Below the pieces are notes generated by a model. The model searched no databases, was not told the DNA's origin, and saw nothing but the letters and a program-made list of their open reading frames with translations. From positions 31,666,839-31,730,838 of the forward strand of contig OV121091.1 in NCBI GenBank assembly GCA_921293015.1: a stretch of 64,000 nucleotides of DNA. Reading direction: 5' to 3'. The position numbers were made by a program, and so were the translations under genes. The stretch is from Phorcus lineatus (lineage: Eukaryota; Mollusca; Gastropoda; Trochida; Trochidae). How positions within the stretch are numbered: the stretch's first letter is position 1; each line of letters starts with the position of its first letter. This document shows, piece after piece, positions 1 through 64,000 of this stretch.

Positions 1-1192
1 TAAATAATCTTTTTGATATAGTGATAATGTCAGCCCAAAACGCCTTGACCATACCTTTATTGAACAAAGTTCAGAAAGTCTTGGGAATAAGATATGAATA
101 CTAATACATTATATAACTAGTAAATAGAATAACATATTTATTGCACCTGAGTGAAAAGAAATCATGGCATTGATGTCAGTTATCAGTTTCTCTGAAATAT
201 AAGGGCACTCTTATCAACTAACTTGACCTTGTTAAATAAAAGCTTGTGGTAAATTATTGACGGTATGAAATCATTACATACGAAAAATTTGATATAAAGA
301 TTATCATGAAAGCAAAATCTATTAAGAACTAATGAACAAAATGAATTACTTATTGATTACAGGAATGATGTATTACGTACACAGCCATTAAGTAAGAGTA
401 TATGCAGCTCTCAAAGGATCCAATTACTTACATTAATTATGAACAAGGCTTTCGTTCTTTGTTGTTCATTTCAAAGAAGTCCATTGTTTAATTGATTGCC
501 TCCAGAAATATAAAAACTCTTTGTTAAAAGAACAAATTTCTTTCAAATAATGCTAAAAACACTCATATAGAATAATATTAACATCAAAAAGATCATATCT
601 TTCCTTCAAGTCATCAAGCTGGATGTGAGTCTGTGTAAAGGCAAACACATGTTTATTGAATTAACCTATATCCGTGCATCAATTCAACTTCAATAGAATT
701 TACAATTAATGGTAAATCCTAAAATCCTTCTCTATGTTTAGTTCGTTAGAAATAATTATTGTTCTTCAATGTATTAAATTTATAATTTCAATGATTTGCG
801 ACAAATTTCCCATACAGGCATGTTTGAAATCATACAATCAAACATACATAGATCTTTACATAGATCTTTATCTTCCTCTGCTTTAGATTATCAGAATAAC
901 AGTCGATAGTCGATATCAAAACATAATATTTGCCAATAGGTAAAAATATTCAGTAAATGTTAAAAGGCATTACTGCTGTGTATCAATTAAGTGAGGAAGA
1001 AATGAAGAAGCATCAGAAACACTCTTGTCTTGTGTTACAGAACACAATTGGTGGTCAGACACTATAATGAAAGAGAATGTCAAACTTAGTCTGCAAACAT
1101 GATAAATAATGTTTTTGTATTAAAGAAGAATAATATGCTCGTAGCTTTTAAGATGGTCTACATCATGCCTTATCATCTATGCTTTTACCCTA
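1..1192. other. anonymous AT-rich DNA
   Basis: No coding, RNA or repeat feature was recognised apart from a small 13-bp direct duplication around 843-868. No reading frame here has the look of a conserved protein. Confidence 0.6.
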
Positions 1193-1948
1193 TTGTAAAT
1201 CTGAGCACACTTTAAGCTGTTGGTGAGGAAACCAAAGTTATGTACATGTTACTTGGACCACTGTAAATCTGAGCACACTCTAAACTGTTGGTGAGGAGAC
1301 GAAAGCTATGTACATGTTACTTGGACCACTGTAAATATGAGCACACTCTAAACTGTTGGTGAGGAAACGAAAGCTATGTACATGTTACTTGGACCACTGT
1401 AAATATGAGCACACTTTAAACTGTTGGTGAGGAAACGAAAGCTATGTACATGTTACTTGGACCACTGTAAATATGAGCACACTTTAAACTGTTGGTGAGG
1501 AAACGAAAGCTATGTACATGTTACTTGGACCACTGTAAATATGAGCACACTCTAAACTGTTGGTGAGGAAACGAAAGCTATGTACATGTTACTTGGACCA
1601 CTGTAAATATGAGCACACTCTAAACTGTTGGTGAGGAAACGAAAGCTATGTACATGTTACTTGGACCACTGTAAATATGAGCACACTTTAAACTGTTGGT
1701 GAGGAAACGAAAGCTATGTACATGTTACTTGGACCACTGTAAATCTGAGCACACTTTAAACTGTTGGTGAGGAAACGAAAGCTATGTACATGTTACTTGG
1801 ACCACTGTAAATATGAGCACACTTTAAACTGTTGGTGAGGAAACGAAAGCTATGTACATGTTACTTGGACCACTGTAAATCTGAGCACACTTTAAACTGT
1901 TGGTGAGGAAACGAATGCAATGTACATCTTACTTGGACCACTGTAAAC
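1193..1948. repeat. 68-bp tandem array, 11 copies
   Basis: Eleven head-to-tail units of exactly 68 bp start at 1193, 1261, 1329 and so on to 1873, followed by a few bases of a twelfth. Each unit contains GAGCACACT, CTGTTGGTGAGGAAACGAAAG and ACATGTTACTTGGACCA-like blocks. Interior units are nearly identical, while the first and last carry private changes (for example CCAAAGTTATG in the first, CGAATGCAATG in the last). This is the pattern expected from unequal exchange that homogenises the middle. The period is not a multiple of three and no protein reading is supported. Confidence 0.95.
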
Positions 1949-3439
1949 TTGACTTTGATCAGTCTCTGAAAACAATTCTTAAGAACAATTGGTTTATCAA
2001 ATATAAGAAAAGAGCCTCAGAGAAATGGTTGTTGACTACATATCTAGACAAGAGGTTGTGTTGACATGTTGAGGGGTCAAATAGTAACAATTAGAAACTG
2101 GATGTTAAAACTAAGGCCTGGATTCCATGTGTACGTAGTGCGTAAAGCGTAATGCATATTCAGTACTTTGCACTGAAATAGCAGAAGCTGATTTCATGAA
2201 CGCAAAGTGTGTAAAGCATGATGTGAAGTGCAAAGTACGTGCTCATCGGAGTAAGCGTGTATATGGAGATCAAAACAGGGATTCCCCAGGGATTTCAATA
2301 GAATTTCTAGGTCATGTGAAATATGCATGCGCTGTACAGGTCAAAGTTCGCTCAGCAATAAATGTTGCAGTAGCCAGGTTTTATTTGTCCGACTTTGCGT
2401 TTTTTGTTGCATATTCTATTGTTTAGGTGTCAAGGGAATATATTTATGTTGTAGTTTCCACGTTTAATGTGGACTTTTCAACGTTTTAGACAATACCGTA
2501 GACTCAATTACAAATAGTTTTTCAGTAAAAGATGTACATGTCATTTTTCAATGATGGATTAATTGATATCAACTCAAATATGAATATAAACTCTTAAGAT
2601 TAATGATTAAGAATAACAGGAAGATCTATGTGATCTGGTTCATCAGGTATAATTCAATCTAACATATACAATAGATTAAAATAATAGGCATAAGAATGAC
2701 CTAATAGATCAAATGATATTCATACTTTTTATTCAGAACACCAAACAAAATAATCTTTCCAAAAGAATATTTAGCAAAATCAAGATTCAAACAACTCTCT
2801 ACAATACAAAAAAAAAACATGACAAAAGAATGTCATAGATATGTCACTGGAGTGCACAATAAAATGACAGTTTCAGGAAATATATTTCTACAAAAATAAG
2901 ATAAACATTTCTTTACATCAAGCCTACTCAAGATGATGTGATTTTAGTGATTATGAACCTGCCTTGATAAATGACACTGATTAAAGCTTGTGAAATATAT
3001 ATACAATAGTGATTGCCATGAATGATTTCCAGATATATTTACAGTTGACACGAATGACTTTTCCAATAACGAGTTTCCCAAAAAGGTTCAAGCAATTTCT
3101 TATTTATCAGCAAATCAGTGAAATATAGCATAATATCAGCTTGAAATAGACCAGAATGAATTGCAATAAAAGTGCCATCAATCAAGAACCACTATTTATG
3201 CAATGTCCCGAAATATCTGCAAATTTGACGTCACAAGTTCTTAGTGTCCATCTATAAACTAACAGTTTTTATTCTCTGCCTTTGCCCTTTTATAGAAAGC
3301 CTTCAAGTGGTCGTGTGCTGAACTGAAATTTATTCTTGGCAATGAGCTTGTTAAAAATATAAGGACTTAAATGGGCAAAAGCACACTTAATAAGGTAAAT
3401 GAAGAGATCTCACAAAAATGAAAATATATGTGTTTAATT
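1949..3439. other. anonymous DNA with a possible degenerate inverted repeat (2119-2271)
   Basis: Within this stretch, TCCATGTGTACG near 2124 faces CGTGTATATGGA near 2260 in inverted orientation, and AGTACTTTGCAC (about 2162) faces GTGCAAAGTAC (about 2229). This suggests a decayed MITE of about 150 bp. The 76-codon open frame at 2196-2426 overlaps it and is not convincing as a gene. The remainder shows nothing I can name. Confidence 0.35.
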
Positions 3440-3705
3440 GAAGGCCATCATTTTTAATCAAAAGAACAGTTTTAAAGCAAACACATTATGTTAGGTTAAG
3501 CTATGCAAATCCATTTCCCTGAAATCAAAAGATTAAAAGGTGTCCACACAAAAATGGCCGCAGACCGTTTTCAGACTTGATACTTTCCTCTCCAAATATT
3601 GATAATTGGGTTAAATAATTAGGTGTTTAACTCTATGAATATTATGCATTTGACATAAACTAATGTTTTTTGGGAATTATCTAGAACATGCTACTGCCCT
3701 AAGTG
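3440..3705. repeat. dispersed repeat family A, copy 1
   Basis: This segment is collinear with 27228-27442 in the same orientation. Shared blocks in order are TTTTTAATCAAAAGAA, a GGTTAAGC-type block, CCATTT, GATTAAAAGGTGT, CACACAAAAA, CTTGATA, CCTCT, and a final TACTGC with a pyrimidine run. The two copies have diverged with small indels, so the family is old. No TIRs, tail or coding potential were seen. It could be a SINE-like or MITE-like unit with lost ends. Confidence 0.7.
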
Positions 3706-4999
3706 AGAAATATCACGGAATACAAAAATTTCTACTGTAATATATGGTTTAAACATGTTTTTATTTCAGATATGAAATAAGGATTGACAAGCAAGATAAC
3801 TATACCTTATTTGAATGTTGCTCTTAACCTGAGTGGTTTATAAGGATTAGTTAAATGATTGGCTGAGCTGGTATATTCCAGTAATTGAGAATAAAATTGA
3901 AACTCTATAGACCCAGGACATTTTGTAGACTCAATAACAAGAATTTGAACTCTGTGTAATTGGAGATGATCGGTAATGAGTGGCTAGGGGCATAAAATGT
4001 TTATCTTTCATATATATATCTTTCAAACAAATGCTGAACATTATTAGTTATTGAATGTTATTGCATGAAGATATCAGAAATAAACTTCGCCAATATTGAT
4101 TTGGGACACTAGATGGTATGAGTAAAACTGCATGATAAATGAAAACAAATATCATGATTTAAAGCTTTCGAAAAAATAACAAGTTTAAACATCATTTTTG
4201 TTTAGGAAGGTTTTTAGAGACCTTACAAAAGGCAATATATATAACATATACATGATGGAGAAATGTAAATGACCCTTGCTGTATTTACTTGCTGGAACCA
4301 GTGACATATCTATGACAGTGACATATCTATGTCAGTCTTTTGTCATGTTTTTGCTGTATTATTTTGTAATAATTTGACAAGTGCTATTCAAATCTTATCA
4401 TAATAAAAAATTTTTTGGAACCTTCCTATCTGACCCTAGTAAAATAAGTCCTAAATACCAATATACAGTATGTCAGGATTTATCACTTAAACAATTCCGT
4501 AGTAACTTAAGTTTGTGATAAGTCTTTGAGCACTTGAAGGGATGTCACATACAAGCAGAACCTGATTTAAGTGATAAAGAAGACTTAACTTGCAACAAAA
4601 ATGTCCGCATTCCTTATCAAATCTCAGCTGACCTCTATCAAGAATCTATATCCTTAACTCTGTCAATCCCATTAACACTGTATAATCAACTCATCATCAT
4701 CCTGCCAGAACAACAATCTACATCTTGCTAATGTTGTCACTGAAGACCATTTTGGACCAAATTAGATAATGAAACATTAGTTGTTGAGGACTGGCAGGAA
4801 TCTGAGACAAACCAAGCAGAACCTGTGTCCAGTAATCAAGAAGCCTCAGCCGATACACAACTCGATGAAGACTCTCTCTCAATCAGCCAAGCTTCCTGTT
4901 CAAGTTGACTGGAATCAGTGAGCGAGGTTTGAATCAACTCAATCTCATCACTGTAACAAGTAGGGGGGAGATATATACATAACAGGCTCACAGCCAATC
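3706..4999. other. anonymous AT-rich DNA
   Basis: Only a small direct duplication (CAGTGACATATCTATG, about 4300-4336) stands out. The open frame at 4534-4731 has no recognisable domain and I do not call it a gene. Confidence 0.5.
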
Positions 5000-5134
5000 T
5001 TAACCCTTTGCATGTTGATGCGATTGTAGGATGGAGGTGACTCTGGTTAAATTTAAGTCCATCCTTTCATATTCCCTTGTAATTCAGCTATGCAGAATGT
5101 TTGATAATAAATTATTCTGAAGATGCAGGGTTAA
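5000..5134. mobile_element. TTAA-flanked MITE-like element
   Basis: The left end reads TTAACCCTTTGCATG and the right end reads GATGCAGGGTTAA, its imperfect reverse complement. TTAA at both outer edges fits the target duplication of piggyBac-type elements. The 135-bp interior has no coding capacity. The short and imperfect match makes this a moderate call. Confidence 0.45.
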
Positions 5135-5430
5135 AAGACTGAAGAACAAAAATGTGTGTTTGTGTCTTGAATATGTCTTTATTGTTGCATCAGATGCTTC
5201 AAATTACTGTGTAAATCAAATGCCATTTGATACAGACAGTAAGACCACCCTCTTATTACAATATCTTTTCCAGTCTAAGGTAAACATATTCATCCCATCC
5301 AGAATTATTCAGCAAGTAAATTCAGCAAGGGTCATTTACATTTCTGCAACATATCTCCTTCATCTAAAGACATGTTCATGATACTTCTCGGATATAGCTC
5401 ATATGTTTCCATGTGAATATCATATGTCCT

Positions 5431-5545
5431 AGAATACAACCCTACCCAAGAATACAATGCAAGAGTAATAATCAAGGTCCAGGTTCATTTAGAAGCCTGG
5501 GGTGTATTCAAGGTGTATGTTGTATTCAAGAAAGGGTTGTATTTG
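5431..5545. repeat. short inverted-repeat element
   Basis: GAATACAACCCTACCC and AAGAATACAA on the left face TTGTATTCAAGAAAGGG and TTGTATT on the right. The arms are about 25 bp and the span about 115 bp. It is MITE-like, but the termini are unclear. Confidence 0.45.
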
Positions 5546-6681
5546 AGACCCAAGTAATAATGGTTCCAGCTAAATTGAATGAAATGAAGGTATTTGTGGA
5601 GAGACAGAACAAGAGGAAATGAATACCCTTGGACAAGTTTTGTAGACTGCCTTAACAATCAATGCAGGCTGATCACTGACTAACCCAGTCAAAACAGCAT
5701 CAGCATCTACATTTAAAATGAGATCTTGAGTATGTCTCCAAGTCAGTAGCATTTCTCTAAGCATAGGATGTCTCTCTGAGATGTTGAAAGTCTATGTGTC
5801 TGAAACTGACATTGCATCTAGTGTTTGAAGGGCATTAAGAAGTGATACAAATAAGGAAGACAAGATTTTCTGAAAAGGAACTTCTTTATTGTGAAATTCT
5901 ATCATTTTTTAAGTACATGTTTACTCCGTCATCGGACATGATGATGGCGTCAAGTTGTTGTACAAAAATTTGTGTCTTCCTTAATCTGCATCTATAACAA
6001 ATGCCAATGTTGATTTATCAATTGCTTATGTACCTGAACCCAAGTCCCTTACAGCATATTCTTAACATCAAGGTCTGGAAAAGAGAGAAATCCTTTACCT
6101 TAAAAATGGAATCTTTCTGCATAGGTATCTTGTATGGATCTTTAAAAAAACTCTTTTTGACTGTTGATAAAATAATTTCAAAGATAAAAAGTTATTTTTT
6201 GAGAGCAACCCAAAATAAAAAAGGAAACTTGTGGGCATCTAGAGGGCAGGATGTGAGACAATGCTATGCATCATGGGCGGTGGATGTCTCCCATGATCGA
6301 TGTCAGGCCTTGTGTTTTATTTAATCCCTTGACATTGAGCAGAACTTGAAAAAAACAACTTCCTGTAACATGTACTTAGCTGGACAAATTGAATGGTTGA
6401 GTCACCAGATAAATCGATGTTCTTAAATGTGTATATATACATGTATACATAACTTCATCTGAAAAAATATTCAGAGGTTGTTTATGGTTGAACCAAGACT
6501 TTCTCTTGGTTAAACAGCTATGATTCCTTCAAATAAGCCACATGGAATTCCAGTGAAAAGGACTGATGTTTCATGATTCAATGTTTCTTTTATTGAAGTA
6601 TTAAGTCATGGTTACTTAAAAGATTAAATAGGTTGCAGTCGGATATTTCCCCCTAAAAGATCCACTGAGAACATGTAGTGA

Positions 6682-6803
6682 AGCTCAGGGCATAGACTTT
6701 CAAAGTTCTCTTAGCATTAAGATTGTAGAAAGTACCATATGCACTAACATTGGCTTCAACTATCTTAGCACTAAGAGAGCTTTGAAAATCTAGACCCTAA
6801 ACA
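6682..6803. mobile_element. MITE with about 42-bp terminal inverted repeats
   Basis: The left arm (6682-6723) contains CTTTCAAAGTTCTCTTAGC and ATTAAGAT; the right arm (6762-6803) contains ATCTTAGCACTAAGAGAGC and TTTGAAAATCTAGACCCT. Most positions are complementary across the arms, leaving a short unique centre of under 40 bp. This foldback layout without coding capacity is typical of a non-autonomous DNA transposon. Confidence 0.65.
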
Positions 6804-7174
6804 AAAGTTATGCAAGAACTAAGAAAAACAAGAGATTTGTCATCCAAGGAATCTCTGAAAAACCACAACATTGCTGCATGAGTCATTGAGAGCCGTATTA
6901 CAACATCCTATCTTTTTTTGGATAATCTAGTAACTAGTGGTCTTCAATATCTCAAATTTTCTTCTACCAATTAGAAAATTATTGATTTCTAGACAACAAT
7001 TTTCTTCTCATGAAATATGTACCAATACTTGTGGGACTCAATTACTATGTCAGAAAATAGATTTGTTCTAACCACATGTAACCAGGGGGTCTGAATGTAA
7101 AAAGATTTTTTATTAAGAATTACTCTAAATGAATATCATAACATAAATTATGTAAACTTTTTTGATCTTAACAA

Positions 7175-7281
7175 CAGGGCCCCCTTCACAAAGCCTTAAG
7201 GTGATTGTAAGGTAGAGCAATGTTAAAGATTGGGAGTTAAGGTTTCCCTTAGTAAAGGTTTCTTTGTGAAAGGAGGCCCTG
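7175..7281. mobile_element. short TIR element (TTCACAAAG type)
   Basis: CAGGGCCCCCTTCACAAAG on the left is the near-perfect reverse complement of CTTTGTGAAAGGAGGCCCTG on the right. The interior also shows symmetry around TTAAGG. The total length is 107 bp. The structure is that of a MITE. A clear target duplication was not found. Confidence 0.65.
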
Positions 7282-7954
7282 ATACCTAATTTGCAAAGCT
7301 AACAGACTGCTCTACATTTAAAATAAAATCAAGGAAGATCTGATGTTTTCATTTTATACAATATTATTTTCTTCAGTTACATTATTAACATACAAAAATT
7401 TTGCACTTTCAACCAATGTCAGTTTGCCCTTAGCAAGGACATGCACAACCATATGTAGAAGCAATATATAGAAAAAGAGGTAACTAGGTAGAAGATTTAG
7501 AAGAATAATGAATTACATAAAAAGATTTTCACCATCAGTAAAATTGAACATAAAAGAAATAAAGACTTTTAAATCATTATGAATTGTGCAAAAATAATTT
7601 TCACCATCAATAATACCAAGAAAAAATAACAATTCAAAAGACGGATTGCATAATGATCAAACATCAATAGCTCAAAGGATTTGAGTCGAGGCATTTGCTT
7701 CAACGACAAGATAGAGTGACAATGGCAGGGAGTGGTGACATTCTTCATTTAACAGGCCATTATTCTATCACAGTGCTGAGACCATCAATAACACGTAATG
7801 AGAAACATGTATTCCATCTCAGGACTGCTACATCCATGTGATAACACATTCAAGACCTGCATCTAGAAGTTCACTGGATGAAAGAGTAAGAATTCCATGG
7901 ATTTTCAACTTCTTTATTGCATTGGTTAGACATTTGTAGTGCAGATTCTTCGTA

Positions 7955-7991
7955 ATCAAGCAAATGATCATTTCCAAATCATTTGCTTGAT
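7955..7991. repeat. 14-bp perfect hairpin
   Basis: ATCAAGCAAATGAT (7955-7968) is the exact reverse complement of ATCATTTGCTTGAT (7978-7991), with a 9-nt loop. The function is unknown. It is too short for a confident RNA gene call. Confidence 0.5.
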
Positions 7992-8559
7992 AATGGTGTT
8001 AGCATCTAAACGGAAAGGTTACACTACTGCAAGAAAGAAATTGAAAATTCATAGAACTCTTCCCCAAATAAAAACATTCAGTGCCTGACATAGAAGTGAA
8101 TAATAGCTGGCTGTTATCTCCATTTAATTGACAACTTTAGCAAGCCTGGAGATAAAGTAACCACTGAAAGGGTTGAATGTCATTTGCTGCCTCTTCCTAA
8201 TTACAACTGTCTTATCAAGAATACAGGACATTCTCCTGTTTAGTGTTTAACTACATGCCTTACAATAGATTGTTTACGTTTATATATGTTTATATTATAC
8301 ATTGTATTGCCAAAAGAACTAGACAGGTATTGGAATGATTTTGGGGGATTTTTAAGGTAATGTATTTGAAAGCTTAATACAGGTATGCAAATGATTTATG
8401 GTGAACTATATATGTATTGGGATGACTTTCAAAGAATTCTGCTACCTGTTTAGATTAAATTCAATAATTTCCAAAATTTCCTTCTCTACTCAATTTATCA
8501 ACAACAACCAAAAAAGTCTTGCAACCAGTGACCAGTTTAATAAGGAAGTCACTGAAAGG

Positions 8560-8850
8560 TGAGTTGAGGTGAAATGAGTTATCTTCCAGAGTGATCAGTG
8601 ATTATCTAATGGAGTGTTCATTGCAGGGTCCCCATCATGATGAGCTACTTGGCCACTATAGGGCAGGTGAAAGTCGTCAGCGACAGGTGTATCTCATTAA
8701 CTACCTGTGTGTTGCGTGTGGGGCTGTGATTAAATTAACCGCTGTCCGCTATCAATCAGTCTGATGGACATATATTAGTTAATCTCCTCATCACCTTGTT
8801 AGCAAGCACTGATTAATATTTATCAGAAACAATCTACATCTTACTGTTGA
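8560..8850. other. non-repetitive, more balanced-composition block (possible conserved noncoding element)
   Basis: Compared with its surroundings this block is less AT-rich, contains no repeat I can see, and has no long reading frame in any phase. Such islands in otherwise anonymous DNA are sometimes conserved enhancers. Conservation cannot be tested from one sequence, so this is only a candidate. Confidence 0.2.
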
Positions 8851-8864
8851 GTTAATATGGTGTC

Positions 8865-8999
8865 TTATAGGCCGGGTGCTATCTTTTTATATGAAATGTT
8901 TTATATCATGTGAAATATTGGTTTACTATGCCATATGTGAAAGGAATGTAAGCACGTAACACCGAAATAAACTATTTTTCTTCTTCTTCTTCTTTTCTT
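8865..8999 (+). mobile_element. TTC-tailed LINE or SINE 3' fragment
   Basis: The segment ends in an ACACC-GAAATAAA motif, a short T-rich stretch, and a (TTC)n run. The intact LINE at 57.6-60.15 kb ends the same way (ACACCTAAATAAA, then TTTTC, then TTC repeats), and both have a TAGGCC-type block upstream. I read this as a heavily 5'-truncated relative, or a non-autonomous element sharing the LINE's 3' recognition end. No coding remnant is visible. Confidence 0.55.
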
Positions 9000-11761
9000 C
9001 ACTGTAGACTCAAAGTTGTTGGTTTGTGCAAGTATGTGGTAGATATTTATGAGAGACCAAAAAAATTCTTAAATTTACATTGTACTTTCAAAGGTGCTGT
9101 CTTGTGGATATAACTTTTTCCCTACAGGTTGACTTTATTGACTACAGTTTTGATTTATTTGGAGCAACACGCAGTTAAAGTGTTCAACAACTGATTGGTG
9201 GCTTCTTTCCTTAGCAATTTTCCTTTCCAAAAATTCAATACATAAGGTTTTTTTCCTGTTTGTGTTTTTATAAACTGGCATTTAAATCTTAAAAATCAGT
9301 GACATTTTCTACGTTTCGAGATTATATGTAAACTTCTTACTCAACAAACTGGTAATGTGATATTCAAATAATCTTAAAATTAAGAGACATTTTATAGATG
9401 TAGCAGATGTAAAAAAATTCAATGTAGAGAATAAGTCACAAAGTTTTTCCTATTTTCTTCACTAATTTACATAAGATTTAAAGCAATTTCATTATAAAAG
9501 TAAATATTGAAACAAATCAAAACATGTTATTCTAAAGTAAGTTTGATAACATCATGAATTTACAAACAAATAAACAATAAACAAAGATTCAAATACAGTT
9601 TTGTTTATTACGGTAGTAGCATATTTGATTGATAACAAACACTGCGTATGAAAAATAAAGCAACTATATACAGCATATATATGAAATATATTGGAAGAAA
9701 ACCAAGAAAAATAAACCTATCTTCAAAATGGTAAAAGATTGATACTAGCAATCAAATAAATTGCACTTCTGTTCCCCAAAATTATTCTAGAAATTCTGAA
9801 TTTCAAGAAATGTGTAACGCAAAATGACGTTTCTCCTCGAGGGAATTTGCAGCTACATGTTTCGAATTATCTTTTCATGGTGACCTGATAAACAATATTA
9901 TTTGTTCCATACAGTCTGCACAAAGGTCAGGGTTCATGTATCTAGTACTTGCAAGTCATGGTCCATCCTGTAAACTGTCTCTCAGTCCCCGGTAGTATTT
10001 ATCTTTGGCCACAAAACAAAATTGAACGTTATTTTCACAAAATTCTATCTTCCATCACTGTAGTTGCTGGACTTAATAGTGTGACACCATTCTAGGTGCA
10101 AATTTACAAGAATCACAACTTGTCATAATTGTTAATCAGCCACTGGCTTAAGATAAGTAATATAGATGGCAAACAGCAGGTAAAATATGAGAGTGCTAAG
10201 AATTTATATATATATATAATGACAGTGACTTTAATACAATAGGTCAAAGCCCAAAATTTCTGTTAATCAGTCAGTTAATTTCAGTCTATCAAAAGCTTTC
10301 CAGTCTTCAGGTACCCATTTGTACATCTGAGTAGACTGAGTGCAATGCGGATGAAGTGGCTTGCCTACAGACACAACACAGTGTTGTGACATAAAACTAG
10401 AAAACCTTACTTGGGGAAAACATATGTTGTAATGAATGTAAAAGGAGTGAAAAATTCAGGAGACTTTAAGAGAGTCTAAAAATATTTGCAACCTCTGATT
10501 CCTATGAACTGTTTGGAGAGGATCATATTCTCCTGATAGGGGTCAGCGATGGGTTGGTATGAACTCAGGAATCACAGAGCTGCCAGGAATTTTACCATTT
10601 GCTATATTCCATGCCGAGATATGCTTCAGGGTGGCAATTTGTTAATAAAGTTGTTGAACCTTTCTTGATTCTATTTTCCACTGACTGCTTACCACATTTC
10701 TTCCAAGATATTCACACCTGTCAAAACAGAGACCTGACAATCGAGACTCTTTCGACACCTGATAATGCATCCTACGACACATAGTATGGAATGTGAGGAC
10801 ACCTGATCCTAATCAAAGATGGAGGAATCTTTCTCATAAGCAGTTGAACTTCTGGAGAGGACTTGGATCTTGTTTCTTTGTAATATTTTCTAACTCTTTA
10901 TTGATTTCAAACTCCAAGCACTACACACACTCCTTTTAGAAGAGGTTCTATACATAAAACACATTGATTCACTTTCATTGTCTTGCATTACTGAAAATAT
11001 CTCTGACGTAAAGATTATTCCATAAACCCAACAAAAGAACTTTTCCATGACCCATTACAAATTATTCAGCTATTAAGAATCACAAGTTATTTGCACTACC
11101 CTTTATCTACCCCAATAACTAATCAATGTTTTACAAGGTTTCTCTCCTGTATGATGTAAAGCTTTCATTTAAATTGTCTTGCTTTCACAACAAAGACAAT
11201 TTTGAGCACCGAGATTGATCTGATTATCTTTCTAGGTACTTCATTACACTATGTAACATTGTCAAGCTTCTTTTTCATTTCAACAATTGATTACACTTTG
11301 AATTATGGAATTTATATTTTATTTGATAGTATTTTTAAAAGGAAAATCTTTTATTCTAGGACAACACAGTAAAGAACAAACCATTCCTATTATCATGTAT
11401 ACACATAGCTATAAGACTTAGCAAAAGTTTCCAATAATCAAGATATCTTTTTGACAAGTTTTGAACTAAAACCCAGCCATTCTTCTATTATCCATAGCAT
11501 TAGGTAAAAATGAAAGAAAATTCATTCTATGATGGCTATCAAAATTAATATGATAAATCATTGAGTAAAACAACAACAAGCAGAGTATATGCTCACAATT
11601 TACTTGTGACCATGACAAATTTGCTAAAATACCAAACCGAAAACAGAAATATCATTCCCTGAAGAGTAAAAAACCTCTTGCTGTTCAGACAGAACAAAGT
11701 CTTCAATGCATGAAGGTTAGTTGCTTTTTTTAAGAGTATATCTACGAGAAGATCAATAACT
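9000..11761. other. anonymous AT-rich DNA
   Basis: Nothing of substance was recognised. There is a short TA run near 10206 and a SINE-like phrase (GAAGTGGCTTGCCTACAGAC, about 10353) that may be an old relic but is too short to call. The open frame at 10599-10784 has no family features. Confidence 0.5.
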
Positions 11762-11950
11762 AAACATCTTATTTCTGGTGAGATATACTCGTAGCCTCCC
11801 GTCTATGTGATACGTCTGTTAGTTTGAAACATCTTATTTCTGGGGAGATATACTCGTAGCCTCTAGTCTATGTGATACGTCTGTTAGTTTGAAACATCTT
11901 ATTTCTGGGGAGATATACTCGTAGCCTCTAGTCTGTGTGATATGTCAGCT
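11762..11950. repeat. 65-bp tandem repeat, three copies
   Basis: Units start at 11762, 11827 and 11892. Each begins AAACATCTTATTTCTGG and includes GAGATATACTCGTAGCCTC and GTGATACGTCTGTTAG. The third copy decays after GTGTGATATGTC. Divergence among units is low, so the expansion is fairly recent. Confidence 0.9.
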
Positions 11951-13719
11951 ATGGCAGCAGAGTGATGGCAAGATTGAATCCTGTTCTTTCCTTCGCTGAT
12001 AATACCACTCACCCTGTCGCTTTTCAAATATTTATAGACTGATTTGTCTACAATGATGTAAGTGTCAGGCCGGATGTGGACAATGACGCTTGTCTTCTAC
12101 GCAATGAGATTACTAGCTCTGATACAATCACAATGAACTAATGAGCTTGACATGAAATGACAGTGTGGGAATCATATTCTGTAACTGTCTGTCGCTGTAC
12201 TTTTAAGATATATAATGATACAATTAGCATTGTCTGCAAATTTTATAATAGAAATATACTCATAACTGTTGTTAAAAAACAATACATATCATAACTTGTG
12301 ATTTTGGTTCAATACATTTAAGACAATACAAAATAAAAATTACCTAATAATTATGATAGACATTATACTGTATTCTAAATCCTTTATTATCATTAATCAC
12401 CATCTACCAAGAGACAATAAAGAGTTACTAACATAAGCTTTGGTCTAGAGTTTTGGTCTATGAAACATTTGAGCCCTGCATGAAATAGTCTCATCATCTT
12501 CTTCAAATGTTTCCAAAATCACTATTTTTACTTAAAATTAGTATACATGATTTCCAAGTTTCGTACTAATTCAATTTGTAACTAATCTGACATCATATTA
12601 GAGTTTAACAATATAGTTCATAAGACAATGGTTGGTGAAGACCAAGCTAATAGAATAAATTTTCAACACTGTATGACCAAAGGTTTTAAAAATACTTCAA
12701 GATGACATGGTCATGAATCTACCTATATTTAGCAATCTGGAAAGGATTTAAAAAAGGAGAATTAACAGTGATAAATAGCATCATTTCCTCTACTTATATC
12801 TGCAATTAACGTTCCATGTTATGTACACAACAAGCATTTCTCCCCAACAACTATTCTTCTACCATTAGTTTGTTTGCCCCAAAATAATATCACGAAAATG
12901 CACTTATAGTTGTTTGCTTAGCCTGGTTTACAATATGCTGCAAAAGTAATCTCCACATAACACAATCCATGAAATTATTTTCCTATTTACATTCCAGAGT
13001 GTGCACACATAATCCAGTTTTTCTGCACTACATACAACACAGGCTTTGTCTGCTGATGACAATCACATCAGGTACAGACAAGAGTGATTTGTAAACAGAA
13101 ATTATCAACACATCCCCCGCACTTGATGATACACTTCAAGACACTTGTGTACCTTACCATTGCACAAGTGCATCATTCTATTGGGTCATATCAAACTATC
13201 CATTTTTGGAAATCTGTGACAAAGGTGTCATCTCATTTCAGAAATGTCATCGGTTCAATCTATAAGTAAAAACATAATTTTGTGATTTTTCCTACGGTAT
13301 ACTATCTCCGAAAAATATATAATTTGAGACCAACAGGTGGAAGATTTAATATTCAGGGTGAGAGTTATTGTGCTTCCCTTTTCAATGGAACCTCTTCATG
13401 GGTGAAAGTTAAGCTTTATCAGAAACAAATAATTCTGTTCTCTCATAACAAAGAAATAATCTCCATTACTTCAACAGAAGAATATTTATACTGTGTACAC
13501 TCGTACGTAACAAGACTCTGTCATCAAACGCTTTGTCTAAAACTCAAATAAGAAGACTAAAATTGCCTTTTATTTACTGCCAAAATACCCTTATAAATCA
13601 TCTTCAGGGACAAACTGTATAGTTTGATATTATTTAAGTAAATCATTACAGCACTTCATGAACAAATTTCAGTCCACTTTTTCCCTGTTAAGCAGGTTAA
13701 GAGTGCCAACTTGCACAGT
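11951..13719. other. anonymous DNA
   Basis: About 11990-12190 is more balanced in composition and free of repeats, a weak candidate for a conserved noncoding element. The rest, including small open frames at 13084-13269 and 13282-13551, shows no recognisable protein features. Confidence 0.4.
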
Positions 13720-13866
13720 GGTTTTCCTTGGTGTTCAGCCGAGGGGGGCATTTTAGCACATTATGGGCAAATGGGACCCTTTGCAATTGTGAAAGATCCT
13801 GATCTCTGCAATCCTATGGGATACAAAGCTAAATATTGGGCAAATTTTGCTAGGACCCCCTAAAGG
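13720..13866. repeat. dispersed repeat family B, copy 1
   Basis: Collinear with 44250-44400 in the same orientation. Shared landmarks in order are TTTTCCT-GGTGTTCA, a G-rich GAGGG or AGGGTGTC block, GACCC-TTGCAAT, GTGA-AG, TGGGCAAATTT, and AGGAC-CCCT. On the minus strand both copies read GGP, two residues, ICP in a short open stretch. The family may therefore be a decayed coding fragment of an element, though this is uncertain. Confidence 0.65.
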
Positions 13867-16860
13867 AACAACTTCCCTGCTTACATAAAGTCTTTTAGCT
13901 GTTAATAGATTTGCTCGGATTATGTGCGTCCCAACAAGATAGAATTGCATATACTAAGGAGTCTGCAAGATGGCTACAGTAAATATTTGGTGAGCTTGTA
14001 TTTAAAAAAATTTGAGATAAAACAATAATAGATCTGTTCAAAACAATAAAAAGATGAAATATCTTGCAATCAAATTTTGATAAGACTATGACAAATAAGA
14101 TATTTAGATCAAAGGTTGATAGCAAATGGTAGATCTTAAAAAAACCAACAGAGTTTTGTGTCCTAGCGGAAAAGACATCGGGCAAATCAGTTAGCTGGCT
14201 CAGTGACGACAAGAGTGCGCTTCGAAAACTCCATGTGCTAACGGATGCTTTAACGTTGTGCTGATTAACTTGGGGCCAAAGGTCACAGAGACATTAGTTT
14301 CAAGCCTGAGATGTATTTCATAAGAGTGATCTTGCCGGGTATATCAATAAATGAGAATATCTTATATCTTATTTCAATGAGATTGTACATTCCTGTATTC
14401 CTGAACAATTAATAACTACCGGTATAAGAGTTGTTTCTCTTTATTTATAACTAGTGATGTAGCTCCATCAATGAACGTGCCAACAAAAACATTTGGTTCA
14501 AAGAACAACAAAAAGATGCATTTTGCAAAAAAAACATACTTTAAGACACTCAAGCCTACTATAGAAATCCTTTCAATCTATTTCTGATAATTGGTGAAAT
14601 ATATAATTAATATTTGCAGGGTCATAAAGATATTCATGGTGTTTGACTCAATGACAGCCTCATTTCAGTTGACCAGGCACAAAAGTCAAGCTTTAAAAAG
14701 AATTATATAAATTCTGCAGGATAATTCATGGATTATTCTCCAGTTCAACATAACACTGCTCTTTTGAAAACCATTTCATAGTCTGAGAATTCTAATGGGA
14801 TCTGACATTCTAAAACATTGTTTCAAGTCAGCCAGGGGAAAACTGTCATTGGAGCAACTGCACATGAAATTTTGAAGTCGCAGGCCCTTGAGATGAATTA
14901 ATATTGATATGCAGAGCCAGTCTCCTTGGTTAGTCTGTGTGTATGAAGATGTCATCACAATTCCTTCCCTCGAGACAAATGACACAGACAGCTTTGCCAA
15001 AACAAGCTTACTAGAGAACGGTGCAGAAGAAACTGAAAGGTAATCTTAGAAATAACCACATATGGATAATACCTCATCATAAAAACAACGACAACCTGTA
15101 GCTCAGGCACATAAACATTATTCAAAAACAAAATGACAGACACCCCCCCTCCTCCCCCCCATCCCTCATGAACAGGAATTGGGAAAGGCAGGGGCCATGG
15201 GCCATTTTGCACATTGGAAAAAAAAATGGCCCATTAGAATTGAAAAATTTACTATTGCTATAAAGGGGAATGGCCCATTCAGAATTTCTGAAAAAGAATG
15301 AAAGCCCAAAAATTGCCCATTGTCAAAGGTGTCTTTCCTATTCCTACATGAACCTTACAGCACTGTCACTTTTACCATACAACAGCAAGATAGTTTATGA
15401 GTCAGATAAGTTATTCCCAATAAATATTGTTAATAAGTTATGATTTCTTTTGATTGGCCACAAAAAGTCTTTGACCCTTATTATTTCTGCAAACAAAAAT
15501 CACTATTGCATAACATTACAAATTAGGAAAACTATTCTAAATTTAAAAAGGAGAGGAAAATAGATTGATACACAGGGTGGTTAATACACGGGATGGGTTT
15601 CCTATGTTTCCTAAATAATAGAATGACTTACTGAAGAGACATAGATTATGGTGAGTAGTTAATACAGAGGTAGTAACTATTCACAAAACATGTGTTTTCC
15701 TCAGTGAACTGCATTCAACGTCCCAGCCTTTTAGTGCCTATACTACAAATGCAAGCCAATAGATCAGCCTTGAGTCCCTTGGATAATAAGTACCAGTGCA
15801 TGAAATAAGGCTCATCTGCAGTGCAAAACCTGGTTACATTTGGGCAAGGCCAGTCATGACGTTGGTAGGTTTATCTCAGATTTTGCCCTATAAATGAGAT
15901 AAGTTATCCTTTTAAACTTTCCAGGTTTATTTCATACACTGCAGTGTAAAGTAAACAGTAAAACAAACAATGAGTATGTAAGTTTTCAAGAGCACCAACT
16001 CAAAGGGGTATCCTAATACGTTTTCCCTGTCACTTCCATGGATAGGACTATGAATAAAATGAAGCTGACCGCAACACACATATACATTAATATCACAGGG
16101 TCTTAAATAACTTGTTTCTCAAAAAGGTTATTCCTTTAACTTAAGCCCAGGGCACCATTCTGCTGGAACATTTGACACTTGCTATTGAAATGCAGACTCA
16201 GAAATAGGTTAATGTTAAAAACAAACATGTACATGTATTGAAAAGTAATCTTGGGAGATGAGAATCTTGAGCAATATCTTGGTTTGTATTAGCATTGGAG
16301 GATATTTGCAGGGTATCATTAGTACAGATGAAATCAGAATTTTGCAATATTTTACATTAAAACTATTATTAGAGATATTATATCAACCAAACTTAAACCA
16401 TTATTTACTGATTAGATTAAAGACAAAGATTCTTCTTTTTAGCCAGCAGCAAAATCTTCATTGTCAATTTGATCATTCTAATTTTTCATATGTAATATTG
16501 TATAATTTTATATAATACAATAGACTCATCTAAAAAGTGACAAAATATAATGTCATCTGGTGATGGAAACTGAGAAGTGCACACCATAATTGACCAAAAT
16601 CGAGAGAAATGTATTCTTATGTACAAAAGTTCCAGTTGTCTGAATCTCAATTTTTGCATTTAAATCAGCTAAAACAGTACAAGCAGATAACTCTAATTGA
16701 CACTTCCATTACGTGTGAAGAATTTCAAAGTTCAGGGATCTGATAATCACTACACATGCCGACAGTTGAGGAATGAAAATGTCATTTCATCAAATCTGAT
16801 CCTATTAAACTAAAGCGGCTTAATACCATAGCTGTGCACACATGCAATACAACCCCTGGT
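13867..16860. other. anonymous DNA with a C-rich run
   Basis: A polypyrimidine run of C with a few T lies at about 15144-15169, and several TGGCCCATT-like phrases follow at 15190-15300 as a loose local duplication. No gene, TIR element or ordered tandem array was recognised. Confidence 0.45.
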
Positions 16861-17689
16861 ACAAGGTGGGGATGAAGCGGGGATCACTTACCAGATAACA
16901 GGTGCTTGTCAGGTATATCCCATATGTGTTATACTCCTGGCAGGATCGTCACATATGTCAAAGAATCACCCGTTTGAAACAAATGTGAATAAAATTCTAA
17001 GTGTAACATACAGATAGAAAGTAATTCCTCAGTGTCACTTCACAGACAAAATCAAAAGTTTGGGCCAGTGTCACCAACAGATATGTTTGGATTATCACAA
17101 GTTCCTAGAAAATGTAAGTAAAATTTTGTAGCAAAATACAGATTGATGGCAAAAATTCAAAGTAAGGACAAAAATATCAGATCTAAATTATAACTGTACA
17201 GTTAATCCTCTTTGGCATTAGGCCAACCCTATCCTTGCAGCACGGACATGCAGGCTCACTCAGGGTTCAATCTCGACACTTGTGTAACCAATAGTAACAC
17301 TTGAAGGAACGACCCTCACACAGCCTCAGAGGATATGTGAATCTTATCCACAGGCAAATGTAAATCTAGTCCTCGCAGAAAAATGTATATCACAGTCCTA
17401 GAGCAATAGAGAGACTGATAAAACTGTCTAACAGAGATCAACTCTTACGGGGACTGTCACATCACACGTGGGGACAACCTCCAATCACACACAGAGCGGG
17501 GGAGCATATATGCACTCAAGCTTCAGAGCCAGTAAGCCAGTCACAACAATAACAAGTTGGCCACTTGAGTGATAATCCAGCAGTAACACAGTTCACAAAT
17601 ACAAATAGAGGAAATGGACTGGTAAGTCTGGAGGCAGACCCTCATTGAAAGTCTACTCTGTGGTTGGTCCAACTGGCGGGAATAGAGCT

Positions 17690-17880
17690 ACGACCCTCCC
17701 AGTTAAGAGTTGGATGAGAGTTTTTAATCTGGACCCTCCCAACCTCCGCAGAGTTGTAATCTAGAGCCTCAAACCTAGGGAGAGTTGATAATCTAGACCC
17801 TCCCAGTTGAGATAGATTGATAATCTTAACCCTCCCTGCTATAGGAGAGTGCTTGATAAGCCGAGAGCTACTCAAGAGTA
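17690..17880. repeat. degenerate 32-38-bp tandem repeat, about five copies
   Basis: The phrase ACCCTCCCAG, or close variants of it, recurs at about 17694, 17733, 17765, 17798 and 17830. Between repeats lie AATCTAGA-type spacers and GAGAGTTGATAATC-like text. The copies are diverged, so the array is old. It lies in an otherwise unremarkable stretch (16937-18950) with no recognisable gene. Confidence 0.7.
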
Positions 17881-19023
17881 CTACAGGTTTCATGAGGATT
17901 GAGTCCAACCAGAGTAGCAAGGTGGAGAGACTCTAGCGTACTGTCTCTACACATGGTACTGGATCAGGACAGTGTGTTTGTTTATCTGTGGGATTCTGCT
18001 TTCTTACTTGATGGCTTGTTATAATGTTACACGTTGGCAAGATTGAAAGTGGGATATGATATGATTGAATGTGACATGTGGATGGATGGAATGTTCCAAA
18101 ATGAAACATATGTCCTTTAAACACTATTAGCCCTTGCCTTACCTTTTTGTTTAAGAATGTGCTAAATAGTTTCGGCATTCTTGATCATCAACACTTGAAT
18201 ACGAATCACAACTTATAAGTCCACTGGCTCACGCCTGTCCATGAATATTTCTTGTTGTGCATAAAAAGGGTTAATATGTAAGCTGCCACTACAGCATAGT
18301 AGGAAATATCTTATCTTCAAAGCACGACAATCCTATAATGATTACATTTTTGGTAAGTTGGTATCCCTGCATATTGGGTACTCAGAATGTTTGGGTTCAA
18401 TGGCTATAGACTTAGAGCTATTTTCATTATTATCAAAGGTGGCACTAAACTCATATTTAGTACAACAATCAGTCATGACATAAAACTTATTTCATCAATA
18501 TCCTAAGATTCAAACTTATTGTCAGTCAGTAAGCAATATTGAATACATTTTAAAACTTTCTTATAAACATTTTTGAAGAGCTTAAAAACTGCATCATAAC
18601 TCACAATGATAGCATGTTCTTTGAATTGAATACCAGTACAATGACAGGTTAGTTAAGCAGTGAAGCAACATCCCCATATCATCTCAGGAAGGTTGATAAT
18701 GTTATAACACATAGCTATTTGTGTAACTAATTGACTATTAGCCCAGCGGAAGGGTCAGGCAATAAACACACACTATATGAGGTGGAGACGGCAGACAGAA
18801 AACTTGTTACCATAATCACAATGTGCTCATGACAGCTTGTGTTAACCCTCCTCCTGCTAAACTAAAGCCAAAGCTTAATTCAAAACTTTTCTGATCTGAT
18901 CTGATATTCTTCAATTCAGAGTCCATTTGCAAGAATGTTCTGTAATGCGCTACATATGTAGCATGCAGTCTATATATGTGTATCTACACAACATATGAAC
19001 ATATGTATCTATGCAATGTATTG

Positions 19024-19052
19024 TGACGTCATAATTGTTACTCATGACGTCA
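19024..19052. promoter_or_regulatory. paired CRE-like palindromes 21 bp apart
   Basis: TGACGTCA occurs at 19024-19031 and again at 19045-19052. This palindrome is the classical CREB/ATF binding site. A matching pair with the same spacing and similar intervening bases lies at 32164-32192. Here the pair immediately precedes the hammerhead. Whether it acts as a promoter of a small element is inference. Confidence 0.3.
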
Positions 19053-19057
19053 TCACC

Positions 19058-19112
19058 GATGTCATTCACCTGATGAGACCTTATGGTCGAAAGTACTTGT
19101 GAATAAATCATC
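19058..19112 (+). ncRNA. hammerhead self-cleaving ribozyme (type I, minimal stem III)
   Basis: All invariant parts of a hammerhead are present in the right order and spacing. CTGATGA is at 19070-19076. Stem II is GACC (19077-19080) paired with GGTC (19085-19088) around a TTAT loop. GAA follows at 19089-19091. A92 and T97 then form the A15.1-U16.1 pair, leaving T98 as the cleavage-site residue (H17). Stem I pairs ATTCAC (19064-19069) perfectly with GTGAAT (19099-19104), and a small internal loop is followed by GAT/ATC pairing. Cleavage is predicted between 19098 and 19099. Such hammerheads with a one- or two-base-pair stem III are known from metazoan Penelope-like elements and small retrozyme-like elements. 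No reverse transcriptase or second ribozyme copy is seen next to it, so this is probably a solo or truncated element. Catalytic activity is not demonstrated. Confidence 0.85.
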
Positions 19113-19224
19113 TTGATTTTCTTATCATACAATAACAATAAAATATCAGGACATCCAGTTTCCTTTTTCAAACATTTACAGTGGAACACAGAAAGCTAGA
19201 AATTGTTTCTGCAGCAGTCCAATG

Positions 19225-19303
19225 GTTATTTGTGGCTGTAGATTGCAGTTAAACCTGCTAACATCTGCTTGAAATTTTTGAAACTAGCCAACCATGGACT
19301 GAA
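19225..19303 (-). mobile_element. SINE 3' fragment (same family as 36.0 kb)
   Basis: TGGCTGTAGATTGCAGTTAA, then ACCTGC, ACATCTGCTTGAA and CCAACCATGG, are collinear with the tail half of the SINE at 36000-36060 (TGGCTATGCATTGCGGTGAA, ACCTGC, GCATCTGCTAGAA, CGAACCATGG). Only the 3' portion survives. It lies in the minus orientation like the other copies. Confidence 0.55.
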
Positions 19304-19312
19304 ACATTACTC

Positions 19313-19364
19313 TATAGTATAGTATAGTATAGTATAGTATAGTATAGTATAGTATAGTATAGTA
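19313..19364. repeat. (TATAG)n pentanucleotide microsatellite
   Basis: About ten perfect pentanucleotide repeats without interruption, suggesting a recent and probably polymorphic tract. Confidence 0.97.
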
Positions 19365-20730
19365 CCAAACGTTCATTGGAAGGCAAACCTCTGTACTTTA
19401 CCACCCAGGTAGAACAGAAAGATTATTGGTCAAATGGAGAAATGACACCTTTCATAATTATCAACAGGCAGAATATTAGCTCATAAAGTAAGAAGAACAT
19501 GTGGAAGTATATGTTGTTTCTTCAAAGGTTACAAGTCAACTTTGCTTAAGCTTCAATGAAGCTCATATCTTATCATATCAGCTCATAACAATATATTCTA
19601 TTTTCGTATGGCAGATAACTGAAATATGGTACCAGTACATATTGTGTCAACAGCACCGGGAGGGTTAATCAAACTCAAACAGTGGTGATGACAGGCTGAA
19701 TTATCTCTCCCTGTATTAGATACAGCCTCCTAATATGCCTTCCACTATTATTCCATCAACACTGCCAGCCCTCTCTAAACACTAAACAAATTGGGGTTAA
19801 CAACGGCAATCTTTTGGAAGTGGTACAAACTTCCATTTTAATATTATTTTACATTTTAAACAAAAACAGAAATGGTCCTTTCATATGTTCTCAGCTTTCA
19901 ATATTCAATTTGTAAATTCTAAAAATACTTTTACATAAGGATCAAATTAATTTCAGACTTCTGAAAATCTTTTTAACAGCAACATATCATAATTTGATTG
20001 ACATGATTTGATTACTTTGCTTCAAACACAATTTAATATTCATCAAGCTTGCACGGATATAAAATTGGTTGTTAAATTTGGCAAGTATTCATCGATTTCT
20101 CTGCTAATGAGCAAAGAATGGTTTGAAATATTACCTTGCTATACTTTCAACATTGCTGTAATAAAATCAGTGAGAGACTAAAGTGTCACTTTAAATCTAA
20201 TTTATCAATGTTAAATCTAATCAATATTAACCTAGTTTCAAGTTCTAAAGATGTAGTTGAATGCAAAGCCATGAAGAAAATTCTGTGATTAGACAAAAAT
20301 AATCCTTAAAATCTTTTTTAAATGTTTTAACAAGAATATGGGACTTTTATATAAATTAAGTGTAATGTCACTCGTCTGAAGTTCCAAGAAAAGTAGAAAA
20401 TGTGAAATGCTTTGATGTTCAATCTAGTTGATTTTCATTTGAATTTATTGAAATGCATATATTTTTTTTAGAAATAAAAAACATTACATGTCCCTTTGTT
20501 GTTGATATTTATTTGAAGAGACAAGGTGAGAGCTTGGCTCCTTGGAAATGTACTGTCATATATTTCATCATTTACATTAGAAGAAAGACAAGTCCAAATC
20601 ATTTGTTTTACCTATATTTTCAACTAGTCTGAGGGCGTGTTCCACGGTGCTAGAAGTGGCTGACGGTACTGAGTGGCGGTCCGGATCCACTAAAGGATGC
20701 TGGATGGTAGACTAAGGGTTAAACCGAAAT

Positions 20731-20961
20731 ATGAAGCTTAAATGGGGGCTAACCATCCAACGGATGACAACTCGGTGTTTACAATTAAGTTTTTAATTGT
20801 TACGTTTCTTACTTGTGAGGGTGGCTTCATCAGACTGATCATGAAACTTCATCAGGTCTGATGAAGCCACCCTTACAGGTGGCGAAACGTAACAATTAAA
20901 AACTTAATTGTAAATACTGAGTTGTTATCCGTTGGATGGTTACCCCCCTTGAAACCTATAT
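20731..20961. mobile_element. large inverted repeat with a hammerhead-like core
   Basis: Two arms of about 100 bp (20731-20835 and 20856-20961) are reverse complements with few mismatches, separated by about 20 bp. Landmarks are AACCATCCAACGGATGACAA on the left and its complement on the right, and ACAATTAAGTTTTTAATTGT inside each arm. In the right arm, CTGATGA (20858-20864), GCCACC/GGTGGC pairing (20866-20871 with 20878-20883) and GAAAC (20884-20888) recall a hammerhead. However, one extra A precedes stem II, and stems I and III do not form convincingly. The left arm's counterpart has a broken stem II. This could be a foldback transposon or two inverted ribozyme-like element ends. Confidence 0.7.
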
Positions 20962-20966
20962 TTTCA

Positions 20967-23379
20967 GAACATGAAAAAAGCATACTTGGTAGAAAACCAT
21001 GTCTCTTCAAAATTCAAACTACAGGACTCTGAATAGATGCACTGAGTAGATAAAACTTTATGGAATAAATTGAAAGCACAAGAGATTTTCAGGGAAACAC
21101 CCTTATTCATCAGAGAAGAAAAATAACCCATTTAAAGGCCCCTACCTGTTGGAGAGGCATTGAGTAGTTCATGCTGAGTATGTGAGTGTTTTATTGAAGC
21201 AGCACTGAAAATAATCTAGTCTCTATTGAAACAGCTCTCTCTTCAAGAGATTCTGCCCTTTCCTGAATTATAGACGTTTCCACCATGGTCCTGTATTGTG
21301 TCTGGCCACTACCGTACTATTTCCCTGAACAGCAAGGAACCTGTCCTCTCCTCTATCCACTCACTTCAAGTGGGCCAAGTAATTGTGAAAATCAACCTCC
21401 TTTGCTACTCCTGTTTGTGAAAAAAAAAGATTAGATTTCTTCCAGTTGAGGGGAGCAATCACTGACATGGGGACCGAGCACAATCACATTACAGGCTAAA
21501 CTTATTGTTGCAGGGTGATTGAGAGTAAATCCTCTGACAAAGCTCCTCTGACGACTGAGGAGATTTTCAGCCTCCATTTGAGTTTAGACAGGCCATGAAG
21601 AGTCCAATGTCGCTTCTGTCAATTGAATTACGATTGGAGGCTGTGACCGTCTAACATTTTTGGAGGTTGTTGAACAGAGTTTCAGTAGCGGCGTTTGAGA
21701 GAAAGAACATGGAAACTTGGACCTGATCCCCAGAAATATAGACTTGCTGTTGTATAAGGTTTAACCTCTATAAGCAATTTTTCCAACGGAAAGCAATGGT
21801 TCTTGGCACAATTAAGTCCTCAAACCTATGGCAAGTCAGAAACAAGCTTGGCTCACTGCTGAATCGCAGGATTTCCAAGTTTTAAGGGTTAAATATCATT
21901 CTATATCCCTACCCACATATCCCTAACTTATCAGGACAAATCTTTGAATCATATTGGTTCAGTATATATCTTATCTGTTTCATTTTCCTTTCTCAAAGTC
22001 TTTACACAGCATATCAAATACTTAAATATGATGGGTTTTTAAAAAAAATAATCTGGTAAAAATCTAAGGATCCTTCTTTAATGCTAATTTCTAACTCTTA
22101 TGACAACCTATGTGGTGCCAAGAATAAAAAATTATGAGAAGGTCCATCTTGTTTAAATATCCCTGGACACTCCTGTTTCCTTGGCTGAGAGACCTTTCTA
22201 AAGCTTCATTTCACACCCTGTAGTTATAAATTGTGTCACACATACAACTTGTAGTCTACTATCCTCTACCTCTGCACCATGAGTGCTTATTAAGTACAAT
22301 CATTTACATTCTCATTTAGCGAACCATCGCAAAAAAAAGACAAAGAAATCAATATTTAAAAACTTAAAGACTAAAGACTCAACTTTAGTCAATGGCAAAA
22401 AGGTTGAGTTTTCTCCAGAAGAACCTACGACATGAAGATCAAATGATGTATTTATGAAAAACCTGCTTTTTTTTAAATCTGCAGAGCAGCCAATCTCTGA
22501 TTAGTGTCAGTAGCTGGTTCAATGAATGACCAGTCGTGCTTGTCTGGCCGGTTGGTTGCTTGGCTGCTTCAAAGATATGTTGTACTTGAGTTTGTACATT
22601 TTTAAAAGGCTTGGGTTGGGTTTTTTAAAAACAAAGTCACTGAAGTAATGGGAAGGTGACCTACTGGCATGTATTTCTACCAAATATTCTCTGACATTTG
22701 CCTGGAATGTTTTTAGTGCAAGAAAATTAAGAAACTAAATTTACATTTTTCTAAAGGTTGATGTCAACAAATTGTCTCTAAAGTCTTGAAATCATAAAGG
22801 GTTTTTATATAGATAACAATGGTATACTGCTTACCTCAGTAACTTCAGATGATTTGTATCATACTTATGAACACCCTTCAAAGTTTTATAACAATACAGA
22901 AACGATTAATTATCAATTTTCATGAAAGCAGATGTGTTCAGTCCATTCAATGGCAGTAACTACTACGTCTAACATATGTGACTCCAGAAGCAACAAGAGA
23001 CAATGATATTCCAAGCTTGAAATCATGATAGACACTTCTGTTTAGTAAGTATGAAATCTGAGATGATCGGTAATTATATGTACATCTTGGTCGAATTATT
23101 GTCACTGTAATGGAGACATCTAACTGATTTCAACATCAATTCATTGACAAAATCAAATTGTATTTCATGAAATCAAAGGGTCCATATGGTTTCAACATGG
23201 ATTTTCTAGAGTCATTTTGCTTGATAACGGATATATGAAAATGATATATCTTATCTGCGAGGCATTTTAGAAGTTTGGATGATGGTAATGAAGAGAAGTA
23301 TATAATTCTTTTTTAAAAAGATATGCAATGTTTCGACACAGATCTGCTTGTACAAGACAGACAAATCTGAAAATGTCAC
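20967..23379. other. anonymous DNA
   Basis: The interval 21430-21720 is less AT-rich and repeat-free, a weak conserved-element candidate. Nothing else was recognised here. Gene calls are not supported on either strand. Confidence 0.4.
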
Positions 23380-23780
23380 ATGAATAAAGAAGTTATCCTT
23401 CTCATCTTTCTCTCCAATACAGAAAACAATATAAGTAATAATTGTAATAATAGTAAATTACAAAATGAATACCATGTATTACTAGAATGTCCATTCAATA
23501 ATGATGTAAGAAAAAAATGTACACCATGTATTATTACACTAACCCTAATCAAAATAGATTTATAAGTTTATTGAATCATATTATCTTATTACATTTAGCT
23601 GTTTTTTTAATTATATTATTATCTTACTATATTTAGCTGTCTATTGTACAAAAGTATTACCTGTAGGTTAGTTTCAGTATAATTAATGTCAAGGCGCTCC
23701 AGAATGTATGTTACTATGTATGTCAATGTACTAATAGCTTCATGGCCATTCATACTAATAAAATCTGTCTGTATGTAATG
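23380..23780 (+). pseudogene. 5'-truncated, frameshifted LINE ORF C-terminus and 3' UTR
   Basis: The reading around 23440-23515 gives C, nine residues, H, four residues, C (C-X9-H-X4-C) followed by P-F-N-N-D-V-R-K-K. This is the same spacing and flavour as the C-terminal zinc motif of the intact LINE protein at 57.6 kb (C685, H695, C700, then Y-S-D-I-R). After a frameshift the text continues N-P-N-Q-N-R-F-I-S-L-L-N, as usual just after that motif in LINE proteins. An AATAAA lies at 23757-23762 near the presumed element end. The upstream reverse transcriptase is absent. This is a dead fragment of a family distinct from the 57.6-kb copy. Confidence 0.6.
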
Positions 23781-24289
23781 ATAAGTAATCAGAACCAAAT
23801 TCAACAAATAATCTGCGCAAGACCGCCCCTTAAAGCTAATGAAGATAACAGTAAATAAAGAGAAATAAGAGGCAATCTGGTATCATTTGTTAAGCATTAG
23901 TTTAGTTAAACTATCAATCCAACAGTCAATTCCCTTGAAACACAGTCTATTTTTTACTTTTCTACCTCACCCTGAGAAATATTGTACAATTTAAAAAATA
24001 AATCTAGAATCTGTCATCTAATCTCTGTTGGGCTCCTTTAACTAATTATGAATGGATTGTTGTTATTATTATCAAAAATTAGATAGATAAAGATTCCTAA
24101 GGTTTTTAACAGAAGTGGCATTTGAATAAGTTTAATTCTCGGCAATCAAATGAGGTTAAATTTTCAAACGGAAAAGCCAACATTTTCAGGAATGTGAAAG
24201 ATTCAAAATCAATACTACAACACTAAAAATATTTTGGTTAAAAAATACATCCAGTATGAAAATCATAAATCAACTTTTCTAAAAATAGA

Positions 24290-25415
24290 GCCATGGGCTC
24301 TGTAGCTCATCAGACTTTTGATAGAAATAGGTGTTGTGGTTTGGACCATGGGGTCATGGGCAGTGTAGGAAAGATAGCCTGTCCCAATGTCAGAGTTATT
24401 CACAATCAAATAAAAAGGCCCATTGCCCATTTGGGGTCAAGGGGTCACCGAACCTACAATTCAGAATCCCCATTGTCCAAGGAGTCTACACACAACTATT
24501 AAGCTATCAAGACCTTTTGGAACTGGAGAAGAAGATGAAAGTAGGATTTTAAGGTTTTGACCCCTGTTACCCCATTTGGGGTCAAGTGGTCACCAAACCT
24601 ACAATTTAGAATCCCCAGTGTCCAAGGAGTCTTCACACAATTTTTCAGCTCTCTAGACCTTTTGGAACTAGGGAAAAAGATGAAATTAGGTTTTTTAGGT
24701 TTTGACCCCTGTTACCCCATTTGGCGTCATGGGGTCACCAAACCTACAATTTAGAATCCCTGTTGGCCAAGGAGTCTACACACACCTTTTCAGCTCTCTA
24801 GACCTTTTGAAACTAGGGAAAAAGATGAAATTAGGTTTTTTAGGTTTTGACCCCTGTGACCCCATTTGGGGTCATGGGGTCACCAAACCTACAATTTAGA
24901 ATCCCCGTGGGCCAAGGAGTCTACACACACCTTTTCAGCTCTCTAGACCTTTTGGAACTAGGGAAAAAGATGAAATTAGATTTTTTAGGTTTTGACCCCT
25001 GTGACCCCATTTGGCGTCATGGGGTCACCAAACCTACAATTTAGAATCCCCGTTGGCCAAGGAGTCTACACACACCTTTTCAGCTCTCTAGACCTTTTGG
25101 AACTGGAGAAGAAGATGAAAATAGGTTTTTCAGGTTTTGACCCCTGTGACCCCATTTGGAGTCATGGGGTCACGAAGATTAAAATAGACCATTTGGGGTC
25201 ATGGGGTCATGAAATCTACAATTTAGAATCCCCATTTGCCAAGGAGTATGCACATAAAATTTCAGCTCTCTAGAGTCATTAGTTCTGGAGAAGAAGTCGA
25301 AAAAGTGAAAAGTTTATGGATGGACGGATGGACGGACGGTTGGACGGATGGACGGACGCCGGACGCCTTGCCATGCCATAAGCCCATCGGGTCTTTCAGA
25401 CCTGATGAGCTAAAA
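24290..25415. mobile_element. element built of 145-bp units with short terminal inverted repeats
   Basis: CCCATTTGG recurs at 24426, 24571, 24716, 24861, 25006 and 25151, an exact 145-bp period, with a partial unit after 25189. Each unit holds an inverted repeat (GTGACCCCAT facing ATGGGGTCAC around a short centre), then ACCTACAATTTAGAATCCCC, AAGGAGTCTACACACA and CAGCTCTCTAGACCTTTTGG. After the array comes a GGATGGACGGACGG-type run (about 25317-25366). The outer ends TAGCTCATCAG (24303-24313) and CTGATGAGCTA (25402-25412) are exact inverted repeats of 11 bp. I read it as a non-autonomous DNA element with an internal tandem array. Repeated open frames across it are products of the repetition, not genes. 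Confidence 0.8.
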
Positions 25416-27227
25416 ATCTGGTGACTGCATTCTGCAAAAGTTTTACCCGAGTCATAAATCTAATGAAAATGAACTCCAAACCCTATATTTCAAAATAAAA
25501 TAGAAATAAAATAGAATTTTATAATGATGTGAACTACATTTATCTTTATTCTCAAAACACAATAGACGGGAATAGGACATCGGATACATCAAGAATTAGT
25601 TCTGGATTTATGGATTTTCATATATTCAATTACACCTGAGCTGGCAGACTAATCAATTTCTATAAGTAATATACAGCCCATACATTAAGAGGCACACTTG
25701 TAGTAATCAATTTCTTATAGGACACAATCAGTCGAGATGTCAGTCGCCATCTTTGGTCCACATCTACTCATCTGTTCCCTATATATTATACAGTGATTTC
25801 ACACCACGTCAATATTTAATACTTGACCTGCGACTTCATCCAAATAATATTGAATCAAAGCCTGATAAGGGCAGATAATCCTTGATATAACATCGGCATG
25901 TGTGTGATACCCTGCTCTTGATTTACATGGAGTTCTCATGATTTCCCCTGGGTTTTTGTATTGACACTTTTCTTTGAAACTGCAATATGAGGTTAAAACT
26001 TGACTTGAATATATTAAGAGGGTAATTTTCTTCATGAAGGAAAATTGGAAGCCAGAAATTCCAAATTTAAACTTAACTGACAAAGATTTTTTAAAATCAA
26101 TTTAACTGAATTTGAAAATTAAGCTCAATTCTCATTGATCAAAACCATGATTTAAATTACAAATTAAAATTAATATCAGCAACCTAAATCTTATCCGCAT
26201 TCATGAAAAGAGATTTTGTTAATCAAACTGGATTAATTTGAAAATTTAACCTTATTCTCATTTTAAAAAAAACACATTTATTGATAGCAAATGCAATCAA
26301 CTTGAGCAAGGTTTAACGTGATTCACATTTTATTGATAATATTACATGTAATAATCATTTCATAAACGTTATTTACAAGTATATATATAATTTTATAATG
26401 AAATTTATTAAAGTTTTTCTTTCCTAAAAAAATTTAACATTACCGGTAAGTAACCCTCTTTCATAAGCAAGAACTTTTTTAACCAAATAAAAATTAAAGG
26501 GTTCAATCTGATGATCATTCAAACTCAATCATATCCAATTATTCCAAGTTTTTATTCAAATGGGTAGATTCTTTAAATAAGACACCTATACTAAATAATA
26601 TTCCATGAGAAAAATAAGATATCTGTGGAACAAATTCTTAAAACATATGCATACTTCTTCATGTATAGAATTAAAAAGTCGGGATCCATAATCCAAATCT
26701 AAAAGGTAACTCATCATTTTCATATTTACATGAGATGTACAATCTGCTTTCAGTCTATCATGGCTGTATAAAGATTTTATGAACAAACATACTTATCTTA
26801 GGTGTATACTATCCAGACATCATAAAACAAATGTTGCAGTGCATCAGTCCAAAGAATTAATTAGTACTTTTCTCTTGTTTCCAGAATGTGCTTGTTTTTA
26901 AACCAAGGTACTCAAAAACTAATTTTTTATGACCCAAGTCAAAACCAGAAACAAAATATAAGCAGAGAAACTTATACTCCAAGACGACACTGGAATGATA
27001 TTCTAGTTTCCACGGTAATACTAACTGCGACATTTAAGAAGCAAAGTCTTGCCGATATTTGTCACCTAAATAGCAATAATGTGAAGATAATCACTTTAAC
27101 GGATCATCTGAGAGAAAAACAAGCCATGACAAATATGAAATGTCAGGAGTCAGTTGCTTGGGCATGAGATCTCCTCACTGTCAGTATCAGGTAAAAACTA
27201 ATGAAAAACAAAAACATTTTCCTATTG
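25416..27227. other. anonymous AT-rich DNA
   Basis: No repeat family, TIR pair or protein feature was recognised. The open frames at 25799-26083 (minus) and 26886-27167 (plus) lack any identifiable motif. Confidence 0.5.
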
Positions 27228-27442
27228 CAAGACAATGGTTTTTAATCAAAAGAAGAAGGTTTTAAAAGAAATGTTCGCAATTGGTTAAGCAATGGGAAGC
27301 CATTTACCCACCTCAAATGATTAAAAGGTGTTCACACAAAAAGGGATGCATGTAGTTTTTGCTTGATATCCTCTGGCCTCTTGGCATCAACTTATGTTTA
27401 CTGAAGAGAATTTTTTGAAAATCTTGGTACTGCTCCTTTAAT
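27228..27442. repeat. dispersed repeat family A, copy 2
   Basis: Partner of the segment at 3440-3705. It retains TTTTTAATCAAAAGAAG, GGTTAAGC, GATTAAAAGGTGTTCACAC and the terminal TACTGCTCC block. The copies are 24 kb apart and in the same orientation. Confidence 0.7.
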
Positions 27443-30400
27443 ATGAATTTGTGGAACACACTGATGTCAGAATTGAGAAGTTCATTTTGAATTTGTTAAT
27501 CAATGCATTTCTAAAATGATAATCAAGATTACCTTATCAGTGGCGTCCAACATACGAGTTACTCATAGCTTTGTCTACTGAATGTTAATAGAAATATCAC
27601 TCATACAAGTAGAGATATTTATTAAGTATTATGGTAATATAACAATGCTCAGATTTCACAATATGGATATCAATGGATTTAGTTTTACATCAAAAACACT
27701 AACTTATAACACATACATATTTTATGTCTCAAAAAATCAGCACGAAAATAGAAATTCTCCTAATTTTCCCTCACCGGAAAAACTGGTAAATCTGTATTGA
27801 CGTGAACAAGTGAAAGCAGGCGATAACCTGTTAAGCAGCGAGACTGGATAAACATTGTTATCACGCCACCACAATAACTTAACCATGATTCTGTATGCAC
27901 TTGTATCAGCTGCAACAATTAAAAGAATATTTGTCCTGCAGCGTGGCAAGATTACCATTTCCTCGTCGCAAACCTGTGGGCTTATTCTGTTGTGGGTAAC
28001 AAAAACCCTTATTAGCAATGAGATCTGTGGCGAGAAATTATCGTATGAGCAATTAATATTCTTGACATTTGTGTCAATTTGTTAACCTGGCTGGAGATTG
28101 TTTCTTGGAGCGATCGAGAAATATGGTGAATCCACAGAATCGGAACACTACAAATAACTCTCATGTGCTTCCATTAACGTAGTAATCTTTTACAGGTAGT
28201 TAAGTTTGCGTATTTTTAAGGAGACAAAATTCCAGAGAATATTCCAGTTTATACAAAACTTATTGATACATGATTATTTCATGATTCATTCAAGCATGTT
28301 ACTGATTTTAATACTTTGTTCCTTTTACAATTCAACAAAGAATTATTTGCATTCGCAAAAAAAGAAAAACATTCATAAATGTTCATTGGCACTTTTACAG
28401 TATAATAAAACTTTCGTAAGACATGATAAGGCATTACTAATTAGTCTCATCATTGATTATTTGTAAATTTGTAGATAATTAATCAATACGTGTGGATTTT
28501 CTTTATCTTACTGTGAAATAAAAGAGTCACGTTGAAAACTGACACAGCAGAAGTGAATGCCATCGATCAGTTCTCCCTCTTTAACCCGTTACCTGCATTG
28601 AGACACAACTTTCAACTACCATGAGCAATTCAGCATATAACCTCGATTCTTTATATGCAAGCTTTTTCTAGCATAAAAACTAACTAAACCATAGTTATTT
28701 TACTGATGACAGTAATTTTTCTGATTAATGTTATATTTCTATTTCTCCATAATCCCTATAATCTTTTCAATTCTTTCTTTGTATTGATTTTTCATAAATC
28801 AGCAAGGTTCGGAGTAACTTCCTAATTATTCTCAACCATACCATTTAATTTTCAAATTTGTACGCAAGCTTTATTCATGGCCTAGCTGCCATGAATGGTG
28901 CTGCCAGCAAACTGACCAAGTCAAGATTACTCCCCCATTAAATTATCATTACTCCTAAAATTCTGACACTCCTTCTGTAATAAATCATTGAGCAGGTGAT
29001 GGTTTGAACTAACAAGTGTTTAATTGATATTAAACAATAACACCTTTTAATTACAAATATGTTACCTCTAAAACTGCATGCTGATGACATAATGTTTCAA
29101 ATCAGATATCAGAACTTTGCCGTATAGGATGTTATCGGTTTCAATTCTTTCAACGGCCTAACAATTAATTGATTGTTTCAATTTGAGGCCATTTTGGCTA
29201 TCTTTTCTGCGCAGGTCCTGTTCAAATACACTTTCCATCAAAAGAGTGTCAATTTTGAAAAACTAATGCGTCAAAATGGATTTGAAGGGTTTTTGCACCT
29301 CTGTTTCAATAATGTATAACTGATGACATGAGACATGAAACCAAGATGGCTGCCTTCCATCAATAAGGTTATGTCAAATTTCATGGTTGTATTGACTTAA
29401 TTTTCATGAAATTTGATGAAATTTTAGTTTCTTGGCGGGGGGGATAGAATTTTTTAAAACAAATTTCATTATTTTTGACACAAGTTTAATCAAGGCTCTG
29501 ACAGCAAGGAATAAAATTGGATTAAATTCTCAAAAACTTTTTAGGGTTTGCTGGTTCAACTAGGCAAAGCATGGGATATTTCAAAATGTCACCACGATCG
29601 TTCATTCGACCAAGAACTGCAAGTCATTTACAACAAAATTTTGGATTGATCTTTTGTTAAACGTATGATAGGTATCAAGCTAACATACAGCAGCGACTTA
29701 ATACACAGGATCCTTCATGCTTTTGATACACATAATTTTTTATTTCTTGGAGCTCGAACCCATATCAAATTAATCAATAAATCAACAATCTTTTGCATAT
29801 GCTTGTATGTAAGAATGCAAAAACATTTTTCATTTTTCTATGAACTACTTCTCGTTCTGTTTATATGCAGTATTTTCACGAATGAAAGTCATATCAGATA
29901 AATAATGAATTGTTCTCAAAATGTAAAACATAATAAAGTTCAAAACTCTCAAATTAAAAGAGCTTAAGAAAAACATGATCAAGAGAGGCCCAGTTGAGAA
30001 GTTTATTGATTCAAGATTAAAAAATAATTCAGGTAAAAAGATATATCATTTGCCTAACTAGTGATGTCACATGTATAAATCCATGGAGTCATGAACACTT
30101 GTCCATTCCTGCTAATGTTGTAATATTTCCATCAGACCTTTTAAGTCATTTATTAGATTTTCCTTTGTGAACACAATACATGTGCTCACCATTGTAAATT
30201 GTTTCCCTCCCAACTAATCAAGAAAGTGAAGGAGCAGGTACATTCTAGAGGGTAAACCCACAAGCGACTATTATTAACCCCCCTACAGCCAAATGAACAA
30301 TAATGTACCGAGCAGAGTTAAATCTTGTCCAGGATATTGGCAGGTCATGACCTATCCTGGATATTTCAGCTTGATGGAGTTCCACATGAACTTCATTACA

Positions 30401-31314
30401 TCTGGGTAAGAGTAGAATGGAGAAGATTGGTCAAATCTCCCAAAGACTACTTGGAATATATTGGAAAATCAATAAGGAGAAGTGACAAAATGCAATACTG
30501 CTTGATGGTCCTATGATTTAATCAGACATCATGGGCTGTCTGTCTAGTGGAGACCAGTATTCCTCTTCAATTTCCAAACCTTGACTTCAAATCAACTGTC
30601 ATACATTGTCAAATGAATTAACTATAATAATCCTTTTTCAACTCCTACTTCTTGACATTAAGCGAAAAACAGCAACAAGAATTGCTTTAATTGACAAACA
30701 AATAATTTGTCCATTACGATATTTTTTGGAATGAAATTAAAGTTCAAATCAACTCTCCAGATTGCTTATAAATATGCAATTGTTATTCAAACCGTTGAAA
30801 CATTATGGTATCTGAAACTAAGAGCATAGATATTTATTTCCTGTAAAATGAAATAATTCAATCTAAAAGAAATTTCCTCAAAAGCACTATCTGCATGAAC
30901 AAACAACATGATTCTTGTTCTGATAAATAAAGATAACGGAAAGACAAAATTTATTCAATTTGCAATCTACAAAGAGTGGCACAAGTAAATTACTAAGTTT
31001 GTCCTCTTTGAAAACACGCAGTTAGCCATAAAAAAATAATTTAAAAATTTTTGAATTAAGCACATTCAAGATTTAAATTTTTTCCACTAAGAAGTTGACA
31101 TCATCAGCTAAAACTTTTCTCTTTTGATCTTAACAACCCTTTACACTTTTCTGAGCCAGATTACTATGCAATTCATTAGGGCCTCTTCTGTGACTTTTTC
31201 AGACAGGGTTAAAATTACTGCCTTACAATAGCGTTTTCTTTCCATTAACTTGTTGATCTTTAAATGAACTGAGTTGTCAAGATGTCAAATGATTCTGATG
31301 CCCAATTGAAGAAA
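27443..31314. other. anonymous DNA; possible conserved block at 27790-28150
   Basis: The interval 27790-28150 has a more balanced base composition than its AT-rich flanks and no repeat, so it is a candidate conserved noncoding element. The remainder to 31314 shows no recognisable gene or repeat. Short open frames (for example 28206-28466, 29665-29901, 30325-30516) have no recognisable features. Confidence 0.35.
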
Positions 31315-31918
31315 GTTTGGTTTTCACATTATCAGTTGCCGAATATTACTTGGTTTTCATATCATCAGTTGCTGAATATTACTTGGTTATCATATCATCA
31401 GTTGCCGAATATTACTTGGTTATCACATTATCAGTTGCCGAATATTACTTGGTTTTCATATCATCAGTTGCTGAATATTACTTGGTTATCATATCATCAG
31501 TTGCCGAATATTACTTGATATCATATCATCAGTTGCCGAATATTACTTGATATCATATCATCAGTTGCCGAATATTACTTGGTTATCATATCATCAGTTG
31601 CCGAATATTACTTGGTTATCATATCATCAGTTGCCAAATATTACTTGGTTTTCATATTATCAGGTGCTGAATATTACTTGGTTTTCATATCATCAGATGC
31701 CGAATATTACTTGGTTTTCATATTATCAGGTGCTGAATATTACTTGGTTTTCATATTTTTAGATGCCGAATATTACTTGGTTTTCATATTATCAGATGCC
31801 GAATATCACTTGGTTTTCATATTATCACATGCCGAATATTACTTGGTTTTCTTATTATCACATGCCGAATATTACTTGGTATTCATATTATCAGATGCCA
31901 AATATAACTTGGTTTTCC
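31315..31918. repeat. 33-bp minisatellite, about 18 copies
   Basis: The unit reads ACTTGGTTATCATATCATCA then GTTGCCGAATATT, with TTATC/TTTTC and TTGCC/ATGCC/GTGCT variants forming subfamilies along the array. Two neighbouring units near 31515 and 31547 are 32 bp, which shifts the reading frame. Because 33 is a multiple of three, long open frames appear in several phases, reading WFSYHQLPNIT or VFISSVAEYYL. The presence of equally good readings in different frames and the 1-bp indels argue against a protein. Confidence 0.95.
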
Positions 31919-32163
31919 GAATGCTCGTCATGCTTTCGTTTCCTTCTTTCAGAGTTTGGAGGTAGTAATAGTTTAACAATCATGTTAAAGTATGCTATCC
32001 TTGAATATTTCTGAACCCAAAGGTAAGGGGTTAACAGTATGAAATCATAAAGAGTTTTAACACTATCAGAGCTGTCACTTTATTACTCGCCCATTGAAGA
32101 TACCGCCGTTTAATAAATCTACAATGTTATGTGTAATAACATCTTGTGTTTATTGACGTAACA

Positions 32164-32192
32164 TGACGTCACAATCGTTCAGCATGACGTCA
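32164..32192. promoter_or_regulatory. paired CRE-like palindromes 21 bp apart
   Basis: TGACGTCA at 32164-32171 and 32185-32192. The spacing and the intervening text (CAATCGTTC.GCA) resemble the pair at 19024-19052 (TAATTGTTA.TCA), so these look like copies of one dispersed sequence. Regulatory activity is unproven. Confidence 0.3.
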
Positions 32193-32261
32193 CAACGTTG
32201 GCAATGGTAATCTCGGTAAGTTTTTCATGCTTCTTCAGCAAGTAATAAATAAAACAAAACT

Positions 32262-32385
32262 CAGTCCCGTATAATTACATTTTTATGAAACTGGTGAATG
32301 GTATCGGTATCTAACTCGCTTTCGCTCGTTAAATACCAAACCACACACTCGTTTCATAAGTATGTTATTAAACAGGACGTCGTTT
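32262..32385. mobile_element. palindromic TIR element
   Basis: Two arms of about 58 bp face each other around CTTTCG. Inner landmarks are TTATGAAAC, GGTAT and TAAC on the left, mirrored by GTTA, ATACC and GTTTCATAA on the right. Outer landmarks are AGTCCCGTATAATTACAT and ATGTTATTAAACAGGACG. Mismatches are scattered and mostly C/T and G/A differences. This is a typical old MITE. Confidence 0.65.
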
Positions 32386-33609
32386 AGTATTCTCTATTTA
32401 AAAAGCCAGCAAGCCAATTAGTGATATGAATTACTACATCCCATTCACTTCTGTCTTCCATATCTTCTTTCATACTACTTCAAATCTTCAATAGTGATTA
32501 ATTGGTAATCAAGTTTGCACGGGTATATTCAGAAAAAGAATACACTGATCTATTTTCACACAAAGTCCTGTTGATATGATATTTATTCTTCAACAGTATT
32601 CCAAAATAATCTTATCAATTCATCTTGTACGTGTCAGATGCAAAAAAAAAATTTTTCTGGACATCCCTTCTTCCTTAAAGCATGCACAAAGTAGCAATTC
32701 AATATTAGTAATAACATGAAACCTTGGAAGTCTAAGTGGTAACATTACAACTTGTGACCTTCCTTCACTGTTACCATCTGTACAAATGTCTTTTCACATG
32801 GCCATGTTGAAGGATATATTTCGAAAATTCAAATACTTTTTCATCCGCTAATGATGATCACTGCAAAGATCTTTAACCTAGCTGCACTTACTAAAATCTA
32901 CAACAAAGTAAGTAGTAATAGTGATTTTTCATTAAAGGATTCTCCTTGTTGGGTTAGGATTCTCGGGATAATCAGCGGCAAGGTAGCATCAATCGGCATC
33001 TGTCACAGTGGGAAGAATGGCGGTGGACAAGAATAGCACAACTTCGTGAACACCAGACATGATAAATTTACTTCTAATTAACGAACCAGCCGGCCACTTG
33101 TCAGAGGATTAGAACAACAGACACGACCCATACAATGTATGCAAACACAGACAATGACTGTATCACGGTAATGTTCTGATGTAAATGACAAGCTAGAAGT
33201 TAATGAACATTCAGAATGATTGGTCAGTATAAGGTATCAACCTACTCTCTACTAAATCAGATGCAAACCAACATCTAGTGACGTGACATGATCGGAGGGT
33301 TAACTCCGATTTGAAAAACATTTCTCATGGTCAGCTTGTAGGGGGAAAGCTTCCAATAACATATTGCTGTGCAGTCATGTGAAACCTCCAAGTGGCAGCT
33401 GGAACATGCAAACCGTGCTTTTCAATGTACTTTTTGAAGTTTGTATATAACTTTAGGATCTTGTTCAAGTTACTTCCTACCAAGGATAATGGTATTTATA
33501 TACAATAAACTGAAACTTGTCTCAACATGGTCAAGCTGCTATGGATATTGATAATAATTTAGTTTGCATATGTTATAAGAAAGCTACCAATGAGACCTTG
33601 GTCATCATG

Positions 33610-34170
33610 AACACAATGATGTTTGCACAATGATGACATTATGGCAATGATGACAATGATGGCAAAGATGACATTGATCACAATGATGACAATGACAGGC
33701 AGTGATTACAATAATGAAAATGATGACAATGATGGCAAAGATGAAAATGATGACAATGATGAAATGATCACAATGATGACAGCAATGATGACAATATTGA
33801 CAATGATGACAATGATCACAATGAAGATACTGACAGCAGTGATGACATTGATGACAATGATGAAATTATCACAATGATGACAGCAATGATGACAATGATG
33901 ACAATGATGACAATGATCACAATGATGACAATGATGACAATGAAGATACTGACAGCAGTGATGACATTGATGACAATGATGAAATGATGAAAATGAAGAT
34001 ACTGACAGCAGTGATGGCATTGAAGACAATGATGAAATGATGAAATGATCACAATGATGAAAATAATGGCAGTGATGACAATGATTGCATTGATCACAAC
34101 GATCACAATGACAACGTCATCTACAACGATAGTGGTGAAAATGATGACAATAGAGGTTGACAATGAGGTT
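33610..34170. repeat. degenerate 9-bp repeat array (ATGATGACA type)
   Basis: The sequence is dominated by ATGATGACA and its variants (ATGATCACA, ATGATGAAA, ATGAAGATACTGACAGCAG). A longer-period block of roughly 110-150 bp, marked by GAAGATACTGACAGCAGTG, recurs at about 33821, 33940 and 33993, so there is higher-order duplication on top of the 9-bp unit. Long open frames on both strands (Met/Thr-rich or His/Cys-rich) follow from the triplet-compatible period. Confidence 0.93.
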
Positions 34171-35839
34171 GACGAAGGTTATTGATAACAGATGTTGAAG
34201 ATGATTTTGAGTACAAGAAGATTAAGTATGCTGAGACATCAACAAAGATCAATGTGATAGTGGTACGATGATGCCTTCACAAGCTTACAATATGCGGACA
34301 GAACAAGACACTGTGAAATGGTCGGATCGCTAAGAACAATGTTAGCTTCAAGAAACTACAGTAAATCTTAGTTCACATAGAAAAAATAATGAATGAAGAC
34401 ACTTCAGAATTAAAGCTTAATTTGTTTCCACTAAGATGCATATTTTATGAAATGCTCTACCTCTGACAGCACAGAAAACAAAAAAACACAGAGAATTTGC
34501 CAGAATAGGTCGATAAGGTCTTGTCTGGGAAAACTTTCTAATTTACAGAATTGCAAATCAAAACTTTTTAGACGACAGACTAACTTAAAAGAAAGATAAT
34601 TTTGAATAAATGAATAAGTTTTCCTATGTTTTTGTTTGAGAAAACATTAGAGGTGATTATGAAATCAGATCAGTGACATTTTATTTGAATCATGTATGAC
34701 TGGTTACCTAGCAAAAAAAATTATGCTTCCAAAATTACATAACTTGTCTGCCTTGATGAAGTAATTGTAGGAAAAAATTAATTTCGAAATTTCTCTCAGC
34801 TGAATAACGTCAGATTACATGAAAATTTAATATCAAATATGAATAGCACTATAAGATAATAGAACAGACAATTTAAAGGTGAAAACATCCAGACATCAAA
34901 TGAAATCTTCAGTAAGGCACATATGAATAAAGCAATAATGTTGGGATTGAATCTCCTACCAGGGGTTGGACATAATCATGATACTTCTCAAATGAAAGGC
35001 ACTGGGATATTCACTGATGAAACAATTATGATCATTAATTAATTCTATTGCCTTTTGTGATTACCTTCAAGACAGTATAAATACATGTATTATCCCGAGC
35101 TAGCATTCAAAAAAAGTTTTCTTATTTTCAATCAAAAGATTTCTCTAGAAAGCTAACAAATAGTCGAGACACGCCACAGTTTGAAAAAGAGAGCCATTTT
35201 GAAATGCATCACCAAAACTCTCAAGTGTCAAGTGCAATAGATAAGATGTCTTAACACAAAATTGAAATAAAATCGATAAAACCATAAAATATTCCTTGAA
35301 TCATGATACAAATTAGAAAACAAATTCTAAAAACATTGAAGATTTGAGGGTGGGTACTCTGCCATGTCAGTATTTGAATGGGGGGGTCAAAACCAAACAT
35401 ACAAACCTTAATCTTCATATAACAAAGCCGTTATTCTAAAATTTCAAGCTTCCTACGCCAACAAGTTTTGGTTTCAGGTCTGATGAGCAAAATAATCGAG
35501 CTATAAAACAAGCTTATGTTCATACAAAGATTGTCTCGATGTCTCAATTAAATTTGCTGCAAAAAACAGAGAAATACATGAGGACCTCATCAAGTAGTCT
35601 GCAAAAAGTCTTCCGTGGTTGTCATGTTCCAATTTGTCTCCTCACGAATACTACTCAACACACTACAAGGTTGTAACAAAGCCTGTGAAGGGCATTTACC
35701 ATGTCTAGACTATTTTTAACGAGGTGAATTGCCAAAAAACGCACAGGTAGCCTGAAGAAGACTTCATCAAATTAGGGTGAAATATCTTATTGATACTTCA
35801 AGGACACGGTTTAAGGCCATGATTCTGATTTGATATATT
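34171..35839. other. anonymous AT-rich DNA
   Basis: No feature was supported. GGTCTGATGAGCAAAAT near 35477 resembles an element end but lacks a partner. Confidence 0.45.
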
Positions 35840-35999
35840 TCATTTGCTTGAGCAAAAATTCAAGGTGCTTTGTGATGGAATTTCAGGCATTTTTTTTAGG
35901 AGAGGTGAGGCGAGTTGGGGTTTATCACCACCTTCAAGAGTATTTCACTTATATTGCGGCTGTTGTATAGTTGCAGGGAGAAAGCCCACAACAAAATGG

Positions 36000-36217
36000 T
36001 GGCTATGCATTGCGGTGAAACCTGCGAGCATCTGCTAGAAGTAACGAACCATGGGTGGTACTGCGCTGATATTCAGTGATGCTTTGTACCCAAACCTGAC
36101 TGCCTGTAGAGCAGTTCTCTACTGCAGACAAAGATGCTGAGCCCCTGGCAGGATTCGAACCAAAGACCACTTGATACGAAGCTGAATGCACTAACCACTG
36201 CGCTATCTCGCCCACTA
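36000..36217 (-). mobile_element. tRNA-derived SINE (best copy)
   Basis: On the minus strand the head reads GGGCGAGATAGCGCAGTGGT, then TAGTGC (an A-box-like region), and 40-50 nt further on GGTTCGAATCC, a perfect Pol III B box (complement at about 36150-36160). Downstream lies a core with CTGCAGTAGAGAACTGCTCT and AGGCAGTCAGGTTTGGGTAC, then a tail region with CCATGGTTCG and GCAGATGCTCGCAGGTTTCA. A true tRNA gene is excluded because no 3' acceptor strand matching the 5' end follows the B box. The tail end may extend further, towards about 35840. Other copies lie at 19.2, 48.8 and 53.1 kb, and the core resembles the 61.7-kb minisatellite unit. Confidence 0.85.
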
Positions 36218-36272
36218 TTTTTTTTAAACCCAGCATGCAGGTTCCTACACATTTAGTGTTTCAAATCCTTAC

Positions 36273-36324
36273 CTTGATAAAGTTGTAAGCTTTTGAAGTA
36301 CAAGAAAACAAGCAGGAATCTTAC
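36273..36324 (-). other. possible 52-nt exon (splice signals only)
   Basis: On the minus strand a pyrimidine-rich tract ending TCTTTTCTTCTTTCAG precedes 52 nt that end in CAAG followed by GTAAGG, a good donor. Two of three frames are open across it. No family can be recognised from 17 codons, and no neighbouring exon was identified. Random AT-rich DNA produces such signals often, so this is a weak candidate. Confidence 0.18.
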
Positions 36325-36686
36325 CTGAAAGAAGAAAAGATATCATTTATTGAAAATAGGATCATATAAATGTTAAAAGAGATAATATATATATAAGTTT
36401 TAGTATCAAAGATAATAGCTAGAAGTTAGCTGACTGCTTCTATGGAAACCTCATTCAATCAACAATGTTTGAACTGAAAGACAATATGACACCAATACCA
36501 TGATCATTGGAACTGTGGAGCCTTTGAAGTAACTTTAAAAAATTTCAACACCATAGACCTAGCTAACAAACTTTCATTGGACAGGCAGGTTTACAATTCT
36601 CCCTCACAACTTTTCCTAACAATATTAATGACAAATGAAAGGTCAGGAAGAAAATTACCTCCCTTGATTTTGTTTGATGCCACCCC

Positions 36687-36760
36687 AGAGAGATACTATT
36701 TCTTCTACAACTAATTTCATCTCGAGAGAGGTACTATTTCTCCAACAACTAATCTTATTA
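36687..36760. repeat. about 36-bp tandem duplication
   Basis: GAGAGATACTATTTC with TACAACTAAT is followed about 36 bp later by GAGAGGTACTATTTC with CAACAACTAAT. Two copies only. Confidence 0.7.
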
Positions 36761-36764
36761 ATCT

Positions 36765-39700
36765 GGCACTACAAGACACGCTGCCATGTGGTAGACAGTT
36801 GAAGAGCTTGGCAAAGGTATATATTTATTAGTTTGTCTGCGGGATGAACATTAGCTCATTTGAAAAAAAACATATTAGTTGAGATCAAAGAATACTCCAG
36901 AACTCGTTATTGAGAAGACACTATGGAATCGACATCGTTAAGATAAGTCTCAAGAAGATTCTTTCTCATGAATACCTGCTTCGACAAAGTGATCTGACGA
37001 CTTACTTTTAAAAGTTTTGTCCCCCCTGCCAAAGAAGATAATTTTGAGAATATTGTAGAAATGACCATCAGAGTTTTCAAAGTGAAATATCAACTCTTCC
37101 TAATAACCTGAGGGATGGGCAATGCCTCATTGACAAGACAAGTTGTAGTGAAATGAGTTCAGCTCTGTAGACAAAATAATGCAGCAGGCAGCTGGCAAGA
37201 TGTAGATAGGGTGCTTCACAAATTAATTTTGTGAAAATTTAGATTTCTTATCAAACAGAAATATTGTGCAAAGAAAGCAATCTTTCAGCCAACAAAACAA
37301 GATATCTGGATTCGTTCCATAACTGGGGAGCAATGTAAACCATTCTTACTCATGTAAGAACACTACAAATTGCCTCATTTTTTGCTTAATGGCCTCATGC
37401 ATAACTTGCTGATTTGCTGGTTGACAATATCTGAAATATTAATCATGTATATCCACCAGGGACTGTCACGTCATGCTGCAACCTGGAACCATCAAAGAAA
37501 ATGCTAAGATATCTCTGGCTGAAGGGGTCATGAAAAACACTTTTATCGATTGCCATAATGGCCTCTCTTTTTACATTGAGTTGATGCTAGGCACTATGAA
37601 TTCGTTTGAGTTTTTAAAATTGAAATTCACTGTCGGTGCAGCAATCTGTTTATCCCTTGTAAAGGTAAATACAAAATTGCACATGCATGTGCTACTCCCT
37701 CACAGCACATTGAAAAGAGAGATAAAATGTTGATCCTGAAATTGCCACTGTGCTGAACTTCAAGTTATTATCAAATGAAAACAAATGAATTAACTCTGAC
37801 AAACCCAAAGGTACATATTACACATGGACAAAGTTTTAAAGTCCCCCGCAAACATTTCACAAAACAAAAATAGTGTATCTGAAAAGAAAAACTTGACTTG
37901 TACAATGTCACTGTAGCAATTTTCCCTGTCAACATTATCAGAATTGTTTTTACAAAAAAAAAGATAATGAGATATTTTGGAAACAGGATATGGGTGTTAA
38001 CACTGAATTGAGATGTCAGCAAAAAGCTAACATCAGTTCCCTAGACAACTCAGACACGCAACACCCTTATAGACTACTAGCTCAATGCGTGTGACAAGGG
38101 AGCTTGTTTCAATGACAGGAGACAAATGGCATGTGATCCTTGTTACCCTCCGACATTCAATCAGCAACTCTTTAAAGCATGCTACAAAAACACATATCCT
38201 TTACAACCCTGTTGGTCCACAAATATGAATTTGCATAGAGTTATAAGATAAATACTGGAGCAAGAAATTATTTTTGGATCATTAACCTTTAAGTGCTTGA
38301 ATTATTATTATTATTAAGCTTTGATGTTAAATCATAAACAGACAAGTCATTCACAACCACAGTCTGGTCCTAAAAGGCGTTGCATATATATAAACTAATG
38401 GATTTATTTCACATGTTTTGAGCTTACATATTCAACACAAGGTCCCTTAAAACAGTTCATATAAGTTAACTAACACAATTCGGAAGGTGATTTGATTACC
38501 TTCAGGCTACAGACAACTACCATGATATTTCTACCATGCAAAAGGTGTATCTTCCATAACAGTGCATTCAGTTTCACTGTTAATTCATAAGCCCATCATA
38601 CGAGAGATTCTCTCAAATTATAAGAGGCTAAATCAAATAAATAAAAGGCCTAAATTAATCTTTAACATATTCCACTTCACTCTGCAGTATTTCAAATATG
38701 CCATATGTAATGGTAATAAAGGTTTGAACTTGAAAAGAATGGCTGTGGGTTCACACAAGGCTCTTGTTACCAGACCGTTGAGTTCTTGATATCAATAGTA
38801 TCCACCGAACTCAGGAGAAAGGAACCCGAGAAACAAATACAAGGCAGCTCTTGGCATAACAAAACCACTAGGCGTTATTCCTAGAAAATAAACACTTCCA
38901 ATTTTTATAATCATTTTAAAAGTTTATGTCTCAGAATTTCATCATTATGAAAACACTTGAACGCTTGGCCAGCAAAATTTGACAGTAAAATAAACAATTT
39001 TTATTTTCATTATCAGAAGCAACAATCAGTTTGAAAGAAATGTAAATACATGATTTAACATTGTTGTATCAACTTTATAAAATGCCAATGAAATCAAAAT
39101 GACATTATTCAAAACATACCTAATTTTATTCGCTCTTGCTAGAAAAATACCAATATCTAAGAACTAGAGTTGTAAACATACTCTGTCATGGGCACTCATA
39201 AAATATCCTGTGTCACTTTTAAAGTCACCCTAGTTTATTTCTGAACAGAGTAAGTACTCATTGAAAGGGAAGTTGCTTATATATTTCCACATGTTTAGCT
39301 TATACCATAAATGATTTCTTGTCCAAAGAGACATATAATTGGAATAAAATCAACATTTACAAAACATTTCACAAAGACAATGAAGACACATACTGTTTAA
39401 CAGAGGAAACATATTTCATTTTAGTTTAGAATAAAACTCTTCTCAACGAATATATATATGAATTTATACAAAGTGTGTTAAATTCCATTCATATGTGTAA
39501 TTTCCATCTTCATTTTCAAGAAATATATATCACAAACCTTTGTAACAAATTGTATAAGTGGCCTTTACAGCAAAATTTCCATAATCAAAATACATAGGTA
39601 CTCAAAGTCTATGTTTATCATAATGGGTGCTGTAAACTAGCTTTGACCTCATGAGATAGATTCAGCATTGTAAATATGGGAAAGAAATAGTTGAAAATGA

Positions 39701-40544
39701 TCAAGTTAAGAGCAATAAATCATCAATTATTGCACACAAGGATTTACATGTTGACCTTGGACATGGTAGGGGTGTGGCAGTTAACCCTGTTACTGCCATC
39801 AGACCACATAAGGTCCAAGTGTTGTAACATTGAGGGTACAAATCATAGTGCTATTACTGGCATGAAGCCGTCAACATCAATTAAGCTTTGCATTGAGGTC
39901 AATAATAGAACAAGTAATATTGGATTGTTCAATGTTAAATGAGAAGAAATGCAACTTTGCTTTAATCAATGCAGAACAATATTGTTGATAAAGTTACACC
40001 AGCTTTTAACCATAGATATAGAGTTACCCCTCTACATGTTACTGCTGCACTAGAATGCTTTAGCAGCATTAGAGTCAAACAGCTGCCAAGTTTTTAACAT
40101 CTTATTTCTAATGATTTAAAAGGCATAAGATGCCATAAGCACTTTACTTCAACACTAACAAGTGTTATCTGAATGCTCAGCAGACATGTTGTTTACTGTA
40201 GCTATGCATTGATAAGAAAGTTATTGCAAATAAAGTAAAAAATAGCAGTAATTATCACACCCTTGTCTTGTGGCAGAAGCCAACATATACAGCCAACACT
40301 TTTAACAAAAATAATAAATGCCAAATGTTGAGCTATGGAACTAGCACTGGTGGCTTGCACCTTGATTTGAATGTAAAAATTTATTATTATGTATTATGAA
40401 ATAAAAATTTTCATATTTTTTGGCATTTTTCACTTGAGCAGGATTTTCAAGAATGCAAAGATCAAACAATATAAAACCGGTGAGCCTACTACTGCTGTGA
40501 TAATCTGGATATAAAGATCATTACTCTAACATTAGCCAAACTTC
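36765..40544. other. anonymous AT-rich DNA
   Basis: Nothing was recognised beyond a short ATT run near 38303. Open frames at 37473-37733, 38562-38789 and 39691-39942 show no domain features. Confidence 0.5.
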
Positions 40545-40898
40545 TTCCATCATAACCTTAGCCAATCTTATTTATTTCCCCTGTCATTAAACCTGTCTAA
40601 TCTTATCATTTTCCCCTGTCATTACCCCTAGCCATAATTTTTATTTCTTTATTTCTCCTATCAATACTCCTAGAAAATAATTGTAATTCTCCTATCCTAG
40701 CCAGCATTTTTTACTTCTTCTTTATCCCAAGCTAATCATTTTATTTCTCCTATCATTACCCCAAGCCAATATCTTTATTTTTCCTATCATTACTCCTAAC
40801 CAATCTTTTTATTTCTCCTATCATTACTCCAAGCCAAAATCTTTATTTCTCCTATCATAACCCCTTGCCAATATTTCTATTTCTCTTATAATTACCCA
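40545..40898. repeat. degenerate 34-bp tandem repeat, about ten copies
   Basis: TATTTCTCCTATCATTAC, then CCAAGCCAA and TCTT, recurs with a 34-bp period that is exact between 40810 and 40844 and looser on the left side, where copies are more diverged and indels occur. The plus strand is pyrimidine-rich. Confidence 0.85.
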
Positions 40899-43800
40899 TT
40901 GTACTCAGTCTCTGAAAAAATAAACTAATAATCATCGATTCAAAGAAAATATACTCGTTACGTCGTTAATAATAAGAAAGCAGCCTTAGAGAAATGGGAA
41001 TTTTAAATCAAGACTTGCTTTTCAAGAGGTCATCAGGATTCAGGCTAAGGTGCAGTGAAGTCTAACACATCATGACCCACAGCACTGGCACTGGACAAAT
41101 AATCAAGGATTAAATGTTGACAAGTTCATTAGCTGCTACAGATACATGTAGTTGTATATTTCTTCAGAGGCAAAGTAATTAACACATTCCTTGCAAGTGG
41201 ATCACAAAAATGCTGACATTTTACCTTTTTTCAATTTCAAAATCTTCCTGTTAAGAAATGTTCTTCATATCAGATATAAAGAAAGAAGAGGGAATGAAAT
41301 ATCTTCAGTTTCATTTAAAATACCAAAATAACATTTCCAAGGACGACATTACAAAAATCTCCACAACATAAACAAAACTGAGGGCAGAATTCTTTCCAAG
41401 GGTGCAAAATTCACACAATTCTTAGAATTTTGATATGCCTGTGTTGAGAACAGTGGTGAATAGAGAGGAAACAGATTGAAGGAGGTAGAGAAATGACATG
41501 ATGTACACTGGGAAATCTAGATGTGACATTTAGAGGTACCTCCAGTTGAGTCAGACTTCATAACACAGAGGTAGCAGTAGACTAACGTATAGTCCCTGAA
41601 AAAAAGATTTCACTAAAAATGTATTGTTCAATATTTGGTATGAAATAATATAAAAAAAGGAGTCCTGTACAATACTTAATTATGGCTGAGGCAACTAGAC
41701 TTGCCAACATTTTCTAGACTTAAGAAGGCTCCTTTAATATTTTGCCATAGGGTCTGGATGACAGACTAAGGTAGCAGACATGACAAGCTTAATTCACTCA
41801 GTCGGTAAAGATGAAGCTTTAAATCAGGGGCCTGGTCACCATCACAGCAACCAGCAGGGAACAGTTCGTGAGAGCTTTTAAAACTTGTATCTGCTGGATA
41901 TGTACATTGAAGGTGTTTGTTTGTATCTCACAGGCAGTAGACCAAACACAGTCTAACTCACTCCCTAGGAAATCTGAAGCTGTTGATCAGTGTGCTGCAG
42001 ATGATTTAAACCATTCACAGCTACCAGTGGAGGTCCATAGTTCACTAAAGTGTTTAACCTTATACCTACCCATATACAAAGATTCTGTATATTCAATGAA
42101 GAATTAATCTTTGCAATGATGTTTAACCCCTGAGAAATAGCTAAGAAAAGAACCATTGTTTTGATTGACAGCTCTCAATTGGACAAGGAACACCTTCTTC
42201 CCATATGGCAAGGACATTCTTGCACATCACAGGGGTTGAATTAAGCAATATAAAAGCACAAGCCATTTCAATAAGTGCATTCCTGAAAGTACTTGGCTAA
42301 AGACATATTTGATCATTTAATCCAGGGCTCCAGATAAGATGCATATCTGCATAAAATATGCACGGCTAATTCAGATCTATGCATTAAAAATGAAATCAAT
42401 GAAAGACAGATATGCACAACTTTCCCAGAATACGAGTCAGATATTTATTTACAGGAGTGATTGTGACTTTTCACAACAAAGTTTCATTTCTTCATGTCTG
42501 ATCTTTACATCTCGAATAGTAGCCAACTTGATGCCATCCTGTATGAGAACAAAGATGACGAGTTTATATTTCACCAACAGGGAAATTACTCATTTATTTA
42601 CAGATTAAACATGTGGAAAATATAATCAACGACTAACATTGAAAAAGATGCTAACTTGGAATGAGGATCTGAAAACGATAAACATTGAAATACTCCTAGT
42701 TTTTTTTATTTGGTAATTTTTCTCATCTATTTTTATTTTGAGGAGTGAAATACTCCTGAGTGAAATAATCATCTGGAGCCCTTTACTTCTTTCATCTCAT
42801 CATTTACTGTAACCAATCCTTCCTGATATCAGTTATCATAATTTACTTGCCAGTATCTTTCATATTGGCCATGGCTACCAGACTAGTGCTAATTTACCTC
42901 ACTGTTAAAGATGACGGAACAACCAAATTATTCAACATGTGTTTTTGTGTAACAGACTGCAACATGCCAGGTTAGGAGCACTTTTCATTCACAATGATGA
43001 AATGACTGACAAAAGCTTTTAACTTTGAAGCAGTGATTTATCTCTTGCTCCTTCTCAAATTACATCCTCTCCTTTGCATAACTGAACGCAGTTTGAACTT
43101 TCATTTTCTAAACTTATGTATAAGCAATCGGGAAGATAGACAGAGGTGTGGAGGTGGCAAAGCTGGTGTTATCAATTTATCTCATGTCATAACAACAAAT
43201 ATGTTTGGCTAGAGAATATTTTTCCAAACATTTATGAATAGTATTATATTCATCAATTTCACAAGACAAATATTCACTAACTTATATGATTACATTAATG
43301 ACAAAAATTTTGCTAATTTAACATGCAAATTAATTTGGTAGAATCATAAGGTAGGACTTATTGTTACTGACACAAGTCTCAACAAACTGTATAACTATCT
43401 AAAAAAACAAACAAGAATAGAATTCTTCCTCTGACAACCCAGGCTCCGGACCTTGCATCTGTTCTCCACAGACTAAAGATTACTGAATTAATACTTCAGA
43501 ACATATTTTACAATTTCCTCTGCCAGGAAATTTGTAGCAACCCCGTTACTCAACTGAACTTCTAGGCAATGTGAAGGGAGAAATTTACTCATGTGGTCAA
43601 AACTCAGGAGGCGACCATTTCATTTGATCATTATCAGAACAGATTTAACCAGAACCAATTTCCACCCTCATGACTTGGCTATTTACCCAGCATGCAATCT
43701 TACTTCACTGCAGGACTGCAGTGAATATAGCAATATTGCTGATGGATGTTATCAAAAGCACTATCTGCAAACATCATTTGTTTGTAAAGGTAATAAAATG

Positions 43801-44249
43801 GGAAAGTAGTTTTCATCAATGTAGCTGTCCAATACTGAAATGAGATTAACTTAATAAATTTCAATAAATGTTTTCAATGAACAGCAATTCATAAACAGAG
43901 TTAATAAAACAAAATGACATGCTTGATTAAGATAGACTGTTAACAAATTAACATTTTCTACAGTCCTCTGATTTACTTTGAAAGCAAAAGTTAGAATCAA
44001 AGACAAGAAATAACTTTTAAACATACATCTTACACAGAAGAAAACATCATTTAAATTAAAACACCTTTGATTGTGAATTTCATCCAAACTTTCCTCAGTA
44101 AGTGAATAAAACTTTTTCCGTATTGTTTACAGTTTTGTCAAAAGAAACCAGATTGTAATTACTCAAACTTAAGTGGAAATTGATGTGTTGATGTTTGATG
44201 CTATGCTAATTTCGATTACCATCTACATATCCACTATGCAGTAAACACA
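40899..44249. other. anonymous DNA
   Basis: No supported gene or element. The frames at 41868-42107, 42339-42608 and 43591-43809 have no recognisable features. Confidence 0.5.
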
Positions 44250-44400
44250 TTCTTTTTCCTAGGTGTTCAACCTAGGGTGTCATGTTGGCATATTCTGAGC
44301 TGATAAGACCCCTTGCAATGGTGAGAGTATCTTATGTTTTAAAATTCTAAGGGACACCTAGCCAGAAGGGTGGGCAAATTTCCCAAGGACCTCCTCTAAG
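44250..44400. repeat. dispersed repeat family B, copy 2
   Basis: Partner of 13720-13866. It retains TTTTTCCTAGGTGTTCAACC, GACCCCTTGCAATGGTGAGAG, GGGTGGGCAAATTT and AAGGACCTCCT. Same orientation as copy 1 and clearly diverged from it. Confidence 0.65.
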
Positions 44401-44855
44401 CACAACACTGAAACACACAGCATATGAAGTCATAAATGCCTCTGAATCATGAAATTCATTTTCTTGGCTACAAATAGGAAAGAAATCAACACTATTCATT
44501 GCCATGTTGACTAAGCATGTAAGCTGAACAAGCACCTGACATCACACCATGACATTAATAGAGATCAAACCTTCCACAAATATATGTCTTAGCAGTCTCA
44601 GAATGGTTCCTCATCATGCAACTTCATTCGATTCACAATTAAGGAATAAAAACTTCAGTATGAATACTTGAGTATGACATGAACCATCAGGTTATTTAGT
44701 AGCTCATCTTGTTGACTTGATGACAAAAATAAAGATCATGGTCACGTTAAGCAAGAATAAAGAGCAAGAACATAGAGATCAGAAATTTTTATCATATCTC
44801 TTCTGGAAGCATGTTAGAAGTGCAAATGGAAGTTACCTGTCAGCTATACTCTAAA

Positions 44856-45360
<505 letters not shown>

Positions 45361-45648
45361 AATATAATAAGATGTTTAGTTCACTTTTTATTAAGTTTTT
45401 TGGGGTTTGACCATCATTGTTAGTGCTGATTCAAATTATACAGTAATTTATTTCTTAAATCAAATGTTTGTTCCCTTGAATATTTCACACCTTCACAGAT
45501 CTAGAATGACTCTCTCCAACCAAGTCAACAGCATCATCATTAAGAAGCACTGATTCTGTTGAAGAATGCCCCAGACTACATTGGCCAACCAGATGACCAT
45601 TATGCAGAAATTCATTTGTCACCATCTGCTTAGCTAATTAAAAGCAAT

Positions 45649-45745
45649 TGTCATTGGTTGACAAATAATGAAGATTGTGGTAGCCCTCTGTCTTTGGATG
45701 ACAAATCTACTGGACTGTGGTAAGCCCCTTGTCATTGGCTGAAGT
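45649..45745. repeat. 40-bp tandem duplication
   Basis: TGTCATTGGTTGACAAAT (45649), TGTCTTTGGATGACAAAT (about 45689) and TGTCATTGGCTGAAG (about 45730) mark two and a fraction copies with TGTGGTA-GCCC between them. Confidence 0.7.
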
Positions 45746-47721
45746 AACTTGACCAATTAGGTTAGATGTGAGGACACTTGGCTTTAGATAGATGAAGAAG
45801 AGAGACTAAGAGGGTTTATAATTGTTGCTTTACTCCGCTTCATTCTTTACACATAAATTCTCACACATTTATTGATACAGATTTACTGATATGCCAATTT
45901 TTTGTTTATAATTTCTGAGCCTGGATCCAAGATTGCTAGCCAACCTAAATGATAATTGCACACTACAAGGCATCTTTAACCAGGACTATCTCACTATGAG
46001 TTTCATTTTTTTTTAGCAGATTTTCTAAATGCTCACAAAGTCATGCCTACATTAGATAATGTTATTCAAATGTCACAAATTATGTCACAAGTTTTGACAT
46101 TTCTAAGAAATAAATATAAATATCTCCCATTATAAGATTATAACAATATATCAAAGCAACTCCAACTTCAAAAGCTCATGTCACCCTGACGATAGATGAG
46201 AGGAGAGAGCATGTCCCATGATGCTTTGCGTGGAAGACAGGTGCTTCCTCCACTGTAATTACAACCAATCAATGGAGACTAATAGCCATCTGAGGTCCGT
46301 CCTTCTGTAGTACACAGGACCTTCTGTCATCTTGACGAGGGCTGCACGCACTGGCATTGCCTGCAATTTCACTCAACCCTTTACGTTCAAATACAGCTAA
46401 ATTTCAACTTGTCATTGCATAAACGACAAAAACCATGTTACAATTCTTTAAGCTATGGTTCACCTCTGTCAAAGCTATATGACTGACAGAAAACAAAGTG
46501 TAAGTATTAGATTTCAGAAAGCATTATGTAAGTATGCCCTTCCCTATACAGAAAACATAATCAGGTTCACCTTCAGTAGTACATAGAAGTTTTCACTTTA
46601 CAACATCTCTGGCAACCAACACTGTCCATAATTACTATGAAGGATGTGATAACACATGACATTTTATTTGATAACAGAAACATGCTTTAGCATCGTTTAA
46701 CCCTTAAACTGAGGGAAGGACCACAGAAATTAAAACAGACAAAAGTTCACACAAACGGAATTAAAAGGAATGAATGAGTACACAGAGGTTCCCCTTCTGG
46801 AGTACACGTACATGGACATAATTGCTTCAAATGCTTCCATTGAGCATTTCCACACAGGATGTTAATTAATGTTTTTAAAGCCATCTGATTGATCAAAAAA
46901 ATACTATTTCTTGCCTGTCAATGATTACCTAGAAAATGGATAATATCCCAAAAAGAACACTTACCCATTCACATGATTTATTGTTGACATCCCAATTATC
47001 AGAGATTGTTAACAGGAAATTACCAACAATCGAAGAAACGTCATGTTTTTAAACAGAGTAGTGGTGTTTTTATACTGCACATCCAAACAATGTTTATTCC
47101 ATAATTGATTTACATAAGATACATAATTCAAAACTTCTACAAATGACATCCCAGATAACTTGTGTAACAGTTGTTTCCTGCCTCGTAGAATTTTAACATC
47201 CTACATAAGTGATGAATGACATTAGCATTTCAAAGCAGCTCAGAAATTCAACACCAATTCCTCGGTCACAAACTCCTGCAGAAAATAGAAACAATGAATA
47301 CTAATAGATACAGGGGTGGAAATATCAATGAGTTTAAATACAACAGCATAAGTTTTGGATTTATCTTCCCCAAAAAGTCTACTCAGAAGTCAACATTAAT
47401 CACTTTTATCCTGAAATCATGAATGAATGTAAAAGACAATTATCATGGATAAGTGAGAGATATATTGTTTATTTCCATAGGGTATATATTTAAGTCACAG
47501 GTCCATGGTTCACATATCATTGGTCCACAGATCTATATGCGATAATTATTTGTATATAATATAAACATGGCAACATTCTTCATTAGTTCAAAGTTGGAAC
47601 AAGAGGCAAAACTTATGAAATGAAGGGTTACTTATGAGGTATAAACTTTTTCTAAGATTACTTAATCGTTACATTCATGTAGCTGAGATAATAAGAGGTC
47701 AAAAACACCTCTTGAAAACAA
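45746..47721. other. anonymous DNA
   Basis: The interval 46180-46380 is less AT-rich and repeat-free. No gene or element could be supported. Confidence 0.4.
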
Positions 47722-47860
47722 TGTAATGATGCAACACCAGTGGGCTATGATGTGCAGTGAGTGACATTGTCATGGATAAGCAAGATAATCTGACGTCTAA
47801 AACAGGTCTCGATAACATCATAATCCTGCAAAACCAGTGGGATATGACGTGCAAAGAAAC
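47722..47860. repeat. tandem duplication of about 96 bp
   Basis: ACACCAGTGGGCTATGATGTGCA (in two parts, near 47733) matches AAACCAGTGGGATATGACGTGCA near 47829, with similar leading bases (TGATGCA, TCCTGCA). Two diverged copies. Confidence 0.6.
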
Positions 47861-48819
47861 CTGAAATTATTCACTGGATCTAGCGAATTGCTATCAAAAC
47901 CCAGTTTATTTTGAAAACTTCTTAACTTCAGTTTCACTGACTTTGCTTCTGACAGCATTAACTTGTCATTTGTTTCTAAACTTTTGGTCTTTTTTTTTTT
48001 TTTTAAAATGACATACAGCTCAGCTGTAGAATCATATGTTTTAGTCTTGAATAATTGTTACTTGCATTCTTTATGTGAAGCTAAAATAACCAAACATGAC
48101 TGCATCCCTAATTTTAAAAAACCAAACTTTCAGCTCATATAGAATTGAATAGAATACAAGTAATGTATACATGTGTTATAGATCTACTGTTACCGTATTT
48201 CTGTAGTGCTGCATGTCGACTGAATGCACATTTCTCCAAAAATATGAGCATATACTTACAGTATGTCTGACCCTGCAAATTTCTTCACCCGATTACCAGG
48301 GACGTCCTAACCTGAAGTAACTGGATTCTGTGTTCTAGTTGTATTCTTCAACTAATTTTGCTTTCACAAATTGTCAACCTTATACATAAGGGACATGAAA
48401 TGTAAGCCTAAGCCTATTGATGTCATAAAAATAGCAAGTACATTTTGGATTAGGAAATAATTATAAGATAATAGGAAGATAACTCATTCAGGAAAACAAG
48501 GGAGTGAACTCTTCATAAGCCATCATGACACCATTCAGCTAACCATCATGCATCTGTACCATACATGAAAACATAATTGTAAGCTTTGCAAACAAACTTT
48601 CATCAAATAATCCCATCCCTTCAAATACTTTCGTGTGTTTCACATACAAAGAGGTACCTTATTTTCTGTGCACTGAGTAACACAAAGGAAATTAATGGTG
48701 ATTTATTACTACTCTTCCACGTATAATTGTCTCAATGAACAAATCTTCAGGTTTTTTGTGGTCATTGCTAGAAAAGATTATAATTTCATACACAATCATT
48801 TTTCAAGTATGGCCAGAGT

Positions 48820-48945
48820 GTAAGTATTGCATCTAAACTTCACTGCCAGAAGAATGGTTCTCCACAGAGACGCCCTGATGAGATCCAAACCCCATGAAAT
48901 CTTTATCTACAGTTAATAGTAACAACCACTGCCCTATCCCGCCCA
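48820..48945 (-). mobile_element. decayed SINE copy
   Basis: On the minus strand GGGCGGGATAGGGCAGTGGT matches the 36.0-kb SINE head, and GTGGAGAACC with TTCTGGCAGTGAAGTTTAGA matches its core (GTAGAGAACT, CAGGCAGTCAGGTTTGGG). The B-box region has decayed to GGGTTTGGATC, so it should no longer drive transcription. Confidence 0.6.
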
Positions 48946-49199
48946 AACATTACACTAAGTCAACGGACATCAAAGTTGGCCATTTGAAGGTTCCGTTCAA
49001 AACATAAAGAGTTTGTAAATTGATACATCAATTAGGAAGTTGACATTGACCAAATGGTCCTTCAAGAAATACACCTAATCACAGTATCAACCTATTGGCC
49101 AGCTTTACATGGTCTTCAGACTAAAACCTACTAATGGAGAAATGTTTTGAGATTTCTTGTCATTAGAAGTGGCAAAGTTCAAATCATTCCATGCTGGTG

Positions 49200-49700
49200 A
49201 CAAGGTTTCATGCCTGTACCTAATCCACTAAAAGAGTTTGGAGCTAGTTTATTCAGAATGTTAAGGGTTAACCTGGGTACTTTGTACGACAAAAACTATG
49301 GAACATCTTGTACTTCCGTTACAGAAATAAGACTCACAATTTCACACAGGAAAGACCTAAATTCATAGATTTTAAGAAATCCCTTCCATCTACCATGAAG
49401 ATTTCATTCCTGCACTTCAGCTACCCAGAAGGGTTTTGAGATAGCTTATTCAGAATATAAATGGTTAACCTGTGTACTTTTAATGACAGACACATTCAAG
49501 CTGAGTTTCAAGGATGCAGATCATCTTTTAGTCACACTAACAAAATAAGGATCACCATTTCACAAAGAAAAAAACATAAATGTAAAGAAGATTGTTAGTA
49601 ATCACTTTTCATCCACCATGAAGATTAAATTTCTGTACTTCAGCCACTCAGAAGGTTATGGAGCCAATTCATCAGACTGTGATTCAATTAACCTCTGACC
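49200..49700. repeat. old tandem repeat of about 200 bp, three partial copies
   Basis: A block reading CTGTAC-T-, CAG-GA-TT-GAG-TA, TTCAGA and GGTTAACCT begins near 49213, 49410 and 49632. The blocks between include TTTCACA-A-GAAA and CATC-ACCATGAAGATT. The spacing is about 197 and 222 bp. Divergence is high, and no coding potential was seen. Confidence 0.6.
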
Positions 49701-52700
49701 AGCACAAGCAGCTCAGAATGTGAATGACTAATTCAGCATCAAAAGTGTTAATTCAGGACCCATCTACCACCATGTTGGAGAAGCCCAGACACCTCTAGAA
49801 CAGAACTTTCTGGCTTTTTGAGATTGGACCTGATCTGCAGGTTAATATTTTCATTCAGCTTGTCATTCAATTTCCTAAGTGCCCAGCCTTGGACTCAAAC
49901 TGACCATGTTCCAATTTGTGTTTCCAATTACTTTAATTACATTGACCACGATCTTATGGACACAGGTTTGACCAAACCAACAGAAACTTAATTTAGTGTT
50001 GTAACACTGAGACGAGTGGATAACTAATCCGTGAGAGTCTGAGCGAGATATGACTGGTTCAATTATGTCTACGTTACGGAGAATTTACACAAGTCTCTAA
50101 GACTTCCAACATTTGAATCAATAACGTCACTGATACGTTTGTACCAGTTTATAACCTGTCTGATATGAAATATATATCATTCTTGAAGAAAATCTATAAA
50201 GAGTTCTGAAATTTCATTAGTCTTTTAGATCTTAGTTAAATTTAAATGTTATGTGTGTAACCTGGGAGAATGCATCAGAATCGCATTGCAATCATTCTTA
50301 TAGTAAGTACTTCAGACATAAAAGAAACCTTTGGGAGACCCTGTGAGGATTGATATCCAAAACTTACATCTATGTCTACAACCTTTCCCACAAGGTATAA
50401 CTTGTCCTGGTCTCAAACCTTATCAAATCTTAGTCTTGCATTAAATCCCCAAACTTTTCTGTGCAACGCCTCAAGCGTACAGTTCCAGAACTTGATAGTC
50501 CTTTCAGCAGGTTACCACATGGAGGGTGCTTTACTCAAAACACTAATTTTGGTGCTCAGCTTAGGCTTAAATTAGAAAGTGGTGAAGACTGGCATAATTA
50601 ATGCCTTGCACTGAATGAAAGCTAAACAATGATCTGTGAAATATCTATTTTAAAGCTACTGGCTGAACGTTGTTTCATCATTTGGCTCACTAAATCAACT
50701 ATTTCTCTTATTCTATATATTTCTATATAACCTATTCTGAGTGACCTATTTATAAAAATCACTCATAAACAAAGAAAATAATTTTTATCTGCCATTTGCT
50801 AAAGACAGACAATCTCAAACATGCAGAACCTGTATGTAAAGTGTAAAACACTGAAGAAGACTACTATATGTATTATACACTATCAGATCAATCAAGACCC
50901 TATTTCTTTCACCGAAAAATGGTCTCCCCCACCTTTAGGCATCAAAGTAAAATATTCCCTGCCTCTCCTAACAATGGCTAACAATTCACTACCCCTGTGA
51001 CAGCTTACACAAGTCAAACAAAGCATTATTAATTAAACAAGAACCTTATGATGTTTTGCCGAGCTTTTAAAGGCAATCCATATCAGGCTGCAGCAGATTG
51101 CAAACATGAAAGAAGCCATGTCCCTGAGAATGTATCTTTGAACAATGAGGAAATGAATATCCATTGAATAGACTTCTCTTTGTAAGAACCTTCAACTTCC
51201 ACTTCACAAATTGAAACTGGCAGTATATCAGTCACACTTATAAAGGTTTTAAATGCAATGTTTCAAAAGACTTTTCTCCTTCATTTTCAGGCTTTCAAGT
51301 TGGAAAAATGCCTGTGATAGTCATAAAAGATCATTTATGTCATCTCTAAAGATTTCTTATTATTCAAAAATCATATTTGAATATTTCACTCTTAACTCTC
51401 AATTTCAGAAGCCATGTTACCTGTCAAATACTATCAGATGCCAACAGGTAGATGAACATTTGTTCCTCTGCTGAGGACTAATACTCTGGCACTTACCTCA
51501 TCTTAACCCCTTACCAACTGATTAGTATTTCCTCAAGAAACAATAAACAAAGCTAATATTGATAAACCAAATCTGTAAATGGGGTCTCATAAAGTGCTCA
51601 GCACAAACAGAAACCTTGTTTGTATATAGTTCAAAATGTTCATGGCTCTAGGAATTCCTAACTCTTATCATAGACCATGTATTAGGACTAAAAACCTTGT
51701 CTGATTATAGCTTTATCTGAATTCAGCCACAACAAGAATGATTTTTCAATTAAGCAGATATAGGGTTAACTTTCAATCATAAAATTGTTAAATTATTTCA
51801 GTGAGCACATGCTTATTTTCAATACAAGTTTAAAAAAAAATATCAAATACATATCTTGATTCAGAAGAAATTTTTTGAAGAGTGGATTTCCAAGCACTTT
51901 GTATTTATAAGAAAGAAATAAACATAGAAAGAAATCTTTGATTGCTGACGATATTGTTTAAGCTGCACCTCATTCCATTTCAAATATTTACCCTAACACC
52001 AATCAGACAGCATCAATGTTTTATTACCTTCTACAAATCAACATGTCATTACTGTAAATATTTACAACACGCTCAATCAGCAATCATCTTCCAATTCTGC
52101 TATCTACACTCCCAGAAGGTAAAAGATAGTATAATAGAAACAAACATGGACACATGTAATCAAAAAGAAAGAGTAATTAGTTAAAACTCATCTTCTTCAG
52201 CCCTATCTACCAACAACAAGAGCAAACTTACACGATAGTACAACACAAAAACAATCTGCAATCAGGAAGAGCCCGATAGTGTCAACAGAAAGATATTTTG
52301 AAGATTGTACACAGAAAACAGAAATAATCGCGACTCATCTCTCCGAATCCAAACCTCAAACAACAAGATACTCGATAACAATGATTGCCAACAAATCTAC
52401 AATCACAAACCTCCAAGGAATTACCTGACGATGCACCTGAGTTAGTACAATGAAAAACAAAATCACCCACTTGTAATCAGCAGGTGTAAATGATTAATTA
52501 ACTTACAGGTAAACATGACCCTTCTCTTAATTATCAATCTGTGTTTAGATAAATTAATACTGCATGGAAATGATATCGCATAACGAAGCTGGGAGATTTG
52601 GGAGCTAAAGGCTATCTATTTCTGCAAACAAATCACTATTATTTATCAATTATTTACTAAACAACACCTATGAACAAAATTGGATTGGAGGATTCTGCTT

Positions 52701-53029
52701 CCGTGTCAATAAGGCCTCTATAGTCTGTAAACAAGCATATCATTTACCTTCACTGATTGAGACTCTTTGAGATTCTCTTGAGATTCAGTGTTTAAATAAT
52801 GAGTGAAGCGAGCAAGTTATTATCAATTCATTAGTCAAGAACTTGAAGCATGATATTTTATGACTTTTACTTTGTCAAACTTTTATAGATACCAAATCAA
52901 ATATTTTTGGCCAAATCAGACAAGTAATGTCATAATGGCAGTAAAACAATCAAGAAATCATCACAAGGTTAGTTGGGGAAAAAAGGTGAGAAAAAAACCC
53001 TGTCCTTGAGTTTATTTAAAGTTTTAAGG
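49701..53029. other. anonymous DNA
   Basis: No supported feature. The small frames at 50372-50575, 51253-51474, 51942-52184 (plus) and 52282-52470 (minus) have no recognisable family features. Confidence 0.5.
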
Positions 53030-53320
53030 CTGCTTTATTGCGTATTTTACTGAGAGGTAAGAGGAGTTATTGAAGTGAAACCTGTAAGCACTGACTGGAG
53101 CCAGATAAGTATTGATGTTACCTCACTGAATTCCATGTAGAACTACTACAGACCTATCTCTGACCATACAGAGCAGTTTAAGAGTGAGTGAGTGAGAGAG
53201 AGAGTTATTGTGTAGGGCAACTTGAGCAATGTTTCAGCCAATGCCTTAGTGATAAGAAGATTATCAAACTCCTGGCAAGATTTGAACAAAGAACTGACAA
53301 TGTTAAGTTGTTGATTTTGA
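53030..53320 (-). mobile_element. decayed SINE copy with GAGT microsatellite
   Basis: GTGAAACCTGTAAGCA, CATACAGAGCAGTTTAAG and CTCCTGGCAAGATTTGAACA align in order with the 36.0-kb SINE (GTGAAACCTGCGAGCA, CTGTAGAGCAGTTCTC, CCCCTGGCAGGATTCGAACC). A GAGT/GA microsatellite (about 53184-53204) has grown inside. It lies in the minus orientation like the other copies. Confidence 0.6.
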
Positions 53321-56300
53321 ACTGAAATTAATTCACAGGGATAGTTATATCTTAACCTTAAGCTACAAAACAGATATGAGAATCTTAAAACTGACCCAGA
53401 TAGCAGACAGAAATTGACTCTCTAATGCCTGAGTAACACTCAATTTCTGACAAAAATTACTTGAAAAAGAAATTCCCCAACAGATTCTGAAAATATCTAA
53501 ATCAATCCAAAACCCAAAAGTTATCATCTCTGAAAATCCAAAGCAATTGTCCAATTCTATCTCAAACTTCTCTAACCAAAGAATATGATTAATATCAACC
53601 TGTTGAAGTTGTGTCCAAAATGCTTTTATCATAATCGATGAAATAATTCAAGTATTTCACTGACTAGATATGATACTGTCACAAGAGATAACATATCACA
53701 TACAGGGTTCAGTATCACAACATCCCATCCAATCCTTGCTACTGAGTTTTCTGAATTTTTGTGACAAAACAATAGAAATTCATACTACAATATGAAAAGA
53801 CGATTATAGACTTAGGAAGTACCTGATTTCCACTGATAATCTGCATGTTATAAATGAACTATAAACCTCAGATCAGCACATCAATATTCAATGAGCTACT
53901 ATAGTATCAGTGTTATTTCTCAGAGATTAGAGAAACACCTTTTAATCATTTCTATAGGCAGTTCGACATCAATACATATAAGCTATACTGCCCGGCTGTT
54001 ACAAGCACAATATTGAACAGGTGCGTTATGGATTTATTGAATAGTTGTAACAGGTTAGAATTCTAAAGCTAATACAAAGTTACATTTCCTGACCAAATTA
54101 ACCCTTCATCTGCTAGTCTTTGAACACTCTTACCAAGGTCAGTTACACGCATAATTCTGGTTCCTAGCAGGATGAACCAAAAATGACTTAGGCAGATGTT
54201 CTTCTATCAAAATTACACAGATTAATTGTTCTTTTAAATAGTTTAATATGTACATTGTTACTCGGTTACTTACTTGCATTATTTGACAAAATGAGGTTAT
54301 ATAATTTCCACACATTTTCACTTTCAAGTTTCAATAATATCAACATAATTCAATGATCTAGAACTATTTATTCATAACACTTGTCAAGAAGTTATTGCCT
54401 TTAAGGTGTCCTTCAAATTTTGTTCAAAATATTCAATCAGTCTCAAGTGGAGGTTCCCATGTTGATGTGGTTAACTGAGTATTAACAAAGAAAACTTCAG
54501 TAAAACTAAATGGAAAAGTTGATCTAGTAAATTGTCAGTTAATGAAAACACTGTTTCAATTAAAATCTTAACTTTTAAAATAATCCACATTGCAACAAAA
54601 AAGTTCTAATTAAACTAAATTGAAAAGGAAATATCTTCAAAAATTACTTACACAAGTCCTGTAACACATCTGGTATGATTTTTATAAATTTTCAACTTCA
54701 AAGGAAACTTAATTGCTTTCGATAACTGATAAACATTACTTGTCTCTTTTTTCCTTTTAATGTACAGTTTAGCAATGTCAAATAGACAAAATGTACTTTC
54801 TCATAGAATCACTGTTAAAATCATGTTAATTAAAAACTCTCACCATTGGCATAAACTAGGCAATTAGTGACTGAGACAACCAAACGGAACATCTACATCT
54901 GATATTCGGACATAGTTATGAGCTACAGAAATACTTCCTTAATGACAATTGTATTAATGAACCTCTTTATATCAAATTTCCATCAAGATCAATATCATTA
55001 ATAAGATCTGTAAACTGATATAACCAATGAAGGTTTTGAAACAATTACTCTGTTTTTTTCCTGATTTGAGTTTCTGAGCATGCTCAGAATCATGTCAGCC
55101 CAATTTGTATTGTAATGTTTTTTCTTTATTGGCCAAATTGTATTGGCCCAGCTGTTGAATCATATGATCTAAGCTGCAAATATTGTATAATTGCTATATA
55201 ATTGATAGATAAATAATGATAGTCAAGAAAATCACTGACCTCACTATACCAAACTTTATAGCAGGAGCATAAAAATATCCTGACCCCCTGAGCAGTCAGC
55301 AGGTTTAGGGTCAGATTTACAGGATAAATAAATTCTTGACTGAACATTCACTATTTGTGTTCTTCTGATCTTAACATTGCAAGATTCCTAAGTATCCAAA
55401 GATTGTCTGATAAAAACATTTGCCAGACAGATAATCACCACCAGCCTGTAGCAATATAAACAATGTGTACTTTTTTGCAACAATAATAATCTTAAAGAAT
55501 TAACTCAAAACCTGAAATAAACGATTTGTTCTACTTTTTAAAAAAGAAATAGAAGTGCTAGACTGAAGGAAGCAATAGGCATTCCTTCAGGATTTATTCA
55601 AGACAGGTTTGAAAAAAGATTTATTGTACATTTTGGTAACTTACTGGAAAGAATCTTCTGAATACTACTCATCTTACAGCAGTGCTACAAACTCTTGTTA
55701 ATACATGGTAATAGCCCCAAAGCTTACATATACATACGCAACGTTAATTTTTCTTGACTCACAAGCTGAAGAGTACAAAGGTCTGTATTTAAGCTTAGCT
55801 CCAGCAATTAGTAGATGCTAAAAATAATATTATAGTAACCAAAGAATCGGGTATTTAACAATAATATTTTCTGAGTCAACATGAGTGTTGCCATGGGGTT
55901 TGATTGAAGAAACTTGTGCCAGGGGTAAATGGTTTAAAGCAACTCAAGGATGAAACAAAGTATTATTTTATAACAATAGGTGAAGACAAAGTTTCAAGAC
56001 CTAGGCATGAAGACAAATACAGTTTCCAAAAAATCTAAAGCTGAGAGTTGAATCTCTCCTCAAGCCAGCAAAAGATCAGACTGTTTGAAGTTTGAAGTTT
56101 TCTGCACTAAAGTGGTGTCAGAACATGTGCTACATGTGGCTGCGGTCAGACTGTGGAGAGAGGAAAGCCCTGGACACAACAAGTTAGAATCTCGATAAAG
56201 TCAAAACTTAGAAACTTTTATTCCTTGGAACACCGTTGATTTTAATCTAGACTGGGTATTTGGTAGATAATGCAGCTCTGAAAAATATTACATAACAAAA

Positions 56301-56488
56301 CGACAAATAGACACCTGAAAAACGTGCTGAAAAACAATTGCCACTATCTTCAAGTTTCAATCTTCTTCACTGTTATTCAACCTTTTTCATAATAATGATA
56401 AACGTCTTGTAAGAGTATGGTTTGACTCAATTTTCCAAGTCACGGTCATTATGCCAGGCTCGTAGCACCAATTTCGAGAGTGGGGGGG
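53321..56488. other. anonymous AT-rich DNA
   Basis: No supported gene. A weak inverted pair with a TTAACCC start (about 54098-54178) might be a MITE relic. The frames at 53363-53632 and 55126-55347 (minus) are not recognisable. Confidence 0.45.
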
Positions 56489-56545
56489 GCTGAAATTAGG
56501 GATTTGCTAGCTCAGTGGGGAAGGGGGGGGGGGGGGGGGGAGAAA
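56489..56545. repeat. long G runs (potential G-quadruplex)
   Basis: A run of about eight G near 56489 and an almost pure G tract of over 20 bases at about 56519-56541, with GGGG and GGG runs between them. A second set of G runs occurs at 60443-60485, on the other side of the LINE. Confidence 0.8.
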
Positions 56546-57142
56546 GAGAAAAACGTTTATACTTTATAGGGTCATGACAGATTATTTCTTTAAGAAAAAC
56601 GCCCGCTTACAATGTCTGAGACCAAATACAGGGATTTAATGTTCACGTCACGTTCTCAATCTGTAGAAAAGGGTCAGATGCCTCATGAACTCATCATACA
56701 AACATTGAAATAAAGAGCAAAAAAAGTGTTTTTCTGGAGATTGATGTTCATCTCCCGGGTATTAGATATTGAAAATTCTACCATGAAAGTGCCGGATACC
56801 CGATTCTAATTGGTTGTATTGTCTGACTTACAGGGTATCAATTCACGATTGAAGTTGCTCTGTTTACCCGAAATCAGTTTACAGTGTATTACTACATACA
56901 TTGACTTCCGACTATCCGACTGGTAACTTCAGAGTCAGTATTCTGCTTTTAAGTGTGATTAATCTCTTTCCAAAAGGTATAAACCGTATTTGTTTTCGTG
57001 TGTTTACACGGAGAGAGCAAACTGTTTTGATAATATGTCATATTTTGTACAAAATAAGAAGTTTGAGTGATCAATCAGCGTAAACTATGCTTTCCAATAC
57101 TGGGCATGCAGCAGCATTCCTTTGAATACGGCAACAAAACAA

Positions 57143-57173
57143 TGACGTCATTTCGCGAGCGCTTCTGACGTCA
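57143..57173. promoter_or_regulatory. paired CRE-like palindromes 23 bp apart
   Basis: TGACGTCA at 57143-57150 and 57166-57173 flank GCGAGCGC-type text, followed by CACGACGACAT, a phrase also found at 61520-61530. This may be part of the dispersed TGACGTCA-bearing sequence also seen at 60.2 and 61.5 kb. Confidence 0.3.
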
Positions 57174-57499
57174 TAATCCTTATCACGACGACATAGTGGT
57201 TTACTGTTAGAGTCATCTATTTGCTTCATAGGGATGTTGCGGTCTCTGTTTGCTATCAACACTAGAAAACAGACTTTTTAAACGATTCTATATTTACATT
57301 TGTACTACGTACTATGACAATACCATTAAGTGTAGTGCAGTATTAGTTTTAACTTTGTTAACGGTTAATTTATTTCCAATACTAACACGCAAAACCCCCG
57401 ATACAGACGAGTTCATTTTTTTCTCCTGGAGTCGGAACCTTTTACACTGTGCTTTTCGCTAGGAAAAAGAGTTCATCATTAAAATCGTCATGGTAGAAT

Positions 57500-57614
57500 G
57501 GAGATAAACCTAGTGTGTTTGAAAATCAGAGACATGTTATACTGAATTGATAGCGAGTAAATTTTGAATTGAAACCTGCGCAATCTGATTTTCAAACACA
57601 CTAGGTTTATCTCC
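57500..57614. repeat. 31-bp perfect inverted repeat at the LINE 5' junction
   Basis: Bases 57500-57530 are the exact reverse complement of 57584-57614, with 53 nt between. The right arm is the first recognisable part of the LINE copy, and the coding frame opens inside it at 57589. The left arm is therefore an inverted copy of the LINE's own first bases, as expected from twin priming or template switching during target-primed reverse transcription. Confidence 0.9.
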
Positions 57615-60148
57615 TAAATATGAAGGCATTTTTCGTCGTAATTATATTGCAGAAAGGAAGAGCTTTGATAGGTTGTTACGTAGACATAGGCGATTGTATC
57701 AGGCGTCTGAGCAAAAACGATTGTTAGATAAGTACAGTGGTAAAAACAGCAAGGACTTTTGGAAAGCTATTGGTGAAATAGGAATAGGGAATGAAAGGCG
57801 TGGTAGTATCCCATGGGAGGTAACTCGTAACGGTACACCATTCTCAGATAGGAATACTGTTTTGAATGCATGGAAGGATGATTATGAGTCATTATATAAT
57901 GCTGACAGTGTTCCGGAGTTCGATAATGATCATCTACGTGAGGTTTCAGAGGTTGTTACCAGCAATCAGGTTGCTCCCGGTCAGTTTGATACTTCGATTC
58001 TTGATGCCCCTATTTCACGTGAAGAGGTTGTCTCTGCGGTTAGTCGCGCTAAATGTGGAAAGGCTGTTGGCTTTGATCTACTACCTGCTGAATCGCTTAA
58101 GAATAGTGCTACCATTGAAGCTCTTCTTAAAGTTTTTACCTTTTGTTTCGAGAATAATGTATGTCCTGATATTTGGCGTAATAGTATCGTCTTTCCAATC
58201 AAGAAGGCGGATACAGACCCAACCGATCCTTTGGGTTATCGGGGTATATCTCTATTATCTATTCCATGTAAGGTTTATTCTGATATCTTAAATTCCAGGT
58301 TCACAAAGTGGTTAGAATATAATGATCTTTTGGCCGAGGAGCAGAACGGTTTTCGTAATAAGCGTAGCACAGTTGAACATATTTATAGTTTGTATAATAT
58401 CATTGCTAACAGGAAGTCTTTGAAACGTTCCACATTCGTTTGTTATATTGACGCTATGAAGGCGTTTGATAGGGTCAACAGAAATTGTATGTGGTATAAA
58501 CTTTTACAGCTTGGTGTGAATGGAAAGTTTTACCTTGCGGTCCGGTCTCTGTATGATAATAATAAATCTTGTGTTTCCATAAATGGTTACTACACGGATA
58601 ACTTTTCAGTAAACAGTGGCGTAAAGCAGGGTTGCGTCTTGTCGCCTACTTTATTCTCTCTTTATATTAATGATTTGGTTGAGGAAATTAATAGTTTAGT
58701 GTGTGGTATTGATGTGGACGGAAGGATGGTCAGTTTACTGTTATATGCTGACGATATTGCTCTGCTTGCAGCCGATGAAAATTCTCTACAGCGTATGCTT
58801 AATTGTGTTTCTTCCTGGTGCAGAAAATGGCGTCTTCAAATTAACAGTAAAAAAACTAAAATTGTTCATTACAGACCCAATTCTATTGATAAATCTTGTT
58901 TTGATTTTACTTGTGGTCCGGAAGTGATTGAAATTATACATGCATATAAGTATTTGGGCATTTGGCTAAATGAACACTTGAATCTAAATTTTACAGCCAA
59001 TGAAATTGCTAAGTCAGCAAGCAGAGCACTTAGTGTAATCATTAGTAAGTTTAAAGCAGTGGGAGGAATGGCCTATGATGTTTTCAACTCATTGTATGAT
59101 AATCTTGTGCAACCTATTTTATCTTATGGTTCAGCTATTTGGGGTACTAAAGAATTTAAAAGTATTAACACAGTTCAAAACAGGGCTAGCCGGTTTTTTC
59201 TAGGCGTTGGTAATAAAACTGCAAATCTTGCAGTACGGGGCGAAATGGGGTGGTTATCTTGCATTTCTAAACAAAAAATCGAAATTATCCGCTTTTGGCG
59301 GAAATTAAATATGGCTGAACCATCAAGATTGACTAGTTGTATTAAAACATGGTCGCTGAGGTTTAGAAAATCCTGGGATAATGTTGTTTTAAATCTCATC
59401 AGGCAAGTTAATGTTCCAATTCATGATTTATCTTCTGTTACTCAAAGGGAGTTTATTGCAGTTAGTGAAAAAATTATCACTTTAGATCAGGATAATTGGT
59501 TACGTGGTCTATGGAACGACAACAGACAAGTTAATGGTAATAAGCTTCGAACATTTAGATTATTTAAAAGAACCTTGACAGTTTCACCCTATGTCCGCTC
59601 AGTATTAGACCGCTCTCATCGAAGTATTCTCGCTAAGTTAAGATGCGGTTCTCTTCCCTTAGAGGTGGAATTAGGTCGTTTTGCCCGCCCCCAAACACCA
59701 TTAAATCAACGTATTTGCAAATATTGTAATTCCAGTGCAGTCGAAGATGAGACTCATTTTCTTACTTCTTGCCAATTTTATTCGGATATTAGATCCCCTT
59801 TATGGCATAAGGCAAAAGCTATTAATTACCAGTTTATAAATATGTCCTCAACAGACCAATTAATATTTATTATGCAGCTCCCCCAACTTTCCCCATCACT
59901 TGCCGCTACACTTTCTGCTATGTTTAGACGCAGAAAAAGCACCATGTTATAAGCAATATTTAACTTTTAAAATATGATTTTATATAATATATTTTAGTTA
60001 TTTTTAGCGCTTAAGCGCTCTTAGAGTGTTTTGGTGTCTCGTAGGCCATTGTTGGCCGGACAACGTACTCTATATTGATATCTTACTGTTTTTATGATTG
60101 TACGTTGTGTGACACCTAAATAAAATATTTTCTTCTTCTTCTTCTTCT
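57584..60148 (+). mobile_element. 5'-truncated non-LTR retrotransposon (LINE)
   Basis: The copy consists of an open reverse-transcriptase frame, a 3' UTR of about 170 bp and a (TTC)n tail (about 60131-60147) after AATAAAATATT. The 3' UTR contains the perfect palindrome AGCGCTTAAGCGCT (60006-60019) and a GGCCATTGTTGGCC hairpin, plausible recognition structures for the reverse transcriptase. No endonuclease domain is present upstream, where the frame meets a stop at 57586, so the 5' half was lost on insertion. The open frame without decay indicates a young copy. The minus-strand remnant at 45 kb and the fragment at 23.4 kb represent other families. Confidence 0.85.
57589..59952 (+). CDS. partial LINE reverse transcriptase, ORF2-like C-terminal part
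   Basis: An RNA-dependent DNA polymerase that would copy LINE RNA at a nicked target. The frame is open from 57589; the start is lost, so residues are counted from codon 57673, giving 759 aa. Motif A is YIDAMKAFD (258-266, catalytic D260). GVKQGCVLSP (316-325) is the template/primer grip motif. YADD (358-361) gives the two catalytic aspartates. KKTKIVHY (393-400) and YKYLGI (425-430) lie in the thumb region. The C-terminus holds C682, C685, H695 and C700 (C-X2-C-X9-H-X4-C), the zinc-binding motif common near the end of many animal LINE proteins. The endonuclease domain that should precede it is missing. There are no internal stops. It is a mobile-element protein, not a host gene. The exact LINE clade cannot be settled by eye. 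Confidence 0.93.
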   Translation, partial: FSNTLGLSPKYEGIFRRNYIAERKSFDRLLRRHRRLYQASEQKRLLDKYSGKNSKDFWKAIGEIGIGNERRGSIPWEVTRNGTPFSDRNTVLNAWKDDYESLYNADSVPEFDNDHLREVSEVVTSNQVAPGQFDTSILDAPISREEVVSAVSRAKCGKAVGFDLLPAESLKNSATIEALLKVFTFCFENNVCPDIWRNSIVFPIKKADTDPTDPLGYRGISLLSIPCKVYSDILNSRFTKWLEYNDLLAEEQNGFRNKRSTVEHIYSLYNIIANRKSLKRSTFVCYIDAMKAFDRVNRNCMWYKLLQLGVNGKFYLAVRSLYDNNKSCVSINGYYTDNFSVNSGVKQGCVLSPTLFSLYINDLVEEINSLVCGIDVDGRMVSLLLYADDIALLAADENSLQRMLNCVSSWCRKWRLQINSKKTKIVHYRPNSIDKSCFDFTCGPEVIEIIHAYKYLGIWLNEHLNLNFTANEIAKSASRALSVIISKFKAVGGMAYDVFNSLYDNLVQPILSYGSAIWGTKEFKSINTVQNRASRFFLGVGNKTANLAVRGEMGWLSCISKQKIEIIRFWRKLNMAEPSRLTSCIKTWSLRFRKSWDNVVLNLIRQVNVPIHDLSSVTQREFIAVSEKIITLDQDNWLRGLWNDNRQVNGNKLRTFRLFKRTLTVSPYVRSVLDRSHRSILAKLRCGSLPLEVELGRFARPQTPLNQRICKYCNSSAVEDETHFLTSCQFYSDIRSPLWHKAKAINYQFINMSSTDQLIFIMQLPQLSPSLAATLSAMFRRRKSTML

Positions 60149-60235
60149 ATGAAGTTTGAAGTAAAAACAATCCATTTTAATGGCTAACCGCTTTTAGCTC
60201 AACAAGCCTCTCCAGGCCATACATACAACAGATAA

Positions 60236-61533
60236 TGCGTTGTCGTTTACAACATGACGATATTACATTCTTACGTCACAATATACATTACAATAGAATA
60301 TACATGTACAGATAAACATTAAGTTCTAGAATTTAACCTTGGTGAAAAAAATTTGATAAATCTGCTTCCTTTTGTTTCTTAAAGCTTATTGTTATCAAAA
60401 TTTAATTTATACATTGGGAAAACTGAAAATTGCCTTAGTGAAAAAAAAGGGGGGGGGGGGATTTTTTAAAAAGTGGGGGGGGATGTTAGTTGCAAATGAA
60501 ATCTGTAATTATTCAGTATCTGTACCTTATCAGATTTAATGTATATGAGTTTCACATGGTATCTGCTTGTAACTAGGGAATAAACGTTAACAGATTCATG
60601 TCAGTGGTAAACACTTAACCTACTCAAATTATTACATGTTTGTAAGGTGGAAAACAGTAGAAGCATGCAAACACATAATAATGTTTTTAAAGAAATCGCG
60701 AAACTGAATATGAATTATTTAATAATCAATTCGGTAAATATGATCAACAAAATAAGAACCAAAAATGAAATATCAAAGATAATATTGATGAGAACAGATA
60801 TTAAATATCTATTGATCATAACATATTGTCAGACAAAACCTACCTTTCATTTGTTAAGAATTAAACTTTGAAAGGTCACACCAAAACATGGAAAATAAAA
60901 TGCACAGCGATTTGGTAGATGTTTGTATAAAGCATTATGATTGGCTTAGATCAGCTATTATTTACAAGATGGCCAATCACAGACGGTGTTATATTTCTAT
61001 TATATTTTTAGACATAAAATGCATCGATAACTACTCACCGTGAGATATGATTTTACGAGTGTTTATAAATTAATTATGGGCTGTAACAACAATTTTTAGA
61101 TCATACCAAGAATAACCATTATGGTTTTAACTTTCAAAACATGTTATATCTTGAAAATTTGACATCAACAACAAAATTGCTATTTTCTTCAATGAGATAA
61201 TTTTATCTATCCGACATGTTCATTTGAGTGTTTAACATTATTTTTTCACTTGCCGACTTAGCTTTAGAATTCTCTACTTGCGAAAAGTAAAGCTATCTAG
61301 CAGGAATTAAATCACTTTTTATAAAATATGGGTCAAAATTACTGTGTGCGACAGATAAAACTGTTGTGCAGTGGCTTTTTTATGAGAGGCAATTTGATTT
61401 TTTTAAAAACGTAAATCACGCGATCATGTGTCCTAGATTGAACACTGGTAAAATTGTAAAAAAAAAAATTGTCAATAATTGCAGCAGCTGACGTAAGAAT
61501 GAAATGACGTCATGTTGTACACGACGACATTGC
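60236..61533. mobile_element. possible element bounded by about 43-bp inverted repeats
   Basis: GTTGTCGTTTACAACATGACG and ATTCTTACGTCA (60236-60278) are mirrored by TGACGTAAGAAT and CGTCATGTTGTACACGACGA (61489-61533) at roughly 80 percent identity by eye. The 1.2 kb between them has no coding capacity and includes the G runs at 60443-60485. It could be a non-autonomous DNA element, or two independent insertions of one short repeat in opposite orientation. Confidence 0.5.
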
Positions 61534-61740
61534 TTGATCCAAAGTCAAAGACGCTACCAATAATCTCCTCCCATCCTCTGAAATAAGTTAACCGTAGATA
61601 TTACTAGTATGCTAAAAAAACTCCAAACTCCAAACAGAAAAGTTTGCAGAAGCTCCTGATGGGAATAAAACACAGGACCTGTTGTGCTAATGTGTGAATC
61701 ACTCCCTATTTACAGGATTGGTGAAGTGAGTGAACAATGA

Positions 61741-63232
61741 CTGGACTACACTGATCCAAAACCTGACTGCATGTAAAGCAATACTGGCACTACACTGATA
61801 CAAAACCTGACTGCATGTAAAACAATACTGGCACTACACTAATACAAAACATGACTGCATGTTAAACAATACTGGCACTACACTGATCCAAAACCTGACT
61901 GCATGTAAAGCAATACTGGCACTACACTAATACAAAACCTGACTGCATGTAAAACAATACTGCGGCCTTAAAATAAGCACCTAGGAGCTTGTTGGCCAAT
62001 CCATTCATGATTTGTACATTTTCATGAATAAATATGTTTAAATCAAAACAATACTGGCACTGATCCAAAACCTGACTGCATGTAAAGCAATACTGGCACT
62101 ACACTAATACAAAACCTGACTGCATGTAAAAGAATACTGGCACTACACTGACCCAAAACCTGACTGCATGTAAAGCAATACTGGCACTAAATTGATACAA
62201 AACCTGACTGCATGTAAAACAATACTGGCACTACACTAATACAAAACATGACTGCATGTTAAACAATACTGGCACTACACTGATCCAAAACCTGACTGCA
62301 TGTAAAGCAATACTGGCACTACACTAATACAAAACCTGACTGCATGTAAAACAATACTGCGGCCTTAAAATAAGCACCTAGGAGCTTGTTGGCCAATCCA
62401 TTCATGATTTGTACATTTTCATGAATAAATATGTTTAAATCAAAACAATACTGGCACTGATCCAAAACCTGACTGCATGTAAAGCAATACTGGCACTACA
62501 CTAATACAAAACCTGACTGCATGTAAAAGAATACTGGCACTACACTGACCCAAAACCTGACTGCATGTAAACAATACTGGCACTACACTAATACAAAACA
62601 TGACTGCATGTTTAACAATACTGGCACTACACTGACCCAAAACCTGACTGCATGTAAAACAATACTGGCACTACACTAATACAAAACATGACTGCATGTT
62701 AAACATGACCGCATGTAAAACAATACTGACACTACACTAATACAAAACATGACTGCATGTTTAACAATACTGGCACTACACTGACCCAAAACCTGACTGC
62801 ATGTAAACAATACTAGCACTGATCCAATACCTGACTGCATGTAAAGCAATACTGGCACTACACTAATACAAAACCTGACTGCATGTAAAACAATACTGGC
62901 ACTACACTGACCCAAAACCTGACTGCATGTAAAACAATACTGGCACTACACTGACCCAAAAACTGACTGCATGTAAAACAATACTGGCACTACACTAATA
63001 CAAAACATGACTGCATGTTTAACAATACTGGCACTACACTGACCAAAAACATGACTGCATGTAAAACAATACTGGCACTACACTGACCAAAAACCTGACT
63101 ACATGTAAACAATACTAGCACTGATCCAATACCTGACTGCATGTAAAACATTACTGGCATTAAACTGATCCAAAATCTGACTGCATGTAAAACAATATTG
63201 GCACTACACTGACCCAAAAGCTGACTGTATGA
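61741..63232. repeat. 44-bp minisatellite with 387-bp higher-order duplication
   Basis: Unit landmarks are ACTGGCACTACACTGATCCA, then AAACCTGACTGCATGTAAAG and CAAT. The basic period is 44 bp (61784 to 61828). Subtypes differ at GATCC/AATAC/GACCC and TAAAG/TAAAA/TTAAA. A unique 78-bp insert beginning GCGGCCTTAAAATAAGCACC occurs at 61972 and again at 62359, giving a 387-bp duplication of the surrounding units. The CCAAACCTGACTGC and TGTA-AGCA portions match the core of the 36.0-kb SINE, suggesting that the array grew from a SINE piece. A possible decayed SINE head lies just upstream (about 61640-61715). Minus-strand open frames here result from the repetition. Confidence 0.92.
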
Positions 63233-64000
63233 AAAACAGCAGTCATGAGCCAGAGTTTCTTTGCCCAGGAATTTTCATTTAAGTTCACACATTGATTGTT
63301 CAGCAATGAAACTGTTTGAACCAAACAATAAAAATCTGACACTGTATATTTCCAACAATGAATATTTGGCTTAATGCCATTAATCAGAGCCATGAACCAG
63401 ATAAATTTAACAAGCCTGAACACAAAACCACTTACTCAAACCTTTGCCACATTCAGCTGGACAATAATGAACTTAGTTACGGATACCATTATCAAGTTTA
63501 CCCCATACTAGACATTAGCCTGTATTTAACAGTGATTTGTCAATCAATTCCGATGCAAGATGGTGATAAGGTTTGCATGCACAATGTTACTGCTAAGATT
63601 TGAGACATAAATCCATTAACCCGTTCCATGCTGTGGGCATCAAAGTCACCATAAGTTACCCAATAAACACAAATCATCATGTGGATACAAATCATGTTCA
63701 TGTTTAAAGGAATGTATGATGAGAATAATCCTGAATTGGAAATTAGCTTACGAAAGGCTTTCATGGAATATTTGGACCTTCAGGTGAAGATTTTAATCTC
63801 CTCAAATGATGCCCTTGATTGTTGGTTGGTCATAAAAGTTTGAAGTTGGACTCTTCAACAACAACTTAAGATAACTTTTTTCAAAGTACAAATATCTCAC
63901 AATCCATGTATGATTGTATGGATTCTCAAACCTCCAACCATGCATGTACTGGTCCAAGAATGCTTCCCTTATAAAACTCCTCATAAGTCATCTACAATTT
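63233..64000. other. anonymous DNA
   Basis: No gene or repeat family was recognised. The open frames at 63358-63603 (plus) and 63540-63764 and 63802-63984 (minus) have no motif. Confidence 0.5.

Follow-up and report, generated by a model that had tools for sequence, protein, structure and literature searches.

A stretch of 55 nucleotides in the genome of the gastropod Phorcus lineatus has the look of a hammerhead ribozyme, and it raises two questions: whether the resemblance is real, and what kind of element carries it. We studied it within a window of 64,000 nucleotides (C17:31666839-31730838 of the 958-Mb genome). Minimal type I hammerheads were reportedly described in Penelope-like elements (PLEs) by Cervera and de la Pena in 2014. 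The initial annotation proposed a canonical-looking hammerhead whose stem III is minimal, a form that it linked to Penelope-like and retrozyme-like elements. In our reading, the motif is almost certainly the minimal hammerhead that belongs to a Penelope-like retroelement; it survives in an old insertion of 266 bp that is truncated at its 5' end. Read directly, the sequence contains every hammerhead part that the annotation had named, each in its place:

19064..19104 (+), type I hammerhead ribozyme with minimal helix III (RF00163 at 27.1 bits, repeated core, fold found in further PLE families)
19064..19069 (+), stem I 5' strand ATTCAC, pairing with 19099-19104
19070-19076 (+), core CTGATGA
19077..19088 (+), stem II of 4 bp (covariance alignment and descriptor), with strands GACC (19077-19080) and GGTC (19085-19088) and loop TTAT (19081-19084)
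19089-19091 (+), core GAA
19092..19097 (+), self-complementary helix III segment AGTACT: A15.1 (19092), GTAC (19093-19096) and U16.1 (19097)
19098 (+), U17
19098..19099 (+), predicted cleavage site after U17, placed from hammerhead anatomy
19099..19104 (+), stem I 3' strand GTGAAT, pairing with 19064-19069

The core is that of a type I hammerhead (CUGANGA, GAA and UH); its three helices follow one another as they should, and stem I is open. In helix III, AGTACT gives a monomer one A-U pair, and two copies could form six pairs. The Rfam model Hammerhead_1 (RF00163) aligns end to end, its positions 1-45 to 19064-19104 (+), at 27.1 bits; the E value is 9.7e-5 in a scan of 301 nt against all Rfam families. 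The gathering cut-off of this model is 34 bits, a curated threshold rather than a definition of the fold; because 27.1 bits falls under it, a scan of the whole window at that cut-off lists no hammerhead. The covariance check that the annotation had suggested thus succeeded as an alignment and fell short as a score. A descriptor composed after the motif was seen (CTGANGA, a stem II with 4 bp or more, GAAA, U-H and a stem I with 5 bp or more) matches exactly once in the window, at this site, against none in 150 first-order Markov windows, and a search for a second copy of the motif in the window found none. We take the motif at 19064-19104 to be a real type I hammerhead.

The covariance evidence depends on search filters: when five loci were scanned jointly against Rfam, with matches allowed to an E of 0.1, no hammerhead was reported, though two of them (L089 and L106) have the identical 41 nt, and L089 scanned singly gives 27.1 bits. 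We take the miRNA family matches in that joint scan, which fall on (TA)n or inverted repeats, to be spurious. Over the whole genome, RF00163 gave two weak matches from the 73 scored of 101,392 candidates, neither at the window site, and the same search gives matches in 11 of 14 control genomes; with so few candidates scored and controls matching as well, we regard the genome-wide count as uninformative. Nor do we take as a ribozyme count the 21,322 genomic matches to CTGATGA-N(8-20)-GAAA, against 5,784 for the reversed pattern.

The annotated 55 nucleotides also take in an outer stem, GATG/CATC (19058-19061/19109-19112), which owes its existence to a short deletion peculiar to this copy. All 12 aligned relatives read ACTCAA-type sequence at this place. 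Among 19 distinct non-window flanking contexts around an intact 41-mer, one (L105) has four outer pairs at that spacing, and it spans a head-to-head junction; the main family context, with 74 occurrences in the fetched loci (overlapping loci counted more than once), cannot form them. Outer stem I, not being kept in the family, is rejected as part of the motif, and the conserved unit is the 41 nt of 19064-19104. With outer stem I unconserved, "canonical-looking" was too strong a description.

The motif is repeated in the genome. Its exact 23-nt core occurs 259 times (127 + 132) in 958 Mb, where the reversed core has 0 occurrences. A DNA search of the genome with 18900-19300 returned 41 matches, the window included, from 40 scored of 551 candidates. 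We compared window 13000-24000 with 59 loci, 30 fetched for the core and 29 for likeness to the window; the window repeat aligns to all 59, as it must by construction of the sample. The match exceeds 150 nt at 75-89% in 48 loci and lies only around the ribozyme, at 94-98%, in 11. Most long matches span 18858 to 19123, and two extend to 19127 (L032) and 19145 (L058). Numbering the C of CTGATGA (window 19070) as +1, we dismissed a sharp common 5' border at -221, which is merely the border of the query copy L063. At 32164-32196 the window holds a further 33-nt stretch of weak family likeness (E 0.002), with no ribozyme in it.

The initial annotation had recognised no element body around the motif. 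We now identify one at 18858-19123:

18858..19123 (+), 5'-truncated PLE copy of family 1 with ORF end, 3' UTR or pseudo-LTR, and ribozyme (blastn to L070)
18859..18888 (+), last ten codons, KLKPKLNSKL, of the RT/GIY-YIG ORF (tblastn and DNA alignment)
18892-18894 (+), stop following these codons
19024..19031 (+), TGACGTCA, a perfect palindrome (read directly)
19045..19052 (+), second TGACGTCA (read directly)

The DNA aligns by blastn with positions 3665-3924 of L070 (reverse strand) at 86.2% over 276 columns. By tblastn, the ten codons are identical (10/10) to residues 793-802 of the L070 ORF; with an E of 6.9 on its own, this match rests on the surrounding DNA alignment. The window copy starts within those last codons and therefore reads as a 5'-truncated PLE. 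The two TGACGTCA boxes, putative CRE-type elements, are both perfect in 9 of 12 aligned relatives. The ATG inside CTGATGA of family 1 meets a stop after nine codons (read directly), so it cannot start the long ORF.

L070 has an open frame of 802 aa that unites RT and GIY-YIG, the latter at 42.1 bits (cut-off 22.6) and RVT_1 at 24.4 bits, below its cut-off of 29.6 (E 2.7e-5). Its ribozyme core begins 173 nt after the ORF stop, and its 714-bp direct repeats are 99.2% alike. Direct core pairs about 3 kb apart occur in both L069 and L070; in L069 the same frame is split into pieces of 435 and 399 aa, and two more open frames, at 99%, have 791 and 789 aa. An ORF search of the genome gave 58 places from 56 scored of 3386 candidates, at 84-100% for the first family and 54-63% for others, including several stop-free frames of 789-823 aa. 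A PDB sequence search with the PLE ORF gave no match up to E 1. The relatives thus have RT and GIY-YIG in one ORF, of which the window copy retains the last ten codons only. Pseudo-LTRs are seen in the direct repeats of L070 and in head-to-head and direct core pairs, and 5' truncation, an optional 3' tail and an AT-rich target are found among the relatives as well. By this RT and GIY-YIG layout and the element anatomy, we assign the host to the Penelope-like elements.

The motif might instead derive from a non-autonomous metazoan retrozyme, whose tandem repeats of about 170-400 bp give rise to circular RNAs, rather than from an autonomous PLE. The metazoan retrozymes and the newt and axolotl satellite hammerheads (Cervera and de la Pena 2020, PMC7229834) are of type I like ours, short interspersed copies starting beside the ribozyme do exist here, and that paper reports co-occurrence with PLEs in animals. 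As described there, however, retrozyme and satellite hammerheads sit in short tandem non-coding repeats, whereas that of the window stands behind a coding PLE, with no tandem array of about 170-400 bp around it. Many copies also run continuously into the PLE ORF, some for 1.7 kb, as far as the fetched stretches reach, and the window copy itself begins in the ORF, which largely refutes a retrozyme origin. We consider such an origin very unlikely; of the two forms that the annotation had offered, the Penelope-like one is retained.

This Penelope-like copy looks old. It differs by about 14% from young copies, with its 41 nt intact, and it has ACTCATGAC, common to a minority of the listed copies. 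Its 3' end at 19123 stops short of the +77 usual in the family, so its ends are not those of a clean insertion. Intactness despite such divergence could mean that the host has co-opted the copy for use as a regulatory ribozyme, a fate suggested for conserved amniote hammerheads, yet the copy was picked for being intact, and the 41 nt are also intact in 1 of 20 other fetched copies bearing ACTCATGAC (L089; 22 such copies stand among the 100 of 195 matches listed). Purifying selection is unsupported by these counts, and co-option strikes us as a highly improbable account. The window copy is rather an undamaged survivor, not evidence of use, and thus owes its intactness to luck and the way in which it was picked.

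Four further PLE families have hammerheads at the same place with different arms. In family 2 (L119; ribozyme in L115) the PLE protein is 40% identical over 499 aligned columns, with GIY-YIG at 29.7 bits, and the hammerhead scores 19.3 bits (E 0.016). Twelve regions were fetched as 3' flanks of other PLE copies, and ten contain an intact hammerhead core: six from family 3 (L145, L146, L147, L152, L154 and L155), three from family 4 (L148, L149 and L151) and one from family 5 (L150), which our first descriptor missed because of a mismatch in stem II. In L156 (family 3) a hammerhead with a core mutation can be seen by eye, and L153 is not a 3' flank. Stem I, stem II and the segment from A15.1 to U16.1 read as follows:

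Family 1: ATTCAC/GTGAAT; GACC/GGTC; AGTACT
Family 2: ATCC/GGAT; GTCAAT/ATTGAC; ATACTAGTAT
Family 3: ATGGC/GCCAT; GGCTC/GAGCT (one G.U); AGCGCT
Family 4: GGC/GCC (three pairs only); AGCAGGTAC/GTACCTGCT; AACGTT
Family 5: CTAAC/GTTAG; GCCA/TGGC behind an A.A mismatch; AGCGCT

With the fit chosen on stem I length alone, all five family representatives (5 of 5) have a self-complementary helix III segment, which may amount to four independent cases because families 3 and 5 have the same segment. We conclude from these comparisons that the genome holds at least five PLE families carrying predicted hammerheads, several of them with open frames. A chance match in AT-rich DNA, for which the sub-threshold Rfam score and the loose pattern CTGATGA-N(8-30)-GAAA (8 in the window against 1.95 expected) could be quoted, has a negligible probability in view of the single full-descriptor match and the repetition of the element, and is refuted by covariation in five families that keep the fold with different sequences, just as the annotation had judged chance agreement unlikely. 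Its hammerhead with minimal stem III is upheld by the RF00163 alignment, the descriptor and this covariation. It would have given up that reading for want of a covariance hit above threshold, and literally there is none; we do not regard the score as decisive, since a helix III this small does not fit the model well and other PLE families keep the fold with sequences of their own.

How could so small a ribozyme work? Free folding of 19058-19112 forms stems I and II together with base pairs within the core (z = -1.96; 6 of 200 shuffles equally stable). The best fold of a single 41-mer, pairs inside the core included, has -10.2 kcal/mol, against -8.7 kcal/mol with stems I and II alone and -3.3 kcal/mol when the one-pair helix III is added. 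A one-pair helix III is predicted to make a poor monomer. Two 41-nt copies cofold at -25.2 kcal/mol, compared to 2 x -10.2 for singles, keeping both stems II and sharing stems I and the helix III region between the copies. The best inter-copy helix has eight pairs, two above the active form, and it takes in two core bases, so this cofold is not exactly the active form. Self-complementarity of helix III in all five family representatives points to dimeric cleavage, and we infer that live elements would be cleaved as dimers with the help of protein. The axolotl form Amex1, in which helix III likewise consists of one pair closed by a palindromic tetraloop, is described as cleaving weakly when monomeric and well when dimeric (PMC7229834), and an anole PLE ribozyme as cutting only when its protein was present (PMC11167929).

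We propose the following scheme for an active element. Its transcript would carry the ribozyme near the 5' end, in the 5' pseudo-LTR, and again in the 3' UTR; the two copies would pair through the self-complementary helix III (AGUACU) and cut after U17, probably assisted by the element's protein. At insertion, the endonuclease would nick mostly (TA)n DNA and reverse transcription would start downstream of the ribozyme, which is why the ribozyme would be copied into each insertion. From the window copy, seemingly a dead by-product, we expect little: cutting would need read-through transcription and a partner.

The insertions themselves constrain this scheme. By pattern, the 59 oriented loci class as 28 untailed, 22 tailed and 9 other, at least L024 among the last being actually tailed. 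Their 3' ends lie mostly at about +77 or carry a tail, and their 5' ends vary. In the first 30 exact-core loci, which include three pairs that are arms of one insertion, 11 of the 5' ends fall at -15..+1, 0 at -16..-135 and 19 beyond; in the next 20 loci, read by eye, the counts are 5 at -15..+1, 4 at -16..-60 and 11 beyond -60. That many copies start beside the ribozyme we read as an RNA 5' end there, which would suggest a putative RNA start site at the ribozyme, behind the two TGACGTCA boxes. The templates of copies that reach +77 or are tailed were not cut at that ribozyme, since the insertions run past the cut site, in agreement with what Frangieh et al. conclude for PAc in vitro (PMC11167929).

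Among the first 100 of 259 cores listed, pairs no more than 4 kb apart are head-to-head in 12 cases, direct in 3 and tail-to-tail in 0 (by eye). We assembled 22 readable head-to-head pairs from these 12, 5 from further listings and 5 whose second arm lacks an exact core (L029, L040, L047, L053 and L059), leaving out four candidates with one or no 3' end found (L021, L025, L046 and L136). The other head-to-head loci are L010/L011, L017/L018, L030/L031, L054/L055, L093-L107, L109-L112 and L140-L142. The tail measures about 40 nt at the 3' end, and (TA)n follows at the end of most arms that were read. Exactly one arm is tailed in 21 of 22 pairs, L055/L054 being tailed on both. Were the arms independent, about half of the pairs should be one-tailed; for the first 15 pairs, 14 of them one-tailed, P lies between 0.0001 and 0.0005 when the tail rate is varied from 0.35 to 0.6. 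For Penelope families of Adineta vaga, the published account already states that one of two inverted pseudo-LTRs may carry a tail (PMC3846280), so ours is a quantification of the rule and not its discovery. Pseudo-LTRs and head-to-head as the commonest inverted form are further features shared with that account, whose main text does not use the word "hammerhead".

That the two arms differ in their tails argues against one arm being a simple fold-back copy of the other, and the AAATCTG variant common to both arms of L105 argues against two independent RNAs. For one candidate inward arrangement, C7:19374277(+)/19374450(-), the second core was not found in the fetched stretch (L117). In L108 (G000:C7:9132600-9133000), two cores follow each other in the same direction at a period of 33 nt, suggestive of an RT template jump inside the motif.

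A bolder idea gives the PLE hammerhead a role that would add to cutting or replace it, that of an RNA-RNA handshake: the self-complementary helix III, found in all five families, would join two template RNAs in one insertion complex, and a protein dimer would prime one of them per target strand. If true, head-to-head insertions should have 3' ends on both outer borders and a tail on one, as in our 21 of 22; we hold it to be unlikely all the same.

Minimal PLE hammerheads entered the literature in 2014 (Cervera and de la Pena, cited in PMC7761336), and the title of Lunse, Weinberg and Breaker 2017, cited in the same review, has them "cleave RNA as dimers". The window motif resembles these in its core, open stem I and very weak helix III, in its place in the pseudo-LTR/3' UTR of an RT and GIY-YIG element, and in a self-complementary helix III suited to a dimer. 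Our finding is therefore of a known kind, to which we add a placed remnant, five families and insertion statistics; in the literature consulted, the sequences of these five families were not met. Another close counterpart is the Poseidon element PAc of Anolis carolinensis (Frangieh et al. 2024, PMC11167929), described with an RT and GIY-YIG ORF, a hammerhead by the pseudo-LTR, an optional 3' tail and an AT-rich target, as here, and with both strands cut and extended in vitro. Its ORF begins at stem II, whereas in our element 173 nt separate the stop from the ribozyme; RT start is given for PAc in vitro as without strand difference, whereas our head-to-head ends are nearly always one tailed and one untailed.

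An orphan ribozyme match is now placed as an old PLE 3' end. The 2020 review terms the role of PLE hammerheads a mystery (PMC7761336), and five families in one genome, several with open frames, make this role open to comparative study. The self-complementary helix III, the 5' ends clustered by the ribozyme and the one-tail rule are constraints on how PLEs insert.

Other features were observed along the way. Another hammerhead-like repeat occurs at L071 and L072 (G000:C19:11238580 and G000:C5:43075480), scoring 28.4 and 24.4 bits, with AGCCCCTCCTCGCCTAAT downstream in both. In the window, a 787-aa open frame at 57589-59952 (+) with RVT_1 at 128.8 bits apparently represents a LINE-type element that has no link with the ribozyme. 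Minisatellites lie at 61733-63238 (period 44 nt), 31317-31917 (33), 24426-25173 (145) and 1194-1947 (68). Finally, the inverted repeat at 20728-20964 has 81-nt arms, 86% complementary, that enclose another pair of 25 nt, and it resembles a small inverted-repeat element.
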